The notes under the pieces are model-generated. The model made no database searches. It was not told the DNA's origin and worked only from the letters and a program-made list of their open reading frames with translations. Shown here piece by piece: positions 1 through 64,000 of a stretch of DNA of 64,000 bases. Every line of letters starts with the position of its first letter. The stretch's first letter is position 1. The position numbers were made by a program, and so were the translations under genes. The DNA is from Pseudomonadota bacterium (GTDB lineage Bacteria > Pseudomonadota > Alphaproteobacteria > Micavibrionales > CSBR16-224), in the NCBI GenBank assembly GCA_013285465.1, contig CP053449.1:1946735-2010734 (forward strand), in the 5' to 3' direction.

Positions 1-466
1 AGCCTGCAACGCGGTCGCCTTCACCGATCCCTGCCTGTTTCAAAGCCTGCGCCGTGCGGCTGACCGCATCATAAAGCTCTTTAAAACTGACAGTTTTTTC
101 GACGCACTCTTCGCCGCGGAAGATCAACGCCGCGCCGTTATCGCGGCGGCGCAGAAGATTTTGCGCAAAATTCAGACGGGCATCGGGGAAGAATTCCGCC
201 TCCTGCAAATTTGCGCCGGACACAAAAGCCTCATCGCCTTTCTTTTCGGCAATGACCTCACAAAAATCCCAGACTTCCGACCAGAAAGCGCCGGTATTTT
301 TCACCGACCAGCGCCACAGCGCCTCGTAATCAGGCAGCGTGACATTATAGTTTTTTTCGATCATGACGCGGAAGATATTCATCTGCGAGGCTGCGCTCCA
401 CTCCACATCAGGCGTCCAGAACATTTGCGGTTTTTCGCTTTCCAAAACTTTCTCCGTATTCATCAT
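1..466 (-). CDS. Acetoacetyl-CoA synthetase, N-terminal part (runs off window)
   Basis: Only the first ~155 codons are present; the gene continues beyond base 1. Reading the minus strand from ATG at 466 (a second ATG follows at 463) gives an N-terminus with MFWTPDVEWSAASQMNIF, DYEALWRWSVKNTGAFW and EAEFFPDARLNFAQNLL. This is the ACAS_N type start of acetoacetate-CoA ligases and related acyl-CoA synthetases. The family activates acetoacetate with ATP and CoA to acetoacetyl-CoA in the cytoplasm. An AAGGGG sequence lies about 8 bases upstream of the ATG. The adenylation core and the C-terminal lid lie outside the window, so substrate choice cannot be confirmed. The DYEALWRWSV..FW pattern favours AacS over acetyl-CoA synthetase. 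A thiolase that would use its product lies at 47-48 kb. It is divergent from nadA. Confidence 0.8.
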   Translation of the reverse strand, partial: MMNTEKVLESEKPQMFWTPDVEWSAASQMNIFRVMIEKNYNVTLPDYEALWRWSVKNTGAFWSEVWDFCEVIAEKKGDEAFVSGANLQEAEFFPDARLNFAQNLLRRRDNGAALIFRGEECVEKTVSFKELYDAVSRTAQALKQAGIGEGDRVAG

Positions 467-585
467 CGTCAGCCCCTTGAAAATATCTCACATGAATGTG
501 GCTCAAGCTACTTCAGAACCGTCAAGAAATCAAGCCATCCGCAGGGGCGGAGAAAAAAGTGAAAAAACTGCTTGCAATTTATTTC

Positions 586-615
586 TTGATATTATACTCA
601 ATTGGAGTATATAAT
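586..615 (+). promoter_or_regulatory. Promoter of nadABC
   Basis: TTGATA at 586-591 and TATAAT at 610-615 are 18 bases apart, a good sigma-70-type promoter. Transcription would start near 622, only just ahead of the nadA start at 635. The -10 box lies inside the array of half-sites at 593-621, so a bound repressor would occlude it. Confidence 0.6.
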
Positions 616-621
616 ATACTC
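593..621 (+). promoter_or_regulatory. Candidate operator: three alternating half-sites before nadA
   Basis: TATACTC (593-599), GAGTATA (605-611) and TATACTC (615-621) form two perfect overlapping inverted repeats with 5-bp and 3-bp spacers. They cover the -10 box of the nadABC promoter. Alphaproteobacteria are known to control nad genes with repressors such as NadQ or NrtR. Assigning this site to one of them is inference, because I cannot check the consensus here. Confidence 0.55.
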
Positions 622-634
622 ATATGGAGAATAA

Positions 635-1744
635 ATGAGTGATTCGCCCACGGCACTGCAAAAGATAAAGGAGAGGGCCATGCTGACGACCAAAGACGCG
701 CTGAAAAAGAAAGACAATTGCACCATTCCCGCAAAAGCGGAAACCGAAACGGCACTGGCCTATACGGAAGAGGTTGCGCGCGAAACCGAGGCGCTGTATG
801 AGCGCGTTGCAAAAGTTATCACCCGCGCCGAATGGCCTGCCTTTGCGCCCTATATCTATGAAATCAACAAACTGAAGAAAGAAAAAAATGCGGTTATTCT
901 GGCGCATAACTATATGACGCCGGAGATTTTCCACTGCATTTCCGATTTCGCAGGCGACTCTCTGCAACTGGCGCAGCAGGCCGCAAAAACCGATGCGCAG
1001 GTTATTATTCAGGCCGGTGTCCATTTCATGGCCGAGACCTCGAAAATCCTCAGCCCCGAGAAAACCGTGCTGATCCCCGATATGGAGGCAGGCTGCTCAC
1101 TGGCGGCATCCATTACGGCGGCGGATGTTGAGCTCTTGCGCGAAAAATATCCCGGTGTACCGATTGTCACCTATGTCAACACCTCTGCCGAGGTGAAGGC
1201 GGCATCCGATATTTGCTGCACCTCCTCCAATGCTTTGGCGGTTGTGGAATCTTTTGACAGTGATGAAATCCTGATGATCCCCGACCAGTATCTGGCACGG
1301 AATATCGCCAAACAGACAAAAAAGAAAATCCATACCTATGCCGGAAGCTGTGAAGTGCATGAACGCTTTACGCCCGACAGCATCCGCCAGTTCCGCAAGG
1401 CCTGGCCCGATGCCGTTATTCTGGCGCATCCGGAATGCCCGCCCGAAGTTGTCGAACTTTGCGATTTCGCAGGCTCAACCAAAGCGATGAGCGATTACGT
1501 GACCGACAAACAGCCCGGTCGCGTGGTGATGATTACCGAATGTTCGATGTCCGACAATGTCGCCGTCAACAATCCCGGTGTGGAATTTGTCCGCCCCTGC
1601 AATATGTGTCCGCATATGAAACGGATTACGCTGCCGAAAATCCTCGATTGCCTGAAAAACATGTCGGGCGAGGTGACGGTTGACCCTGCCGTTGCGGCAC
1701 GTGCCAAGCTTTCCGTTGAACGGATGCTGGCTGTAACGGCTTAA
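635..1744 (+). CDS. nadA: Quinolinate synthase NadA
   Basis: NadA condenses iminoaspartate with dihydroxyacetone phosphate to quinolinate, the second step of de novo NAD synthesis, using a [4Fe-4S] cluster. The family features are present: [12 protein letters not shown] near the N-terminus, MEAGCSLA, the ITECSMSDN segment and the C-terminal CNMCPHMK. The three expected cluster cysteines can be drawn from these. The protein has 369 residues. A second in-frame ATG at 680 has a better ribosome binding site (AAGGAG at 668-673, six bases away) and would give 354 residues, closer to the usual ~350. The start at 635 has GGAG at 626-629. nadB follows after 23 bases and nadC overlaps nadB, so this is the first gene of a nadABC operon controlled by the palindromic site just upstream. 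Confidence 0.97.
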
Positions 1745-1767
1745 ACTTTAAAGATGGTGAGGACACC

Positions 1768-3393
1768 ATGGTAAAAAACAGCAAAATACAAATTGAAGAA
1801 AGCTCAGGAACCGTCATCGTTGGTGCGGGCGCGGCAGGATTATTCGCCGCATTGACGCTGGCCAAAGCCGGACGCAAGGTCACAGTATTAAGTGAAGCGG
1901 AACTGAACGGCATTTGTGCCAGTTGCTGGGCACAGGGCGGGATTGCCGCCGCTGTTGCCAAGGAAGACAGCGCCGCCGCCCATACGCGCGACACGCTGAA
2001 AGCCGGCGCAGGTACATCTGATAAAAATGTCACGACCGCATTAACGCGTGACGCGCCCGCATATATCAAATTACTGGAAAGCTATGGTGTCGATTTCAAA
2101 CATGATCCCGCGACAGGTGAATTTGCTTTAAACCATGAAGCCTGCCACAGCCGCCGCCGCGTTTTGCGTGCCAAAGCCGGTGACGGTTTCGGCAAGGAAT
2201 TGATGCGTGCCCTGACCACCGCCGCGGCAAAGGAAAAAAATATCCGCTTTGTCGCCTTTCAAAGCGCGGTCGCATTGGTGCGTGAATATACGCAAACTCA
2301 TGGCGCACTCTCCGGCATTCTGGCCTATGACAGCAAGACGGAAGATTTAAGTCTGTTCCCCGCCGCTGCCGTTATTCTGGCAACAGGCGGTATCGGCGCG
2401 CTGTATTCGCATACGACCAATCCGAATTTTGCAACAGGCCGCGGCATTGCCATGGCGGCACGCGCAGGCGCGGTCTTGGCCGATATGGAATTCGTGCAGT
2501 TTCACCCGACGGCGCTGGCTTTGGGGCGTGACCCCGCCCCGCTGGCAACGGAAGCTTTGCGCGGTGAAGGTGCGCTTTTAATCACTGAAGACGGCAAACG
2601 CTTTATGCCCGACCAGCATCCGATGGCGGAACTTGCCCCGCGCGATATCGTCAGCCGCGCCGTTTTTGCGGAGCTGAGCCGCGGGCAGCGCGTCTTTCTG
2701 GATTGCCGCAACATCAACACGCAGGAATTCCCCGCCTTGCGCGATGCCTGCATGACGGCAGGGCTGGACCCGCAACATGTTCCCGTCCCCGTTCATCCCG
2801 CCGCGCATTATCATATGGGCGGGATCGCCAGCGATGCCAATGGACGCAGCAGCCTGTCAGGCTTATGGGTTTGCGGCGAGGTCGCCTCGACCGGACTGCA
2901 TGGCGCCAACCGTCTTGCCAGTAATTCTTTAATGGAAGCGGTTGTCATGGGTGGACGCGCCGCAGCGGATATCCATCAGTTTCTGGAAAAAATGCCGGAA
3001 ACAAAGATGTTGCGCGTACCTGATTACTGCCGCGAGATTGCCAAAAAATATGTACCGCTGAATGACCGCGATCTGGTTGTTACCCGCGCCCGCACAGAGC
3101 TGCGCGAAGTGATGACACGTCTGGTCGGTGTTGCCCGCCATGAAAGCGGTTTAAAACAGGCCATCGATATTTTCCGCAAACTGGAAACCGTTGCTGCGCT
3201 CGCCGATGCGGCGCTGGTGGCACGATTGGTCGCGACAGCCGCATTGCAACGGCGTGAAAGCCGCGGCGGTCATTTCCGCCTCGATTATCCCGGCGACAGC
3301 GCGGTCTGGAAACACCGCAGCTATATTACTTTGAAAGAAGCCGATCTGCCGCTTGCCGAAAGCGCAGAGGTGAAGGAGAAAGTCTATGCCTGA
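1768..3393 (+). CDS. nadB: L-aspartate oxidase NadB
   Basis: This flavoenzyme oxidises L-aspartate to iminoaspartate, the substrate of NadA, in the cytoplasm. The 541 residues match the family length. The FAD-binding Rossmann motif VIVGAGAAGLFAA lies near residue 17, followed by CWAQGGIAAA. Further family motifs are ATGGIGALYSHTTNP, MEFVQFHPTAL and the C-terminal GLHGANRLASNSLMEAVV. The latter two belong to the succinate dehydrogenase/fumarate reductase flavoprotein superfamily. Length and operon position between nadA and nadC make L-aspartate oxidase the right member. GTGAGG precedes the ATG. The last 8 bases overlap nadC, which suggests translational coupling. Confidence 0.97.
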   Translation: MVKNSKIQIEESSGTVIVGAGAAGLFAALTLAKAGRKVTVLSEAELNGICASCWAQGGIAAAVAKEDSAAAHTRDTLKAGAGTSDKNVTTALTRDAPAYIKLLESYGVDFKHDPATGEFALNHEACHSRRRVLRAKAGDGFGKELMRALTTAAAKEKNIRFVAFQSAVALVREYTQTHGALSGILAYDSKTEDLSLFPAAAVILATGGIGALYSHTTNPNFATGRGIAMAARAGAVLADMEFVQFHPTALALGRDPAPLATEALRGEGALLITEDGKRFMPDQHPMAELAPRDIVSRAVFAELSRGQRVFLDCRNINTQEFPALRDACMTAGLDPQHVPVPVHPAAHYHMGGIASDANGRSSLSGLWVCGEVASTGLHGANRLASNSLMEAVVMGGRAAADIHQFLEKMPETKMLRVPDYCREIAKKYVPLNDRDLVVTRARTELREVMTRLVGVARHESGLKQAIDIFRKLETVAALADAALVARLVATAALQRRESRGGHFRLDYPGDSAVWKHRSYITLKEADLPLAESAEVKEKVYA

Positions 3394-4294
3394 GAAAACA
3401 GCGAATATCACAGCCCTGCATACGGAACCTGTCATCGGAAGCCGCTTTACCCTGCCCGATCTGCTGGTGAAAAAACTGGTGGAAGAGGCGCTTGCCGAAG
3501 ACCTCGGGCGGCTGGGTGATATCACCAGTCAGGCCGTTATTCCCGAAACCGCCACCGCAACCGTGCTGATGCATGCGCGTGAAGACGGTGTTGTTGCCGG
3601 ACTGGAATTCGCAAAACAGGCTTTTCTGGCGCTTGACCCGTCATTGGAAATTACCTTATTGGCGAAAGACGGGGATTCGATCTCTCAAATGAGCGAATTG
3701 ATGCGTGTCCGCGGCAATGCCCGCGCCATCCTCTCGGCAGAGCGCGTTGCGCTGAATTTTGCCGGAAAACTGTCAGGCATCGCCACCAAAACGGCGGCAT
3801 TTGTCGCGGCAGCCGGCGCGCATAAAGCGCGTATCTGTTCCACCCGCAAAACAACACCCGGCCTGCGTATGGCGGAAAAATATGCTGTACGCATGGGCGG
3901 CGGCATGAATCACCGCCTTGGTCTGGATGACGCCATTTTGATCAAAGACAATCATATCGCCATTGCCGGCGGTATCCATCCCGCGCTGAATGCGGCAAGA
4001 GAGGCTGCGGGGCATATGGTCAAAATCGAGATCGAAGTTGATACGCTGGCGCAGCTGGAGGAAGTACTGGAAAACGGCAGCGCCAATATCGTTATGCTGG
4101 ATAATATGCCGCCTGAAATGCTGAAAACCGCGGTGAATATGATCGGCGGACGCCTGCTGACCGAAGCTTCCGGCGGCGTGACGCTGGAGCGTGTCGGCGC
4201 AATCGCCGCCAGCGGTGTTGACCTGATTTCCGTCGGCGGCTTGACGCATAGCGCCCGCTGTCTTGACATCGGACTGGATTTTTCCGCGGAATAA
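3386..4294 (+). CDS. nadC: Nicotinate-nucleotide pyrophosphorylase (carboxylating) NadC
   Basis: NadC converts quinolinate and PRPP to nicotinate mononucleotide, CO2 and pyrophosphate. The 302-residue product shows the family pattern: EALAEDLGRLGDITSQAVIP at the start, then STRKTTPGLRMAEKYAV, GGGMNHRLGLDDAILIKDNH, and near the end EASGGVTLERV and GVDLISVGGLTHS. These carry the basic phosphate-binding and barrel-end residues of the quinolinate phosphoribosyltransferases. The ATG lies 19 bases into a strong AAGGAG context inside the end of nadB. It is the last gene of the operon. A short GGCGT/ACGCC hairpin followed by a T-rich stretch comes right after the stop. Confidence 0.97.
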   Translation: MPEKTANITALHTEPVIGSRFTLPDLLVKKLVEEALAEDLGRLGDITSQAVIPETATATVLMHAREDGVVAGLEFAKQAFLALDPSLEITLLAKDGDSISQMSELMRVRGNARAILSAERVALNFAGKLSGIATKTAAFVAAAGAHKARICSTRKTTPGLRMAEKYAVRMGGGMNHRLGLDDAILIKDNHIAIAGGIHPALNAAREAAGHMVKIEIEVDTLAQLEEVLENGSANIVMLDNMPPEMLKTAVNMIGGRLLTEASGGVTLERVGAIAASGVDLISVGGLTHSARCLDIGLDFSAE

Positions 4295-4296
4295 CG

Positions 4297-4318
4297 GCGT
4301 TTACGCCATTTATTTTTT
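4297..4318 (+). terminator. Weak hairpin after nadC
   Basis: GGCGTTTACGCC directly after the nadC stop is followed by ATTTATTTTTT. The stem is only five pairs with a tiny loop, so it may be a weak intrinsic terminator of the nadABC operon or nothing. Confidence 0.3.
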
Positions 4319-4378
4319 GCAAAAACCATGTTATAAATGACGCCGGTTCTATCAATATTCAGGAGGCGTCGTTTTCAA

Positions 4379-5578
4379 GTGACAAATTTTTGCGCAAAGC
4401 TGACTGCCGTTTTCACACTGCTTCTGACCATGTTTGCGCTGGGCGTATTTCCGGCCAAGACAGCCGCCGCAGCCAATGCCAAGCCGCTGGCCCCCGCCAC
4501 ATCCTCATGGCCTGTTAAACAGGTTGTTTTAGATGATGCGCCGCCTTACTGCACCATGCGCAATGATTTCCCCGCCGCCAATGTCTCGCTGATCTTCTCC
4601 CGTGACGGTGAAGATAACATGTCGCTGGCGATTGATTTTTACGAGGATTTGCTGGAAACGGGCGCCAAATATTCCCTGAATATGGTCATCGCCGGCCAAG
4701 CGCAGCGCTCGATTGTGTCCGATGCCGTCTCCCCGCGTATTATGGTTGCGCAAATGGGGCAGGATTTCGGTTTTCTTGACAGTTTCGCACGCGGCAGCAC
4801 GCTGCGTATCCGCACACCGGGTGCCCATCTGCATTTCGCGCTGGAAGGCACGATGCAAAGCACCAAGGATTTTGACGACTGCACACATGCACTGCATGAT
4901 ACGCCCCCCGCCCCTGCAGAAACAGCCGCCGCCATACAGCATGAGACAATCGCCAGTGAATTGCCGCAGCGCAAACCCGCCGTAAAATTCACCGCTGCCG
5001 CACCGCTGCCGCAGGAGCAAGTCGCCCGCCGCGAAGCCGTGCCGCCGCGCGAATTCGCGACTGCCCGTCCTGATGTCCAGCCTGCCATCGTGCAAAATCA
5101 AAATACCCTTGCCGCTGCCTCACCGCAGGCGGTTCAGGCACAGCCCCGTGATCCGCTGGAAACATTGCTGCAATCGGCGCTGGAAATTTCTTCGCTGAAC
5201 ACCATGCATAAAAACGAAGGCATTTATTCCTGGCGGCAGAAAAAACTGTTCGGCAATGCCCAGATTTTCAACTGGCCCAAAAGCAAAAGCTTCATGGATA
5301 TGGTCAAGCAATATCTGGCACGCGCCAAAGCACGCTGCGGGGGAGATTACGCTTTTAACACCGCCGATGCGCTGGCGCTATCCGGCGGGCATATCTATGT
5401 CAGCGGCAATATTGCCTGTATCGGCGACGGGCTGGACAGTGCCGCCGCGCTCTTTTTCCACGGGCATGACAACAGATTCACCGTCATCAGCCATGAGGGC
5501 CGCAGCGCCGACCTGCCCAATGCCATCGCCATGCGTGATCGTTTGTCCGCCTATGTCGTGCAAACGCAAACCCGTTAA
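4379..5578 (+). CDS. Secreted protein of unknown function
   Basis: I do not recognise this protein. Starting at GTG 4379 (AGGAGG at 4361-4366) gives 399 residues with a classical signal peptide: MTNFCAK, a hydrophobic stretch, then AKTAAAANA. An upstream in-frame ATG at 4337 would add RRRR ahead of that region and has no ribosome binding site, so the GTG is preferred. The mature part has an N-terminal domain of ~140 residues with two cysteines (PPYCTMRN and DDCTHAL). An Ala/Pro/Gln-rich linker follows at roughly residues 180-265, then a C-terminal globular domain with RARCGGDYAFN and GNIACIGDG. It is probably periplasmic. It stands alone between nadC and yqgE with no functional clue from its neighbours. 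Confidence 0.75.
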   Translation: MTNFCAKLTAVFTLLLTMFALGVFPAKTAAAANAKPLAPATSSWPVKQVVLDDAPPYCTMRNDFPAANVSLIFSRDGEDNMSLAIDFYEDLLETGAKYSLNMVIAGQAQRSIVSDAVSPRIMVAQMGQDFGFLDSFARGSTLRIRTPGAHLHFALEGTMQSTKDFDDCTHALHDTPPAPAETAAAIQHETIASELPQRKPAVKFTAAAPLPQEQVARREAVPPREFATARPDVQPAIVQNQNTLAAASPQAVQAQPRDPLETLLQSALEISSLNTMHKNEGIYSWRQKKLFGNAQIFNWPKSKSFMDMVKQYLARAKARCGGDYAFNTADALALSGGHIYVSGNIACIGDGLDSAAALFFHGHDNRFTVISHEGRSADLPNAIAMRDRLSAYVVQTQTR

Positions 5579-5617
5579 AGCAAGTTAAAGGTTTTTTCAC
5601 ATGACATGTGCTAAAAT

Positions 5618-6256
5618 GTGATGACAGGCAAGGTAATACCGGAAGGTTTCAAATTGGGTATGGATGATATCAAAAAAACGGACGACAGCGCAGCGGAAGG
5701 TTATCTGACCGGGCGGTTATTATTGGCAACACCCGTCTTGCGCGACAGCGGTTTTGAAAAAAGCGTTGTCTATATCTGTTCGCATGATGCGCGCGGCGCG
5801 ATGGGGATTGTCGTCAACCAGCCGCTGAAACTTGTGGAATTCCGCGACATTCTAACCCAGCTGAAACTGGACGGCATTGAAATCGACCCCGGCCTTTTGC
5901 CCGATGTGCATTTCGGCGGCCCTGTTGAAATGACACGCGGCTTTGTCCTGCATTCCACCGACCATGTCCATCAGGACACGGTTGTGCTGGACAAAAATGT
6001 CGGCATTACCGCCACCATAGAAATTCTACAGGATATCGTCATGGGCTGTGGCCCCAAGAACAGCATTTTCGCCCTCGGCTATGCCGGATGGGGCGAAGGC
6101 CAGCTGGAACAGGAGCTGCAATCAAATGCCTGGTTATCGATCGAGGCCGATCCCTCTTTGATTTTCGATACCAAAACCCATGACAAATGGGAAAAAGCGC
6201 TGGAAATTCTCGGTGTTTCACCTGCACAGCTATCCAGTATTACCGGACACGCCTAA
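5618..6256 (+). CDS. YqgE/AlgH family protein (UPF0301)
   Basis: The 212 residues carry the family signature: YLTGRLLLATPVLRDSGFEKSVVYICSH, GAMGIVVNQP, VHFGGPVEMTRGFVLHS and ALGYAGWGEGQLEQELQSNAWL near the C-terminus. AlgH was linked to alginate control in Pseudomonas, but no biochemical activity is settled for the family. The start is uncertain. ATG 5618 gives an N-terminal extension of about 25 residues before the conserved LTGRLLLATP core. ATG 5660 lies nearer the core. A small inverted repeat, CACATG-A-CATGTG, sits at 5598-5610 just upstream. The convergent ftsK gene ends 20 bases downstream. Confidence 0.9.
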   Translation: MMTGKVIPEGFKLGMDDIKKTDDSAAEGYLTGRLLLATPVLRDSGFEKSVVYICSHDARGAMGIVVNQPLKLVEFRDILTQLKLDGIEIDPGLLPDVHFGGPVEMTRGFVLHSTDHVHQDTVVLDKNVGITATIEILQDIVMGCGPKNSIFALGYAGWGEGQLEQELQSNAWLSIEADPSLIFDTKTHDKWEKALEILGVSPAQLSSITGHA

Positions 6257-6276
6257 GCCACGCGCCCTGTCAGCTT

Positions 6277-8697
6277 TTAATAATTTTCCCGGTCTTCCAG
6301 CAGAATCTCGCGCTTGCCGACATGATTGGCGGCGCTGATCAACCCGTCTTTTTCCATTTGCTCAATAATGCGGGCCGCGCGGTTATAACCGATCTGCAAA
6401 TGCCGCTGGACAAAGCTGGTTGATGCCTTTCTTTCACGGATAATCAGCGCAACGGCTTCATCATACAGCTCGTCATATTCGCTGCCGCCGCCTGCCGCGA
6501 TGCCTTTGAACATGTCATCCTCGCCGCCGACCGTGACGCTGTCGACATAGTCGGGTTCGCCTTGTTCTTTCAGGAAGGAGACGACATGTTCAACCTCGTC
6601 ATCATCCACAAAAGGACCATGCACGCGGATGATTTTTTCGCCTGACGGCATGAACAGCATATCGCCGCGCCCCAGTAACTGTTCCGCGCCGCCATCACCC
6701 AGAATCGTACGGCTGTCAATTTTTGACGTCACCTGAAAACTGATCCGTGTCGGGAAATTGGCCTTAATCACCCCTGTAATCACATCAACGGAGGGGCGCT
6801 GCGTCGCCATAATCAAGTGGATACCCGCCGCCCGCGCCATTTGCGCCAGACGCTGGATACAGGCTTCGACCTCCTTGCCCGCCACCAGCATCAGATCGGC
6901 GAACTCATCGACAATCACGACAATAAACGGCAATTCGACCAGCGGTATCGGCTGTTCCTCAAAAACCGGTTTGCCGGTTTCATGGTCAAAACCTGTCTGG
7001 ACACGGTTGGTCAGCACTTCACCTTTTTGACGGGCTTCCTTGATGCGCTGGTTATAACCGTCAATATTGCGCACGCCCAATTTCGACATGGCGCGGTAAC
7101 GGTCTTCCATTTCGCCGACCGCCCATTTCAGCGCCGTCACCGCTTTATGCGGTTCGGTCACCACCGGCGTCAGCAGATGCGGAATATCGTCATAGACGGA
7201 GAGTTCCAGCATTTTCGGATCAATCATAATCAAACGGCATTGTTCGGGTGACATTTGATACAGCAATGACAAAATCATTGTATTGACGGCAACGGATTTA
7301 CCCGACCCCGTTGTTCCCGCCACCAGCAAATGCGGCATTTTGGCGAGATCGGCAATGACCGGATCGCCGCCGATATTTTTACCCAGCACCAGCGGCAGTT
7401 TTGCACCAGTCTTTTCGTATTCCCGCGTCATCAGCAGCTCTTTCAGGAACACGGTTTCGCGTTTTGCATTCGGCAGCTCAATCCCGATGGCGTTTTTCCC
7501 CGGAATAACCGCGACGCGTACTGTTGTCGTACTCATGGAACGGGCGATATCATCGGCCAGATTAATCACGCGGGAGGATTTTGTCCCCGGCGCGGGTTCC
7601 AGCTCGTATAATGTCACGATCGGCCCCGGATTAACGGCAACCACCTGCCCGTCCACGCCGAAATCATTCAACACGCTTTCCAGCAATTCGGCATTGCGCT
7701 GCAAAGCTTCGGGGTTGTGATCCGGATTTTGCGCCGCAGGCGGTTCATCCAGCAGGTCAAGCGTCGGCAATTGCCAGCTTTCCCCGTCATCCCCTGCAAG
7801 CGGCAATGCCGGTTGTTTTTCTTTTTCCACACGCACGCTTTTCTGAGCGGGCGCAGCTTTGCGCGGATTGACCACCGGCGGCGATTTCAGCACCGTTTCG
7901 ATATTGCCGCGCTCCTCCGCTTTCTCCGCACCGCTTTTGACTGCGACACGTTTTGCAGGTTGTTGTGACGTATCAGCCCCGCCCCTATGGCGCAAAGAGG
8001 CGATTTTGAACAGCAGAGAAGCTGTTTTCGACACGCCCAGCGCCGCCGCGCCGTAGCCTGTGTAAGCGATCTTATAAAAACCGTACAGCCAGTGCTGCAA
8101 GGTCACGCCCAACGCATAGCTGAGAGAAAACACCGCCAGGGTAAAACAGACGGCGGCAATCATCGGGAACAAAGCCGCAATACCGATCCCTTGTAAAAAT
8201 CCCGTCAAGGCATTCAGCATCACCACACCGACGCTGCCGCCCAGATGCATCCCCATCAACCAGCCGGGGAAGCCCGGAATAGCCGCAAAACCGACCCCCG
8301 CCGCCATCACGCCGGTCAGAAAAGCCGTCAGCCGCGACCAACCGCCGGCCAGCGGATAACGCATCAAAACACGCCAGCCTGCGGCAATCATTACCAGCGG
8401 AAACAGCATGGATACCAGCCCGAAACATTGCAGGAAGATATCGGACAGATACGCACCGCCGCGCCCCATCAAATTATGTATGGCACCCTCCGTCCCTGCG
8501 CTGTTCAGCGACGGATCCGCAGGGTGATAACTGACCAGTGATGCCGTAAACATCAGCCCTGCAACACAGAGTACGACCCCCAGCATATCCACGGCGCGTG
8601 CAGACAGGAATGCCCGGAATTTTTCGGGTAAAAAGTCGCTGCGACCTCCCGCTTGTTTTTTTCCGCGCATCAGATAAGTGCGTACCGAGCTGCTCAT
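6277..8697 (-). CDS. ftsK: DNA translocase FtsK
   Basis: FtsK is a membrane-anchored, ATP-driven motor that moves chromosomal DNA through the division septum and activates XerCD at dif. The N-terminal ~200 residues hold four hydrophobic segments. A charged Pro/Lys-rich linker follows, then the alpha/beta motor with Walker A VAGTTGSGKSVAVN and Walker B IVVIVDEFADLML, plus ATQRPSVDVITG. The C-terminal gamma winged-helix domain (YDEAVALIIRERKASTSFVQR..IGYNRAARIIEQMEKDGL) reads the polar KOPS sequences. ATG 8697 is preceded by AAGGATGG at a good distance and gives 806 residues. A TTG 21 bases further upstream is less likely. It is transcribed alone on the minus strand. Confidence 0.97.
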   Translation of the reverse strand: MSSSVRTYLMRGKKQAGGRSDFLPEKFRAFLSARAVDMLGVVLCVAGLMFTASLVSYHPADPSLNSAGTEGAIHNLMGRGGAYLSDIFLQCFGLVSMLFPLVMIAAGWRVLMRYPLAGGWSRLTAFLTGVMAAGVGFAAIPGFPGWLMGMHLGGSVGVVMLNALTGFLQGIGIAALFPMIAAVCFTLAVFSLSYALGVTLQHWLYGFYKIAYTGYGAAALGVSKTASLLFKIASLRHRGGADTSQQPAKRVAVKSGAEKAEERGNIETVLKSPPVVNPRKAAPAQKSVRVEKEKQPALPLAGDDGESWQLPTLDLLDEPPAAQNPDHNPEALQRNAELLESVLNDFGVDGQVVAVNPGPIVTLYELEPAPGTKSSRVINLADDIARSMSTTTVRVAVIPGKNAIGIELPNAKRETVFLKELLMTREYEKTGAKLPLVLGKNIGGDPVIADLAKMPHLLVAGTTGSGKSVAVNTMILSLLYQMSPEQCRLIMIDPKMLELSVYDDIPHLLTPVVTEPHKAVTALKWAVGEMEDRYRAMSKLGVRNIDGYNQRIKEARQKGEVLTNRVQTGFDHETGKPVFEEQPIPLVELPFIVVIVDEFADLMLVAGKEVEACIQRLAQMARAAGIHLIMATQRPSVDVITGVIKANFPTRISFQVTSKIDSRTILGDGGAEQLLGRGDMLFMPSGEKIIRVHGPFVDDDEVEHVVSFLKEQGEPDYVDSVTVGGEDDMFKGIAAGGGSEYDELYDEAVALIIRERKASTSFVQRHLQIGYNRAARIIEQMEKDGLISAANHVGKREILLEDRENY

Positions 8698-8794
8698 GGT
8701 CAGACCATCCTTGTTCAAACAGGTGAAAAATGCGGCTTCGCTTAGAATGAAACCTTAAAGAGAAATTAGCATTGAACCGCGGGACTCCGCGTCT

Positions 8795-9916
8795 TTACAG
8801 TGTAGCTTTTTCCGCGGCTTTTGGCAAGGACAGGACACCGCCTGTCATCTCCTCACGCACGCCGGTCGTGCCGGGAAAGGAAATCGGCAACCCCAGCATA
8901 TTGCGCACCGCCATATAGGCAAAGCCTTCGGCCTCCAGCGTGTCGCCATTGGCGCCGATCGACTCGACAGCCTCGACAGAAGCGCCCAGCCTTTGTGACA
9001 GCCGTGCCATGATATGCGCATTATGCCGTCCGCCGCCGCAAATCAGCCATTTGCGCGGTGCCTCGGGCAGTAATTCCACAATACGGGCAATACCTTCGAC
9101 GGTGAATTCCGCCAGTGTCGCCGCACCGTCCTCCAGTGACAGATGTTCCACCACAGACGGGTCGAACGCATCACGGTCCAGCGATTTCGGCGGCGGCATC
9201 GAAAAGAAAGGATGTGACAGCAGTTTTTTCAGAGCGGCTTTATCGACTGTGCCCGCAGCGGCCGTTTCACCGTTCTCATCCCGCGCCGCGCCGGTTTTCC
9301 GGCGCATCCAGTCATCCAACATGGCATTACCGGGGCCGGTATCGCAGGCCAGCATATTACCGCGCTTGTCAATCCATGTCAGATTGGCCACGCCGCCTAT
9401 ATTTACGAAGGCCACGGGTTTTTCCAGTTTTTTTGCCAGAGCACGGTGATAGACGGGTATCAGCGGCGCCCCCTGCCCGCCTGCCTTCATATCGGCGCTG
9501 CGGAAATCATTTACAACTTTCACGCCCGTCATATCCGCCAGCATCTGGCCGTCGCCGATCTGCCATGTGCGCCCTTTATCCGGCTCATGCAAGACGGTCT
9601 GACCGTGCATGCCGATGACATGCACTTCCTTAATATCCAGCCCCATTTTCAGCAGCAGATTCTCCAGCGCCAGCGCATGCATCTGCGTCAGTGCCACGCC
9701 GACCGCTTCCAGCCTTTCCTTATCCTGACCGCGCAAAACGGTTTTCAGCAAATTGTGGAAATCATCTTCATAAGGGATGAGCGTAAAACCGATCAAACGC
9801 GTGAAATCCTGCCCATCCGTGCGAATGGCGGCAACATCCAGCCCGTCCATCGAGGTTCCCGTCATCATACCGACGGCAATATAAGTCTTATCCGGATAGT
9901 TTTCATCTTGTGCCAT
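8795..9916 (-). CDS. anmK: Anhydro-N-acetylmuramic acid kinase AnmK
   Basis: AnmK cleaves the 1,6-anhydro ring of anhydroMurNAc and phosphorylates it to MurNAc-6-phosphate during peptidoglycan recycling. The 373-residue product has the family blocks: AVGMMTGTSMDGLDVA at the start, IGMHGQTVLHEP, VVNDFRSADMKAGGQGAPLIP, VNIGGVANLTW, LACDTGPGNAMLDDWM and a C-terminal LICGGGRHN. These form the ASKHA-fold ATP and sugar sites. The ATG is preceded by GAAGGAAGGGG. anmK and tyrS often lie divergent next to each other in alphaproteobacteria (from memory). Here four tandem paralogues lie between them. Confidence 0.96.
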   Translation of the reverse strand: MAQDENYPDKTYIAVGMMTGTSMDGLDVAAIRTDGQDFTRLIGFTLIPYEDDFHNLLKTVLRGQDKERLEAVGVALTQMHALALENLLLKMGLDIKEVHVIGMHGQTVLHEPDKGRTWQIGDGQMLADMTGVKVVNDFRSADMKAGGQGAPLIPVYHRALAKKLEKPVAFVNIGGVANLTWIDKRGNMLACDTGPGNAMLDDWMRRKTGAARDENGETAAAGTVDKAALKKLLSHPFFSMPPPKSLDRDAFDPSVVEHLSLEDGAATLAEFTVEGIARIVELLPEAPRKWLICGGGRHNAHIMARLSQRLGASVEAVESIGANGDTLEAEGFAYMAVRNMLGLPISFPGTTGVREEMTGGVLSLPKAAEKATL

Positions 9917-9986
9917 TTTGTGTCACCCCTTCCTTCATAAGATGACACAAAACACGCGGTCGCGACAAGAAAAACGGAAAATTCCA

Positions 9987-10016
9987 TTGACATAACCGCC
10001 ATATATTTGTTATGTT
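9987..10016 (+). promoter_or_regulatory. Promoter of the four-paralogue operon
   Basis: TTGACA at 9987-9992 and TATGTT at 10011-10016 are separated by 18 bases. This is the only convincing promoter seen ahead of the four tandem genes. The short gaps between those genes suggest one transcript. Confidence 0.55.
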
Positions 10017-10052
10017 AATTCACTTTTGCAAAAGAAAACGGACAGGCTAAAA

Positions 10053-10784
10053 ATGTCGGAAGATACCAAACCGAATATCAAATATAAAATCGGCCAGACT
10101 TTTGGTACGCCGCTGGCGTGGCTGCTTTGCTCCGCTGCGGCGGCAGGGCTGAATTTTGCCGTTATTCCCAATGTGATGGACAGTGATATCGCCGCACCTG
10201 ACCGGACCGGAACGGCAATGGAGCAAAGCGTGCTGGAACAGCACCAAAACGCCTTTGATGCCTTAAAACAGATGAAGGCCGAGATTGAGCTGAACGAAGC
10301 CAAAGCCGCTGCCAGCGGCAGTAGCGCCGCCGTAGATGAATTAAAAACAGCTTTTGGCGACAAAGCCTTAAACAGCTATATGGATTTATATCTTTCCGGC
10401 GCGTCCCAAACAGAGGGCGCTGCCATCAGCGAGGAAGCTTTTGAAACGCTGCGCGCCGCATTTGCAAAAGAAATCGTTAGCCCGTCCACCCTTGGCTTTA
10501 GCGAGAATATCGCCGCAGGCATGCTGGATGAAACCCTTGCCGAGACGAGGCTAAATCAAGGTACGGAGCTGGATAAATTCCAAACCGTCAAGGCGCTGGA
10601 CGGCAAGCTGACAGAGTTGCACGATCAGCAATCCGCACCTTTGGCTGCCGCCGGGCTAGCAAGCCTTGGAACCTTACTGCTGTTTTTTGTTCTTTGCGGA
10701 CCGGCAATGGCGGCACGCTGGCGTTATTCGGAGCCGGAGCGCGTGCCGGTCAAAAAACCGCAAAAGAAATACGGCCAGCATTAA
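10053..10784 (+). CDS. Tandem paralogue 1: two-helix membrane protein of unknown function
   Basis: This is the first of four neighbouring genes encoding related proteins of about 240 residues; I recognise no described family. One hydrophobic segment lies at residues ~21-41 and a second at ~197-220, with ~155 mostly helical, acidic residues between them. After the second segment comes a short basic tail ending EPERVPVKKPQKKYGQH. If the N-terminus is inside, the middle part is periplasmic. Blocks shared with the paralogues are TKPNIK..FGT near the N-terminus, GTAMEQS..HQNAFDALKQMK, YMDLYLSGAS, AAGMLDETLAET and LDKFQTVKALD. ATG 10053 is chosen because it aligns with the N-termini of the paralogues; a TTG at 10026 is also in frame. 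The next gene starts within 13 bases. Confidence 0.8.
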   Translation: MSEDTKPNIKYKIGQTFGTPLAWLLCSAAAAGLNFAVIPNVMDSDIAAPDRTGTAMEQSVLEQHQNAFDALKQMKAEIELNEAKAAASGSSAAVDELKTAFGDKALNSYMDLYLSGASQTEGAAISEEAFETLRAAFAKEIVSPSTLGFSENIAAGMLDETLAETRLNQGTELDKFQTVKALDGKLTELHDQQSAPLAAAGLASLGTLLLFFVLCGPAMAARWRYSEPERVPVKKPQKKYGQH

Positions 10785-10796
10785 CGGGGAATGAGA

Positions 10797-11540
10797 ATGA
10801 GCAAGAAAGACACAAAGCCCAATATCAAACGCGTTATTGCCGATACATTCGGCACAGGACCGGGCTTGATCATTTCCACCGCGATTGCCGCTGCCGTGTC
10901 TTTCGGCACAATTCCCGGCATGCTTGATACGAAAACCACCGCCCCCGATAATATCGGCACGGCAATGGAAGAAAGCATTACAGCCCGGCATCAGGCTAAT
11001 TTTGCCGCATTGCAGGAGATGAAATCACAGATTGATTTGCTGGAAGCCGAGACAGCCTTCACAGACGGCAGTCAGGAATTAACCGATCTGAAAACAGCTT
11101 TTGGCAAACAGACCGTTTCCACCTATATGGATCTGTATCTTGAAGGTGCCAGTAATGAAGGTGCAGCCTTAAGCGAACAGAATTTCGAGAAATTGCGGAC
11201 GGAATTCGCCGAAACAATCGCCAATCCTGCGGATTTCGGTTTTCAGGAAAATATCACGGCAAGCATGCTGGATGAAACGCTGGCAACAACTGATCTAAAC
11301 ATGCAGGACGGCACCGACCGTTTTGAAACCGCAAAACAGCTTGACCAGCAACTGGCCACGGCACTGGAAGAAGAAACCGCAAAAAAAGACAATGCCTTTA
11401 CCGCACCGCTGGTGGCAAGCGTCGCCTCTTTCCTGCTGCTGTTCATGCTGACCAGCTTTGTCGATGAAAAATGGGGCTATGAGCCGCGCCGCGTACCGCG
11501 CCGCAAACCGAAAAAAACCGGCCCATACGGCGGTCATTAA
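10797..11540 (+). CDS. Tandem paralogue 2: two-helix membrane protein of unknown function
   Basis: The 247 residues have the same plan as paralogue 1: DTKPNIKRVIADTFGT, a hydrophobic segment (~19-40), a helical central domain, a second hydrophobic segment (~203-222) and the tail EPRRVPRRKPKKTGPYGGH. Conserved internal blocks are GTAMEESITARHQANFAALQ, TYMDLYLEGASNEGAALSE, ITASMLDETLATTDL and DRFETAKQLDQQL. ATG 10797 has GGGGA six bases upstream; ATG 10791 is also in frame. Nineteen bases separate it from paralogue 3. No catalytic motif, cysteine pair or lipobox is visible, so a structural or scaffolding role in the envelope is only a guess. Confidence 0.8.
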   Translation: MSKKDTKPNIKRVIADTFGTGPGLIISTAIAAAVSFGTIPGMLDTKTTAPDNIGTAMEESITARHQANFAALQEMKSQIDLLEAETAFTDGSQELTDLKTAFGKQTVSTYMDLYLEGASNEGAALSEQNFEKLRTEFAETIANPADFGFQENITASMLDETLATTDLNMQDGTDRFETAKQLDQQLATALEEETAKKDNAFTAPLVASVASFLLLFMLTSFVDEKWGYEPRRVPRRKPKKTGPYGGH

Positions 11541-11559
11541 TTCAAGGGAGTAGCAGCAG

Positions 11560-12282
11560 ATGTCCAATGATAACACCCGTCCCAGCGTCAAACACGCACT
11601 TGGCAAAACCATCGGCACATGGCCGGCATGGTGGACATTAACCATTGCCGCAGGCGCAACGATTTTCACCACCGTTCCCGATGCCATCAACGGTGAGGCC
11701 AATCCGCTGGATTATCAGGGGGTGGAACAGCAACAGGAGCTGGTCGCACAGCATGAAGCCGACTTCGCCGCCCTGCAAGAGATGAAAGGCCAGATCGAAC
11801 TGCTGGAAGCACAGGCCGGACTGGGCGGAGAAAACGAAAAACTGACCGCGCTGAAAACAACATTCAGCGAAAAGGCCGTCAATGACTATGTTGATCTTTA
11901 CATGGACGGTGCGACAAAGGACGGCCCCGCCTTAAGCGAAGAAAATTTCAACCGCCTGCAACAAGCTTTCACGGAAAATGTGGCTGACCCGTCGGCCTTC
12001 GGCTTTCATGCCGCAATTGATGCCGGACTTCTGAACGAAACCATGGCCGAAACGGAACTGAAAACAGGCAGCGATGTCGACCGCTTCCAGACAGCCAAAG
12101 CCATGGACGAGAAAATGGCTGATGCGGTCAAAGACCCTGCAGACGGGTATTTCGCCTCCGGTATTGGCACTCTCCTGTCCGCCTTTCTGCTTTATATTAT
12201 ATGCGCGAGCATTTCGGAATGGCAGAAAGCCCCGTCACGCGTGCCGCGCCGCAAATCAAAACCTGCCTATGGCAAGCATTAA
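11560..12282 (+). CDS. Tandem paralogue 3: two-helix membrane protein of unknown function
   Basis: This 240-residue member keeps the layout and tail (APSRVPRRKSKPAYGKH) but is more divergent after the first helix: VEQQQELVAQHEADFAALQ replaces the GTAME start of the central domain. Conserved blocks are MKGQIELLEAQAG, DYVDLYMDGATKDGPALSEENF, DPSAFGFHAAIDAGLLNETMAETEL and DVDRFQTAKAMDEKM. Hydrophobic segments lie near residues 25-45 and 199-217. A good AAGGGAG precedes ATG 11560. It is part of one transcription unit with the other three. Confidence 0.8.
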   Translation: MSNDNTRPSVKHALGKTIGTWPAWWTLTIAAGATIFTTVPDAINGEANPLDYQGVEQQQELVAQHEADFAALQEMKGQIELLEAQAGLGGENEKLTALKTTFSEKAVNDYVDLYMDGATKDGPALSEENFNRLQQAFTENVADPSAFGFHAAIDAGLLNETMAETELKTGSDVDRFQTAKAMDEKMADAVKDPADGYFASGIGTLLSAFLLYIICASISEWQKAPSRVPRRKSKPAYGKH

Positions 12283-12297
12283 AAAAGGCATCAAGAC

Positions 12298-13029
12298 ATG
12301 ACACAAGACATGAAAACAAATCCAAAATATGTTGCGCATAGTCTGGCTATGCCGGTCTCCGCCATGATCGGCCTGGCCTTTGCCATCCCTGCCGGGATGA
12401 TGATTTCTGACAAAATCGGAGACGAGGTCGTGCTGCCTGACCAGACGGGTAGTGCCATGGAGGTCAGCATTATGGCCGAACATCAGGCGGATTTTGCCAA
12501 GCTGGAACAGATGAAAGGCGAAATCGAACTGCTGGAATCGCAGACTGTTTTAACCAATGGCAGTGCCGAACTGACAGAAATGAAAAGCGATTTTAATCGC
12601 CTAGCCGTGAGTGCCTATGGCGATTTATATCTGGATGGCAGCACGCAGGAAAACGGTGCGGGACTTAGCGAAACCCATTTTCAGGAACTGCATAACGCCT
12701 TTGCCGAAAAAATTATCAATCCGAAGACGATCGGCTTTGTAGATAATATTGATGCTGGCATGTTGGATGAAACGCTGGCTCAGACCGATCTAAAAACCGG
12801 CAGTGATGTTGAACGTTTCCAGACAGTCAAAGCTCTCACTCAAGCACTTTCCGAGCATCAAGCCGCCACAGCAGATAATAATGATAAGGCCGGCTTTACT
12901 AGCTTCATGGGCGGCGTTCTCACATTTATCCTTTTCCTCGTCGGTGGTGCCACCGTGAACGAAAAATACAAATGGGAGCCGCGCCGCGTTCCCAGTAACC
13001 GCCCCAAAACGCCTTACGGCAAACATTAA
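12298..13029 (+). CDS. Tandem paralogue 4: two-helix membrane protein of unknown function
   Basis: This is the last of the four paralogues, 243 residues. Segments TGSAMEVSIMAEHQADFAKL, MKGEIELLESQTVL, AYGDLYLDGSTQENGAGLSE, NIDAGMLDETLAQTDL and DVERFQTVKALTQAL match the others closely. It ends EPRRVPSNRPKTPYGKH. The extreme C-terminal pattern shared by all four is P-x-RVP-x3-[PS]-x(2-4)-YG-x-H (with slight variation). Such a constant tail on a variable central domain suggests a sorting or partner-binding signal on the cytoplasmic side. The start at ATG 12298 lies 15 bases after paralogue 3. A GCCAGC/GCTGGC hairpin follows downstream, before tyrS. Confidence 0.8.
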   Translation: MTQDMKTNPKYVAHSLAMPVSAMIGLAFAIPAGMMISDKIGDEVVLPDQTGSAMEVSIMAEHQADFAKLEQMKGEIELLESQTVLTNGSAELTEMKSDFNRLAVSAYGDLYLDGSTQENGAGLSETHFQELHNAFAEKIINPKTIGFVDNIDAGMLDETLAQTDLKTGSDVERFQTVKALTQALSEHQAATADNNDKAGFTSFMGGVLTFILFLVGGATVNEKYKWEPRRVPSNRPKTPYGKH

Positions 13030-13051
13030 TAAAATCCGCATCGCAGCTATT

Positions 13052-13084
13052 GCCAGCACCGCCGCGCTGGCGTTATAGTTTTAT
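13052..13084 (+). terminator. Hairpin between the paralogue operon and tyrS
   Basis: GCCAGC (13052-13057) and GCTGGC (13066-13071) form a six-pair stem with an 8-base loop, followed by GTTATAGTTTT. It is a plausible weak intrinsic terminator for the four-gene operon. Confidence 0.4.
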
Positions 13085-13112
13085 GGCGTAAAAAACAAAG
13101 GGTGCAAGGGCA

Positions 13113-14375
13113 ATGACGGACTATAAATCAGATTTCATGCAAATTATGGCGCAGCGCGGCTTCCTGCACCAATGCTCCGATGCCGAAACGCTCGACAAAA
13201 AACTCAGCAAAGGCACAATGACCGCCTATGTCGGTTTTGATGCCACGGCGACAAGTCTGCATATCGGCAATCTGCTCGGCATTATGATGCTGCGCTGGTT
13301 TCAGAAATGCGGCCATAAACCGATCACGCTGATGGGCGGCGGCACCTCGAAAGTCGGCGATCCGTCCGGCAAGGATGAAAGCCGCAATCTGCTGGATGAC
13401 GCCGCCATTCAAAAAAATATCGACGGTATCAAAACCGTCTTTGACCGCTTTCTCGATTACGAAAACGGCGAGAATGCCGCCGTCATGGTCAATAATGATG
13501 ACTGGCTGTCCGGTCTGAAATATATCGAATTTCTGCGCGATTACGGGCGGCATTTCTCCGTCAACCGCATGCTGACCATGGAAAGCGTCAAGCTGCGGCT
13601 TGAGCGCGAGCAATCCTTGAGCTTCCTTGAATTCAATTACATGATTTTGCAGGGTTATGATTTTCTGGAGCTGAACCGCAAATACGGCTGTGAATTGCAA
13701 ATGGGCGGATCGGATCAATGGGGCAACATCATCAACGGGGTCGAGCTGACGCGCCGCGCCGCCGCCAAAGAGGTTTTTGCCCTGACCTGTCCGCTGCTGC
13801 TGGATGCCGCCGGTAAAAAGATGGGCAAAACCGCCAGCGGCGAGGCCGTCTGGCTGAATGCCGATAAGATGGCGCCTTATGATTACTATCAATACTGGCG
13901 CAACGCGGATGATGCCGATATCGGAAAACTGCTGCGGCTGTTTACCGAATTGCCGCTGGACGAGATCGCAAAGCTGGAAGCCCTGAAAGGCGCAGAAATC
14001 AACGAGGCCAAAAAGGTTCTGGCCTTCGAAGCGACAAAACTCTGCCATTGCGAAACCACGGCAAAACTGGCGGAAGAAACCGCACGTAAAACCTTTGAAG
14101 AAGGTCAAGCCGGCGGTGCTTTGCCAAGTGTCGATATTGCCCGCGCCGAACTGGAAAAAGGCATCCCGCTTTTCGTGCTGCTGGGCAATCAGGATTTGAA
14201 ACTGGCGGCATCAAACGGGGAAGCGCGCCGTTTGATCAAAGGCGGCGGCGCCCGTATCAATGATCAGCAGATCACGGATGAAAATTATACCGTCACCGCG
14301 GATGATCTTGCCGCTAACGGCACGATCAAGCTTTCAGCCGGGAAGAAAAAGCACGCGCTGGTTCGTGCGGCCTGA
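13113..14375 (+). CDS. tyrS: Tyrosyl-tRNA synthetase TyrS
   Basis: TyrS is a class I aminoacyl-tRNA synthetase that charges tRNA-Tyr. The 420 residues show [19 protein letters not shown] with the HIGH-type motif near residue 50, and [15 protein letters not shown] in the tyrosine/ATP pocket. KKMGKTASG is the KMSKS-type loop (KMGKT variant). A C-terminal S4-like RNA-binding domain ([16 protein letters not shown]) completes the protein. The length is normal for the TyrRS group with a short insertion. The start follows AAAGGGTGCAAGGGCA. Confidence 0.97.
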
Positions 14376-14406
14376 TTTTTTCAATGATTATTTTTGGAAC
14401 ACGGCT

Positions 14407-14763
14407 TTAAACCGTCGTCACACAAAGACGAATAGCCGCATGATAGGCGCTTTGCGCGGCATGATACAGCTCAAGACGGCTTTCCAGCACATCACGGAGA
14501 TGCGCCTCTTCTTCCGCCTGCGAAATATAAATCACATCTGCGCCGCTATTGCCTTCCGCGACTTTGCGGTACATGCGAATCGCTGCCTTGACCGCGCGGC
14601 GGTAAAGACGCATCTGTTTGCGCAAGCGCTGCACATCCGCCCAGGTCACATCTTCACACACGCGTCCGAATGACGGGCTAAGGAAGCCCTGACGCCCCGC
14701 GTAAGTGACTGTTTTATCAGATGTTTCATGCGCCGCCTGCGCTGCCGTATTTTGTTTTTTCAT
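14407..14763 (-). CDS. Hypothetical protein, helical, 118 residues
   Basis: I do not recognise this protein. From ATG 14763 (AGGAAG eight bases upstream) it encodes 118 residues beginning MKKQNTAAQAAHETSDK. It is rich in Arg, Ala and Glu and probably two or three long helices (DVQRLRKQMRLYRRAVKAA, EAHLRDVLESRLELYHAAQ). There is no signal peptide or membrane segment. An in-frame ATG at 14790 would add nine residues but has a poorer ribosome binding site. It converges on tyrS and diverges from the XRE regulator across 250 AT-rich bases. Confidence 0.65.
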   Translation of the reverse strand: MKKQNTAAQAAHETSDKTVTYAGRQGFLSPSFGRVCEDVTWADVQRLRKQMRLYRRAVKAAIRMYRKVAEGNSGADVIYISQAEEEAHLRDVLESRLELYHAAQSAYHAAIRLCVTTV

Positions 14764-15012
14764 TTTTTGTTCTTCCTGTCTTCCGTCCATCGCTGTCTTT
14801 GTCCTGTTTAGAAATCACTATACATCATTATTCACATAAAGACTAAAAATAATATGTTTACAGTTATACACAGCAACTATTAACAAAGAGTTAACGAAAA
14901 CAACAAAAAACATCACAGATGATACTTTTTTTAGTAACATTAGCTATTGCATTTTTTTGGTATTATGTTATACTTTTAAATGTAAGGCCGATAATAATAA
15001 CTGATTCGTACA

Positions 15013-15651
15013 ATGGCGGGCTTGGAGAAAAAAATAGTAGCGGCGCGGGCGCTTTTAGACTGGACGCAAGAAGCGCTGGCGCAGGAAGCTGCTATTTCCA
15101 AACCGTCCATTGTACGCATCGAAAAAGGCCAGACAAATCCGGAGAAGGCAACTCTGGATGCAATTGAAAGCGCATTTAATGCGCATGGTGTGTTTATTAC
15201 CGAATTTGGTGTGGAACATCGGGAAGTTTTCCAGCGTTATCTCAGTGGCAAGGGATGGTACCTGAAACTTCTCGAAGATGTGCAAAGAACGGTCGCAAAA
15301 TATCATGACCCGGAAATGCTTATCGATAGTGCGGATGATAGTGTGTCACCGCCTGAGGTTGTTGAAAAATATAAAGAATTAAGGACAAACGGCATAAAAA
15401 TGCGCCAATTGGTGCGCGAAGGCAATACCTATTTGATGGGTAAAATAGAGGAATACCGGTATATACCGGAATATTTTTTCAACAACCACGTAACACTGAT
15501 CTACGGCCAGAAAGTCGCGATGAAAATGTCCGATAACGGCTGTTTGATCATTAAAAACGAAAAGCTGTCTGCAAATATGCGCAACAGCTTTAACTATAAG
15601 TGGTCCAAATCGGAGCAGGCAAAGGAGAGCACGGCAGATGTCCGTTTCTAG
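15013..15651 (+). CDS. XRE-type helix-turn-helix transcriptional regulator
   Basis: The N-terminal ~60 residues are a Cro/C1-type HTH: LEKKIVAARALLDWTQEALAQEAAISKPSIVRIEKG, with the usual arrangement around TQEALAQ and SKPSIVRIE. The remaining ~150 residues form a separate domain. Its end (IPEYFFNNHVTLIYGQKV.., GCLIIKNEKLSANMRNSFNYKW) resembles effector domains found after HTH domains in other alphaproteobacterial regulators, but I cannot name its ligand. The last 14 bases overlap the next gene, so the two are translated together. The regulator therefore probably controls the cyclodipeptide-synthase-like gene. The upstream ~220 bases are strongly AT-rich. No clear ribosome binding site precedes the ATG. 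Confidence 0.85.
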   Translation: MAGLEKKIVAARALLDWTQEALAQEAAISKPSIVRIEKGQTNPEKATLDAIESAFNAHGVFITEFGVEHREVFQRYLSGKGWYLKLLEDVQRTVAKYHDPEMLIDSADDSVSPPEVVEKYKELRTNGIKMRQLVREGNTYLMGKIEEYRYIPEYFFNNHVTLIYGQKVAMKMSDNGCLIIKNEKLSANMRNSFNYKWSKSEQAKESTADVRF

Positions 15652-16384
15652 ATTTCAGTATCCGGCACAGACGACGGCCTATAAGGTCAAGGTCAAGCAC
15701 GGCGACGACTGGAAGCTGCATGATACATGCTGCCTTGATATCTCCGTCGGCAAAAATTACCACGAAGGCGTAAAACTGGAAGCGACGATCGGCTGGGCGC
15801 AGCACCGCTTTAAACATGTTGCGGTTGCCGTCAATGACACGCTGCAGCGTTTTAACGCCATGTTTACGGGCGGCATGACAGAGGCCGAAGCCGCAGAGCT
15901 TGCCCGCCAAAAGGGGGATGAGTGGATCCTCCGCAATAAAGAGATTCTTGATCAACTGCCATCTTACGAGATCTTTCGTTGGAACGACTGGACGGGCCGT
16001 GCCGATTTCCCCGAGAAATTTGCGCGCGCCCAATTTCTTTACCGTCACAACGATGAATTCCGGCAGAATATTGACAGCCAGATTGACAATATCTGGACGC
16101 GCCGTTACGGCAGCAAAGCCGAGATGCAGCACAAAAAGGCGGAATTCCGCCTGATGTCCTATATGTATCTGATGGAAGAAACCGCCGTTTTTGCCATGAT
16201 GGCGGAAACCCGCAACGATATTCACATCTATCCCGGCAGTTTCATGAAAATCTGGGGTAATCTTGAAGATGAAAATCTGCCCGGCCTGTCGGGACGGAAA
16301 TTTGCACGTATCGATTTTTCCCGCAACAAATCCGTGCATATCCCTGCCCAGCCGCAAGGCCAGGCGCTGCCGCTGGCGCTTTAA
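15638..16384 (+). CDS. Probable tRNA-dependent cyclodipeptide synthase, XYP type
   Basis: Cyclodipeptide synthases use two aminoacyl-tRNAs to make a diketopiperazine. This 248-residue protein is of family size. Compared from memory with AlbC: LDISVGKNYHEG matches the GISxGNSYF loop with the catalytic serine at residue 36. W-A-x(2)-RF at 53-58 and the VAVAVNDTLQRF strand match the Rossmann core. YLMEETAVF gives Tyr177 and Glu181, matching AlbC Tyr178 and Glu182. IYPG gives Tyr198-Pro199. Lys39 stands where AlbC has Asn40, so the pattern is X-Y-P rather than N-Y-H. A strong AAAGGAGA precedes ATG 15638. It overlaps the XRE regulator by 14 bases. No oxidase, P450 or methyltransferase is adjacent. 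The product cannot be predicted from sequence alone. Confidence 0.75.
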   Translation: MSVSRFQYPAQTTAYKVKVKHGDDWKLHDTCCLDISVGKNYHEGVKLEATIGWAQHRFKHVAVAVNDTLQRFNAMFTGGMTEAEAAELARQKGDEWILRNKEILDQLPSYEIFRWNDWTGRADFPEKFARAQFLYRHNDEFRQNIDSQIDNIWTRRYGSKAEMQHKKAEFRLMSYMYLMEETAVFAMMAETRNDIHIYPGSFMKIWGNLEDENLPGLSGRKFARIDFSRNKSVHIPAQPQGQALPLAL

Positions 16385-16496
16385 AACATTTCCATATTTA
16401 TTATTGACGTCATAAGAACTGCGTGATAGTTTTCGCGCGGTGAGCCGATACAGATTCGGCCTTATTTTATACGGCATTTACGGAGGTTATTTTATT

Positions 16497-17009
16497 ATGG
16501 ACGGTCAAGGATACGCAAAAAGCCTGTCTGACGGCGCTAAAATTCTCGGCGCAGCAATTCTCGGTATTGGAATCGGCTTCGGCCTCGGCATCGCAGCCGG
16601 CCCCGGTATTATCGGCAGTATCGTTTTCGGCGTTGTCGGTGCAGCCCTTGGCGGCGCCGCAGGTTATGTCGGCGGTGTTGTTGCTGTTGACGGTGTTGCG
16701 GAACTGAAAAAACTGAAAAACAAAATCATCAAACGCGCCAAACCGCATGCGGCACAGGCGAAAGGCTATACAACAAAGCTGCGTCAGGATATGTCCGAGG
16801 CCTTTGACAACGCCTCTCAAAAACTGAAAAATATCGGCAAAACCGCACCGAAAACGGAAACCGCCAGCAAGCTTGGCGACAAAACCGTGAAAGCGGATTT
16901 TGAAGATAAATCCAAACAAACGGAACAAACGGTCACTGAAACGCCCGCGCCCGCACAAAAGGCGGATGTCAAAAAGACGACGGGCGCGAAACGCAAGTCT
17001 GCAAAATAA
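16497..17009 (+). CDS. Glycine-zipper membrane protein with Lys-rich tail
   Basis: From ATG 16497 (GGAGG at 16482-16486) this gene encodes 170 residues. Residues ~15-65 are a long hydrophobic, Gly/Ala-rich stretch (GAAILGIGIGFGLGIAAG, VVGAALGGAAGYVGGVV). This is typical of glycine-zipper segments that pack as paired membrane helices. The rest is a hydrophilic Lys/Thr/Ala-rich tail ending KKTTGAKRKSAK, probably disordered or an amphipathic helix. It lies 112 bases after the cyclodipeptide-synthase-like gene on the same strand, and a terminator closes the unit. Whether it acts with that gene (export or tolerance) is speculation. I know no named family for the whole protein. Confidence 0.75.
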   Translation: MDGQGYAKSLSDGAKILGAAILGIGIGFGLGIAAGPGIIGSIVFGVVGAALGGAAGYVGGVVAVDGVAELKKLKNKIIKRAKPHAAQAKGYTTKLRQDMSEAFDNASQKLKNIGKTAPKTETASKLGDKTVKADFEDKSKQTEQTVTETPAPAQKADVKKTTGAKRKSAK

Positions 17010-17038
17010 GCTGACACGTTTCCCACAAGGTGACCCTC

Positions 17039-17076
17039 AAGAGCCGGTATCGCAGTGCGCGAGCCGGCTCTTTTAT
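17039..17076 (+). terminator. Intrinsic terminator
   Basis: AAGAGCCGG (17039-17047) and CCGGCTCTT (17064-17072) form a perfect nine-pair stem followed by TTTAT. It ends the unit containing the glycine-zipper gene. The A-rich 5' side of the stem may also serve the convergent gene at 17087-17383. Confidence 0.8.
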
Positions 17077-17086
17077 ATTTCCGGCG

Positions 17087-17383
17087 TTACATTTTTAGAA
17101 ATTCCATCAGCTTTTCCAGCTGCGCCTGCGATAAAGCCCCCGGCGTTTTCAGCGCCGCCAGCATGTCCTCTTCGCTTTTATTCAGCAGATCCGCCGTATC
17201 GGCAAGCTTGTCTGCTGCAACCACATAAGTCTGCAGCATGGTTCCGCAGGTGGAATAATCCCCTTCAGCCATTAATTCTTCGCATTCTTCAAAAATCGCC
17301 TCCAGAAATGCGGAATCTTCGCGGGCGCGCTCCAGAAAAACCTCTTCAACATCTCGTAATCTTGGATCATCTTGTCTTGCCAT
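17087..17383 (-). CDS. Small helical protein, possible antitoxin-like (HigA-type) fold
   Basis: This 98-residue cytoplasmic protein is acidic and all-helical. Its middle (RAREDSAFLEAIFEECEELMAEGDYSTCGTMLQTYV..) follows the spacing of short proteins annotated as addiction-module antidotes, where a 'DPAFRRALLREAIEALLAGD..G..LLRDYV' segment precedes the HTH. The HTH-like remainder here (LADTADLLNKSEEDMLAAL..GALSQAQLEKLMEFL) would fit, but the similarity is judged by eye and weak. No toxin partner is adjacent. It is transcribed alone on the minus strand toward the shared terminator. Confidence 0.6.
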   Translation of the reverse strand: MARQDDPRLRDVEEVFLERAREDSAFLEAIFEECEELMAEGDYSTCGTMLQTYVVAADKLADTADLLNKSEEDMLAALKTPGALSQAQLEKLMEFLKM

Positions 17384-17590
17384 GTTCTTCTTTTACCCTA
17401 TATTATTTTTTAAATTCAAGAGGGCGCACCAAACGCCGCCGCATCCTGCGGACTGAGCTTTTTGAACCACTTCGTGAAAAATCCGTCTTTATATTCTCTT
17501 ATCTTCATAAATGACATAATACAGTCAATTTATTAGCAAATTATGAACCGCGTTACCCGGAACACAAATGCTGCAAAGCTGGCTCTTTCC

Positions 17591-17619
17591 TTGACAAAAC
17601 AGCCTTATTCTCATACAGT
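17591..17619 (+). promoter_or_regulatory. Promoter ahead of the kdsB operon
   Basis: TTGACA (17591-17596) and TACAGT (17614-17619) lie 17 bases apart. Transcription would begin about 40 bases ahead of the small gene at 17668. The rest of the 17384-17667 gap shows no other clear feature. Confidence 0.65.
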
Positions 17620-17667
17620 GCGCCCATACTGAAAAACCTGTTAATCCCTTATAAGGAGAGCCCCGCA

Positions 17668-17940
17668 ATGGTTATGCCCCGCAATATGAATGTTCAATTG
17701 AAAAAAGACGGCCAGACCGTTTATGAAACCACTTGCACACGCGGCTGCATTATGGAGCCGAATGAATTTCAAAGCGTTGTCAAAGAAGCGCTTGGCCGTT
17801 TCGAAAAAGACGGGAATGACAAAAACGACTGGACATCCGTCGCGGTCGGACAGCGCGAAGTAACCAAAGAGGAATTCGAGAAAATGGGTGCACAGCGTCC
17901 GAATTTCCGCCGCCGTCCCGGCAAATTTTTCGGGCTTTAA
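17668..17940 (+). CDS. Hypothetical protein, 90 residues
   Basis: I do not recognise this protein. It is small and basic and begins MVMPRNMNVQLKKDGQTVYETTC, with two nearby cysteines (TTCTRGCIME), a helical middle (FQSVVKEALGRFEK) and a basic end RRRPGKFFGL. AAGGAGAG precedes the ATG at good distance and a TTGACA/TACAGT promoter stands upstream. It is therefore very likely expressed as the first gene of the unit that continues into kdsB eight bases later. Confidence 0.75.
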   Translation: MVMPRNMNVQLKKDGQTVYETTCTRGCIMEPNEFQSVVKEALGRFEKDGNDKNDWTSVAVGQREVTKEEFEKMGAQRPNFRRRPGKFFGL

Positions 17941-17948
17941 GCTGACGC

Positions 17949-18764
17949 ATGAGCAACGCCGCAATCATCATCCCCGCCCGCTATCACTCGACGCGCCTTC
18001 CCGGGAAGCCGCTGGAGAAGATTGCCGGAAAAACCATGCTGGCGCGCGTCGGTGAAATCGCCGCGCTTGCCGCAAAAATGATCGGCGGTGCGGAAATTCT
18101 GGTTGCCACCGAAGATAAACGCATCATTGACCATGCCACGGAATGCGGGTTGCGCGGCGTCATGACCTCCAGCTCTTGCAAAACCGGCTCGGACCGTGCG
18201 TTGGAAGCCATCAGCCATCTTGAACACCGCCCCGATTTTATCGTTAATCTGCAAGGTGACGCGCCGCTGACCCCGCCCGATTTCGTCGCCGCGGTCTTAA
18301 GCGAATTCCAGAACAATCCCGATCTGGAAGTTGTCACGCCTGTTGTCCGTATGGGCTGGGACGAACTTGATGCCTTCCGCGAACAGAAAAAGGACACGCC
18401 GTTCAGCGGCACGACCGCCATTCTGGGCAGGGATAACGAGGCATTGTGGTTTTCAAAGAATATCATCCCCTCCATCCGCCATGAGGACGAGCTGCGGAAA
18501 AGCAAAAAGCTGTCTCCCGTTTACCGCCATATCGGCATTTACGGCTTCCGCGCCGATATCCTGAAGCAATTCGTGAAACTGCCGCAAAGCCGTTATGAAG
18601 TGCTGGAAGGGCTGGAACAGCTGCGTATGCTGGAAAACAATATCAGCGTTAAAGCCACCGTGGTTGATTACAAAGGCCGTCCCGCCATGTCGGGCATTGA
18701 TTCCCCCGAGGATATTGTCCGTGCCGAGGAATTGCTGGCAACCTTCGGAGAAATTGCGGCATGA
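17949..18764 (+). CDS. kdsB: 3-deoxy-manno-octulosonate cytidylyltransferase KdsB
   Basis: KdsB couples Kdo to CTP, giving CMP-Kdo for lipopolysaccharide inner-core synthesis. The 271 residues begin AIIIPARYHSTRLPGKPL, the nucleotide-binding signature. Then come EILVATEDKRI, VMTSSSCKTGSDR and, near the C-terminus, YRHIGIYGFRADIL and VDYKGRPAMSGIDSPEDI. The usual QGDEP block reads NLQGDAPLTPP: the metal-binding Asp is kept while the following Glu is Ala. This may reflect a lineage variant or altered sugar preference. The stop overlaps the next start by four bases (ATGA). Its operon also contains a phosphatase and a zeta-like kinase. Confidence 0.9.
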   Translation: MSNAAIIIPARYHSTRLPGKPLEKIAGKTMLARVGEIAALAAKMIGGAEILVATEDKRIIDHATECGLRGVMTSSSCKTGSDRALEAISHLEHRPDFIVNLQGDAPLTPPDFVAAVLSEFQNNPDLEVVTPVVRMGWDELDAFREQKKDTPFSGTTAILGRDNEALWFSKNIIPSIRHEDELRKSKKLSPVYRHIGIYGFRADILKQFVKLPQSRYEVLEGLEQLRMLENNISVKATVVDYKGRPAMSGIDSPEDIVRAEELLATFGEIAA

Positions 18765-19414
18765 CGACAAGGCTTTTGGTCGCAAGACACGGCAATACTT
18801 TTTCCCCCGGCGATATTCTGTGCCGCGTCGGTGCGGGAACCGATATCCCGCTGGTGGAAAGCGGATGCCGTCAGGGCCGCTTGCTCGGGCAGTTTCTTGC
18901 CAAAGAAAATCTTATCCCCGATCTGGTTTATTCCAGCCGTTTAAAACGCGCTGTGGAAACCGCGCAGCTGGCGCTGGCGGAAATGCCCCTGCCTGCGCCT
19001 TTGACGCTGCGGCAGGATGATATTTTCAACGAAATTGATTACGGTATTGACGAAGGAAAGCCCGAGGATGAGGTCATCGCCCGCCTTGGCGCAGATGCCT
19101 TAAAAGCCTGGGATCAGGATGCGATCGTGCCCGCAGGCTGGAAAGTTGACCCGCAGGCGCTGATTCAAAACTGGCTGGATTTCGGCGCAGAGATTGCGCA
19201 AAAACATGCGGGAAAAACCGTTCTAGTCGTCACCTCGAACGGCATCGCCCGTTTTGCGCCCTATCTGACAGGGGATTTTGACGGTTTCAAGGCGCAGCAT
19301 AATATCAAACTGTCCACCGGTGCGGTGTCGCGGCTGGATTATGACGGTAAAAACTGGCACACCGTATTCTGGAATGAACCCCCAAAAAAATACATAAATG
19401 CGGTATACGTATGA
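18761..19414 (+). CDS. Histidine phosphatase family protein (phosphoglycerate mutase-like)
   Basis: The 217 residues show the branch-1 histidine phosphatase pattern. The catalytic LLVARHGNT lies at the N-terminus. A VYSSRLKRAVETAQLA block carries the second phosphate-binding arginine. An acidic NEIDYGIDEGKPEDE segment supplies the general acid. VVTSNGIARF replaces the common second-His block (V.HG..) with S-N-G, which deviates from the usual pattern. The substrate is unknown. Four-base overlaps with kdsB before it and the kinase after it show it is translated as part of one operon. Confidence 0.85.
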   Translation: MTTRLLVARHGNTFSPGDILCRVGAGTDIPLVESGCRQGRLLGQFLAKENLIPDLVYSSRLKRAVETAQLALAEMPLPAPLTLRQDDIFNEIDYGIDEGKPEDEVIARLGADALKAWDQDAIVPAGWKVDPQALIQNWLDFGAEIAQKHAGKTVLVVTSNGIARFAPYLTGDFDGFKAQHNIKLSTGAVSRLDYDGKNWHTVFWNEPPKKYINAVYV

Positions 19415-20109
19415 TAACACCTCAGGAAAAAATGGAGATTTTCTCCCTGTTTCTGAAAGCCCATCAAGACGGCACGGAGGAACGTACGGACACGCCCGTC
19501 ATTTACGTGATTGCCGGCGGCATCGGCGCGGGCAAGACCTCTTTCCGCAAAAATCTGCTGGCCAAAGGCCGCCTGCCCGAAGATGCCGTCTTACATGACC
19601 CTGATGCGGTGATGCAGGCGCTGCCCGGCTATCTGAAAATGATGGAGGAAACGGGTGATGCCGCCCGCGCCTTTGAAACATGGGAAATGCCTGCGCGCTT
19701 TCTGGCCGAGGAAATCCTCTCCGCCGCCGTCTGGTCACAACGCGATGTGATTTATGAGCGCACCTGCGCCATTGAAACCGCCCCCGATTTTTTGAAAAAC
19801 ATCAAAAAACAGGGTTACCGTATCGAAATGCATCTGCTGCATACCGATCTGGACACGGCGCTGACCCGCGCCCGCCGCCGCGAGGATGAGGAAGGCCGCC
19901 ACACGCCGCAAAGCGTTATTCGGGAGCGTTATGCCGCCCTGCTGCGTTTATGGCCTGAATACCGCCGGATTGCCGACAGAATTGCCCTTTACGACAATAC
20001 GGAGACCGATACCCCCTTCCGCCCCGTTTTTGCCGCAGAAGGCACGGAGGAACGCATTTTTGCCGAAGATCTCTATGCGCTGTTCACAGATGGAGACAAA
20101 GCGGCATAA
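19411..20109 (+). CDS. Zeta-toxin-like P-loop kinase
   Basis: The 232-residue protein has Walker A in VIAGGIGAGKTSFRKNLL near residue 35. After it come LHDPDAVMQALPGY and DVIYERTCAIETAPDFLKNIKKQGY, then HLLHTDLDTALTRARRREDEEGRH with clustered arginines. This is the layout of zeta toxin/UDP-N-acetylglucosamine kinase-like proteins. True zeta toxins phosphorylate UDP-GlcNAc and poison wall synthesis, and are paired with an epsilon antitoxin. No small antitoxin gene is present here, and the gene sits at the end of a kdsB operon. A housekeeping small-molecule kinase is therefore as likely as a toxin. It overlaps the phosphatase gene by four bases. Confidence 0.8.
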   Translation: MITPQEKMEIFSLFLKAHQDGTEERTDTPVIYVIAGGIGAGKTSFRKNLLAKGRLPEDAVLHDPDAVMQALPGYLKMMEETGDAARAFETWEMPARFLAEEILSAAVWSQRDVIYERTCAIETAPDFLKNIKKQGYRIEMHLLHTDLDTALTRARRREDEEGRHTPQSVIRERYAALLRLWPEYRRIADRIALYDNTETDTPFRPVFAAEGTEERIFAEDLYALFTDGDKAA

Positions 20110-20135
20110 AGGGAGGCTTTTCACCGCATCCCCTC

Positions 20136-20164
20136 TTGACAGTTTTTCGAAATTGGAATAATTA
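20136..20164 (+). promoter_or_regulatory. Promoter of tRNA-Val
   Basis: TTGACA (20136-20141), a 17-base spacer and TAATTA (20159-20164) lie just ahead of the tRNA gene. The predicted start is close to the mature 5' end. Confidence 0.5.
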
Positions 20165-20181
20165 TAACCCTTCTCAATTGA

Positions 20182-20257
20182 GGGCGATTAGCTCAGCTGG
20201 GAGAGCGACTGGTTTACACCCAGTAGGTCGGCGGTTCGATCCCGTCATCGCCCACCA
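20182..20257 (+). tRNA. tRNA-Val (anticodon UAC)
   Basis: A complete 76-base cloverleaf can be drawn. The acceptor stem is GGGCGAT/ATCGCCC and the D-arm contains AGCTCAGCTGGGAGAGC. The anticodon stem CTGG/CCAG encloses loop TTTACAC (anticodon TAC), and the T-arm contains GGTTCGATCC. The 3' end A-CCA is encoded. It reads GUA-type valine codons. Confidence 0.95.
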
Positions 20258-20296
20258 TTTTCCTTTTATTTATGTGATATGTTGTCGGCGTGATTA

Positions 20297-21019
20297 TTAC
20301 ATCGTGCGGAATAGATCATCCGACATCACGCCGGCCGCCAGTGCGACCAGATAGATCGGCAGCACCGTCCACAGCGTATCGGAGGGTACCCAGACTTTGC
20401 CGGCGTCTTTTTGCCGCACATAGCGGTCGCCCGCGCCGTCATTGTAATATTGGTAATAATCCTCGACCCGCCAGAAGCCGAGCGCCAGTGACAGGAAATT
20501 CAGCATGGCAAAAAACTGCCAGCGCAGTTTGAAAAACAGTTGCGGCGCATCGCCGACCGCCAGATAGCTGAGCAGCGGCAGCGACAGCCAGCAGCACAGC
20601 ACCACAACCAGCATCATCGACAGATTCGCCCAGAAACGCAGCGGTTTGTCATTGGGCGGAATTTTCCGGCGCGGCAGCCGGTATTTCCTGCCGAAACGCG
20701 CCCCCAGCATCAACAGCACCACGGCGGAAAGCGCAAATAAACAGCCGCCCGCCATCTGGAATATTTTTGTCCCCGTTGCGCCACACATATTATCCGACAT
20801 CTGGCAGGCCATATCCCGCGCCAGAGAATTCACATCCATCAGGAAAATCTTGAAAACCGACAGCCATGCCATCGCCAATGCTCCATAGCGCAGCCACAGC
20901 GTTTCACGGCAGATGCCGCGTTTCATCACATAAAAAGCGAAAAACAGCAGCAAAGGCGCAACAGCGTAATAAAGGAACTTCACGAAGGGGACGCAATAGA
21001 CCCAGCAAAGAACAAACAT
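20297..21019 (-). CDS. Multi-pass membrane protein of unknown function
   Basis: The 240-residue protein has about six hydrophobic segments: residues ~5-30, 45-62, ~85-106, ~128-155, ~165-182 and ~220-235. Short charged loops separate them, one of which contains two cysteines (MACQMSDNMCGATG). I do not recognise a family; the fold could be DUF2339-like or exporter-like, but nothing specific supports that. It is transcribed away from arginase, with 171 bases between the starts, and ends shortly after the convergent tRNA gene. Confidence 0.7.
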   Translation of the reverse strand: MFVLCWVYCVPFVKFLYYAVAPLLLFFAFYVMKRGICRETLWLRYGALAMAWLSVFKIFLMDVNSLARDMACQMSDNMCGATGTKIFQMAGGCLFALSAVVLLMLGARFGRKYRLPRRKIPPNDKPLRFWANLSMMLVVVLCCWLSLPLLSYLAVGDAPQLFFKLRWQFFAMLNFLSLALGFWRVEDYYQYYNDGAGDRYVRQKDAGKVWVPSDTLWTVLPIYLVALAAGVMSDDLFRTM

Positions 21020-21190
21020 GAATAAAGTACCTTTAAAAAATATCTCCCGCTTTCATCATAAAATATTTGTAAAAAGAAAGCGACAATATAATCAAGGGTA
21101 TAAAAGCCTCTCTCATTTCCCATGACAGGTCAGGCAAAAATTGCTAACATGACGCCGCCTCATAAGTTTCAGGAAATATTGTGAATTAAG

Positions 21191-22117
21191 ATGTCAGAAC
21201 ACCATATCGAAATCATCCGCTATGACTGCGGCTGGGGTTGCCGCGACCACGGCTGCGAAGACGGCCCCTACCATCTTGACGAAGAGGCGCTGACCGATGG
21301 TCTGCAAGCGCTGGGGCATCATGTCATGTGGCATGATTCCCTGCATATCCGTGAAATGGCGGAACATGATTTCATGAAAGACAAAGACACGGCGCTGCCG
21401 ATTGTGGCCGAGGCCGTATTGCGTCTTGCCCGCGCCGCTGAAAATGCCGTCCTGCAAGGGCGCATCCCCGTTGTCATCGGCGGCGACCATACCGCCGCCA
21501 TCGGCACATGGTCGGGTATTATTACCGCGCATGACGCTTTTCAGGAATTCGGTCTGGTCTGGCTGGACGCGCATCTGGATGCGCATACGCCGGAAACCGC
21601 GCATGAAGGCAAATGGGGCGGATGGTGGCACGGTATGCCCGTTGCCTGTCTGGCAGGTGAAGGTGTTGACGAACTGACACGGCTTTCCGCACCGCAAACC
21701 AAAATCGACATGGCGCATTTCAGTCTGATCGGCGCCCGCAGCTATGAGCCGGGCGAAGCGGAGTTTATGGACCGCCACAATGCCCGTTTTTACAAAATAC
21801 CCGAAGTCGCCGAACGCGGCTTTGACGATATTTTCACAACCTCTCTCGCCCGCGCCGCCACCGGCACGAAAGGTTTCGGCCTCTCCGTTGATCTGGACGG
21901 TTTTGACCCCGCCGATGCCCCCGGCGTCGGCACCAATGAGAAAGGCGGCTTATCCGCCCGTGATGCCCTTGCCGCCTTCAAAGGCGTTTCCGCCCATCCG
22001 CTGTTCCGCGGCATCGAAGTCGTTGAATATAATCCCCATAAAGATCAGGACGGCAAAACGGCACGGTTGATTAACGAGATTCTCTTCGCTGTTTTTGCCC
22101 CAAAAACCAATGATTAG
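21191..22117 (+). CDS. Arginase family enzyme, probably arginase
   Basis: Ureohydrolases hydrolyse arginine, agmatine or related guanidino compounds with a di-manganese centre. The metal ligands are visible: GGDHTAAIGT, WLDAHLDAHTPETA (DAHxDxH-type) and SVDLDGFDPADAPG (DxDxxDP). The TPETAHEGKWGGWWHGMP segment and the DPADAPGVGT..GGLS context favour arginase over agmatinase. The N-terminus (RYDCGWGCRDHGCEDGPYHL) is Cys-rich and unlike standard arginases. An ornithine aminotransferase at 31.5-32.7 kb could take the ornithine product. The length of 308 residues is typical. It stands alone ahead of motA. Confidence 0.85.
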   Translation: MSEHHIEIIRYDCGWGCRDHGCEDGPYHLDEEALTDGLQALGHHVMWHDSLHIREMAEHDFMKDKDTALPIVAEAVLRLARAAENAVLQGRIPVVIGGDHTAAIGTWSGIITAHDAFQEFGLVWLDAHLDAHTPETAHEGKWGGWWHGMPVACLAGEGVDELTRLSAPQTKIDMAHFSLIGARSYEPGEAEFMDRHNARFYKIPEVAERGFDDIFTTSLARAATGTKGFGLSVDLDGFDPADAPGVGTNEKGGLSARDALAAFKGVSAHPLFRGIEVVEYNPHKDQDGKTARLINEILFAVFAPKTND

Positions 22118-22197
22118 CCATTGAGTTTGACGGGCAGCTGCGCCATACTGAAGCAAGAAGAATAACCGAAAAAAACAACAGCTTTTAAAAAATCTCC

Positions 22198-23061
22198 ATG
22201 CTCAAACTCCTCGGACATCTCGGCGTCGTTCTCTGCACCCTCGGCGGTTATGTTGCGCTGGGCGGACATCTCGCCGTTCTGAACCAGCCTTTTGAGTTTG
22301 TCATCATTTTCGGTACCGGCATGATGGCTTTTCTGGTCGCGAACTCCGTGCCGCTGGTCAAGCATTGCCTGAAAGATATGGGCAGCATCTATAAAAAGCC
22401 GAAATACAATAAGGATTCCTATCTGGAACTGCTCAGCATGCTCTATACGATTTTCCGGATGGCCCGCACAAAAGGCTGGCTGGCGCTGGAGCAGCATATC
22501 GAAGAACCGCAAAACAGCGATATCTTCCAGAAATTTCCCGAATTTTACAGCGACCATCACGCCGTGACCTTTTTTACCGATTATCTGCGTATTATTTCGC
22601 TCGGTTCGGAAAACCCCTATGAGCTGGAAGCGCTGATGGATGAGGAAATCGACACCATGTCCGAAGAACGCGGTCATACCTCGCACGCCGTCCAGACACT
22701 GGCCGACGGTCTGCCTGCGCTGGGTATCGTTGCCGCGGTTCTGGGTGTGATCAAAACCATGGGAGCGATTACCGAACCGCCGGAAGTCCTCGGTCATTTG
22801 ATTGGCGGTGCGCTTGTCGGAACATTCCTCGGGGTCTGGCTGTCTTACGGCTGGGTCGCGCCGATCGCCAATGCGATTAAAGAGCGCAACGATGCCGAAA
22901 TGAAATATTACCAATGTATCAAAGTCTGCATTATGGCGTTCCTGCAGGGCGCCGCGCCGCAGGTTTCCGTCGAATTCGGCCGCAAAATTCTGCTGCACGG
23001 CACACAGCCGAGCTTTGCCGAGGTCGAGGAAGCCACGCAGGCCGTCAGCATTCCGACCTGA
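22198..23061 (+). CDS. motA: Flagellar motor stator protein MotA
   Basis: MotA and MotB form the proton-driven stator around the flagellar motor. The 287 residues match the long proteobacterial MotA. Two N-terminal hydrophobic segments come first (LGVVLCTLGGYVALGGH and VIIFGTGMMAFLVA), then a cytoplasmic domain with charged residues. Two more membrane segments follow (LPALGIVAAVLGVIKTMGAI and LIGGALVGTFLGVWLSYGWV). The PALGIVAAVLGVIKTMG block is the family signature. motB follows after 42 bases. The rest of the flagellar genes are not next to this pair. Confidence 0.95.
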   Translation: MLKLLGHLGVVLCTLGGYVALGGHLAVLNQPFEFVIIFGTGMMAFLVANSVPLVKHCLKDMGSIYKKPKYNKDSYLELLSMLYTIFRMARTKGWLALEQHIEEPQNSDIFQKFPEFYSDHHAVTFFTDYLRIISLGSENPYELEALMDEEIDTMSEERGHTSHAVQTLADGLPALGIVAAVLGVIKTMGAITEPPEVLGHLIGGALVGTFLGVWLSYGWVAPIANAIKERNDAEMKYYQCIKVCIMAFLQGAAPQVSVEFGRKILLHGTQPSFAEVEEATQAVSIPT

Positions 23062-23103
23062 TCGGAAGCCGGCAGACGTCAATTTTAGGGAAGCCGCAGA
23101 AAT

Positions 23104-24105
23104 ATGGCCGATGATGAAAAACGTCCGATAATCATCCGTAAGGTGAAAAAGAACAAAGGCGGCGGCCATCACGGCGGCGCATGGAAAGTGGCCTATGCCG
23201 ATTTCGTGACGGCCATGATGGCCTTCTTCCTGCTGCTTTGGCTTTTGAATGTGACAACGGATGAGCAGAAGGCGCTGATCTCCTCCTATTTCTCCCCTGC
23301 TGATCCGCGTATTGCCACCTCCGTCAGCGGCTCCGGCGGTGTGCTGGGCGGGTTGACGGTTTCGCCGGACGGCGCGATGGCGCATCAGAAAGACCCCACG
23401 GTTTCTTTCCCCGGCACACTGCGTCCCGACGGCACGAAAAACACCCCTGATGATTTGCAGAATGTTGCCGATAAGGAACTGGAGGCCGAATTACAGCGCC
23501 GTGAACAGGAACGTTTTGAAAAAGTCGAGGAACAGATCCGTCAGGCGATTGAAACCGTGCCGGAGCTGAAAAATCTGGCGCAAAATCTGCTGATTGACCA
23601 GACCCCGGAAGGACTGCGTATCCAGATCGTCGATCAGGAAGGCAAGCCGATGTTCCCGCTGGGAAAATCCGAGCCGCTGCCCGAAGCCCTGCTGCTGTTG
23701 AAGCTGGTCACACGCGTTATCATGGATTTGCCGAATATGATCTCCATCCGCGGCCATACGGATTCCCTGCAATATGGCGCAGGAGCCGCCTATACGAACT
23801 GGGAGCTTTCCGCCGACCGTGCCAATGCCAGCCGCCGCGCCATGCTGGATTACAAGCTTGATCTGAAACGGATTGAAAATGTCATGGGCAAGGCCGACCG
23901 TGAACATCTGGTCAAAGACGACCCGACCTCGGCCCGCAACCGCCGCATTACGATTATTCTGCTGAAAGAAGCCCTTGTACCGGGACTGCGGAAAACGGAG
24001 AAAAAGCCGAAAACACCGGCTGCCCAGCCGAAAAAACCGGAGAATGCCAAGCCGCTGCCGAAACAGCCGCATAAACGTGAAGAAGGTATTATCTATTTCC
24101 CGTGA
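23104..24105 (+). CDS. motB: Flagellar motor stator protein MotB
   Basis: The 333 residues contain the plug/transmembrane start GGHHGGAWKVAYADFVTAMMAFFLLLW, with the essential aspartate in YADFVTAMM. The periplasmic C-terminal OmpA-like peptidoglycan-binding domain contains MISIRGHTDSLQY, NWELSADRANASRR and RRITIILLKE. The last ~35 residues are a Lys/Pro-rich tail beyond the usual end. It forms an operon with motA. Its 3' end overlaps the convergent exchanger gene by 13 bases. Confidence 0.95.
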   Translation: MADDEKRPIIIRKVKKNKGGGHHGGAWKVAYADFVTAMMAFFLLLWLLNVTTDEQKALISSYFSPADPRIATSVSGSGGVLGGLTVSPDGAMAHQKDPTVSFPGTLRPDGTKNTPDDLQNVADKELEAELQRREQERFEKVEEQIRQAIETVPELKNLAQNLLIDQTPEGLRIQIVDQEGKPMFPLGKSEPLPEALLLLKLVTRVIMDLPNMISIRGHTDSLQYGAGAAYTNWELSADRANASRRAMLDYKLDLKRIENVMGKADREHLVKDDPTSARNRRITIILLKEALVPGLRKTEKKPKTPAAQPKKPENAKPLPKQPHKREEGIIYFP

Positions 24106-25403
24106 TGATAAGCGGTACGCATCGCCGCAAGTCTGGCAGGCGCAAAGCCTTCCGCCTGTTGCCGCTGTTCGACCACTGTCTGCTCCTGCTGCGCGGATTT
24201 GTTTCTATCGGCATCAGCCGCCGCGCCCGGATCCAGAACGACGCTCGCCGCCGTAAAGGCCGTATAAAGCCCCAATGCGCCAAAACCCTGCCAGCGCTTG
24301 AGGGATCCTTTGTTTTTATTCAGGAACATCGCCGTGGCAGACAATGCCGCCGCACCGACAAAGGCACCGATATTCAAAAGGCCCATCGCGCTTCCCAGAC
24401 CGAAAGCCAATGGTACCGCCGTTCCCGCCAAAGCCAGCGCACCGCCGACCATCAGCACATTAAAGATATTTGATCCCAGAATATTGCCCAGCGCCATATC
24501 GCTTTTGCCCTGCAAGGCCGATTTGACCGTCACGGCCAGTTCCGGCAGTGAGGTCCCGATCGCAACCCCCAATGCACCGACCAGCGCAGGCGTAACGCCC
24601 AAACCGATGGCCGTTGCCGATGCCGCCGTCACCAGCAGTTTTGCGGATGCAACCAGCCCCGCAACGCCGGCCACGCCCCAGGCGGCGTTAAACCATTTCG
24701 GCATTTTGCCTTCTGCCGTATTATCATCATCTTCTTCGGGCGCGAAACCGTTCTTTTTATCTTGCTGCGCCACTTTTGTCGCGCGCCAGATATAAGCGCC
24801 CAGCCCAACCAGCATTGCGCCGCCCATCACCGGATTCAGAACACCCATTGCCATCTGTCCGGCGAATAGCGCCGTCGTGCCCAACATCACAGCCGTATTG
24901 AATTTCCAGCTTGCCCCTTTGGAATTGACAGGCTTGATCGCCGCTCCCGCCCCCAGAACCAGCAGAATATTCGCAATATTTGATCCGATGATATTTCCAA
25001 CAGCCATATCCGGCACGCCTGCCATGATCGAGCCGATTGACACCGCCAGCTCCGGCAAAGAGGTGACAATGCCAAGGCCGATCCCGAGAAGAATCGGCGG
25101 AATACCGAGCTTCGCACCCAGAGAAGACGCGTTATTCGCAACGACATCGCTGGTTTTTGTCAGCAGCCAGATGCTGCCCATTGCCACCGCCGCCGCACCG
25201 ATGGTTGTTGCCATCATAGGGGTTGCCAAAGCCGTTGTCGCCAGCAGAACCGAGCCTGCAATCGCTGCGGGCTGCAGCAGATCGCCGCGCAGAAAACCGC
25301 CTGTCTGCTTGCCATTGGCGCAAGCCTGCTGCCAAAAGCGGCGCAACGCCCCTGCTTCTACAGCTTTTACCTGTTTTTTCTGATTGGTTTTCGCCGCCGT
25401 CAT
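24093..25403 (-). CDS. Calcium/sodium (cation) antiporter, CaCA family
   Basis: The protein has ten or more hydrophobic segments and two inverted alpha-repeats. The first carries GIGLGIVTSLPELAVSIGSIMAG..DMAVGNIIGSNIANILLVLG. The second carries GVAIGTSLPELAVTVKSALQGKSDMALGNILGSNIFNVLMVGG. This duplicated SLPEL..GNIxGSNI pattern is the signature of the YrbG-like branch of the family and supplies the ion-binding Glu/Asn residues. ATG 25403 (436 residues) is preceded by GGGGTA; an upstream TTG at 25418 is less likely. The N-terminus has a basic ~35-residue cytoplasmic extension. It converges on motB and overlaps it by 13 bases. Confidence 0.92.
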   Translation of the reverse strand: MTAAKTNQKKQVKAVEAGALRRFWQQACANGKQTGGFLRGDLLQPAAIAGSVLLATTALATPMMATTIGAAAVAMGSIWLLTKTSDVVANNASSLGAKLGIPPILLGIGLGIVTSLPELAVSIGSIMAGVPDMAVGNIIGSNIANILLVLGAGAAIKPVNSKGASWKFNTAVMLGTTALFAGQMAMGVLNPVMGGAMLVGLGAYIWRATKVAQQDKKNGFAPEEDDDNTAEGKMPKWFNAAWGVAGVAGLVASAKLLVTAASATAIGLGVTPALVGALGVAIGTSLPELAVTVKSALQGKSDMALGNILGSNIFNVLMVGGALALAGTAVPLAFGLGSAMGLLNIGAFVGAAALSATAMFLNKNKGSLKRWQGFGALGLYTAFTAASVVLDPGAAADADRNKSAQQEQTVVEQRQQAEGFAPARLAAMRTAYHHGK

Positions 25404-25560
25404 AAAGACATACCCCAAAACATCATAAAGATTCCCACACCCGCTTGATGGAAACAGCCTATATTATTTTTATGGAAAATGCAAGTTAAAATGCGGTTTT
25501 AATACGAAAAAACCGTCTTTTCGTGACCGTCAAACGACCAATCTACTTACCCAAATGCAC

Positions 25561-26211
25561 TTACAATGTGCCGAATAAACGGTCGCCTGCATCCCCCAGA
25601 CCCGGAACGATATAGGCTTTGTCATTCAGATGATCGTCCAGCGCGGCGACATAAAGCTGCACATCGGGATGCGCTTCATGGAAGACTTTCACCCCCTCCG
25701 GCGCGGCGACCAGTGCCATAAAGCTGATATTCTCAACCGATGCACCGCGTTTCAGCAGCACATCAATCGCATGCACCGCCGAATGCCCTGTTGCCAGCAT
25801 CGGGTCAACCACCAGAAAACGGCGATCCTCCGTCGAAGGCAGTTTGACAAGATATTCCACCGGCTGTTTGGTTTCAGGATCACGGTAAAGGCCGATATGA
25901 CCGATCCGCGCAAAAGGCACCAGATCAAACAGCCCGTCCGACATGCCTAGCCCGGCCCGCAAAATCGGTACAATCGCCAGCTGTTTCCCTGACAGCACGG
26001 GCGCCTGCATTTCCGCCAGCGGTGTGGTAATCGCCTTCATTTCCGTCGGCAGATCGCGCGTCATCTCATAGCCCATCAGCATGGCGATTTCTTTGAGCAG
26101 ATCACGGAAAATCTGCACGCTGCAATCAACGCTGCGCATCAGGGTCAGCTTATGCTGTACCAGCGGATGGTCAATAACAAACAGATTGGGAAATTCAGGA
26201 AATGTTTTCAT
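25561..26211 (-). CDS. upp: Uracil phosphoribosyltransferase Upp
   Basis: Upp salvages uracil with PRPP to UMP. The 216 residues carry the family features: [12 protein letters not shown] near the N-terminus, [30 protein letters not shown], and the PRPP-binding loop [19 protein letters not shown]. The uracil site lies near the end in [26 protein letters not shown] lies at good distance before the ATG. It is a single gene on the minus strand with no pyrimidine genes next to it. Confidence 0.96.
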
Positions 26212-26274
26212 GGCGCAGCCCCTTTCGATTTTAGGGGCAGTATAGAGCGCGAAGCGAAAAGTGCAAGCCGCAGA

Positions 26275-27189
26275 TTAATCGAAGGTCGTCACTTCTGCGG
26301 CATATTGCTGCAACGCGCTCTGTTCTTTCCAGTTCATCACGCAGTTCCCGCCTTCATGCTGTGCCTGTTTCAAGGCGCGTTTGGCATTATTGAAGATATC
26401 ATCGATTTTGTCACCGGGAACAGGCTCTGCCACGCCGAAGGATGCGGTGACATAGCTGGGTTCGAAAGAACCGTCGAGATAGACCGGTGCTTTTGAAATC
26501 TGGTCACGAATCCTGTCCATAACCGAGCAGGCATCCAGAATATCAATATGCTTGAGGGAGAGGACGAATTCACCGCGTCCTAAATGATAAGCATCATCAA
26601 AGGAACGGATTGATTTCATCAGCATGCCGCCGACATGGGCATAGATTTCATCCATCGTCTTCCGCCCGTGCTGCTGCATCAGGGCGGGAATGGCATCAAT
26701 TTCAAGATTGCAGACGCAGAACGGGTCACCTTTACGGTCGCGGCGGTCCAGCTCACGCGCAACCTCGTTTTTCATACCGGCCACGCTGCGCAAACCTGTG
26801 GCGGGATCCAGCCCCATACTGCTGCCGGCCAGTTCCTCGCTAAGACGCCGCACCTGCTGGATATAGGCGATCAGACGGTGTTCAACCTCGTTATAGGTGT
26901 CCAGCGTCATCTGCGTGCCTTCCTGCGCCAGGCGCACGCATTTCGTGGCTTCATCGGCAAGCTCGTCATGCAGACGGTGCAATTGCGACGCCGCATTTTC
27001 ATCCATTTCACCTTTGGCGGCGGCATCAACACACCAAGCCACCAAAGCGATAGGAATTTCAAATGTTTCAGCGGGGGTATCAGCGGGGAAAAAGGCAACG
27101 CGCATCACATGACCGAACCACTCCATATGAGCTTCAATATCGGTCAGCAACATATCACTCGACAAAACAGAGGCGTATTGAAGTGCCAT
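26275..27189 (-). CDS. GGDEF-domain protein with degenerate active site
   Basis: The 304 residues have an N-terminal helical sensing region (~1-125) and a C-terminal GGDEF-type cyclase fold (~130-285). The fold is seen in DPATGLRSVAGMKNEVARELDRRDR, VCNLEIDAIPALMQQHG (metal-binding Asp present), DDAYHLGRGEFVLSLK and VTASFGVAEP. The GG[DE]EF signature reads GRGEF, so the second Gly and the first acid are replaced. No upstream RxxD inhibitory site is visible. It may be a c-di-GMP-independent regulator, a divergent cyclase, or a GTP-binding receptor; activity cannot be told from sequence. It stands alone between upp and tgt, preceded by AAAGGACAGG. Confidence 0.85.
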   Translation of the reverse strand: MALQYASVLSSDMLLTDIEAHMEWFGHVMRVAFFPADTPAETFEIPIALVAWCVDAAAKGEMDENAASQLHRLHDELADEATKCVRLAQEGTQMTLDTYNEVEHRLIAYIQQVRRLSEELAGSSMGLDPATGLRSVAGMKNEVARELDRRDRKGDPFCVCNLEIDAIPALMQQHGRKTMDEIYAHVGGMLMKSIRSFDDAYHLGRGEFVLSLKHIDILDACSVMDRIRDQISKAPVYLDGSFEPSYVTASFGVAEPVPGDKIDDIFNNAKRALKQAQHEGGNCVMNWKEQSALQQYAAEVTTFD

Positions 27190-27275
27190 TTTTCTAGAGC
27201 CTGTCCTTTGGCAATGCCATTCCTTGCGGTTTCTATACCTAACTACAGAATAGCAAGCAAATCGCTAATAACAGG

Positions 27276-28445
27276 TTAAGAAACGCACCACTCTTTTTCA
27301 ACTATCTGCAAAGAATCATTGGCAAGCGCCGTGCGCAGTTCACGCATCAGACGGTTCATGGTAAAGACGTTATGCAGGGATAAAAGCTGCATCCCCAGCA
27401 TTTCTCCGGCGCGGAACAAATGATTCAGATAGGACAGGGAATAGCTTTGACAGCACGGGCAGGCACAGTTTTCGTCCACCGGCCCGGCATCTTCTTTAAA
27501 ACGCGCATTACGCACATTGATACGTTCTTTTTCCGCGCCTTTTTTCAAGGCCCAGCCATGACGCGCCAGACGTGTCGGCGACACACAGTCAAACGTATCC
27601 ATCCCCAGCTTCACGCCTTCAAAAATATCGCGGAATCCGCCGATCCCGAGTAAATGTACCGGACGCCCTTCCGGCAAATGCGGCGTGCAGTAAGAGACCA
27701 CTTCATACATCTGTTCTTTGTGACTGCCCAGCGACCCGCCGACAGCCGTGCCGAAGAAATCGCTATTCTGCAGCCATTCGCAGCATTCCTTGCGCAAATC
27801 GGGATAGATACCGCCCTGCACGATCCCGTACATGACCTGACGCCCGTCATCCTTGCGCTTCCATTCCGCCAGTGAACGGTCACCCCAGCGCATACTCATC
27901 GCCATTGAACGTGCCGTATAATCCTTATCAACATGGAACGGCGTGCATTCATCCAGCTGCACAATCAGATCAGCCCCCAGCTTGCGCTGGATATCAATGG
28001 ATTTTTCCGGTGTCAGAAATATTTTGCGACCGTCAAGATAGGAACGGAATTCCGCACCTTCTTCGGTGATTTTCAGCACGCTTTTATTGCGTTTCTGCAA
28101 TCCGCGGCCTTTGATTTCATCCGCAACAGAACCGTGACCGAGGGAAAAAATCTGAAAACCGCCGCTATCGGTCAGCATCGGGCCGTCCCAGCCCATGAAT
28201 TTATGCAGCCCGCCCATTTTTTCAATCAGCTCAGCCCCGGGCTGAATCATCAAATGATAGGTATTGGACAGAATGATATCTGTCTGACAATCCCGCATCT
28301 GGGTCGGGGTCAGACCTTTAATGGAAGCTTTTGTACCGCAGAAAATAAAATTCGGCGTTTCGATTGCGCCGTGCGGCGTCGTCAAGACACCCAGCCTTGC
28401 ATGGCTGTCCGGCGCCTGATGCGTAATCTCGAATGCGAAAGACAT
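27276..28445 (-). CDS. tgt: Queuine tRNA-ribosyltransferase Tgt
   Basis: Tgt exchanges guanine for preQ1 at position 34 of tRNAs with GUN anticodons. The protein shows TPNFIFCGTKASIKGLTP, DSGGFQIFSLG with the catalytic-base aspartate, TAVGGSLG, and DTFDCVSPTRLARHG with the nucleophilic aspartate. The zinc site CACPCCQSYSLSYLNHLF (C-x-C-x2-C and His) is complete. ATG 28445 (389 residues) is chosen: it begins MSFAFEI and has GGGGGGA upstream. An in-frame codon 30 bases further up lacks support. The preceding gene rpmB is separated by a strong terminator, so tgt needs its own promoter. Confidence 0.95.
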   Translation of the reverse strand: MSFAFEITHQAPDSHARLGVLTTPHGAIETPNFIFCGTKASIKGLTPTQMRDCQTDIILSNTYHLMIQPGAELIEKMGGLHKFMGWDGPMLTDSGGFQIFSLGHGSVADEIKGRGLQKRNKSVLKITEEGAEFRSYLDGRKIFLTPEKSIDIQRKLGADLIVQLDECTPFHVDKDYTARSMAMSMRWGDRSLAEWKRKDDGRQVMYGIVQGGIYPDLRKECCEWLQNSDFFGTAVGGSLGSHKEQMYEVVSYCTPHLPEGRPVHLLGIGGFRDIFEGVKLGMDTFDCVSPTRLARHGWALKKGAEKERINVRNARFKEDAGPVDENCACPCCQSYSLSYLNHLFRAGEMLGMQLLSLHNVFTMNRLMRELRTALANDSLQIVEKEWCVS

Positions 28446-28469
28446 TTGAAAATCCCCCCTGATATGCCA

Positions 28470-28505
28470 AAACAAAAAGGGACGCTGATAGGCTGTCCCC
28501 TTTTG
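28470..28505 (-). terminator. Intrinsic terminator of rpmB
   Basis: On the minus strand GGGAC and GTCCC flank an 11-base loop. The stem is extended by AAAA/TTTT and followed by TTTTTGTTTT. It sits between rpmB and tgt. Confidence 0.8.
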
Positions 28506-28532
28506 AAAATCTTTTAGCTGCCGGCAGACAGT

Positions 28533-28820
28533 TTAAGCGGCGTTACGCTTTTCCAGCAATTCGCGGCGGATTTTTCTCAGTTCAGCCGGAAGTTTGCTTG
28601 CTGCCGTACCCAGAACATAAGCGTCAAAGCCGCCTTTGTGTTCAACCGTACGGATTGCCGATGTAGAAACGCGCATGCGAATCTTACGCTTCAGCGTTTC
28701 GCTGTAAAAAGACGTTTCCTGCAAATTCGGCAGAAAGCGGCGACGGGTTTTGTTATGTGCGTGGGACACATTATTTCCGCTCTGGACGCCTTTTCCTGTT
28801 ACTTTACAAAGCCGTGTCAT
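28533..28820 (-). CDS. rpmB: 50S ribosomal protein L28
   Basis: This 95-residue basic ribosomal protein begins MTRLCKVTGKGVQSGNNVSHAHNKTRR, the standard L28 start. It continues RFLPNLQETSFYSETLKRKIRMRVSTSAIRTVEHKGGFDAYVL, and the length is that of alphaproteobacterial L28. AAGAGAGAA precedes the ATG. It is transcribed alone and ends at a strong terminator. The four-cysteine zinc ribbon seen in some L28 proteins is absent here, as in many proteobacteria. Confidence 0.97.
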   Translation of the reverse strand: MTRLCKVTGKGVQSGNNVSHAHNKTRRRFLPNLQETSFYSETLKRKIRMRVSTSAIRTVEHKGGFDAYVLGTAASKLPAELRKIRRELLEKRNAA

Positions 28821-29003
28821 GGTTGTTCTCTCTTATCCAAAATTATTCTTAAATCACAGGCAAAGCCGCCTTCAGCACTGCTTTCCCTCAAATTACCTCT
28901 AACGAAGGCAGAATTTACGCAATATCCCGCCTGCTGTCAAGTCAAAAACAAAAAACGCGCGGGGAAAGCAAATCGCCTGTCCCCGCGCGCTTATGATCGG
29001 AAT

Positions 29004-29777
29004 TTACGCGGATTTCTTACCCGTTGTCGTAATTTGGTCGACACCGAATTTTTTCAGAATATCCATCGGCAACGGCAGGATGATCGTTTGCGTCTTGTCA
29101 TTGGCGATCGTCTGGAAAGCATTCAGATAACGCAGCTGCATCGCACCCGGCTCACGCGCCAGCGTGACAGAGGCTTCGACCAGCTTCTCGGCGGCTTGCG
29201 CCTCACCTTCCGCATGAATGATTTTCGCGCGACGTTCCCGCTCGGCTTCGGCCTGTTTGGCGATGGCGCGGATCATACTGACATCAATATCGACATGTTT
29301 GATTTCAACATTCGCAACTTTGATGCCCCAGGCATCGGTTTGCGTGTCCAGAATTTCACGGACATCGGAGCTAAGCTTATCACGGTTGGACAGCATATCA
29401 TCCAGATCATGCTTACCAAGAACCGCCCGCAGCGTTGTCTGGGACAATTCGCTGGTGGCGCGCATGAAATCCGCCACTTCGTTGATCGCGTTTTGCGGCG
29501 CGACAACACGGAAATAAATCACCGCATTCACTTTCACGGACACGTTATCTTTCGAGATGATATCCTGACTGGGGACGTCAATTGTGCGGACACGCGTATC
29601 CACGATGATCATTTGTTGCACGAAAGGGATCAGGATGATCAGTCCGGGGCCTTTCATTCCCGTATAGCGTCCAAGCGTATAAACAACGCCGCGTTCGTAT
29701 TCCCGAAGGATCCGGATCGCAGCCGCAAGAAAGATCAGTGTTAATAGCGCGAGAAACGCGATAATTCCGTATTGCAT
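29004..29777 (-). CDS. SPFH/Band 7 slipin family membrane protein
   Basis: The protein (257 residues from ATG 29777, with GAGGAG ten bases upstream) starts with one membrane helix, GIIAFLALLTLIFLAAAIRI. A Band 7/SPFH domain follows: REYERGVVYTLGRYTGMKGPGLIILIPFVQQ, VDTRVRTIDVPSQDIISKDNVSV. Then comes a coiled-coil region rich in Glu/Ala (AIAKQAEAERERRAKIIHAEGEAQAAEKLVEA). It is the usual partner of NfeD-type proteases, and the nfeD-like gene ends 49 bases upstream on the same strand. The pair probably forms a membrane quality-control or raft-like complex. Confidence 0.92.
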   Translation of the reverse strand: MQYGIIAFLALLTLIFLAAAIRILREYERGVVYTLGRYTGMKGPGLIILIPFVQQMIIVDTRVRTIDVPSQDIISKDNVSVKVNAVIYFRVVAPQNAINEVADFMRATSELSQTTLRAVLGKHDLDDMLSNRDKLSSDVREILDTQTDAWGIKVANVEIKHVDIDVSMIRAIAKQAEAERERRAKIIHAEGEAQAAEKLVEASVTLAREPGAMQLRYLNAFQTIANDKTQTIILPLPMDILKKFGVDQITTTGKKSA

Positions 29778-29825
29778 TCTATTCAAGCTCCTCTAAAGCG
29801 GTTTGTATTTGTTGCGTCAATATTA

Positions 29826-31370
29826 TTATTCATCATTGTCTTCCTGCGGCGCAATGATCAGTTTCAGGCCGTCGATTTTAACGATTTTTACCATGTCTCC
29901 TTTGCGGAAACTGCGGGATTCGGCGGGAACGGCCTGCCAGATTTCTCCCATGACGCGGACATCCCCGCGGCCATTCGCCCATTTCAAGACCTCACCTTTG
30001 CTGTTCAGGAGTCCTTCCTCACCGGTTGTCACCGGATTACGTTGTCCTTTCATGGCAAAGGCCAGCACCACCGTCAACAGCAGGAAACTTGCGCCTGTCG
30101 CCGTGGCGATTGTCCACCATGACAGCCCGTAGCCTGTCAGTTCCGGCTCATAGAGAATGGTCGCCCCGAGGGCAAAGGATATCGCCCCCCCTATCCCGAG
30201 CACCCCGAAGGATGGCACGAGCGCCTCTCCGGCCATAAAGCCCATCCCCAGCAGCAGCAAGGCAACACCTGCATAATTCACCGGCATCACATTCATCGCA
30301 AACAGACCCAGAACGATACAGATCACGCCGATTACGCCCGGCACAAAAGTTCCCGGATTGGCGAATTCATAGATCAACCCATAGCCGCCCAGCGTCATCA
30401 GCAAGAAAGCCACATTCGGATCGGTAATAATCATCAGAATCTGCGTGCGCCAATTGGTCTCTTTCTCGATAATTTTGGCGTTTTTCGTGCGCAGCGTGCG
30501 GTCGCCCGTATCCTGCATTTTCACGACGCGCCCGTCCATTTGCTCGACAAGGTCTTCAACATTTTCGGCAACGATCTCGATCACATTTTCTTCAATCGCT
30601 TCGCTGGCCGTCAGCGTTGCAGCCTGACGCACCGCCTTTTCCGCCCATTCCACATTACGCCCGCGCAATTCGGCAAGGCCGCGAATATAAGCCGTGGCAT
30701 CATTCATGGCTTTATGTGCCAGCGCGTCATTGCTGGATTCCTGCGGTTTTTGTGTCGGCGCGGTTTTCTTTTTAAGACCTTTTTTATCGCCGTCTTCCTG
30801 TTCCTGCGGGTTATCAACAGGCCCTTCACCTGAAATACTGATCGGCGTTGCCGCACCGATATTGGTGCCCGGTGCCATTGCCGCGACATGGCTGGAATAA
30901 AGAATATAGGTTCCGGCGCTGGCCGCATGTGAGCCCGGCGGGCTGACATAGGTCACCACCGGCACTTTCGAGCCCAGAATGGTTTGCGTGATATCGCGTG
31001 TGGAGGTCAGCAGACCGCCCGGCGTGTGCATTTCAAGAATCAATGCTTCCGCATTTGCAGCGCCGGCCTGTTCAACATTGCGTTTGATATGATCATGCAC
31101 GACAGGACCGATAATACCCGTCACTTTAATCACATAGACAAGACGTTCCCGCGCTTCACCGTCATCATAATCAGACAGCTTTTCCGACGATGCCCCGTCA
31201 ATTTTCCCCGAGCCGTCATCAACCTTTTGTTCGACTTTGATAACATTTCCGGTTTTCTTTTTGCTCTCCGCATAGGCGGGATGATCCGCCACGGTGAATG
31301 ACAAAATCATTCCGGCAAAGCCGGCCAAGAATAAAACCGCTGAAAATAAACGGAAAAATCGCGCTTTCAT
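29826..31370 (-). CDS. NfeD family membrane serine protease (ClpP-like plus NfeD domain)
   Basis: The 514 residues begin with a signal-anchor (RLFSAVLFLAGFAGMILSF). A ClpP-fold protease domain follows: VYVIKVTGIIGPVVHDHIKRN, LEMHTPGGLLTSTRDI and the catalytic serine block GSHAASAGTYIL. A linker rich in Asp, Lys and Gln interrupts it at ~residues 190-215. Four or five membrane segments follow (~residues 310-430), and an OB-like NfeD domain ends the protein (KGEVLKWANGRGDVRVMGEIWQAVP). In characterised homologues this protease cleaves slipin/stomatin near its C-terminus. The slipin gene directly downstream fits that. AGGAGGACAT precedes the ATG. Confidence 0.92.
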   Translation of the reverse strand: MKARFFRLFSAVLFLAGFAGMILSFTVADHPAYAESKKKTGNVIKVEQKVDDGSGKIDGASSEKLSDYDDGEARERLVYVIKVTGIIGPVVHDHIKRNVEQAGAANAEALILEMHTPGGLLTSTRDITQTILGSKVPVVTYVSPPGSHAASAGTYILYSSHVAAMAPGTNIGAATPISISGEGPVDNPQEQEDGDKKGLKKKTAPTQKPQESSNDALAHKAMNDATAYIRGLAELRGRNVEWAEKAVRQAATLTASEAIEENVIEIVAENVEDLVEQMDGRVVKMQDTGDRTLRTKNAKIIEKETNWRTQILMIITDPNVAFLLMTLGGYGLIYEFANPGTFVPGVIGVICIVLGLFAMNVMPVNYAGVALLLLGMGFMAGEALVPSFGVLGIGGAISFALGATILYEPELTGYGLSWWTIATATGASFLLLTVVLAFAMKGQRNPVTTGEEGLLNSKGEVLKWANGRGDVRVMGEIWQAVPAESRSFRKGDMVKIVKIDGLKLIIAPQEDNDE

Positions 31371-31454
31371 AGATGTCCTCCTATACTGACTCCGTCAGTT
31401 TACAAGAGGTACCGCAAGCTGGCAAGGCTCGCTTTCCACCCTGCAATCAAAATT

Positions 31455-32669
31455 TCAGGCCGCATTCTGGCGCGCTTCAATTTCGGCAACGACTTCCCTG
31501 AATTGCTCCAGCGCCCAGTCAACTTCTTCACGGGTGATGATCAGCGGCGGCGCAAAGCGGACAACGGTTTCATGCGTTTCTTTTGACAGGATACCGCGCT
31601 CCATCAGGCGTTCGCAAACTTCGCGCGCCGAAACGCGCTCGGGATCGAAATCAACACCGATCCACAGTCCCAGACCGCGTGCCTCGCGGATCAGGTGCGT
31701 CGAAATCTGTGCAATTTCATGCAGCATATAGGCACCGAGTTTTTGACTGTTTTCAACCAGCTTGTCTTCTTCCAGCACCGTCAGCGCCTCGGTTGCGACA
31801 GCCGCCGCCAGCGGATTGCCGCCGAAAGTCGAGCCGTGACTGCCGGGACGGAACAGCTCCATCACCTCACGTTTTGCCAGAAAGCAGGAAACCGGCATCA
31901 TGCCGCCGCCCAGCGCCTTGCCCAGCGTCAAGCCGTCGGGGAGGATGCCTTCATGTTCGAAACAGAAATTCTTTCCGGTGCGGCCCAGACCGGACTGGAT
32001 TTCATCCAGAATCAGCAACACGTTATTTTCATCACATAATTTACGCAGTGCTTTCAGATAGCCCACGGGCGGTATGCGGATACCGGCCTCGCCCTGAATG
32101 GGTTCGATCAGGATGGCGCAGGTATTTTCCGTGATGGCGGCGCGCATGGCATCAACATCGCCGTAATCGACGATTTTAAAACCGGGAGTCAGCGGGCCGA
32201 AATTCGCTTTATACTCTTCTTCCGACGAAAAGCTGATCACCGTGGTGGTGCGTCCGTGGAAATTGCCTTCGGCGACGATGATTTCCGCCTTGTCTTTTGC
32301 AATACCCTTGGATTTATAGCCCCAAAGCCGTGCGGCCTTGATCGCTGTTTCCACCGCTTCCGCGCCGGTATTCATCGGCAGCGCCATATCCATGCCGGAG
32401 ACGCGGCAGATTTTTTCCAGAAACGGTGCCAGCTTGTCCGTATGGTAGGCGCGGGAGGTAATCGCCAGCTTTGCCGCCTGATCGCAGAGCGCCTTGACCA
32501 TGCGCGGATGGGAATGACCGTGGCTGACCGCAGAATAGGCGCTCATCATATCAAGATATTTTTTGCCGCTTTCATCCCAGAGCCAGACGCCCTCGCCCTT
32601 TGTCAAAACGACGGGCAGCGGATGGTAATTATAGGCGCAAAAAAGATTTTCTTTCTCAATCGTTGTCAT
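31455..32669 (-). CDS. rocD: Ornithine aminotransferase
   Basis: Ornithine aminotransferase converts ornithine and 2-oxoglutarate to glutamate-5-semialdehyde and glutamate with PLP. The 404 residues have the class III aminotransferase features: DESGKKYLDMMSAYSAVSHGHSHP, MNTGAEAVETAIKAAR, AEGNFHGRTTTVIS, LLILDEIQSGLGRTGK and the PLP lysine in LTLGKALGGGMMPVS. GHPR-type variants and NTGAEA.E favour OAT over acetylornithine aminotransferase. Together with the arginase-like gene at 21.2 kb it would complete an arginine catabolic route, although the two are unlinked. A purine-rich ribosome binding site precedes ATG 32669. Confidence 0.9.
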   Translation of the reverse strand: MTTIEKENLFCAYNYHPLPVVLTKGEGVWLWDESGKKYLDMMSAYSAVSHGHSHPRMVKALCDQAAKLAITSRAYHTDKLAPFLEKICRVSGMDMALPMNTGAEAVETAIKAARLWGYKSKGIAKDKAEIIVAEGNFHGRTTTVISFSSEEEYKANFGPLTPGFKIVDYGDVDAMRAAITENTCAILIEPIQGEAGIRIPPVGYLKALRKLCDENNVLLILDEIQSGLGRTGKNFCFEHEGILPDGLTLGKALGGGMMPVSCFLAKREVMELFRPGSHGSTFGGNPLAAAVATEALTVLEEDKLVENSQKLGAYMLHEIAQISTHLIREARGLGLWIGVDFDPERVSAREVCERLMERGILSKETHETVVRFAPPLIITREEVDWALEQFREVVAEIEARQNAA

Positions 32670-32744
32670 GGTGCCTTATTCTCCCTATGATCGGATACGT
32701 TTACTGTTAGCCAAGACTTTTACACCAATAAGGGCAAAAAATAA

Positions 32745-33227
32745 ATGGTGAAACCGATAATATTTCTGGATCTGGACGGCGTTGTCGCCGATTTCGAGCT
32801 GCATGCGCGCACCCATGACAAATACCATCGGGATACCGGCAAGCTTGACCGCGAGGCACTGGACCACCAATGGTGGAGTACCATTCCGGTCTTTGACGGT
32901 GCGAAAGAATTCTATGCCACATTGCAGAAAATCGGCACAGTCAAATTCCTGACCGGCCCGATGCTGCATTCCGGCTGTCATTCAGGCAAAGCAGAATGGA
33001 TTCAAAGCTTTGATGATGAACGCGGCAAATGGGCGCTGCGCGATCTGATTATCTGCCCCAGCACGGACAAACATTTTCTGGCAGGCCCGAACCGCATTTT
33101 AATTGATGACCGCAAAAACAATATTGCCGATTGGCGGCTTGCGGGCGGTATTGCCATCCTGCATACGGGCGATTACGAGGCAACTTTAAACGCGGTTCAC
33201 CGTGCTTTAACAGGAGAGGCCGCATAA
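32745..33227 (+). CDS. HAD-family 5'-nucleotidase-like phosphatase
   Basis: The 160-residue protein has the HAD motifs. Motif I is IIFLDLDGVVADF, with the nucleophilic Asp in DLDG. Motif II is around KFLTGPM. Motif III/IV is FLAGPNRILIDDRKNNIADW, with the metal-binding DD. The small size and the IDDR..N...W..AGG end resemble the 5'(3')-deoxyribonucleotidase branch (NT5C type). The substrate could be a nucleotide or another small phosphate ester. It is divergent from ornithine aminotransferase and has AAGGG upstream. A GC-rich hairpin follows its stop. Confidence 0.8.
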   Translation: MVKPIIFLDLDGVVADFELHARTHDKYHRDTGKLDREALDHQWWSTIPVFDGAKEFYATLQKIGTVKFLTGPMLHSGCHSGKAEWIQSFDDERGKWALRDLIICPSTDKHFLAGPNRILIDDRKNNIADWRLAGGIAILHTGDYEATLNAVHRALTGEAA

Positions 33228-33238
33228 TTTTCATCAAA

Positions 33239-33266
33239 CCCCCTTGCGGAAAACGGGGCCTTTTTC
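33239..33266 (+). terminator. Possible terminator after the HAD gene
   Basis: CCCC and GGGG flank a short loop (CCCCCTTGCGGAAAACGGGG), followed by CCTTTTTCT. The stem is only four to five pairs. Confidence 0.35.
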
Positions 33267-33369
33267 TATCATCTAAAAGGTGACGATCACACCTATTCTT
33301 TGCGGGTTTAAAGATCATCCGCCTTAAAGACCGGCCAATGACCAATATGTGACCAACGAGGACGTTTCC

Positions 33370-33891
33370 ATGCAAAAAATTCTTTCTTTCAGCCTGTTTG
33401 CCCTCCTGCTTTTCAGCTTTGCAGGAAAAGCGCTTGCCGGTCCGGACGGCCCGCGCATGTCCAGCAAACATAATGATTGGGCGGTTTATGTGTATGAGGA
33501 TAACGGCCATAAAGTCTGTTTTATGACCTCACAGCCGACAAAATCAGCCGGAAAATACACAAAGCGCGGAGAAATTCACGCCTTTGTCACGCATTGGACG
33601 GAAGACGGCAGCAAAAACGTCTTCAATATTATCGCCGGTTACCCCATTAAAACAGGCAGCGTTGTCACCGTCACGATTGACGGCAAAAAATTCAGCCTGC
33701 CGACCATCAAAGGCGAAACCGCCTGGGCCGCCGATCAGGCCACCGATAATGCACTGGCCGATGCATTGCAGCGCGGCAGCACAATGGTTGTCAAAGGCAC
33801 ATCGCAGCGCGGCACACTGACCACAGATACCTACAGCCTGCGCGGCACAACGGCGGCCTATAAAGCCTTGAATTCCGCCTGCAATATGTAA
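33370..33891 (+). CDS. Secreted protein of the invasion-associated locus B (IalB) type
   Basis: ATG 33370 (GAGG nine bases upstream) gives 173 residues with a clear signal peptide: KILSFSLFALLLFSFAGKALA. The mature part follows the IalB-like pattern. A NDWAVYVYED..HKVCFMTSQPTKSAG start is followed by KRGEIHAFVTHW, IIAGYPIKTGS and FSLPTIKGETAWA. The end reads ALQRGSTMVVKGTSQRGTLTTDTYSLRGTTAAYKALNSAC. The two cysteines (CFM near the start, ACNM at the end) probably form a disulphide. In Bartonella IalB helps entry into red cells, but in most alphaproteobacteria the family is a periplasmic protein of unknown role. It is the first of several small genes. Confidence 0.78.
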   Translation: MQKILSFSLFALLLFSFAGKALAGPDGPRMSSKHNDWAVYVYEDNGHKVCFMTSQPTKSAGKYTKRGEIHAFVTHWTEDGSKNVFNIIAGYPIKTGSVVTVTIDGKKFSLPTIKGETAWAADQATDNALADALQRGSTMVVKGTSQRGTLTTDTYSLRGTTAAYKALNSACNM

Positions 33892-33908
33892 GCGCACGGC
33901 CACAGTTT

Positions 33909-34355
33909 ATGACCTATCTTGAAACCAGCCGTAAAATCAAAACCGCAAAAAAACTGAGCGCGGCAGCACTGAAAGTCGCCTTGACTGACCGGCTGCGCAG
34001 TGCCTTTCATGTCGAAAGCGTTTCCGGCGGCGAAGAGGTGTTTACGGTCACGGCAGGGCATAAATGTCTTATTTTAGGCGCGCCGCCTTATCATGTTTCA
34101 TTGAATATCCGCATCAAATCCGGCGCGAAAGCCGCCCGTATTCTGGTGGACGGCAAGGTCACGACCGCGGAGATTTCCAAAATTCTCTACGGGTTGGCGC
34201 TTATTTTTGCGCTGTTTATCAGTATGGCGGGAATATCGCTGTTTTTTCCGGCTATTCTGGCGCTGATTCTGTATGACAGCCGCCGTAAACGCGCCGAACC
34301 GCAGATTTATCTGGAAAAAATTCTAGAGAGTCTTGAGACCGAGTTCGGCGATTAA
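33909..34355 (+). CDS. Hypothetical membrane protein, 148 residues
   Basis: I do not recognise this protein. A soluble N-terminal domain (~95 residues) includes SGGEEVFTVTAGHKCLILG and NIRIKSGAKAARILVDGKV, probably beta-rich. A hydrophobic hairpin, ILYGLALIFALFISMAGISLFFPAILALIL, follows (~residues 97-126), then a charged tail. No convincing ribosome binding site precedes the ATG, but codon use is like that of its neighbours. It starts 17 bases after the IalB-like gene. Its 3' end overlaps the convergent DUF167 gene by 33 bases. Confidence 0.6.
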   Translation: MTYLETSRKIKTAKKLSAAALKVALTDRLRSAFHVESVSGGEEVFTVTAGHKCLILGAPPYHVSLNIRIKSGAKAARILVDGKVTTAEISKILYGLALIFALFISMAGISLFFPAILALILYDSRRKRAEPQIYLEKILESLETEFGD

Positions 34356-34646
34356 GGCTTCTGCCTCCGCCCGATCAATCCGCATAAACAGTTTTTTCAC
34401 CCGCGATGTTTCTCCCGACAATATCTCGATATCGGATTTGGCAATGCCGAAGCTTTTGGAGAGCAGTTTAATCACGGCTTTATTGGCTTTGCCGTCTTCC
34501 GGCACATCCGTCACCGCAAGTTTCAGCAGTAAATTCCCTTCCGCATCCCGCATCACGGACTGGATTTGTGTCCGCCCGGATTTCGGTGTCACGCGCAACA
34601 TAAAACGCACGCCGCCCTCGCAGCTTTCAAATAGGGGTTTTGTCAT
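34323..34646 (-). CDS. DUF167/YggU family protein
   Basis: The 107 residues show the YggU/DUF167 pattern: GVRFMLRVTPKSGRTQIQ, LLLKLAVTDVPEDGKANKAVIKLLSKSFGIAKSDIEILSGETSRVKKLFM. The DGKANKAVIKLLSK.FG..KS.I.I..G..S..K core is diagnostic. The family is small, cytoplasmic and of unknown biochemical function. It converges on, and overlaps by 33 bases, the preceding membrane protein gene. Confidence 0.9.
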   Translation of the reverse strand: MTKPLFESCEGGVRFMLRVTPKSGRTQIQSVMRDAEGNLLLKLAVTDVPEDGKANKAVIKLLSKSFGIAKSDIEILSGETSRVKKLFMRIDRAEAEALIAELGLKTL

Positions 34647-34661
34647 TTTAAGGATTCTTTT

Positions 34662-34985
34662 TTAAAAAGCTGCGCCGAGAAAATGGCGGATATCTTCCGT
34701 TTCGGTCTGCGGCAATAATGACAGCCCGCGATCCTTCACCGCATTGACGGAAAAAACATTGCCGCCGATCGTCACACATTGCTGCTGATGCACGGCCGTG
34801 TAAGATAAAAAGGCCGCAAACGCATTGCCGTCCAGCGACAATTGCAGTTTATCACCTTCCAGATCAACCGTACGGACCTCTTCAGGCAGCAGTGCATAAC
34901 AGGATTGTTGCGCCTGCGCCTGTTGCGGATAACATGCCGCAAATAGCAGGATAAAAGCCGGTAGTGCCAGAATTTTTCTTATCAC
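34662..34985 (-). CDS. Small secreted protein, unknown function
   Basis: GTG 34985, with AAGGAG seven bases upstream, starts a 107-residue product with a signal peptide: IRKILALPAFILLFAACYPQQAQA. The AAC in that peptide might be a lipobox, but the spacing before QQAQAQ suggests signal peptidase I. The mature part has three cysteines or fewer and a short beta-rich pattern (VDLEGDKLQLSLDGNAFAAFLSYTAVHQQQCVTIGGNVFSVN). No family is recognised. It is probably in one unit with the DUF167 gene 15 bases downstream. Confidence 0.65.
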   Translation of the reverse strand: MIRKILALPAFILLFAACYPQQAQAQQSCYALLPEEVRTVDLEGDKLQLSLDGNAFAAFLSYTAVHQQQCVTIGGNVFSVNAVKDRGLSLLPQTETEDIRHFLGAAF

Positions 34986-35241
34986 AGGGTGTCTCCTTCG
35001 CTGAACAGATTTTCTGCTAATGGACGGACAAATTTTTGTTGTAAGAGGCTTTATACGGCAAAAACGGTATTTTTTGCTTGCATTTTCCCGTATTAATTGT
35101 CATAATAATATGAAATTGAAAGAAAATAACGCGTTTTCGTTTTATACTGGACAAATATTACAAAATATGCCATTATGTATATATCCAGTAAGAATACCAA
35201 GTGATTCTCTAACACGCGCAAAGCGGAAGGGTAATTGAACT

Positions 35242-35394
35242 ATGAAACAAGCGACTGATGGTGTTGGCAAATTCAAAGTAAAGAAAATCGCTCCGATCTG
35301 CGGCGGCGGTGCAAATGTCAGTGGTATCGAGGTTCAAAAGGCCAACAACAACCCGCATCCGTTTATTGCGCAAAACCAAGGGTTCCGTCGTTAA
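35242..35394 (+). CDS. Short ORF encoding a 50-residue peptide
   Basis: ATG 35242 to TAA 35394 encodes a basic 50-residue peptide, beginning MKQATDGVGKFKVKKIAPIC. It has a GGG turn after its single cysteine and ends NNNPHPFIAQNQGFRR. GGAAGGG (35224-35230) lies 11 bases before the ATG. The base composition changes abruptly from the AT-rich 35.0-35.2 kb region to normal coding composition, which supports real coding. There is no signal peptide or membrane segment. I recognise no family. It could be a small regulatory or precursor peptide; nothing nearby looks like a RiPP modification enzyme. Confidence 0.5.
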   Translation: MKQATDGVGKFKVKKIAPICGGGANVSGIEVQKANNNPHPFIAQNQGFRR

Positions 35395-35449
35395 TCTTTG
35401 CGGTGCTCTGTAGCCCAGCCTGAAATTTTCAGTTATACTGTCTTAAACG

Positions 35450-35474
35450 GCTGACCTTCACTTGCAAGGTCAGC
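35450..35474 (+). other. Perfect 9-bp hairpin between two small genes
   Basis: GCTGACCTT (35450-35458) and AAGGTCAGC (35466-35474) form a perfect stem with a 7-base loop, CACTTGC. No run of T follows (AAATATTATTTG), so it is not a standard intrinsic terminator. It ends about 34 bases ahead of the next gene and could be an mRNA processing or attenuator element. Confidence 0.55.
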
Positions 35475-35507
35475 AAATATTATTTGCCTAGACCATATGA
35501 GGCGGCC

Positions 35508-35801
35508 ATGGGGATGGATCTCGCCCTGACCAGCGAGGAAGAACTGTTAATCATCAGCGACGAACCCTTTCCGGGTGATGTTGTGCGTGTGGAATTTTAC
35601 ACGGATACGCATCTGATGATCATGTTTTTCACGAATGACCCGAATGATGAAGGCATGCTGCTGGACCGTGAAATTCCGAAAGATTTTATTCCCCATATCC
35701 TGAGTGCGGCAACAATTTATGTCGCTCATTACGACGAAGCCAGCGGCAGCGATGACCCTGTCAGCCTGTTTAAAGTTCCCCTGATACGTATCGGCATTTA
35801 A
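35508..35801 (+). CDS. Hypothetical acidic protein, 97 residues
   Basis: ATG 35508 follows GAGG at five bases; ATG 35514 is a close alternative. The product is a small acidic cytoplasmic protein: MGMDLALTSEEELLIISDEPFPGDVVRVEFYTD. It continues HLMIMFFTNDPNDEGMLLDREIPKDFIPHIL and ends SLFKVPLIRIGI. It looks like a compact alpha/beta domain. No family is recognised. A strong terminator follows and may be shared with the convergent Cys-rich gene. Confidence 0.65.
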   Translation: MGMDLALTSEEELLIISDEPFPGDVVRVEFYTDTHLMIMFFTNDPNDEGMLLDREIPKDFIPHILSAATIYVAHYDEASGSDDPVSLFKVPLIRIGI

Positions 35802-35814
35802 CTCCCCATAAAAG

Positions 35815-35845
35815 AAACCCCGCAGGGCTGGCCGTACGGGGTTTT
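35815..35845 (+). terminator. Bidirectional intrinsic terminator
   Basis: AAACCCCG (35815-35822) and CGGGGTTT (35837-35844) form an eight-pair stem with T-rich flanks on both strands. It can end both the 35508 gene and the convergent gene at 35867-36061. Confidence 0.75.
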
Positions 35846-35866
35846 CCTTCAAAATTCCATTGCGTC

Positions 35867-36061
35867 TTAGGCGATATTTTTAATCATCGCCTGATCAACG
35901 ATCACCGCAGCTTCATGCACGCCATGGGCGAAAATTTCATCCGCTGCCGGTTTTTTACCGATAATGACATAGGTGCCGCGGTCGGTTTCAAAAACCGCCG
36001 GACAGCCGCAACCGCAGCTGCCGCACATATATGCTTCGGGTGTGACGTCATTCAATTTCAT
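35867..36061 (-). CDS. Small Cys-rich protein, 64 residues
   Basis: ATG 36061 with AAGGAGA upstream gives a 64-residue protein beginning MKLNDVTPEAYMCGSCGCGC. The Cys cluster is C-x2-C-x-C-x-C. It continues PAVFETDRGTYVIIGKKP and ends VDQAMIKNIA. Four cysteines within eight residues could bind a metal, and the following strand-like VFE..TYVIIGK segment is probably a small beta domain. The layout recalls short proteins with a CPAVFE..YVIIGK core that I believe occur widely, but I cannot name a family. It ends 45 bases after gyrB on the same strand in a possible operon (gyrB stop at 36107). Confidence 0.65.
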   Translation of the reverse strand: MKLNDVTPEAYMCGSCGCGCPAVFETDRGTYVIIGKKPAADEIFAHGVHEAAVIVDQAMIKNIA

Positions 36062-36106
36062 TTTCGATCTCCTTGAAAAAGCGCAAAGCAAAACGCCTGG
36101 CGCCGA

Positions 36107-38578
<2,472 letters not shown>

Positions 38579-38830
38579 TTAAATCCGGTCTTCACTCTAG
38601 CAAAATCCGCAGCGTAATGGCAGGAAAAAGTGCAAAAAACCGCGTTTTTTCGCAGAAACAGACAAAGTGTAATATTCTGAAAAAAAAGATATTTTTAAAA
38701 AAAATGCACAGTTTTATAAATCCATGTTAAAATATAGTAATACGATTGAATGTTTTCATTCCGCATATCGCATAAACAGACATATTGCACTGCGGAAAAC
38801 CAGTATTTCCAGAGGCCGCAACGACAGTAA

Positions 38831-39370
38831 ATGGCATATAAATTCAACAAAATAACGGTGCTGATTGTCGAGGACACACAAGAGATGTTCGAGATTACCC
38901 GTGCCGTGCTGCAAACTTTCGGTATTAACAGCACGATTTCCGCCAATGATCTGCGCAGCGGCTGGCGCAAATTCTGTAACTATAATCCCGATCTGGTCAT
39001 TATCGACTGGCTGGAAAACGACAGTCTGGAAGACCAGGGCGCCATTGCAGACGGCTTAAAACTGATGCACGCCATCCGCCATGATGATAAAAGCCCGAAT
39101 AAATTCGTCCCTGCCATTATGATGACGGGCTACAGTATCAAGCGAAACATTAATCTGGCACGCGATTACGGCGCGACCGAGTTTATCGCCAAGCCCTTTA
39201 CGGCGGAAACGCTGTACCGGAAAATGGAGCATATTATCGAGCATCCGCGGCGTTTTGTCCGTGCCCCCGGCTTTTTCGGCCCTGACCGCAGGCGGCAGGA
39301 GAAAAATCCGCCGGAACATGATCGCCGTTCTGCTGAAATTGCCTTTGAACCGTCTAAAGAAAACATCTAA
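38831..39370 (+). CDS. CheY-like response regulator with basic C-terminal extension
   Basis: The receiver domain (residues ~8-135) has the acidic pair in VLIVEDTQEM, the phosphoacceptor in DLVIIDWLEND, the Thr/Ser in IMMTGYS and the lysine in IAKPFT. The last ~40 residues are a basic, proline-containing tail (RRFVRAPGFFGPDRRRQEKN..) with the FGPDRRR motif seen after receiver domains in other alphaproteobacteria. It has no DNA-binding domain, so it likely acts by protein contact. A helical protein gene follows on the same strand. The 279-base gap upstream, toward gyrB, is AT-rich and holds the promoters of both genes. Confidence 0.9.
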   Translation: MAYKFNKITVLIVEDTQEMFEITRAVLQTFGINSTISANDLRSGWRKFCNYNPDLVIIDWLENDSLEDQGAIADGLKLMHAIRHDDKSPNKFVPAIMMTGYSIKRNINLARDYGATEFIAKPFTAETLYRKMEHIIEHPRRFVRAPGFFGPDRRRQEKNPPEHDRRSAEIAFEPSKENI

Positions 39371-39424
39371 ACTGTTACCGGATGATTGGACGGAACATTG
39401 ACAAACAAAGACAAAGATAAAAAC

Positions 39425-39925
39425 ATGACGCAGTCACTGAATCTGGACAGGATCGAGATGATCCATCCGCCGAATATGTTGAAAGAAAAAGTCGGCTCCG
39501 GCGGGCTGGACCGTGCCGTTATCAAGGCGGCGCAGGAGAAAATGTACAAGAATGAGCGTAACTTTCTGCCCATTGTCGAAAAGCATATTCTGCGCATTGA
39601 AAGCGTCTTGAAAAACCGCCGCATGAGCCCGAAAGAAATTTTGAACGAGGTTTGTTTCTCCATCTCCCGCATGAAGGCGCAGGGAAGCATGTTCAATTAC
39701 CCGCTGGTGACGGAAGTCAGCGCCATGCTGCTGCTGTTTCTGCCGCGTGTGGAAAAGATTGATGCCGATATTCTGGAGATTCTTTCCGCCTATCAGACCA
39801 CTGTCCGTACAATTATCGGGCGCGGATTACGCGGCGAGAAAACGGCGGAAGGGCGCGGATTGCTGACGGAGCTGCAACGTGCCTGTGACCGTTATTACAA
39901 ATTCCGCTTCCGCAAGGACAGATAA
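39425..39925 (+). CDS. Helical protein paired with the response regulator
   Basis: I do not recognise a named family. From ATG 39425 it has 166 residues, mostly helical: DRAVIKAAQEKMYKNERNFLPIVEKHILRIESVL, ILNEVCFSISRMKAQGSMF, VTEVSAMLLLFLPRVEKIDADILEILSAYQTTVRTIIGRGL. The fold might resemble a phosphotransfer or CheY-binding helical bundle, but no clear phospho-His motif is visible. TTG codons at 39386 and 39398 are possible earlier starts. It starts 54 bases after the receiver gene, in an arrangement I think recurs in alphaproteobacteria. A role with the receiver protein is inferred from position. Confidence 0.7.
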   Translation: MTQSLNLDRIEMIHPPNMLKEKVGSGGLDRAVIKAAQEKMYKNERNFLPIVEKHILRIESVLKNRRMSPKEILNEVCFSISRMKAQGSMFNYPLVTEVSAMLLLFLPRVEKIDADILEILSAYQTTVRTIIGRGLRGEKTAEGRGLLTELQRACDRYYKFRFRKDR

Positions 39926-39936
39926 CGGAAGACGCG

Positions 39937-40848
39937 TCAGGAAAAATCAAGCCCCCATTCGCGGTAACGGTCGGGGTCATCCATCCAGTTTTCCTTCACC
40001 TTGATGAAAATCTCCAGATGAACATTCTCTTCCAGTAATTCATTGATTTCCGCGCGGGCGGCGCTGCCGATGGATTTGATCTTGCGCCCGCCTTTGCCGA
40101 GAATCATGGATTTATGCTGCGGACGCGCCACATAGATGATCTGCCCGATACGCAGTCGCCCGGTTTCGTCTTTTTCCCAGCTTTCGGTTTCCACCGTGCA
40201 CATATACGGGATTTCCTGATGCATCTGTTCAAAAAGTTTTTCACGCGTGATTTCAGCGGCCAAAAGCCGTGCGGGCATATCGGACACGATTTCCGGATCG
40301 TAAAGCCACGGGCCTTCGGGAAGGGCTTTGGCAAAATCATCCAGCAATCTGTCACAGCCGTCCCCCGTCAAAGCCGACACCATATAGATATCCTGAAATA
40401 AGCCGCTATCGGAAAATTCCTGTGCCATTTGCAGTAGCTTGTCACGGCGGAGAAGATCGATCTTGTTTAAAATCAGCACCGTTTTTTGCGGCACCTTGCG
40501 TTTCGCCAGCTCCGCCAGCAGCAATTCTTCGGATTTTGTGCGTTTCGCATGTGCCGCATCCATCAGCACCGCGATAATATGGGAGTCATGCGCCTCGCGC
40601 CATGCCGTTGACACCATCGCCCGGTCAAGGCGTTTTTCCGGATGAAAAATGCCGGGCGTATCAACCAGAACAATCTGGCTTTCATCGCGCATGACAATAC
40701 CCACGACGCGGCTGCGCGTGGTTTGCACCTTATGCGTCACAATCGATACTTTCGTGCCGACAAGCTTATTGACCAATGTTGATTTTCCGGCATTCGGGGC
40801 ACCGATCAGACTGACCGAACCGCAACGTGTCGAGACTGTATCAGACAT
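39937..40848 (-). CDS. era: GTPase Era
   Basis: Era binds 16S rRNA and helps 30S maturation. The 303 residues carry the G motifs: G1 GAPNAGKSTLVNKLVG, G2 around QTTRSRVVGI, G3 VDTPGIF and G4 LNKIDLL. The C-terminal KH domain contains ILGKGGRKIKSIGSAARAEINELLEENVHLEIFIKVKENW. ATG 40848 overlaps the end of rnc by eight bases; a GTG at 40860 is in frame too. Order rnc-era in one unit is common in proteobacteria. Confidence 0.95.
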   Translation of the reverse strand: MSDTVSTRCGSVSLIGAPNAGKSTLVNKLVGTKVSIVTHKVQTTRSRVVGIVMRDESQIVLVDTPGIFHPEKRLDRAMVSTAWREAHDSHIIAVLMDAAHAKRTKSEELLLAELAKRKVPQKTVLILNKIDLLRRDKLLQMAQEFSDSGLFQDIYMVSALTGDGCDRLLDDFAKALPEGPWLYDPEIVSDMPARLLAAEITREKLFEQMHQEIPYMCTVETESWEKDETGRLRIGQIIYVARPQHKSMILGKGGRKIKSIGSAARAEINELLEENVHLEIFIKVKENWMDDPDRYREWGLDFS

Positions 40849-41635
40849 CTTTTTTGTCACCCGCTTCCGGTTTCTTTTTGCTGCGTTTTTCCCGCTCTTC
40901 GATCTGGCGCATCATCAGCTCCGCCGCTTTCTTTTCCGCCTTGCGCTTGGATTCCCCGCTGACCGTGACCGTATCAAAACCGTCAATTGTCACACTAACC
41001 ATAAATTCCGGCGCATGATCGGGACCGGAACGCGAAACCAGATCATAAACGGGCAGCCCCTGCCCGCGTCCCTGCGACCATTCCTGCAGGCGGGTTTTCG
41101 GGTCTTCCGGCGGGCGCGGCGCACCGGCGACAGAATCCCGCCATTCCCGTTCGATAAATTTACGTGCGACATTATAGCCGCCATCCAGATAAAGCGCGGC
41201 GATCACCGCCTCCAGCACATCGGCAAGCATTGCTTTCTTCTTACGTCCGCCACTGCGCTGTTCGCTCGTGGATAAAAACATTTCGCCGCCCAGCTCCAGT
41301 TTTGCGGAAATTCTGGCCAATGTCGTTTCCCGCACGGCTTCGGCATGGCGTTTTGCCCAGTCCCCTTCGCTTTCACCGGGGAAAATATCATAAATCAAAT
41401 GCGCCACAACCAGAGACAGTACACGGTCGCCGAGAAATTCCAGCTGCTCGTAGTAATAATGGTGATGGGCGGGATCAAGATTACCGCGGTCAGGAATGGC
41501 GCTGGCATGGGTTAAGGCCGTGCGCAGATATTGTTCATTCTTAAAGCGGTGGCCAAGCGTCTTTTGCAGGGCGGACAGGTCCGTTTCGCCCGGTTTTTTA
41601 TTCTTTTTTTCTGTAATGACTTTATTCCCTACCAT
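40841..41635 (-). CDS. rnc: Ribonuclease III
   Basis: RNase III cuts double-stranded RNA during rRNA and mRNA processing. ATG 41635 gives 264 residues. The catalytic block is YEQLEFLGDRVLSLVVA, the second metal-binding block is LADVLEAVIAALYLDGG, and a C-terminal dsRBD follows (DPKTRLQEWSQGRGQGLPVYDL, ESKRKAEKKAAELMM). A Lys/Glu-rich tail ends the protein. Upstream in-frame codons to 41746 lack homology and would run into the flgK promoter, so they are excluded. It is cotranscribed with era. Confidence 0.95.
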   Translation of the reverse strand: MVGNKVITEKKNKKPGETDLSALQKTLGHRFKNEQYLRTALTHASAIPDRGNLDPAHHHYYYEQLEFLGDRVLSLVVAHLIYDIFPGESEGDWAKRHAEAVRETTLARISAKLELGGEMFLSTSEQRSGGRKKKAMLADVLEAVIAALYLDGGYNVARKFIEREWRDSVAGAPRPPEDPKTRLQEWSQGRGQGLPVYDLVSRSGPDHAPEFMVSVTIDGFDTVTVSGESKRKAEKKAAELMMRQIEEREKRSKKKPEAGDKKDV

Positions 41636-41704
41636 GCCGCCTGTTTTACACGCGAAAGGCGAAAAACACAACAAAACAATGCGGCGCGGAGAGAAACGCG
41701 GCTT

Positions 41705-41721
41705 TTGGCACGCTTCTTGCA
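41705..41721 (+). promoter_or_regulatory. Sigma-54 promoter of flgK
   Basis: TTGGCACGCTTCTTGCA matches the sigma-54 consensus (TGGCACG-N4-TTGC). The GG lies at 41707-41708 and the GC at 41719-41720, with the required ten bases between them. Transcription should start near 41732, 40 bases ahead of flgK. Sigma-54 control is usual for late flagellar genes in several alphaproteobacteria. Confidence 0.8.
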
Positions 41722-41771
41722 ACATCCCTAAAACAGAAAAGACCAAGTTTTACGTGGAAAGGGGACAAACC

Positions 41772-43850
41772 ATGCCCGTCCAATCGCTGAATAACGCATT
41801 AACCGGCCTGAGAGCGGCGCAAAACGCCATTAATCTGACCTCGCATAATATTGCGAATGCCTCAACGCCCGGATATACCCGGAAAATCTTGCCGCAAGAG
41901 GCAAGTTTTACCGATGTGAACGCACTGGGAGTCCGCATCGGCGAGGTGTTGCGCAGTGTCGATATGTCGCTGATCCGCGAGCTGGTCGGACAAACCAGCC
42001 AGATTTCGGGGCTGGATGTCCGTGAACAGTATTTGTCCCGTATTCAGGCCTATCACGGCGCATCCGAGGCTGAAAGCTCGATCGGTGCGGTTTTGAATAA
42101 TCTGAAAGAGGATTTCATCTCGCTGTCTTCCGAACCGGAAAGCGGTATTCTGCTGAATAATGTTGTTTCCAGCGCACAGGAAACCGCGCGGCTGTTCAAT
42201 GATTTTTCCTCCACATTGCAGCAACTGCGCAACGAAACCCAGACCGATATTTCCGCATCGGTCACCGAGGTGAACGGCGCGCTGGAAAATGTCGCCACCC
42301 TGAATCTGCGCATTGCCAAACTGGCTGCCGCCGGACAAAGCACTGCCGATCTGGAAGATCAGCGCGATGCCGCGATTTCTCTGGTCGCCGAGCATTTGAG
42401 CGTCTCCTATTTCCGCGCAGAAAACAACAAAATCGTGCTGATGACGGCAAACGGGCAGACTCTGGCCGATACCGAAGCGCGCCGTCTGGTCTTCAATCCG
42501 ACCCAGCAAAGCGCCACCAGCTTCTATCCCGGTGGCGGCTCTGCCGGATTATTTATCGACAGCACAACGGGCATCGAACTGACAGGCGGCAATATCGGCG
42601 GTAAAATCGGCTCACTTTTTGCCTTGCGCGACGAAACCTTGCCGCAATATCAGGCACAGCTGGACGAACTGGCGCAAAAAACCGCAGAACGCTTTGCCAC
42701 ACAGGGACTGGAACTGTTTACGGATGCGCTGGGCAATGTTCCTGCCAGCGTTGCACCGCCCGGCGCCGTCGGCTATGTCGGTTTTGCCGCGGAAATCCGT
42801 GTCAATGCCACGGTTGTCGCCGATCCGACGCTGGTACGTTCCGGAACCACCGGCGCAACGGTTCCCAGCGGGTCAAACGAGGTTATCCGCAAGATTATCG
42901 ACTTCACCTTTGGCGCCTTTACAGGGCAGCAAGCCATCGGAACCGTCGATATTTCCGCCGGAACGATTTTTGCCGCCACGGGACTGTCGCAATTCGCACA
43001 AATCATCGGCACCGCCGATATCACCGATCTGGGCATTCTGGACAGCCATCCCGACATCGCCCCAGGGGCGCAGTTCACGATTGATGTCGGCGGCGGTCCT
43101 GCCCTGATTACCATTAATGCCGGTGATACGGCGACCGATCTGGTCAATAACATCAATGCCGCCCTGCCCGGTACGGCGCGTCTGAACAGTCTGGGACAAA
43201 TCGTTCTGGAGGCAGGCGCGGATATTACGGTCACCGCCGCATCGCTGACCGCCGCAGGTCTTGCCGCGCTGGGATTGACAGCGGGGGTTACGCCGGCACA
43301 GGATCCGTCCTTTACCATCAGCGCCGGTTTGAACAGCCCTGTGACCATCTTTATTTCGCCGACCGATACGCAAGCCAATCTGCTGGCTGATCTGAATGCC
43401 GTTCCCGGCGTCACGGCCTCACTCGGCCCCGGCGGCGTTTTGCTGATTACCCCTGATGACGGCGGCGATATTGCCCTGACAAACGGTCTGGGCGATCCGC
43501 TGGTTGCGCTGGGTGTTTCCGTTGTCGGCACGCCGCATACGGCCTTTCGCGAAGATAATCTGGGCCCGAATGCGGATATTGCCACACAGCTGGTCGGTTT
43601 CACCTCGCTGGTGCAATTTGCACAGGGGCTTGTCAGCCAGCATGGAGAAACATACCGCAATACGCAAAAAGCACAGGAAAGCGAACAGCTGTTTTATGAC
43701 ACGCTGGAAAACCGCTTCCTGAACGAAAGCGGTGTTGATCTGGATCAGGAACTGGCAAGGCTGATTGAGCTGCAAACCGCCTATTCGGCGGCGGCACGGG
43801 CGATTTCCGTTTCGGAAGAGCTGTTCAACACCTTACTGAACGCCTTTTAA
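41772..43850 (+). CDS. flgK: Flagellar hook-associated protein FlgK (HAP1)
   Basis: FlgK sits at the junction of hook and filament. ATG 41772, with AAAGGGG upstream and the flagellar rod/hook N-terminal motif (LNNALTGLRAAQNAINLTSHNIANASTPGYTRK), gives 692 residues. The C-terminus (YRNTQKAQESEQLFYDTLENRFLNESGVDLDQELARLIELQTAYSAAARAISV) is the conserved HAP C-terminal helix pair. The middle ~350 residues are a variable beta-rich region with repeated SGTIFAATGL/ITINAGDT-type segments. An open frame continuing 276 bases upstream has no flagellar homology. flgL follows after 52 bases. Confidence 0.95.
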   Translation: MPVQSLNNALTGLRAAQNAINLTSHNIANASTPGYTRKILPQEASFTDVNALGVRIGEVLRSVDMSLIRELVGQTSQISGLDVREQYLSRIQAYHGASEAESSIGAVLNNLKEDFISLSSEPESGILLNNVVSSAQETARLFNDFSSTLQQLRNETQTDISASVTEVNGALENVATLNLRIAKLAAAGQSTADLEDQRDAAISLVAEHLSVSYFRAENNKIVLMTANGQTLADTEARRLVFNPTQQSATSFYPGGGSAGLFIDSTTGIELTGGNIGGKIGSLFALRDETLPQYQAQLDELAQKTAERFATQGLELFTDALGNVPASVAPPGAVGYVGFAAEIRVNATVVADPTLVRSGTTGATVPSGSNEVIRKIIDFTFGAFTGQQAIGTVDISAGTIFAATGLSQFAQIIGTADITDLGILDSHPDIAPGAQFTIDVGGGPALITINAGDTATDLVNNINAALPGTARLNSLGQIVLEAGADITVTAASLTAAGLAALGLTAGVTPAQDPSFTISAGLNSPVTIFISPTDTQANLLADLNAVPGVTASLGPGGVLLITPDDGGDIALTNGLGDPLVALGVSVVGTPHTAFREDNLGPNADIATQLVGFTSLVQFAQGLVSQHGETYRNTQKAQESEQLFYDTLENRFLNESGVDLDQELARLIELQTAYSAAARAISVSEELFNTLLNAF

Positions 43851-43902
43851 CGGCAAAATATAAAAAGAGATGTGTGTAATATTTTAAGGAAGGAATAAGA
43901 AA

Positions 43903-44919
43903 ATGGCACTGACAACGATCTCCTTTCTGGGACAATCGAAAACGCAGAGTACGCAGCTGGCGGACTTGCGCGCCACGCTGAATGATCTGCAACGCCAGCT
44001 GGCCACGCAGAAAAAAACCGAAAACTTCGCCGGTTTCGGCGTTGATGCGGGCCGCGTGCAAAGCCTGCGCACCGATTTAAATGAAATTGATGCCTATTCC
44101 ACCAATATCGACCGCGCCATTTTGCGGACAAAGGTGATGAGCGAAACCCTGACGGAAGTGACCAATATCGCCAATCAGATCATTGACGGTTTCCGTCTGC
44201 TGCAATCCGGTGCCGACGGTGTTGACGCCGATTTCCTGCGCAATCTGGCGAGTAATAATCTGCAATATCTCGGCGATTTGCTGAACACGGAAATTCAGGG
44301 GTCTTACCTGTTTTCGGGTAATGATATCGGCAATGCCCCCTTTACCAACGAGGCGACGCTAAATGCCAATATTCAGGCGGAGTACACAACATGGCTGGCC
44401 GGCGGGCAGACTCCCGCGCAATTACTGGCCAATGCGGATGCCTTCACAGGTGCCGATCTCGGCTATGCCGGAACGCTTGGCGCCTCCGGTGATGTGATTG
44501 CAAAAGTCGATGACAGTATCGAAATCAATTACACGCTGAAAGCCGATAATCCCGGTCTGCAGGAAATCGTGCGCGGCCTTGCGCTGGCGGCCAATCTGCA
44601 ATTCCCCAACCCTGCCGTCGATATCGCGACGGAGGCGGAATTCGACCAGATTTTTGCCGGTATTATTTCAACACTGGAAGGCGGCATTACGGCACTGGAA
44701 AGCGACCACAACATTCTGGTCAGCAAGAACGCGCTGATGAGTGATATTAAAGCCCGTCAGGAAAACGAGCGCAACACGCTGCAATCCATGCTGGACGATC
44801 TCGAGAATGTTGATACGGCTGAAATTATTGTTCGCCTGCAATCGCTGGAAACACAGATGACGGCCTCTTATGAGACGACCAATCTGGTGAATCAGCTGAC
44901 ACTGGTCAATTTTCTTTAA
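43903..44919 (+). CDS. flgL: Flagellar hook-associated protein FlgL (HAP3)
   Basis: The 338 residues have the flagellin-like N-terminal helix pair (TTISFLGQSKTQSTQLADLRATLNDLQRQLATQKK, TLTEVTNIANQIIDGFRLLQ). The YLGDLLNTEIQGSYLFSGND block is typical of FlgL, and a C-terminal helix reads SDIKARQENERNTLQSMLDDLENVDTAEIIVRLQSLETQMTASYETTNLV. The C-terminal half is diagnostic of HAP3 rather than flagellin. AAGGAAGG precedes the ATG. It is in the same unit as flgK. Confidence 0.93.
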   Translation: MALTTISFLGQSKTQSTQLADLRATLNDLQRQLATQKKTENFAGFGVDAGRVQSLRTDLNEIDAYSTNIDRAILRTKVMSETLTEVTNIANQIIDGFRLLQSGADGVDADFLRNLASNNLQYLGDLLNTEIQGSYLFSGNDIGNAPFTNEATLNANIQAEYTTWLAGGQTPAQLLANADAFTGADLGYAGTLGASGDVIAKVDDSIEINYTLKADNPGLQEIVRGLALAANLQFPNPAVDIATEAEFDQIFAGIISTLEGGITALESDHNILVSKNALMSDIKARQENERNTLQSMLDDLENVDTAEIIVRLQSLETQMTASYETTNLVNQLTLVNFL

Positions 44920-44925
44920 ACCGCG

Positions 44926-46989
44926 TTAATTAAAGCGTTCGGTATTATCGCCGCGAATAACGGGACCGTCATTGCGATCTGATCCGCCGAATAATCTTAT
45001 CAAACCGCCGATACCGCCGCCGCTTTCACTGCGCGGCGGTTCATAGCGCAGCCCCCGCATATCCGTGACCGCGAAAATATCTCCCCACAGCTTTGCCGGC
45101 AGACCGCCGCCCGTAACATTTTTCATCGGACGGCCATCGTCATTCCCCATCCAGACCCCCGCAACGATATCCGGTGTGTAACCGACAAACCACGCATCGC
45201 GGGCATCCTGACTGGTGCCCGTTTTTCCGCGTACCGCCAGACCGGATGCGCCCGCATTATGGCCGGTTCCGGTTTCATCCGTGACCGCCAGTAACATGCG
45301 GTCCAGCCGGCGGATCGCCGCCTGCGGAAATAATCTGTCACGCGGCGCATTCTCACGTGTGAAAAGAATCTGGCCGTCCTCATCCCTGATTTCCAGCACG
45401 GCATAGGGATAAACCGCCCGGCCGGAATTGGCGAAAACCGCATAAGCCGTCACCATATCCAGCAGCGTCACCTCGCTGGAACCGAGCGCAAGGCTGAGAT
45501 CGCGGCGCAGCGGTGTTGTAATGCCCGCACGGCGCGCCACAGCCAGCACATTGCCGATACCCGCCTGCTGTGTGACCCGCACCGCGGCGGTGTTCAGTGA
45601 TTTTGCCAAAGCCTGTTCCAGCGTGACGCTGCCGTAATAGCGTCCGGCAAAGTTTTCGGGGCGGTACCCCCCTGCTTCGGAGGCTGTGAAAGGCTCATCC
45701 CGCACTTTATCCTGCGGTTCCATGCCGCGCAGCAACGCCGCCAGATAAACAAAGGGTTTAAAGGCGGAACCGGGCTGACGTTGCGCCTGAACCGCACGGT
45801 TGAAACGACTTTTCGCATAGTCACGCCCGCCGACCATCGCCCGAACCGCGCCGTCAGGCGACATGGCGACAAAAGCCGCCTCGCCCAGTTGATGCGTTTT
45901 CTCGTTTTCATCCAGCATATGACGGAGTTGCTGCGCCGCGCTGTTTTGCAGCCCCGCATCAATAGTCGTGCGTACAACAAGGTTACGCCCCGTTGTCCCG
46001 ACAAAACTGCCGATACTGTCGGCAATCCAGTCCATGAAATGGCGGTCTTCATGATCGCCGAAGGTGTTGACGAAACGCAGCGGCAGATTTTGCGCCGTCA
46101 CGCCCTTTATCTTGCCGGCGTTCAGATAGCCCGCATCCACCATTGCCCCCAGAACCCTCATCGTCCGTTTCCGCGCCAGATCAGGATTATTGAAAGGCGA
46201 ATAACGCGACGGTGCCTGCAACAAACCGATCAGCAGCGCCCCCTCTTCCAGATTCAAGGCAACGGCGGATTTATTGAAATAGGTGCGCGCGGCGGAATCA
46301 ATACCGTAAGCCCCCGCCCCGAAATAAACACGGTTCAGATAGGCGGTCAGGATTTCCTCTTTCTCGAATTTCTGTTCAAGCCAGAGCGCAAGCAGCGCTT
46401 CCTGTATTTTACGCTTTACGGTCTTATCGGCGCTTAGAAACATATTTTTTGCCAGCTGCTGCGTCAGGGTCGAACCGCCCTCTACCAGACGGCGCTCTTT
46501 CAAATTGCGCAGCATCGCGCGGGCAAAACCACGCGGATCAATCCCGAAATGTGTAAAGAAACGGCGGTCTTCCGTAGCCAGAAGCGCATTCACGACATGT
46601 GCGGGCAGCGTATCGGCATAAACGGGATTACCTTTGATACCGCCGTAATGGCCGACCGTTTTACCGTCATGCGCGATAATGGTCATGCCCGTGCGTGCGG
46701 GCACGGCAACAATGTCATCCGAACCGGGAAGATCGCGGGCATAATAAAGGATAAGACAGAACAGAAACATTCCCGCCCAGATGGACAGGACAAAAAGCCA
46801 CTTTCCCAGAAGCCGCAATTTCGACGCTTTATGCGCTGCGGGCTTCCGGGAAGGCTTTTTCTTTGTGACGGATTTTCTTGCCTTGACCGGTGCTTTGCGG
46901 GGCTTTTTGGCAGCTGTTGCCGTTTTGCTCCGCGCCGCCGTCTTTTTGGGCGTCCGTTTTTTTGCGGTTTTGCGCTTTTTTTGCGTCAT
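44926..46989 (-). CDS. Penicillin-binding protein 1A (transglycosylase/transpeptidase)
   Basis: This bifunctional class A PBP polymerises and cross-links peptidoglycan. The 687 residues begin with a Lys/Ala/Thr-rich cytoplasmic tail (~55 residues) and one membrane helix (WLFVLSIWAGMFLFCLILYY). The GT51 transglycosylase domain contains ATEDRRFFTHFGIDPRGFARAML, EGGSTLTQQLAKNMFLS and LEQKFEKEEILTAYLNRVYFGAGAYGIDSAA. The transpeptidase has the SxxK block in RQPGSAFKPFVYLAAL, an SxN-type block in LAKSLNTAAV, and the KTGTSQDARDAWFVGYT motif. The size fits the short mrcA/PBP1A type. It is on the minus strand after flgL. Confidence 0.93.
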   Translation of the reverse strand: MTQKKRKTAKKRTPKKTAARSKTATAAKKPRKAPVKARKSVTKKKPSRKPAAHKASKLRLLGKWLFVLSIWAGMFLFCLILYYARDLPGSDDIVAVPARTGMTIIAHDGKTVGHYGGIKGNPVYADTLPAHVVNALLATEDRRFFTHFGIDPRGFARAMLRNLKERRLVEGGSTLTQQLAKNMFLSADKTVKRKIQEALLALWLEQKFEKEEILTAYLNRVYFGAGAYGIDSAARTYFNKSAVALNLEEGALLIGLLQAPSRYSPFNNPDLARKRTMRVLGAMVDAGYLNAGKIKGVTAQNLPLRFVNTFGDHEDRHFMDWIADSIGSFVGTTGRNLVVRTTIDAGLQNSAAQQLRHMLDENEKTHQLGEAAFVAMSPDGAVRAMVGGRDYAKSRFNRAVQAQRQPGSAFKPFVYLAALLRGMEPQDKVRDEPFTASEAGGYRPENFAGRYYGSVTLEQALAKSLNTAAVRVTQQAGIGNVLAVARRAGITTPLRRDLSLALGSSEVTLLDMVTAYAVFANSGRAVYPYAVLEIRDEDGQILFTRENAPRDRLFPQAAIRRLDRMLLAVTDETGTGHNAGASGLAVRGKTGTSQDARDAWFVGYTPDIVAGVWMGNDDGRPMKNVTGGGLPAKLWGDIFAVTDMRGLRYEPPRSESGGGIGGLIRLFGGSDRNDGPVIRGDNTERFN

Positions 46990-46998
46990 GCGTGTTCT

Positions 46999-48189
46999 TT
47001 ACGCGGCAATGCGCTCCACTGCGATCGCTGTCGCTTCACCGCCGCCGATGCACAGCGAGGCGACACCGCGCGTCAAACCGCGTTTTTCCAGCGCGGCCAG
47101 CAGTGTGACAATGATACGTGCGCCCGAAGCACCGATCGGGTGACCCAGCGAGCAAGCGCCGCCATTGATGTTGACTTTCTCATGCGGCAGGCTCAGCTGA
47201 CGCATCGCCGCCAATGTCACCAGCGCGAAGGCTTCGTTGACTTCATAGAGATCAACATCATTTGCCGCCCAGCCGACATTTTCCAGCAGTTTTTGCGTGG
47301 CACCGATCGGCGCCAGCGTAAACTCCGCCGGTTTTTGCGCATGGAAGGCATGGCCTTTGATTTCTGCGAGAATTTTCAAGCCGCGCTTATCAGCTTCGCT
47401 GCGGCGCATCAGTACCAGCGCCGCCGCACCGTCGGAGATCGAGCTGGCATTCGCCGCCGTCACTGTCCCGTCGGGATTGAAGGCCGGACGCAGTTGTGGA
47501 ATTTTTTCCGGACGTGCGGTTTTCGGGCCTTCATCTTCCGTGATTGTCACCTCGCCCTGACGGGTTTTCAGCGTCACGGGGATAATTTCACCGTTAAAAT
47601 CGCCGTCTTTCTGGGCGCGTTGTGCGCGTGCCAGTGATTCCAGTGCGAAATTATCCTGATCTTCGCGGGTAATTTGCAGGCTTTGCGCCGTATCATCGGC
47701 GAAAAAGCCCATCAGCTTGCCGCGGTCATAGGCATCTTCCAGACCGTCCAGAAACATGCTGTCGGCAACTTTGCCGTGGCCCATGCGGTAACCGCCGCGG
47801 GCTTTGTCCAGCAGATAGGGGGCGTTACTCATGCTTTCCATGCCGCCCGCAACCATCACGGAAGAAGAACCGGCCAGCAGCAGATCATGCGCGAACATCA
47901 CGGCTTTCATACCTGATCCGCACATTTTGTTGATGGTGGTCGCGCCTGTTGAAATCGGCAGACCTGCACCCAGCGTTGCCTGACGTGCCGGTGCCTGTCC
48001 CTGACCTGCGGGCAGAACACAGCCCATAATCACATCTTCGACGGCCTCTGCGGAAAGTCCCGCACGCTCGACCGCTGCCTTAATAGCCGCCGCGCCCAGA
48101 TCATAAGCCGGCATTGCGGATAATTCACCCTGAAACGCACCTTGTGCCGTACGGGCGGCGCTGACGATGACAATTGTATCTTCACTCAT
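46999..48189 (-). CDS. Acetyl-CoA acetyltransferase (thiolase II)
   Basis: The enzyme condenses two acetyl-CoA to acetoacetyl-CoA, or the reverse. The 396 residues have the nucleophilic cysteine in TTINKMCGSGMKAV, the NINGGACSLGHPIGASGARI block and the second active-site cysteine in SLCIGGGEATAI. VIMGCVLPAGQGQAPARQA and TAANASSISDGAAALVLM are further thiolase blocks. It could serve polyhydroxybutyrate, ketone-body or fatty acid turnover. Acetoacetyl-CoA synthetase at the left edge would feed it, but no phaB/phaC gene is beside it. GAGGAG precedes the ATG. Confidence 0.93.
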   Translation of the reverse strand: MSEDTIVIVSAARTAQGAFQGELSAMPAYDLGAAAIKAAVERAGLSAEAVEDVIMGCVLPAGQGQAPARQATLGAGLPISTGATTINKMCGSGMKAVMFAHDLLLAGSSSVMVAGGMESMSNAPYLLDKARGGYRMGHGKVADSMFLDGLEDAYDRGKLMGFFADDTAQSLQITREDQDNFALESLARAQRAQKDGDFNGEIIPVTLKTRQGEVTITEDEGPKTARPEKIPQLRPAFNPDGTVTAANASSISDGAAALVLMRRSEADKRGLKILAEIKGHAFHAQKPAEFTLAPIGATQKLLENVGWAANDVDLYEVNEAFALVTLAAMRQLSLPHEKVNINGGACSLGHPIGASGARIIVTLLAALEKRGLTRGVASLCIGGGEATAIAVERIAA

Positions 48190-48316
48190 ATTTCAAAACT
48201 CCTCTGTTACTGAAAAAATGTCTAAAACATCTCCCCCAAGCGTCTTAATTATGCTGCTTTGCACAAACACTCTAGCCCCTCGCCGTAAAAAAGAAAAGCC
48301 TTATCCTATCCCGCTT

Positions 48317-49525
48317 TTATTCCTGTCGTGTTTTATCGGCACGACAATCCCAAATCCATGTTCCAAACCGCGATTGACGCAGCTTACACTTTAACCGCAT
48401 CTCTTCACCATCCGGGCTATCCATCAAATCCAGGCGCGGACAAAACCGCCCACGCACCGTCCGTAGCTGGGTTTGCAACAAACAATACTGCCGCGGGTCG
48501 GAACTTTCCCTATCCTGCACAAAAACAAAGCTTTTTGAAATGGTCGTACTTGCCGCAATCCGCCCCAGAAATTTCCCGCTACCATAACCGACAGCTATGA
48601 ACACCATGAAATAAATAAATAGCGGCATAAATAAAGGTGATAACAGCTTAAAGGCCATTATCATCTTACCTTTGTCTGTTTGCGGCATAGATTTCGGTCT
48701 GTTTATTTTGAATTCAAAATATCCCAGAAATAAGCCCAGAGAGAGCGCACAGGCCATAGCAAAAAATTCAGCTATATTACGCCAAGTGCTTGATATGACA
48801 TACCCCACATCAAATGCGACCCCGTATAAAAAAGCCAGCAGAAACAAAAGAACGACCCTCTTCAGAAAGTATAGCTTCACTTCCTGCTGTTGCCGCGCTT
48901 GATAATAATGGATCCAATCCTTTGCATTGAACGGTTCAGGCCTTACAAACGGTTCTTGCCTGCGGAACGCCTCATGAATTTCATAGGCCACCTGATGCGG
49001 TGTCTGTCCTTTCAACACAGCATCGCTTGCATATATGTAATCCGGGTCTGTTATTTTTTCGACAGCATCGGATGCGAAGTGGTATTTTTCCACCAGAATT
49101 TTCTGCAATTCCGTATGAAAGGCGGCAAGCCCTTCTTTATTTTCGGATATATACTTTCTTCCCTGCTCCTCTATCGCCATTTCTCCCTGATGACTACTGA
49201 CCACTTGTTTCCATGCCGTCTCATTATCCATACCCCGCCGTAGCAAAATCGTGACAATACTGCATTTTCTAGCACTCTCTTCCATGAGAAGACGCAAGAA
49301 CAGCCCGAAGACAGTCAGCCCTGCACCACCCTGCAACAATTGAATAATATCAGAAGGAAAAGACTGTTGATAAATACCACCCAGAAAACCGATGATAAAT
49401 AGGGGAAATCCTAACCTATAACTATATTTACCTACATAGACTAATTCATCCATCCAGCCGATTTTGCGGAAAAGCGCATATTCTTTGCGGATTCTATCGT
49501 TTTCTTTTTCCTGAAAATCCGTCAT
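48317..49525 (-). CDS. Membrane protein of unknown function, 402 residues
   Basis: The N-terminal ~35 residues are charged. Two hydrophobic segments follow (SYRLGFPLFIIGFLGGIYQ, LLQGGAGLTVFGLFLRLLM), then a long soluble region with helical, charged sequence (residues ~85-215). Four further segments at ~220-320 include VVLLFLLAFLYGVAFDVGYV, IAEFFAMACALSLGLFLGYFEF and LSPLFMPLFIYFMVFIAVGYG. The C-terminal domain has four cysteines (QYCLLQ, GRFCPRL, LKCKLRQS, IWDCRADK) and is probably extracytoplasmic. No family is recognised. Base composition is somewhat lower in GC than its neighbours, which may mean it is a recent insertion. It is divergent from the AEC transporter. Confidence 0.7.
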   Translation of the reverse strand: MTDFQEKENDRIRKEYALFRKIGWMDELVYVGKYSYRLGFPLFIIGFLGGIYQQSFPSDIIQLLQGGAGLTVFGLFLRLLMEESARKCSIVTILLRRGMDNETAWKQVVSSHQGEMAIEEQGRKYISENKEGLAAFHTELQKILVEKYHFASDAVEKITDPDYIYASDAVLKGQTPHQVAYEIHEAFRRQEPFVRPEPFNAKDWIHYYQARQQQEVKLYFLKRVVLLFLLAFLYGVAFDVGYVISSTWRNIAEFFAMACALSLGLFLGYFEFKINRPKSMPQTDKGKMIMAFKLLSPLFMPLFIYFMVFIAVGYGSGKFLGRIAASTTISKSFVFVQDRESSDPRQYCLLQTQLRTVRGRFCPRLDLMDSPDGEEMRLKCKLRQSRFGTWIWDCRADKTRQE

Positions 49526-49630
49526 GCGGGCAAAGCTCTGTTTTATTTACACGGGAAAGATTGCAAGCTTTCACCAAATAGGATAAGCAATAACGCCTTG
49601 AAGGTACAAGTGTTATAAGGCAAAGGACAT

Positions 49631-50563
49631 ATGGACGTTATCTTAAAATTTTTGACGCTGTATCTGCTGATCGGGGCGGGATACGGGGTGCAGAAATATC
49701 TGAAACTGCCGCTTGAAAAAACCAGCCGTTTTTTCCTTTATATCGTGCTGCCCGCCTTTACCGTCGGCAAGCTGGGTTACGGCAATCTGGTACCGGCCGA
49801 TCTGGGCAAGCTGCTGATGGCGTTTTTGATCGCCGTCGGGGTTTGCGGCATCTGTTATCTTGCCGCGCATTACATCTGGCAGGAAAAAGACAAAAAGAAC
49901 ATGAAATATCTGGTCGCCGCCGCCGTGCCGAATGCCAATACCGGATATTTCGGCATTCCCGTTGCCATGCTGCTGTTTTCCGATGATCTGGTCGCGAAAT
50001 ATATTTTGTCGAATTTCGGTATCGGGATTTTTCAGCTGACACTCGGCTATTACCTGTTTGCCAAAAGCCATGCCACGATGATGGACAGCCTGCGCAAGCT
50101 GATGGGCTTTCCGGCCTTTTGGGCAATGGTGGCGGGGCTTGGCATCAATTTCCTGCATATTGACCTGACCGCGCCTGTGGAAAGCGGCATTATCCTTCTC
50201 TCCGATATCGCTGCATGGATCTTTTTCATCGGCGGCATGATGATTATCGGTATGGGGCTAGCCAATCTGGAGCCGAAAGACATCAACTGGAAAACCGTGA
50301 TCTGGGGCAATGTGCTGTGTTTTGTCCTCTGGCCCTTGATTGCCGTCTCTCTGGTTGCTGTTGATGCCGCTTTTTTACATTTACTGGCAGAGGGAGAAGC
50401 CAGAATTTTCTGGTTGATGGCAGCCTGCCCTATCGGCGCGAATGCGGTGCTGTATGCGCATGATTTCAAACTGCATCCGGGGCAGGCCACATTGATGGTG
50501 ATGTCATCAACCCTGCTGGCCATGCCGATTTTGGGGCTTGCGGCACCGTTTCTTTTGCAATAA
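49631..50563 (+). CDS. AEC family transporter (auxin efflux carrier-like)
   Basis: The 310 residues have about ten hydrophobic segments in two inverted five-helix repeats. The family has a paired AxPNxxxxGxPxxxxxF motif in the first repeat, here AAAVPNANTGYFGIPVAMLLF, and a second repeat with AACPIGANAVLYAH. Such proteins export organic anions or indole-type compounds in bacteria; the substrate is unknown. AAAGGA precedes the ATG. fabD begins 41 bases after the stop but probably has its own promoter. Confidence 0.88.
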   Translation: MDVILKFLTLYLLIGAGYGVQKYLKLPLEKTSRFFLYIVLPAFTVGKLGYGNLVPADLGKLLMAFLIAVGVCGICYLAAHYIWQEKDKKNMKYLVAAAVPNANTGYFGIPVAMLLFSDDLVAKYILSNFGIGIFQLTLGYYLFAKSHATMMDSLRKLMGFPAFWAMVAGLGINFLHIDLTAPVESGIILLSDIAAWIFFIGGMMIIGMGLANLEPKDINWKTVIWGNVLCFVLWPLIAVSLVAVDAAFLHLLAEGEARIFWLMAACPIGANAVLYAHDFKLHPGQATLMVMSSTLLAMPILGLAAPFLLQ

Positions 50564-50604
50564 TCTTGGCACGCAAAAGAACAAAAAATGAAGGAGCGTC
50601 ACAT

Positions 50605-51555
50605 ATGACACGCGCATTTGTATTTCCGGGGCAAGGCAGTCAATTTCCGGGCATGGGCAAGGAACTGTTTGAAAATTTCGTCACCGCCCGCGAAGTCTTT
50701 GAAGAAGTCGATGAAGCCCTTGAGCAAAATCTGAGCAAGCTGATCTTCACAGGCGAGGAAAGCGATCTGAACCTGACGGAAAACACGCAGCCCGCTTTGA
50801 TGGCGGTCAGCATCGCCGTGCAGCGCATCCTTGAAAAAGATATGGGCGTTGTGCTGGGTGATGATAAAAACACCGCCTTTGTCGCCGGACATTCGCTGGG
50901 CGAATATTCCGCCCTGACAGCTGCGGGAACGCTATCCCTCTCCGATACGGCGCGTTTGCTGCGCATTCGCGGGCAGGCCATGCAAAAAGCCGTTCCCGTC
51001 GGTGTCGGCGCGATGGCGGCGATTCTGGGTCTGGAATTCGATGATGTCTCCGCCATCGCCAAGGAAGCCACAAATAGCGAGATTTGTTCCGCCGCCAATG
51101 ACAACGCTTTCGGGCAGGTTGTCGTCAGCGGTCATGTGCAGGCGGTGGAAAAAGCCATTGCGCTGGCCACGGAAAAAGGGGCGAAACGCGCTCTGATGCT
51201 GCCGGTTTCCGCGCCCTTCCACTGCCCTTTGATGCAGCCTGCCGCGGATGCGATGGCAGAAGCCTTGTCAAAGGTGGAAATGCGCGTACCTGTTGTGCCG
51301 CTGGTGGCCAATGTGACGGCTGCGGCCGTAGAAAGCCCTGCGGAAATCCTTGATTTGCTTGTCAAACAGGTAACGGGAACCGTACGCTGGCGTGAATCCG
51401 TCCTTTATATGAAGGAACAGGGCGTGGAAAAACTGGTCGAGCTGGGCGCGGGCAAAGTCCTTGCCGGACTGACCAAACGCATTGACCGCGAGCTGAGTGC
51501 CATGTCCATCGGCACCCCAGCCGATCTGGAAGAATTTGCCAACAGCCAAATGTAA
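50605..51555 (+). CDS. fabD: Malonyl-CoA:ACP transacylase FabD
   Basis: FabD loads malonyl units onto ACP. ATG 50605, seven residues after AAGGAG, gives 316 residues: AFVFPGQGSQFPGMGKEL at the N-terminus, the acyl-enzyme serine in AGHSLGEYSALTAAG, SNDNAFGQVVVSG-type block ANDNAFGQVVVSGH, LMLPVSAPFHCPLMQPAA, and WRESVLYMKEQGVEKLVELGAGKVL. An in-frame start 39 bases upstream lacks a ribosome binding site. fabG follows after 24 bases. Confidence 0.96.
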   Translation: MTRAFVFPGQGSQFPGMGKELFENFVTAREVFEEVDEALEQNLSKLIFTGEESDLNLTENTQPALMAVSIAVQRILEKDMGVVLGDDKNTAFVAGHSLGEYSALTAAGTLSLSDTARLLRIRGQAMQKAVPVGVGAMAAILGLEFDDVSAIAKEATNSEICSAANDNAFGQVVVSGHVQAVEKAIALATEKGAKRALMLPVSAPFHCPLMQPAADAMAEALSKVEMRVPVVPLVANVTAAAVESPAEILDLLVKQVTGTVRWRESVLYMKEQGVEKLVELGAGKVLAGLTKRIDRELSAMSIGTPADLEEFANSQM

Positions 51556-51579
51556 TTTTTAAAGAAAGAGGAAGAATCC

Positions 51580-52317
51580 ATGTTTGATCTGACAGGAAAA
51601 AAAGCACTCGTCACAGGCGCATCCGGCGGTATCGGCGGCGCGATTGCCAAACGTCTTGCCCAGCAGGGTGCGGATGTCGTCATCACAGGGCGCAAGCCCG
51701 AGCCGCTCTATGCACTTGCAGAAGAGATCGGCGATAAGGCCCATGTGATTGTCAGCGCATTGGATGATTCCGAAAAGGCCGCGGCACTGATCGCCGGCGC
51801 AACGGAAGCCATGGGCGGCGTTGATATTCTGGTCAATAATGCCGGATTTACCCGCGATACGTTATCCATGCGTATGACGGATGGTGACTGGGATGCCGTT
51901 ATTCAAGTCAATCTGACCGCCTGTTTCCAGCTGTGCCGCGCCGCGATGCGCGGTATGATGAAAAACCGCTGGGGACGAATGATCAATATCTCCTCCGTTG
52001 TCGGCGTAACGGGTAATCCGGGGCAGGCCAATTACGTCGCCTCGAAAGCCGGCATGATCGGCATGACCAAATCCATCGCCGCCGAACTGGCCAGCCGCAA
52101 CATCACCGCCAATTGCATCGCGCCGGGCTTTATCGCCACGCCGATGACCGATGCGCTGACCGATGACCAGAAAGCGGGCATCAATGCCAAAATCCCCGCC
52201 GGTCGCATGGGCACGCCTGATGATATCGGCCATGCCGTTGTCTATCTGGCCAGCGACGAAGCCGCCTATATGACGGGGCAGACGCTGCACGTCAATGGCG
52301 GCATGGCGATGATTTAA
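51580..52317 (+). CDS. fabG: 3-oxoacyl-ACP reductase FabG
   Basis: FabG reduces 3-ketoacyl-ACP with NADPH in fatty acid elongation. The 245 residues are the standard short-chain dehydrogenase: nucleotide motif VTGASGGIGGAIAKRL, VDILVNNAGFTRD, catalytic INISSVVGVTGNPGQANYVASKAG, IAPGFIATPMTDAL and a C-terminal MTGQTLHVNGGMAM. AAGAGGAAG precedes the ATG. In most proteobacteria acpP and fabF come next, but they do not follow here; an unknown gene begins 38 bases on. Confidence 0.95.
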   Translation: MFDLTGKKALVTGASGGIGGAIAKRLAQQGADVVITGRKPEPLYALAEEIGDKAHVIVSALDDSEKAAALIAGATEAMGGVDILVNNAGFTRDTLSMRMTDGDWDAVIQVNLTACFQLCRAAMRGMMKNRWGRMINISSVVGVTGNPGQANYVASKAGMIGMTKSIAAELASRNITANCIAPGFIATPMTDALTDDQKAGINAKIPAGRMGTPDDIGHAVVYLASDEAAYMTGQTLHVNGGMAMI

Positions 52318-52354
52318 ATTGACATAATACTGAAATCTCGCTATAATCCGGCTT

Positions 52355-53536
52355 ATGAATAAAAAGCCGACGCTACAGCTCCCGCCGTCTGAAAAACCCG
52401 AAGACAGCCTGTCTACGGGGGCGGTCGACATTTTTCAATACAATAAGGACTTGTCGGGGCTGGTCAAAAAAAATGCCCCCTCGCGTAAAGCCATTGATGC
52501 CATGAATGCGGCGCTGAAGCCGCCGCTGTTTTCGGGCATGTCCTCTGAAACTTTAAAAGAACTGACGGATGAAACGCCTGTCACGGTTCTGATCGGCAGC
52601 CCCGACAAGGCGGAAATGACCATTTACCTGCCCGCCCCGACAAAGGCGGATATCAAAACGGCGGATGCCGCGCATAAAATGTCCCAAAGCAAGCGCCATA
52701 AAACATTGCGCAAGGCAATGGAAACGAAAAACAGCTGGATGGTTGCCTATATGATGACGGTCTGGCGGGAAAAAGATTCGAATCTGGACTGGGTTGATCC
52801 GAATTACTGTTTTTACCATGAATGGTCATCCAGCCGGACATTTGCAACCGTGGCCTGCCGCGACAGTACCGTGCCTGTCGCCGCACTGTTCCTGCAAACA
52901 GGTGCCGTTAACCTGCATAATGATAACGGCGATTGCGGCGATGCGTTATGGGGGGCGATCCATAATGAAGACCCCGAACAAAGTCACGGCATTATTAAAA
53001 TGCTGTGCCGCTATGCCCATCTGAGAATATCGGATTCGGATATCCAATATGCCAAAACCCAGACCCTGCGTGATCTGCTGAAAACGGAACAAGCCAAACG
53101 CGCCGTTGTTGCAAATAATACGGATGCCGCTGCCAAAGCCCTGCCCGAATCGGAAAAAGCGGCGGGCGCCGATGCCGCACCGGCGGATAGCAGTCTCTGG
53201 AAAAAACTGGATAACAGCAGTATTTGCAAACTGACGGCGGATGACAGCGGCTTTCGCCTGCGCAAGATTTTCAATTTCAAAAGCGGCACCGTCTCGGAAA
53301 GCCACGAATATCTTAATGCCGATGGCGCCGTGACCCATGCAACCGCGCCGACAGTGTTGCGTTTCGGCGCGGTCGGTAGCCGCCGCGAAATTGAAGAGGC
53401 GCAAAAGCGCCTGAAGGCGCTGAACGAGGTAAAACAACAGGACACCGCCTCGGACGCAACGCAGGACACGCCGCCCAAAGCCAAAAAACCGCCAAACCGC
53501 ATCTATTCGCCCGTCAGCGCCCGCAGCTATTTCTAA
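52355..53536 (+). CDS. Hypothetical protein with ankyrin-like segment
   Basis: I recognise no family. The 393 residues are soluble and charged. The first ~100 residues are Lys/Pro-rich with a PVTVLIGSPDKAEMTIYLPAP strand region. Residues ~125-215 show a WMVAYMMTVWRE..FATVACRDSTVPVAALFLQTGAVNLHNDNGDCGDALWGAI pattern that recalls two ankyrin-type helix-loop-helix units. The rest contains SSLWKKLDNSSICKLTADDSGFRLRKIFNFKSGTV and a coiled, Glu/Lys-rich end. It ends directly ahead of the first of the REP-like repeats, downstream of fabG in the place where acpP usually lies. Confidence 0.65.
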   Translation: MNKKPTLQLPPSEKPEDSLSTGAVDIFQYNKDLSGLVKKNAPSRKAIDAMNAALKPPLFSGMSSETLKELTDETPVTVLIGSPDKAEMTIYLPAPTKADIKTADAAHKMSQSKRHKTLRKAMETKNSWMVAYMMTVWREKDSNLDWVDPNYCFYHEWSSSRTFATVACRDSTVPVAALFLQTGAVNLHNDNGDCGDALWGAIHNEDPEQSHGIIKMLCRYAHLRISDSDIQYAKTQTLRDLLKTEQAKRAVVANNTDAAAKALPESEKAAGADAAPADSSLWKKLDNSSICKLTADDSGFRLRKIFNFKSGTVSESHEYLNADGAVTHATAPTVLRFGAVGSRREIEEAQKRLKALNEVKQQDTASDATQDTPPKAKKPPNRIYSPVSARSYF

Positions 53537-53552
53537 GCGCTCCCCCTCTCCC

Positions 53553-53632
53553 GTCACTCCCGCGAAAGCGGGAGTCCATACAGCGTGCGAAAACGGCAAC
53601 AACCGATGGATTCCCGTTTTCACGGGAATGAC
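53553..53632 (+). repeat. REP-like double-hairpin repeat, copy A
   Basis: The 80-bp unit has two hairpins: ACTCCCGC-GAAA-GCGGGAGT at 53556-53575 and ATTCCCGT-TTTC-ACGGGAAT at 53610-53629. The outer ~27 bases at each end are near-perfect inverted repeats of each other. This is the REPIN/MITE-like form repeated five times in this window. Confidence 0.9.
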
Positions 53633-53660
53633 AATACGGCTTGCGGCAACCTCCCCCACC

Positions 53661-53740
53661 GTCACGCCCGCGCAAGCGGGAGTCCATACATACCCCGCAA
53701 ACCGCAACAACGCATGGATTCCCGTTTTCACGGGAATGAC
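53661..53740 (+). repeat. REP-like double-hairpin repeat, copy B
   Basis: Same structure and orientation as copy A, starting GTCACGCCCGCGCAAGCGGG and ending with the ATTCCCGT-TTTC-ACGGGAAT hairpin and ATGAC. It lies 28 bases after copy A and upstream of the porin promoter. Confidence 0.9.
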
Positions 53741-53818
53741 GGCAGGGATGTCGCAGAAATGGCTGTTGCAAAAATGCAACACTGCGGCAGTAATGTGACA
53801 AAGGGACGCTTTGCGTTA

Positions 53819-53854
53819 TTGACCCGTTAAGAAAGCCTGCTATATCCTTATAAT
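53819..53854 (+). promoter_or_regulatory. Promoter region of the porin gene
   Basis: Two overlapping candidates are visible: TTGACC (53819-53824) with TATATC (53841-53846), and TTAAGA (53826-53831) with TATAAT (53849-53854), the latter with a 17-base spacer. An inverted repeat GTTGCA-AAAA-TGCAAC lies just upstream at 53765-53780 and may be a regulator site. Confidence 0.5.
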
Positions 53855-53920
53855 CATAGACCCGTAAATTCTTATCGGGCTTATTAAACCAAAACTGAAT
53901 TTTTCTTTGGAGGAAAAACA

Positions 53921-55156
53921 ATGAAAAAACTTCTTATTGCAACGACAGCTGTTGCCGGTCTCGCAATGTTTGCGACACCTGCTATGGCTCAAGGCCTGAG
54001 CCTTGACCTCGGCGGTTTCTATCGCGGTTACGCGCTGAACATCGATGACGATGCTCCGGCTGGTGTAAACGTACGTGATCTCGACCTGCGCCATGATTCA
54101 GAAGTTTACTTCACAGGTGAAGTAACGCTGGATAACGGCCTGACGGTTGGTGTTCACAACGAAATCGACCTCGGTCACGAAAGCAACGCTGCTGCAGGTG
54201 TTCCGCCTGCTGGTCAGGCTGGTCAGTTCGATGACACAACGGACGAAACCTATGCATACTTCTCCGGTAACTGGGGTCGTGTAAATCTGGGTCGTGAAGA
54301 TGGTGCACAATACCTGTTGCAGGTTGCTGCTCCTTCTGCTGACAGCAACATTGACGGTCTGCGTCAATACTTCAGCGGCAAAAACTTCTTCGGTGCTGAT
54401 CGCCTGTCCGCTCTGGCTATCAACGGCTGGACGCCGTTTGCCGGTGGTGTTATCAACGGTAACGCCAACACAAAAGGCTATGACTATGCCAACGACATGG
54501 GTCGTTACGCGAACAAGCTGACCTACTTCACGCCGAAATTCAACGGTTTCCAAGCTGGTGTAACATATGCTCCGGAAATGACGGATGGTGTTAAGTCCAT
54601 CAATAACGGTGTTGGCGGTATGGCAACAGATGCTGATGCAGGTCACTTTGAAGACCTGTGGGAAATTGCTGCACGTTGGGACGGTGAGTTCAACGGTGTT
54701 GGCCTGAGCTTCGGTGCCGGTTACGGTCATGCCAGCCTTGAAGTTGCTGGTGCAGGTGCTCTGCCGGGTACGAACACATTTGATGATCGTACACAGTGGA
54801 ACGTTTCCGCTGCTGCTACATGGAACCAGTTCAGTGCCGGTGTTGTCTACAAAGACGACAACCACGGTCTGACAGGTGGTGCCGGTAGCTTTGACCAAGA
54901 AAACACATGGGTTGTTGGTCTGGCATGGGATAACGGCCCGTGGCATGCCGGTGCATCTTACCTGAACTCTGACTACGAATTCACGGGTGCAACCGATGTT
55001 GAATACGATCGCTTCACAGTTGGTGGCGGTTACGAATTCGGCCCGGGCATGAGCTTCCGTGGTGCAGTTGCCTTCGGTAGCCACGACAACAATGTCGCTG
55101 CTGCTGATAACCGTGACTTCACGCAAGTTACTCTGGGTACAGAAGTTAACTTCTAA
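53921..55156 (+). CDS. Outer-membrane porin
   Basis: The 411-residue product has a textbook signal peptide (KKLLIATTAVAGLAMFATPAMA), a beta-barrel-like body with many aromatic/Gly alternations (YRGYALNIDDDAPAG, FTGEVTLDNGLTVGVHNEIDL, AYFSGNWGRVNLGREDG), and a C-terminal Phe after TLGTEVNF. The terminal Phe is the assembly signal of outer-membrane barrels. It resembles the general Porin_4-type proteins of alphaproteobacteria. Codon use is strongly biased to GGT, GCT and GAC/AAC compared with the neighbouring genes, which suggests very high expression rather than transfer. GGAGG is followed by the ATG. A strong terminator ends it and repeats flank it on both sides. Confidence 0.9.
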   Translation: MKKLLIATTAVAGLAMFATPAMAQGLSLDLGGFYRGYALNIDDDAPAGVNVRDLDLRHDSEVYFTGEVTLDNGLTVGVHNEIDLGHESNAAAGVPPAGQAGQFDDTTDETYAYFSGNWGRVNLGREDGAQYLLQVAAPSADSNIDGLRQYFSGKNFFGADRLSALAINGWTPFAGGVINGNANTKGYDYANDMGRYANKLTYFTPKFNGFQAGVTYAPEMTDGVKSINNGVGGMATDADAGHFEDLWEIAARWDGEFNGVGLSFGAGYGHASLEVAGAGALPGTNTFDDRTQWNVSAAATWNQFSAGVVYKDDNHGLTGGAGSFDQENTWVVGLAWDNGPWHAGASYLNSDYEFTGATDVEYDRFTVGGGYEFGPGMSFRGAVAFGSHDNNVAAADNRDFTQVTLGTEVNF

Positions 55157-55186
55157 TCCTTGGATTTGAAGTCTACCAAATACCTG

Positions 55187-55218
55187 AAAGGGCGCGGTTT
55201 ACCGCGCCCTTTCTCTTT
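55187..55218 (+). terminator. Strong intrinsic terminator of the porin gene
   Basis: AAAGGGCGCGGT (55187-55198) and ACCGCGCCCTTT (55201-55212) form a perfect 12-pair stem, followed by CTCTTT. Confidence 0.9.
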
Positions 55219-55232
55219 GCCTACCCCTCCCC

Positions 55233-55311
55233 GTCACGCCCGCGAAAGCGGGAGTCCATACAACGTGCGAAAACGGTAAAGCCGATGGATTCCCGTTTAC
55301 ACGGGTATGAC
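55233..55311 (+). repeat. REP-like double-hairpin repeat, copy C
   Basis: Same double-hairpin unit as copy A (79 bp), right after the porin terminator. The second hairpin is slightly changed (TCCCGTTTACACGGGTATGAC), with one mismatch in the stem. Confidence 0.9.
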
Positions 55312-55338
55312 AGTGGCGGAGACAGCGCCCTTTCCTCC

Positions 55339-55418
55339 GTCACTCCCGCGAAAGCGGGAGTCCATACACAGCCCGCAAACCGCAACAACGCATGGATTCC
55401 CGTTTACACGGGAATGAC
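55339..55418 (+). repeat. REP-like double-hairpin repeat, copy D
   Basis: An 80-bp unit in the same orientation as A-C, 27 bases after copy C. It ends 22 bases before the GIY-YIG gene start. Confidence 0.9.
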
Positions 55419-55439
55419 GGGGCATATAAAATATGCGGT

Positions 55440-55733
55440 ATGAAAAAACAGTTCTTTGTCTACATCCTCGCATCAAAACCATATGGCACATTATATACCG
55501 GCATGACATCAAACCTGCCGCAGAGAATCGCCAAACACCGTGACGTGCTCTATGACGGCTTTACAAAGAAATACGGCATTAAAAAACTTGTCTGGTATGA
55601 AGCACATGACAGTGCCGAGGCCGCAATCATACGCGAAAAACAGATCAAAAAATGGGATCGCAGCTGGAAAATCGCATTAATAGAAAAAGGTAATCCCGCA
55701 TGGCGTGACATGTTTGAGGAAATCTGCGGCTAG
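55440..55733 (+). CDS. GIY-YIG nuclease family protein
   Basis: ATG 55440 gives 97 residues with the GIY-YIG core: FFVYILASKPYGTLYTGMTSNLPQRIAKHR (variant of GIY-x10-YIG), then KYGIKKLVWYEAHDSAEAAIIREKQIKKW with the catalytic Arg/Glu region. The domain is complete for a YhbQ/UPF0213-type single-domain member. Such nucleases are found in DNA repair and in mobile elements. It has no partner domain. Translation from an earlier in-frame codon at 55392 would start inside repeat copy D and is rejected. It lies exactly between repeats D and E. Confidence 0.9.
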   Translation: MKKQFFVYILASKPYGTLYTGMTSNLPQRIAKHRDVLYDGFTKKYGIKKLVWYEAHDSAEAAIIREKQIKKWDRSWKIALIEKGNPAWRDMFEEICG

Positions 55734-55766
55734 AAGCAGCATTTTTACACCTACATCCCCACCACT

Positions 55767-55847
55767 GTCATTCCCGTGCAAACGGGAATCCATGCACTGT
55801 TAAAGCTTCACTAGCCCTGTATGGACTCCCGCTTTCGCGGGAGTGAC
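55767..55847 (-). repeat. REP-like double-hairpin repeat, copy E (inverted)
   Basis: The 81-bp unit is in the opposite orientation to A-D: ATTCCCGTGCAAACGGGAAT comes first and ACTCCCGCTTTCGCGGGAGT second. It closes the repeat/GIY-YIG cluster just before the ABC transporter permease gene. Confidence 0.9.
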
Positions 55848-55872
55848 GAAGAAAATATGATTGCCTTTTTTG

Positions 55873-58437
55873 TCAGTCCTGCCGCAGGAAGACGGCGGGG
55901 CGTACCGACAGGATGCGCCGGATATTCCAGTAACCGATACCCAATGTCAGCGCAATACAAAGCAGTGATATTTCAATCAAGGCGCGGGGATAAAAACGCC
56001 AGTTCAGCTCCATAATGATTTCAAACACGCCATAGGACAGCACACAGCCCAACACGCTTGCGACAATCATCACAACAAAGGCCAGCACGCCGTATTCGAC
56101 CAGAAAAACCCTGCCCAGACGCTGGCGCGTAATGCCCAGAACTTTCAGCACGACGGAATCATACAGCCGCTGCTGCTGGCCTGACAAAATACCGCCCTGC
56201 AAAACCAGCAGACCGACCAGAATGGTCACAACCGCGCCGTAACGTACCGCTTGCGCCACCAGCCCCATAATATCCTGCGCCACGGCCAGAATATCACGCA
56301 GGCGTACGCTGATAATATTCGGGAAATCACGGGCAATACGGTTCTGCAAGTCCAGTTCCTGCTGTTCATCCACCACAACCGTACTGACATAGCTGGCGGG
56401 AAAATCCTCCATCCCTGCGGGAGAAAAGGTCATGGCGAAATTCATCGTAAAACTGGACCAGTTAATATCGCGGATATTGGCGACACGCGCCGTGACTTCC
56501 TCCCCGAAAATATCCACCGTCAGCGTATCGCCGACATGCATATCAAAGGCTTGCGCCACATCCATCGAAACCGAGACCAGAGGCGGACCGCGGTAATCGC
56601 TTGCCCACCATGTTCCTTCCACAAATGTGCCATATCCCGGATCCTCCGCCGCATAGGTGAAACGGCGGTCACCGCGCATCACCCATGCATGCTGGGGACG
56701 GACAAGCGCCTGCTGTGCCGCCATGCCTTTAGCACGCACGACACGCCCGTTAATGACCGGCAGAATACGCGGCAGCTCTGCCGAAGAGGTTGATGCCACA
56801 GCCTCTAAAAAGCCGTCTTTTTGATCCGGCTGCACATCCAGAAAGTAAAAAGCCGGCATGGCTTCATGCGCATCACGTTCCAGCACCTGCGCGAAATTGG
56901 CCTGCAGCATCGCAATCATCACCATCACCGCCATACCAAAGCCCATCGACATCATCACAGAGGTTGTCGTATTGCCCGGGCGGTATAAATTAACGATGGC
57001 CATGCGCAAAGACGGTTTGTTGCGTATCCGTATCTTGCGGGCAAGACTGCGGATTGTTTCGGACAGCAGCAGAAACACAATCAGCGATGTAAAAGAGAAA
57101 TACAGGAAATACTGCACAATATGCTTTTCCGGCACGGTTGCGAAAATCAAGGCAATCAGCGCCGCCCCCATAACGGCAATCACAGCGGCATAGCGGAATT
57201 CCGGCAATCCCGGTGCCGGAGAGACACGACTGCGGAACAAATCCGCCGCACGCACGCGGCAGGCCTTTGCCACAGGCCAGATCACAAACATAAAACTGAT
57301 CAAAAAGCCGTATACGGCCGCCTGTACCAGAATATCAGGATAAATGCCGATTGCCTGCGCCGTCAGGTCAAGCCGCCCCGCCAGCAGCGGCATCACAAAT
57401 TGCGGCACTGCCGCCCCCAGCAGCAATCCCGCCGCAATACCCGGCACAGCCACCAGCAGCATCTGGATAAGATAAGTGCGGAAAATCACTTCCTGCGCCC
57501 CGCCAAGGCATTTCAAGGCGGCAATCACCCCGTATTTCCGCTGCAGATAGGCCGTTGTTGCATTGCCGATACCGATACCGCCGATCAGCAAGGCTGTCAG
57601 CCCCATTAATGTCAGGAAGATATTCAGACGCTCCACGGCACGGCGCAGCCCCGGCGCGGCATCGGGAAAGCTGTAGACGCGCCAGCTTTCTTCACGCGGT
57701 GCCGTCGCCGCCAGTTCCGCCTTTTTTTGTTCCAGTTGCTGTAGCGTCTGCGCGCCCGGCAAAGCCAGCCGGTGATGGTAATAAAGCAGATTGCCGAAAC
57801 CGTGAAAGCCGCTTTCCTCTACCGCATCCAGCGCAATCATCACCCGCGGCGCAATCGCATAACGCGTCGTGCCAAGCCTGTCGGGTTCATGCCGTATCAG
57901 CGCATTGACGCGAAACCGTTCCGTACCGATACGCAGGATTTCGCCAACGGACAGGCCCAGCCGCTCCAGCGCTTCTGCCTCCACAGCCGTACCGCGTAAA
58001 TTTTCCGTGCCGCTGCGATCTGTAATCTCCTGCGGGGTTTTCTCCAGCAGATTTCCTGCGCCATCGGTAAACACCACCCGTCCGTAAAGCGGGTAAGCCG
58101 CGTCGAAAGCCTTCAATTCCGCCAGCATGGAGGCATCCTCCGCGCCGCTGCGGATCATCGTATGGGTCTCCAGACTGACGGTCAGGCGACCAAAATTCCG
58201 CAGTTGTTCCTGCATCTCCGCCGAGACCGGAACGCCCATTGTGCGCACCGACAAATCGCCACCCAGAATCTGCCGTCCGTCACGGCTGAGGCTGTCCAGC
58301 AGGCTGCGTGACAATGACTGCACCGCCGCGATTGCCGCCACCCCCAGCACAAGACACAGCAGCAGAATGCGGAAATGATGGAAACCGCTTTTCATCTCGC
58401 GCAGGGCAAAACGGAAAGCCAGAGCCGTATTTCTCAT
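55873..58437 (-). CDS. ABC transporter permease, FtsX/YbbP family
   Basis: The 854 residues have one N-terminal membrane helix and two large soluble/periplasmic parts separated by clusters of three to four hydrophobic segments, typical of the ten-helix YbbP-type permeases. Both FtsX-like blocks are visible (LMGLTALLIGGIGIGNATTAYLQRKYGVIAALKCLGGA, and near the end VLKVLGITRQRLGRVFLVEYGVLAFVVM). It partners the ATPase gene that overlaps it by four bases. In E. coli ybbA-ybbP sit next to tesA. Here the same three functions are adjacent, with the esterase divergent. Confidence 0.9.
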   Translation of the reverse strand: MRNTALAFRFALREMKSGFHHFRILLLCLVLGVAAIAAVQSLSRSLLDSLSRDGRQILGGDLSVRTMGVPVSAEMQEQLRNFGRLTVSLETHTMIRSGAEDASMLAELKAFDAAYPLYGRVVFTDGAGNLLEKTPQEITDRSGTENLRGTAVEAEALERLGLSVGEILRIGTERFRVNALIRHEPDRLGTTRYAIAPRVMIALDAVEESGFHGFGNLLYYHHRLALPGAQTLQQLEQKKAELAATAPREESWRVYSFPDAAPGLRRAVERLNIFLTLMGLTALLIGGIGIGNATTAYLQRKYGVIAALKCLGGAQEVIFRTYLIQMLLVAVPGIAAGLLLGAAVPQFVMPLLAGRLDLTAQAIGIYPDILVQAAVYGFLISFMFVIWPVAKACRVRAADLFRSRVSPAPGLPEFRYAAVIAVMGAALIALIFATVPEKHIVQYFLYFSFTSLIVFLLLSETIRSLARKIRIRNKPSLRMAIVNLYRPGNTTTSVMMSMGFGMAVMVMIAMLQANFAQVLERDAHEAMPAFYFLDVQPDQKDGFLEAVASTSSAELPRILPVINGRVVRAKGMAAQQALVRPQHAWVMRGDRRFTYAAEDPGYGTFVEGTWWASDYRGPPLVSVSMDVAQAFDMHVGDTLTVDIFGEEVTARVANIRDINWSSFTMNFAMTFSPAGMEDFPASYVSTVVVDEQQELDLQNRIARDFPNIISVRLRDILAVAQDIMGLVAQAVRYGAVVTILVGLLVLQGGILSGQQQRLYDSVVLKVLGITRQRLGRVFLVEYGVLAFVVMIVASVLGCVLSYGVFEIIMELNWRFYPRALIEISLLCIALTLGIGYWNIRRILSVRPAVFLRQD

Positions 58438-59114
58438 TGATGCAGCACCCCGTCAGCGATGGTCACAATGCGGTCACAGCGTTCGGCCAGCGCGGTATCA
58501 TGCGTGACCAAAATCAGCGTCGTGCCCTTGCTTTTGGCCAGATCAAACAGTAATTCGATGACTTTATGGCCGGTTGTCTGGTCAAGATTTCCTGTCGGCT
58601 CATCCGCCAGCAGCAGCGCGGGTTCCGTCACGAAAGCCCGCGCCAATGCCACGCGCTGCTGCTCTCCGCCCGATAGCTGCGCAGGGTAATGTGTCAGCCT
58701 GTGGCCGAGCCCGACCTTCTCCAAGGCGTTTTCAGCCTTTTTAAAAGCCGCAGAATCATGCGCAAATTCCAGCGGAACAGCCACATTTTCCAGCGCCGTC
58801 ATCGTCGGGATCAGATGAAAGCTTTGAAATACAATGCCGATATTTTTCTGGCGAAAGCCCGTCAGCGCATCTTCGCCCATGCCGGAGAGCTCCTCCCCCG
58901 CAATTGTGATCGTGCCTGCGCTGGGCTTTTCAAGACCGCCCAACAGCATCAGCAGGCTGGTTTTTCCCGCGCCGGACGGACCGACAATGCTGACGCTTTC
59001 GCCTTTTTTGACATCCAGATTGACATCTTTCAGAATTCTCACCTCTCCCGCTTCACTTTTCAGGGATAAGAAGATATCCTTAAGAGAGATAAAGAGTGTT
59101 TTTTGTCTGCCCAT
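58434..59114 (-). CDS. ABC transporter ATP-binding protein (YbbA-like)
   Basis: The 226 residues carry Walker A SIVGPSGAGKTSLLMLLGG, Q-loop VFQSFHLIPTMTALENV, signature LSGGEQQRVALARA, Walker B LLLADEPTGNLD and the switch histidine in ILVTHD. The MacB/LolD/YbbA subfamily fits the FtsX-type permease downstream. It works as a homodimer at the inner face of the membrane. Its stop overlaps the permease start (ATGA). Confidence 0.93.
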   Translation of the reverse strand: MGRQKTLFISLKDIFLSLKSEAGEVRILKDVNLDVKKGESVSIVGPSGAGKTSLLMLLGGLEKPSAGTITIAGEELSGMGEDALTGFRQKNIGIVFQSFHLIPTMTALENVAVPLEFAHDSAAFKKAENALEKVGLGHRLTHYPAQLSGGEQQRVALARAFVTEPALLLADEPTGNLDQTTGHKVIELLFDLAKSKGTTLILVTHDTALAERCDRIVTIADGVLHQ

Positions 59115-59149
59115 CGCAACCCTCGTAATGCCCCGGAAAGTTTTATTTT

Positions 59150-59875
59150 ATGACAACCCGTTTTTTGATGACCGCCCTTATAACTTTGTACCTTGTTTCC
59201 GCACCTTTTGGCAACCAAGCCCATGCGGAAGGGGCAAAAAAGGAAACGGTTTTTCGTATTCTGGTTCTGGGCGACAGCCTTGTATCGGGATACGGCATTT
59301 CCAAAGAGGAAGCCTATCCCGCCGTATTGGAAGCAAAATTTCGCCAGAACGGTTATCCTGTCAAGGTCATCAATGGCGGGAAATCAGGCGATACCGCCCT
59401 TGCCGGCTTTAACCGCCTGCCCTTTCATTTAAAGCAAAATCCGGACCTTGTCGTCATCGTCCTCGGCGCCAATGACGCCTTAAAAGGGCTTGAGCCCGGC
59501 GGTGCCTATGCCGCCATCGAGAAAGTCATCAAACTTTTACAATCCCAGCGCATACAACCCGTCTTGATGGGGATCAAATCGCCGCGCAATCTTGGTGACG
59601 CTTATGCGAAGAAATTCGACAGTATCTACCCCATTCTGGCACAGCGTTATAATGTGCCGTTTTACCCGTTCTTTCTCGACGGCATCGCCTTAAAGCCGGA
59701 ATATAATCTGAGTGACCGCGTGCACCCCAATCCGGACGGCGTGCGCGTTCTTGTCCAGAACACCTCGCCTTTCCTGATGAATATCGTGTATCAGATGCTG
59801 ATGAGCATGTATGCGCCACAACAGCAACAGCAAGCTCAGCCGGAAGACATGAAAGAAAAAACAGTGTCCGAATAA
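59150..59875 (+). CDS. SGNH-family arylesterase/lysophospholipase (TesA-like)
   Basis: The 241 residues have a signal peptide (FLMTALITLYLVSAPFGNQAHA) and the SGNH blocks. Block I is ILVLGDSLVSGYG with the catalytic serine. Block II glycine lies in INGGKSGDTALAG. Block III asparagine is in VIVLGANDAL. Block V is LSDRVHPNPDGVR with Asp and His. It is a periplasmic acyl hydrolase similar to TesA. It is divergent from the ABC ATPase; this gene set is often conserved. A Gln-rich end (PQQQQQAQPED) is present. Confidence 0.93.
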   Translation: MTTRFLMTALITLYLVSAPFGNQAHAEGAKKETVFRILVLGDSLVSGYGISKEEAYPAVLEAKFRQNGYPVKVINGGKSGDTALAGFNRLPFHLKQNPDLVVIVLGANDALKGLEPGGAYAAIEKVIKLLQSQRIQPVLMGIKSPRNLGDAYAKKFDSIYPILAQRYNVPFYPFFLDGIALKPEYNLSDRVHPNPDGVRVLVQNTSPFLMNIVYQMLMSMYAPQQQQQAQPEDMKEKTVSE

Positions 59876-59893
59876 GGGAACACAGCAATTTTT

Positions 59894-59930
59894 AACCCCC
59901 GCTTCCCTTACCGGAAAGCGGGGGTTTCTT
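59894..59930 (+). terminator. Intrinsic terminator, tesA-like gene
   Basis: AACCCCCGCTT (59894-59904) and AAGCGGGGGTT (59916-59926) form a perfect 11-pair stem, followed by TCTTTATC. It may serve both the esterase gene and, on the minus strand, the convergent gene at 59971-60603. Confidence 0.85.
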
Positions 59931-59970
59931 TATCGTCCCGTTTTTTCGCTTTTATTTTATGCAGCAGGCA

Positions 59971-60603
59971 TTAACGCTTATAGGCAACCATCTGCCCTGC
60001 CTGCTGAATGGCTTGATGCATTGTCTGCCCTTCACCAAAACCCAATCCTGACACATTGTTGCGGCTCAACTTGTCCAGCGTCTTTTGCGTTTCCGCCAGA
60101 ATGCTCAGCTGATGGCGCGCTTCCCGCTCGGTCATAAAGCTGTGCTGTGCGGCACGGCGCATCGGTCCCGCTTTCATCGTATCGACAATCACCTGCACAT
60201 TTTTGCGCCCCTGCGGATACATGCTCAAAATAAAAGGGGTCCGCAAATTCCGCTGCCCCTCTGCACTCATCTCTCCCATCATCAGAAGTCCGCTGAACAT
60301 GGATGACAGTGTATCGCCCGACAAAAGCCCGCCCATTGACGACAGCGTATCAGACGGGAAACACGTATCCAGCAGAAAACCGAAAAACATCTGTTCCAGC
60401 GCCATCAAACCGAAAATTTCCAGATCACCGTCATTTGCAGGCTGTTGTGCCTTGCTGTCTTGCGGTTGTTGCGCGCTGCGCAATTGCTTTTGCAAAACAA
60501 CGATTTCACGTTTGACGTAGTCCTGCAATTTGCGGATCGGCATATCGGATAAATCTTCCGTTTTGCGCTGCTTGGTGCTGTGTTGTTTGAAAAGCGTAAT
60601 CAT
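59971..60603 (-). CDS. Hypothetical protein, 210 residues
   Basis: I recognise no family. The N-terminal ~65 residues are basic and helical (MPIRKLQDYVKREIVVLQKQL). A moderately hydrophobic middle follows (FGLMALEQMFFGFLLDTCFPSDTLSSMGGLLSGDTLSSMFSGLLMMG) with two near-identical SxGDTLSSM stretches. The C-terminal half is helical and Gln-rich (TEREARHQLSILAETQKTLDKLSRN, QAIQQAGQMVAYKR). It is not clearly membrane-spanning. It converges on the esterase gene and lies alone. Confidence 0.6.
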   Translation of the reverse strand: MITLFKQHSTKQRKTEDLSDMPIRKLQDYVKREIVVLQKQLRSAQQPQDSKAQQPANDGDLEIFGLMALEQMFFGFLLDTCFPSDTLSSMGGLLSGDTLSSMFSGLLMMGEMSAEGQRNLRTPFILSMYPQGRKNVQVIVDTMKAGPMRRAAQHSFMTEREARHQLSILAETQKTLDKLSRNNVSGLGFGEGQTMHQAIQQAGQMVAYKR

Positions 60604-60750
60604 GTGACTGTTTTATTCCCTGTTCTTATGTCTTGCGTTTTATGTTATATCGGGAATATGAAAAAATAATTAATCGCAAAAAACTTTTGCCAAAAACCCT
60701 TGAATCCTATAGTTTTTTGATATGAAGAAATTTTTATCGGCCTAAAAATT

Positions 60751-61572
60751 ATGACGAATCACGCCGGACAAAGAACAAGTGTTGATCCCGAAGAAGTTGC
60801 CTCTTTCGGTGCGCAGGCGCATAGCTGGTGGGATGAAAACGGACCGTTCAAGCCGCTGCATAAACTCTCTCCGCTACGGCTACAATATATCCGCACGCAA
60901 ATCTGCGCGCATTTTACCCGCGACCCCGCATCACTGGATGCCCTGAAAGCTCTGGATATTCTGGATATCGGCTGCGGCGGCGGTCTGGTCAGTGAGCCGC
61001 TGGCACGCGCGGGCGCGATTGTCACAGGCATTGACGCTGCGGAGGAAAATATCGCAATCGCCAGGGAACATGCCGCGGAAACCGGATTTTCACCCAAACA
61101 GCTTTCCTATCAAGCCGTCACAGCGGAAGCGCTGCTGAAAACGGGCAAAAAACGCTATGATGTTGTGCTGGCTTTGGAAATTGTGGAACATGTCGCGGAT
61201 CTGCCGTTTTTTGTTGAAACAGCGGCAAAACTGGTCAAACCGGGCGGCATCATTGTTTTTTCGACCCTGAACCGCACGCCGCGCAGCTTTGCTCTTGGCA
61301 TTGTTGCCGCCGAATATCTGCTGCGCTGGGTTCCGCGCGGCACGCATCAATGGAAAAAATTCGTACGCCCGTCCGAGCTGGCGGGACATCTGCGCGCAGC
61401 CGGTTTTTCCGCGACAGATATCACGGGCATGAGCTATAATCCGCTGGAAGACCGCTTTGCCTTAAATCCGCGCGACATTGCCGTCAATTATTTCCTGACG
61501 GCCGCCGCCCCGCAAAACAACAAGAACAGCAAGGACACAAAACGTGCCGCCAAGCGCAAAAAAACAGTATAA
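60751..61572 (+). CDS. ubiG: Bifunctional 3-demethylubiquinol/2-polyprenyl-6-hydroxyphenol methyltransferase UbiG
   Basis: UbiG carries out both O-methylations in ubiquinone synthesis. The 273 residues begin with the diagnostic EEVASFGAQAHSWWDENGPFKPLHKLSPLRLQYI block. The SAM-binding motif is LDILDIGCGGGLVSEPLARAG. Later come LALEIVEHVADLPFFVE, GGIIVFSTLNRTPRSF and VPRGTHQWKKFVRPSEL. A Lys-rich tail ends the protein. It overlaps the next gene by 29 bases. Confidence 0.95.
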   Translation: MTNHAGQRTSVDPEEVASFGAQAHSWWDENGPFKPLHKLSPLRLQYIRTQICAHFTRDPASLDALKALDILDIGCGGGLVSEPLARAGAIVTGIDAAEENIAIAREHAAETGFSPKQLSYQAVTAEALLKTGKKRYDVVLALEIVEHVADLPFFVETAAKLVKPGGIIVFSTLNRTPRSFALGIVAAEYLLRWVPRGTHQWKKFVRPSELAGHLRAAGFSATDITGMSYNPLEDRFALNPRDIAVNYFLTAAAPQNNKNSKDTKRAAKRKKTV

Positions 61573-62632
61573 CGTCTCGGTAAGAGCGCTCCAGCTTCCG
61601 CTCGGCTTTCTAGCGCTGGGGCTGTTTGTCTATCTGCTGGTAAAGGCGAAAACCATTATTCTGCCGCTGTTTATGGCGGTCGGTATCTGGTATCTGATCA
61701 ATGCGATTGCCAAACCGATTATGAATTTCCGTATCGGCGGCAGGAAACTGCCCGGTTTTATCTGCTATGCCGCCTCCATCGCGCTGCTGATTTTCGCCAT
61801 TTACATGATTACCGGCCTTGTCAGCCGCAATATTGACAATGTTGTCAAACGCGCGCCGCATTATCAGCAGAATCTTGAAATGATGTTTACCAAAACCGTT
61901 GAGAAGCTGCATCTTGAAAATCCGCTCAGCATCAAGGATATGGCGGGGTATTTCGATATCGGACGTATTCTGCGTGATCTCGCCGGAACTTTTACCGGCC
62001 TTGCGGGAACGGCCTTTGTCGTTTTTGTTTATGTCGCTTTTCTATTATACGAACAGCGTACCTTTGACCGGAAAATAGCGGGAATCTCCTCATCCCGTGC
62101 GCAGGAAAAGCGCATCCGTTCCATTCTGCGCAGTATCGACACCAAAATCCGTACCTATCTGGGCGTCAAAACCTTTGTCAGCGCCCTGACAGGGTTGATC
62201 AGTTTTGGAATCATGAAATGGGTCGGAGTCGATTTTGCCGATTTCTGGGGATTGATTATCTTTTTCCTGAATTTCATCCCGATGCTGGGATCCATCGTTG
62301 CCGTTATTTTCCCTGCCCTGCTGACGCTGGTGCAGTTTGATACGATCGGGCCGTTTCTGGTGATTGCCATCGGCTTGACGGGAACGCAGATCGCCATCGG
62401 CAACTTTCTTGATCCGCGTATGATGGGGCAGTCGCTGAACTTAAGCCCGATTGTCATCCTGACATCGCTGGCGACATGGGGCACGATCTGGGGCATTCCG
62501 GGCATGTTTCTGTCCATCCCGATCATGGTGATTGTTACCATCACATTGTCGCAATTCCGTGCCACGCGTCCGATTGCCATCCTGCTCTCGGAAAAAGGCC
62601 AGCTGAGCAAGCTGGATGCCGATCCTGCCTAA
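61544..62632 (+). CDS. AI-2E family transporter (PF01594 type)
   Basis: The 362 residues start at GTG 61544, with AAGGAC eight bases upstream, and overlap ubiG by 29 bases. About eight hydrophobic segments are visible. The first pair (LPLGFLALGLFVYLLVKAKTIILPLFMAVGIWYLINAI) and the end region (NFIPMLGSIVAVIFPALLTLVQF, GTQIAIGNFLDPRMMGQSLNLSPIVILTSL) follow the PerM/YdiK/TqsA pattern. Members move diverse small molecules, including AI-2 or protons/sodium; the substrate is unknown. The 3' end meets the minus-strand gene at 62629. Confidence 0.9.
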   Translation: MPPSAKKQYNVSVRALQLPLGFLALGLFVYLLVKAKTIILPLFMAVGIWYLINAIAKPIMNFRIGGRKLPGFICYAASIALLIFAIYMITGLVSRNIDNVVKRAPHYQQNLEMMFTKTVEKLHLENPLSIKDMAGYFDIGRILRDLAGTFTGLAGTAFVVFVYVAFLLYEQRTFDRKIAGISSSRAQEKRIRSILRSIDTKIRTYLGVKTFVSALTGLISFGIMKWVGVDFADFWGLIIFFLNFIPMLGSIVAVIFPALLTLVQFDTIGPFLVIAIGLTGTQIAIGNFLDPRMMGQSLNLSPIVILTSLATWGTIWGIPGMFLSIPIMVIVTITLSQFRATRPIAILLSEKGQLSKLDADPA

Positions 62633-62874
62633 AGCCCGCCAGTTTCTTTCACAGGTATTATTTCCTTTGAGATCAAATCGTCCATCACAAAATATTTGAT
62701 GGAAGCCGCTGATGGCTGCTGAATATTTAGGACTTCCTGTATCTGCGGCTTGGCGAAAATAACACCGCCCCCCAGCAATACCATCCCCAGTATGAAACCC
62801 AAGGCAAAACGAAAGTTGCGGCGAATCCCTTCCATCTTCGTAATCTGCTCCATGACGGCATTATTTTCGTCCAT
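62629..62874 (-). CDS. Small single-span membrane protein, 81 residues
   Basis: ATG 62874 (AAGGTG upstream) starts a product with a cytoplasmic N-terminal helix (MDENNAVMEQITKMEGIRRN), one membrane segment (FALGFILGMVLLGGGVIFA) and a short polar tail. Upstream in-frame codons run into the preceding gene and are not used. Its start overlaps that gene's end by 14 bases, so it belongs to the IcmL-like operon. No family is recognised. The single-span layout would suit a small component of a secretion complex, but that is inference from position. Confidence 0.65.
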   Translation of the reverse strand: MDENNAVMEQITKMEGIRRNFRFALGFILGMVLLGGGVIFAKPQIQEVLNIQQPSAASIKYFVMDDLISKEIIPVKETGGL

Positions 62875-63433
62875 AATGCACCTTTTCCCAGAGGATATCC
62901 TCAATAAGCGGCAAGCTACCGTATGCTGCATCAAAGCGCAAAAAAAGTTTAATGCGGTAGCTAGGCGTATTTTTTGCCTCATCCTTACTCTGTTGCGGTG
63001 AATTGTAATCCAGCATAAACACATGGCATTTCACACCATCCACCTCTTCAGGGGACAATATAACTTGCGGCCATGATGAAGAAGGCATAATAAGCAGCGG
63101 CTCTGCCTCTCTTCTTGTCAGAAAACGCTCCCAGCCTTGTTTGGAGAAATATGATGATATTTCCTGCAGTTTTTTATCATCACAGTCCGAACAACCGGAA
63201 ATTTCTTTCATGACCAGCCGAAACAATCCCCATAATTGCTGCAATTCCTCTTGAGTATAATTGTCATTGCTAAAACTGGCAGCAACAGAAGGGTGAGGCT
63301 CAAACATGACAGCATCAAAAATCACGCTTTTCGGCGTAGGGGATGTTGCCCGTATAATACTGAAAAACACCATTCCCGTGATCACTGCCCCCGCCAACAT
63401 ACCCTGCGATACACCTGATAGAAAATATTTCAT
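62861..63433 (-). CDS. IcmL-like protein, short form
   Basis: The 190 residues have one N-terminal membrane helix (GVSQGMLAGAVITGMVFFSII) and a periplasmic domain. The segment LWGLFRLVMKEISGC..LQEISSYFSKQGWERFLTRREA.. has the helix-YF-x2-xGWxxF spacing of the IcmL/DotI C-terminal domain. The neighbouring gene has this more clearly (LHFTKEGWESF). The rest (PQVILSPEEVDGVKCHVFMLDY, YRIKLFLRFDAAYGSLPLIEDILW) aligns only loosely. I call it IcmL-like, at moderate confidence. A GGAGAGG precedes the ATG. It lies 26 bases after the full IcmL-like gene and overlaps the small gene by 14. Confidence 0.55.
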   Translation of the reverse strand: MKYFLSGVSQGMLAGAVITGMVFFSIIRATSPTPKSVIFDAVMFEPHPSVAASFSNDNYTQEELQQLWGLFRLVMKEISGCSDCDDKKLQEISSYFSKQGWERFLTRREAEPLLIMPSSSWPQVILSPEEVDGVKCHVFMLDYNSPQQSKDEAKNTPSYRIKLFLRFDAAYGSLPLIEDILWEKVHYGRK

Positions 63434-63459
63434 ACGAACCTCTCCCGTATCAGCATCCG

Positions 63460-64000
63460 TTAGCGCGGCTGGCGTGTTTTTTTTCGGGGATCAATTTCCA
63501 GTTTTTTGATCTGCAGACCATATCCTGTTTCAGACTGGTCAGGCATCCAGCCAAGATGCGCACGAAAGCGGTGCGTTTCCACGCGCTTATCCGTGCCGCT
63601 TTGAAAAGTCGTCAGCATCTCCTGATCCACGACCCAGTGATAACCGTCATCCATCCTACCACGCTGGACAATGACAGGCGACGTGGCAGGGATGGTCGTA
63701 ACAATTTCCCGCGCCTGTTCCACTTGTGCCATCACACCGCTTTCCGCCAGAAACGCCTGAAAACTTTCCCAGCCCTCTTTGGTGAAATGGAGAGAAGATT
63801 TTTCAAAACGCTGCGCGTAGTCATTAAAACCGAAGGTATAAGTCTCGCTAAGTGCTGCCGACAAAAATGACAGAAGTTGCGGATCCGTCACATTCTGGTC
63901 TTTTGGATTAAGTTGCATGATGCGCCCGTCAGGCGCCGTGGCGAAATAACGGTCTTGCGACTGCGGGACAGGGGCACTGAAATTTTGTAGCAATACAAGC
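63460..64000 (-). CDS. IcmL/DotI family type IVB secretion protein, C-terminal part (5' end outside window)
   Basis: The open frame runs to the right edge, so the N-terminal membrane helix lies outside. Within the window the pattern is that of DotI/IcmL: DRYFATAPDGRIMQLNPKDQNVTD, LLSFLSAALSETYTFGFNDYAQRFEKSSLHFTKEGWESFQAFLAESG. Then come TTIPATSPVIVQRGRMDDGYHWVVDQEMLTTFQSG and a final beta-strand region. DotI forms an inner-membrane ring in the Legionella Dot/Icm secretion system and its relatives in IncI conjugation. The rest of the locus presumably continues beyond the window. A TTG at 63993 could serve as a start only if the protein lacked the membrane helix. Confidence 0.8.
   Translation of the reverse strand, partial: LVLLQNFSAPVPQSQDRYFATAPDGRIMQLNPKDQNVTDPQLLSFLSAALSETYTFGFNDYAQRFEKSSLHFTKEGWESFQAFLAESGVMAQVEQAREIVTTIPATSPVIVQRGRMDDGYHWVVDQEMLTTFQSGTDKRVETHRFRAHLGWMPDQSETGYGLQIKKLEIDPRKKTRQPR

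Follow-up and report, generated by a model that had tools for sequence, protein, structure and literature searches.

In a family of small membrane proteins, four of which are encoded in tandem in the analysed DNA stretch of 64,000 nucleotides (the window), the last amino acid follows the genome, not the gene. Every member recovered in the window's genus ends in His, whereas nearly all ends are aromatic in one related genome and all recovered ends are Asn in another. The proteins are best explained as small hairpin proteins of the inner membrane whose family is undescribed and restricted to one lineage, and 35 genes of the window's own genome belong to it.

The gene cluster between anmK and tyrS

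The region 10053–13029 holds four consecutive intact ORFs on the + strand, encoding proteins of 243, 247, 240 and 243 amino acids and separated by spacers of 12, 19 and 15 bases. ORF coordinates and alignment agree here with the first-pass annotation, which had reported four tandem paralogues of these sizes and spacings, and the two-helix layout proposed for them was recovered as two hydrophobic segments (TM1 and TM2) in each protein. All four genes were assigned by ORF reading and alignment, and member 2 was also modelled with AlphaFold. Member 1 (243 aa, 10053..10784) has TM1 at 10110-10166, an ISE motif at 10425-10433, TM2 at 10641-10697 and the tail RVPVKKPQKKYGQH at 10740-10781. Member 2 (247 aa, 10797..11540) carries TM1 at 10866-10922, an LSE motif at 11169-11177, TM2 at 11394-11450 and the tail RVPRRKPKKTGPYGGH at 11490-11537. 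The corresponding parts of member 3 (240 aa, 11560..12282) are TM1 at 11632-11688, LSE at 11932-11940, TM2 at 12151-12207 and the tail RVPRRKSKPAYGKH at 12238-12279, and those of member 4 (243 aa, 12298..13029) are TM1 at 12349-12405, LSE at 12664-12672, TM2 at 12901-12957 and the tail RVPSNRPKTPYGKH at 12985-13026.

In the alignment of the four, members 2–4 were 48, 38 and 39% identical to member 1, which shared 84% identity with its orthologue in genome G001 of the same genus. The constant C-terminal pattern RVP...YG-x-H described earlier holds as far as RVP, YG and the final His are concerned, all of them among the invariant columns of the four proteins; the constant stretch is, however, 14–16 and not about 17 residues long, and only R-V-P, Y-G and H are invariant within it.

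The cluster is inserted, as had been noted, between anmK (- strand) and tyrS (+ strand), both named by ORF reading, and the same flanks bound a cluster in the same-genus genome G002 (loci L098 and L097). Phylogeny with homologues from related genomes recovered all four window subtypes at this site in G002, in a different order. Of the single TTGACA promoter claimed for all four genes, a possible site was found at 9987..10016 on the + strand (TTGACA - 18 - TATGTT, with TG before the second hexamer), a weak consensus match that is only suggestive, with 5 promoter-like sites against 2.7 expected in shuffles. Similarly, a possible terminator follows the fourth gene at 13051..13072 (+ strand), again a weak consensus match, with 12 terminator-like sites found and 5.5 expected in shuffles.

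Family size, distribution and conservation

The four genes do not form a unit of their own. Iterative profile searches of the 2.67 Mb own genome (G000), seeded from the four window proteins, gave 9, then 31, then 38 raw matches, which after ORF reading corresponded to 35 genes at 21 scattered loci. The 31 further members thus lie at 20 other loci, many of them as single genes, and the median pairwise identity among the 35 is 26%. To rule out circularity over the tail, a further profile was built from 28 members after truncation of their C-terminal 25 residues. It matched exactly 35 places in the genome at E ≤ 10, the weakest at 1.6e-27 and with no 36th, and recovered the same 35 genes as the full-length searches. 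Six members stand in tandem in another large cluster (L162:3552-8158, + strand), which adjoins aspS and has clear orthologues in G001.

A hetero-oligomeric envelope complex had been suggested for the retained tandem copies. Envelope proteins they probably are, but one complex of just the four window products, with the tails marking its subunits, is only one possibility and an improbable one: tandem order, short spacers and the keeping of all four subtypes in G002 would suit it, whereas the members at the 20 other loci obey the same terminal rule and the gene order in G002 differs. Such a complex may be a sub-case of the tail-mediated docking considered below.

Within the order, members were recovered from all seven genomes searched of the window's taxonomic family (f1), 9–51 in each: 35 in G000, 30 (24 + 6) in G001, 18 in G002, 51 in G003, 12 in G004, 9 in G005 and 12 in G006, where the counts outside the window's genome come from drafts and are lower bounds. 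Part of a related family of the same order (f3) has members in 1–4 copies, and these low-copy homologues may represent the ancestral state preceding the expansion. The f3 genes (L130-L139, L147, L148) have no fixed last residue, and several stand beside ubiA or a HIT-type gene. The broadest profile found no members in other families of the order, and samples of the class (385 genomes) and of the phylum (398 genomes) yielded no more than borderline matches of partial length, none convincing; those of the phylum sample at E of about 1e-3 were rejected as relatives, being short and looking like chance. Viral contigs, phages and plasmids yielded no relatives upon searching, which gives no indication of a mobile passenger. 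Gene neighbourhoods in the own genome and in f3 consist mostly of housekeeping genes, with no functional theme.

The family is under purifying selection. All 22 orthologue pairs of G000 and G001 have intact frames, with dN/dS of 0.04–0.20 (median 0.12), and the only window gene with a recovered G001 pair has a value of 0.14. The earlier view of the copies as retained is therefore upheld, as no frameshifts were present, and degenerating duplicates are ruled out by the intact frames together with the dN/dS values.

Protein architecture and predicted topology

Among the 35 own-genome members, the median lengths are 246 residues for the protein, 26 for the N-tail and 24 for the C-tail, gene starts in the family being uncertain by a few codons. 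The segment between the two hydrophobic stretches is ca. 155–158 residues long (median 158) and acidic, and the median net charge is +2 for the N-tail, -18 for the middle segment and +5 for the C-tail. The C-tail is basic and rich in Pro and Lys, with a positive charge in 35 of 35 members. Two hydrophobic segments around an acidic domain, in which the Glu of [LI]SE is invariant, and a basic C-tail are what the members have in common, and both the acidity of the middle domain and the charge pattern were found in all members measured. Since the positive-inside rule was applied to this pattern of hydrophobicity and charge, an N-in/C-in topology is predicted, with the acidic helical domain in the periplasm and both tails in the cytoplasm.

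Full invariance among the 35 proteins is limited to three columns: the initial Met, the [LI]SE Glu and the His at the very end. The Glu is also invariant in an alignment of 38 sequences spanning f1 and f3. The own-genome members share a further, almost invariant motif, L[DR]E.RA. Two window proteins were modelled with AlphaFold (mean pLDDT 64 and 72), and the models place a helical bundle between the membrane helices. Fold searches with these two models returned generic helical bundles only, by which the fold is neither identified nor excluded.

Last residue in relation to genome

The element of the tail fixed in every one of the 35 members is the last residue, a family-wide rule. It is His in 35/35 members recovered from G000, 30/30 from G001 and 18/18 from G002, together 83/83 in the window's genus, and the His end is kept in 22/22 orthologue pairs between G000 and G001. 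In G003 the last residue is Tyr, Trp or Phe (50/51), in G004 Asn (12/12), and in G006 His in nine, Cys in two and Asn in one of 12 members. G005 has no single last residue, its nine members ending in Leu (four), Asn (two), Ala, Ser and Val (one each). One last residue per genome is accordingly the case in the window's genus, in G003 (as an aromatic) and in G004, mostly in G006, and neither in G005 nor in f3. The ends were compared within the stretches of DNA retrieved for the analysis. Among the 126 ORFs of 200 aa or more in the same DNA of the own genome that do not belong to the family, 3 end in His, a rough figure as the ORFs were picked mechanically.

Two of the three exceptions in G006 (L247, L249) end in RFKHGN and RFKHGC, that is, in the usual FKH end plus two residues. 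The G005 tails (L129, L146, L188, L197) share a longer motif, roughly KKL[SKN]PxxK..N..[RK][SL]L, and because this motif is shared without a single last residue, the tag may be read differently in G005. Outside the family, a probably secreted protein with Sel1-like repeats (L158:290-865, - strand) ends in KKRRYNH like the family tails, which may be chance or may indicate an extra client of the same putative reader; the G001 contig examined did not contain an orthologue of this protein.

Next to the last residue, positions -2 to -12 are diverse in the own genome (entropy 2.5–3.4 bits). At the DNA level, both His codons and both TAA and TGA stops are used at the family gene ends, and the aromatic ends of G003 are written with several codons. 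This mixture of codons and stops rules out that a conserved DNA element marks the ends of the genes, and neither such an element nor gene conversion explains the rule. Conversion keeping the 3′ ends of paralogues alike within each genome would fit a tail character common to these paralogues, but it is very improbable also in that only the last residue is fixed among diverse neighbours and that the paralogues are so dissimilar. In the loci L207-L246 of G003, a genome of ca. 35% GC, none of 74 ORFs of at least 150 aa stops with TGA (41 TAA, 33 TAG); as prfB is present, avoidance of TGA seems likelier than its reassignment.

A tree of 137 members, computed without their C-terminal 20 residues, requires 18 switches between His and aromatic ends, of which at least 10 are forced by starred (well-supported) branches; as the tree came from a quick search and has many open forks, 10 is the safer number. 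The repeated switches on this tail-free tree imply that many subfamilies predate the split of the genomes and that their ends changed in parallel. This bears on a role of the last residue within the protein itself, as a metal ligand or packing contact and without a reader. Histidine often serves as a metal ligand, and it ends all 83 members recovered in three genomes, but its replacement by Tyr, Trp or Phe in G003 and by Asn in G004 ran in parallel across many subfamilies, and the adjoining positions are diverse, so that an intrinsic role of this kind seems unlikely to a high degree. For His as a metal ligand in particular, the use of aromatic residues or Asn in other genomes argues against it.

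Putative function of the C-terminal tail

The favoured proposal, to which we give about an even chance, is that the tip of the tail acts as an address or docking tag for a single cytoplasmic partner encoded in the genome; both the existence of a tail reader and docking as the purpose of the tail are inferred. In each protein the N-tail would be short and cytoplasmic, the segment between TM1 and TM2 would form a variable, acidic, helical head in the periplasm, and TM2 would be followed by a basic cytoplasmic tail, through which dozens of different heads could plug into one shared platform. The putative reader might be a scaffold, a receptor or a sorting factor in the cytoplasm, and the whole might act as a single hub to which many sensors, adaptors or anchors connect, as is suggested by the combination of many different heads with one tail rule. 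Should the preference of the partner change in a lineage, the tails would change along, and the parallel changes of ends across subfamilies can be read as coevolution with a putative trans-acting reader. The mixed ends of G005, the exceptions in 3/12 members of G006 and the neighbourhoods devoid of a theme count against tail docking. More tentatively, and with somewhat less than an even chance, the last residue would be a genome-specific address code for a sorting or docking machine that is restricted to the lineage and serves ca. 1–3% of the genes (an estimate from member counts and genome sizes), reader and tags changing together from one closely related genome to the next.

The main rival to docking is a signal for processing or stability, in which the last residue would be read by a protease, by an enzyme that modifies C-termini or by a factor for the quality control of membrane proteins, with no permanent docking. 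The lock on a single residue and its genome-wide switching suit any factor that reads C-termini, but the whole basic Pro/Lys tail is kept besides the last residue, more than a minimal signal at the end would call for, and we regard such a signal as rather unlikely.

A one-residue C-terminal rule over dozens of dissimilar membrane proteins, switched in parallel, amounts to a natural experiment in the coevolution of tags and readers. Finding the putative reader of the docking tag would reveal how one hub lets a bacterium handle periplasmic heads in very large numbers. It would also assign a function to a gene family that takes up a notable part of these small genomes.

Comparison with known families and systems

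The statement in the first-pass annotation that no known family matches was confirmed by searches against Pfam, NCBIfam, PHROGs and PADLOC, in which no family exceeded its curated cut-off or was significant across several members, the matches being scattered over single members. The four window proteins had no Pfam or NCBIfam match at cut-off and no convincing PADLOC match. One of 29 members matched TarH with 18.6 bits, under the cut-off of 25.2, and weak matches to protein A (best E 0.006) were set aside as a generic three-helix likeness. No description of the family was found in a literature search of partial coverage.

Tripartite C-terminal sorting signals (LPXTG, PEP-CTERM and similar) combine a TM helix close to the C-terminus with a basic tail behind it, and occur on many proteins per genome. 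The family resembles them in these respects, but differs in its fixed very last residue, in a second TM near the N-terminus and in having no significant NCBIfam match. No conserved cleavage motif precedes TM2, as not one of the 16 best-conserved columns of the 35 members lies in the stretch from the L.E.RA motif to the tail. Beta-barrel proteins of the outer membrane carry a terminal aromatic residue as a C-terminal signal, which is read by one machine. The preference for one kind of last residue is similar, whereas the family consists of helical proteins that have a basic tail besides their two hydrophobic segments and that end in His in three genomes and in Asn in a further one.

Chemoreceptors with a C-terminal pentapeptide tether of the NWETF type (PMC7698151) likewise are many membrane proteins with the order TM1, periplasmic helical domain, TM2 and one short C-terminal peptide, which a common cytoplasmic partner can recognise; for the family, such a partner is suggested by analogy only. 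The proteins themselves are excluded as chemoreceptors (MCP) by their architecture, since no HAMP or signalling domain follows TM2. Instead of HAMP and a signalling hairpin they have ca. 24 residues there, with no MCP/HAMP match and no significant Pfam match, and their tag is one fixed last residue on a basic tail, which varies between related genomes. By this likeness, the chemoreceptor pentapeptide is the nearest analogue of the family tail.
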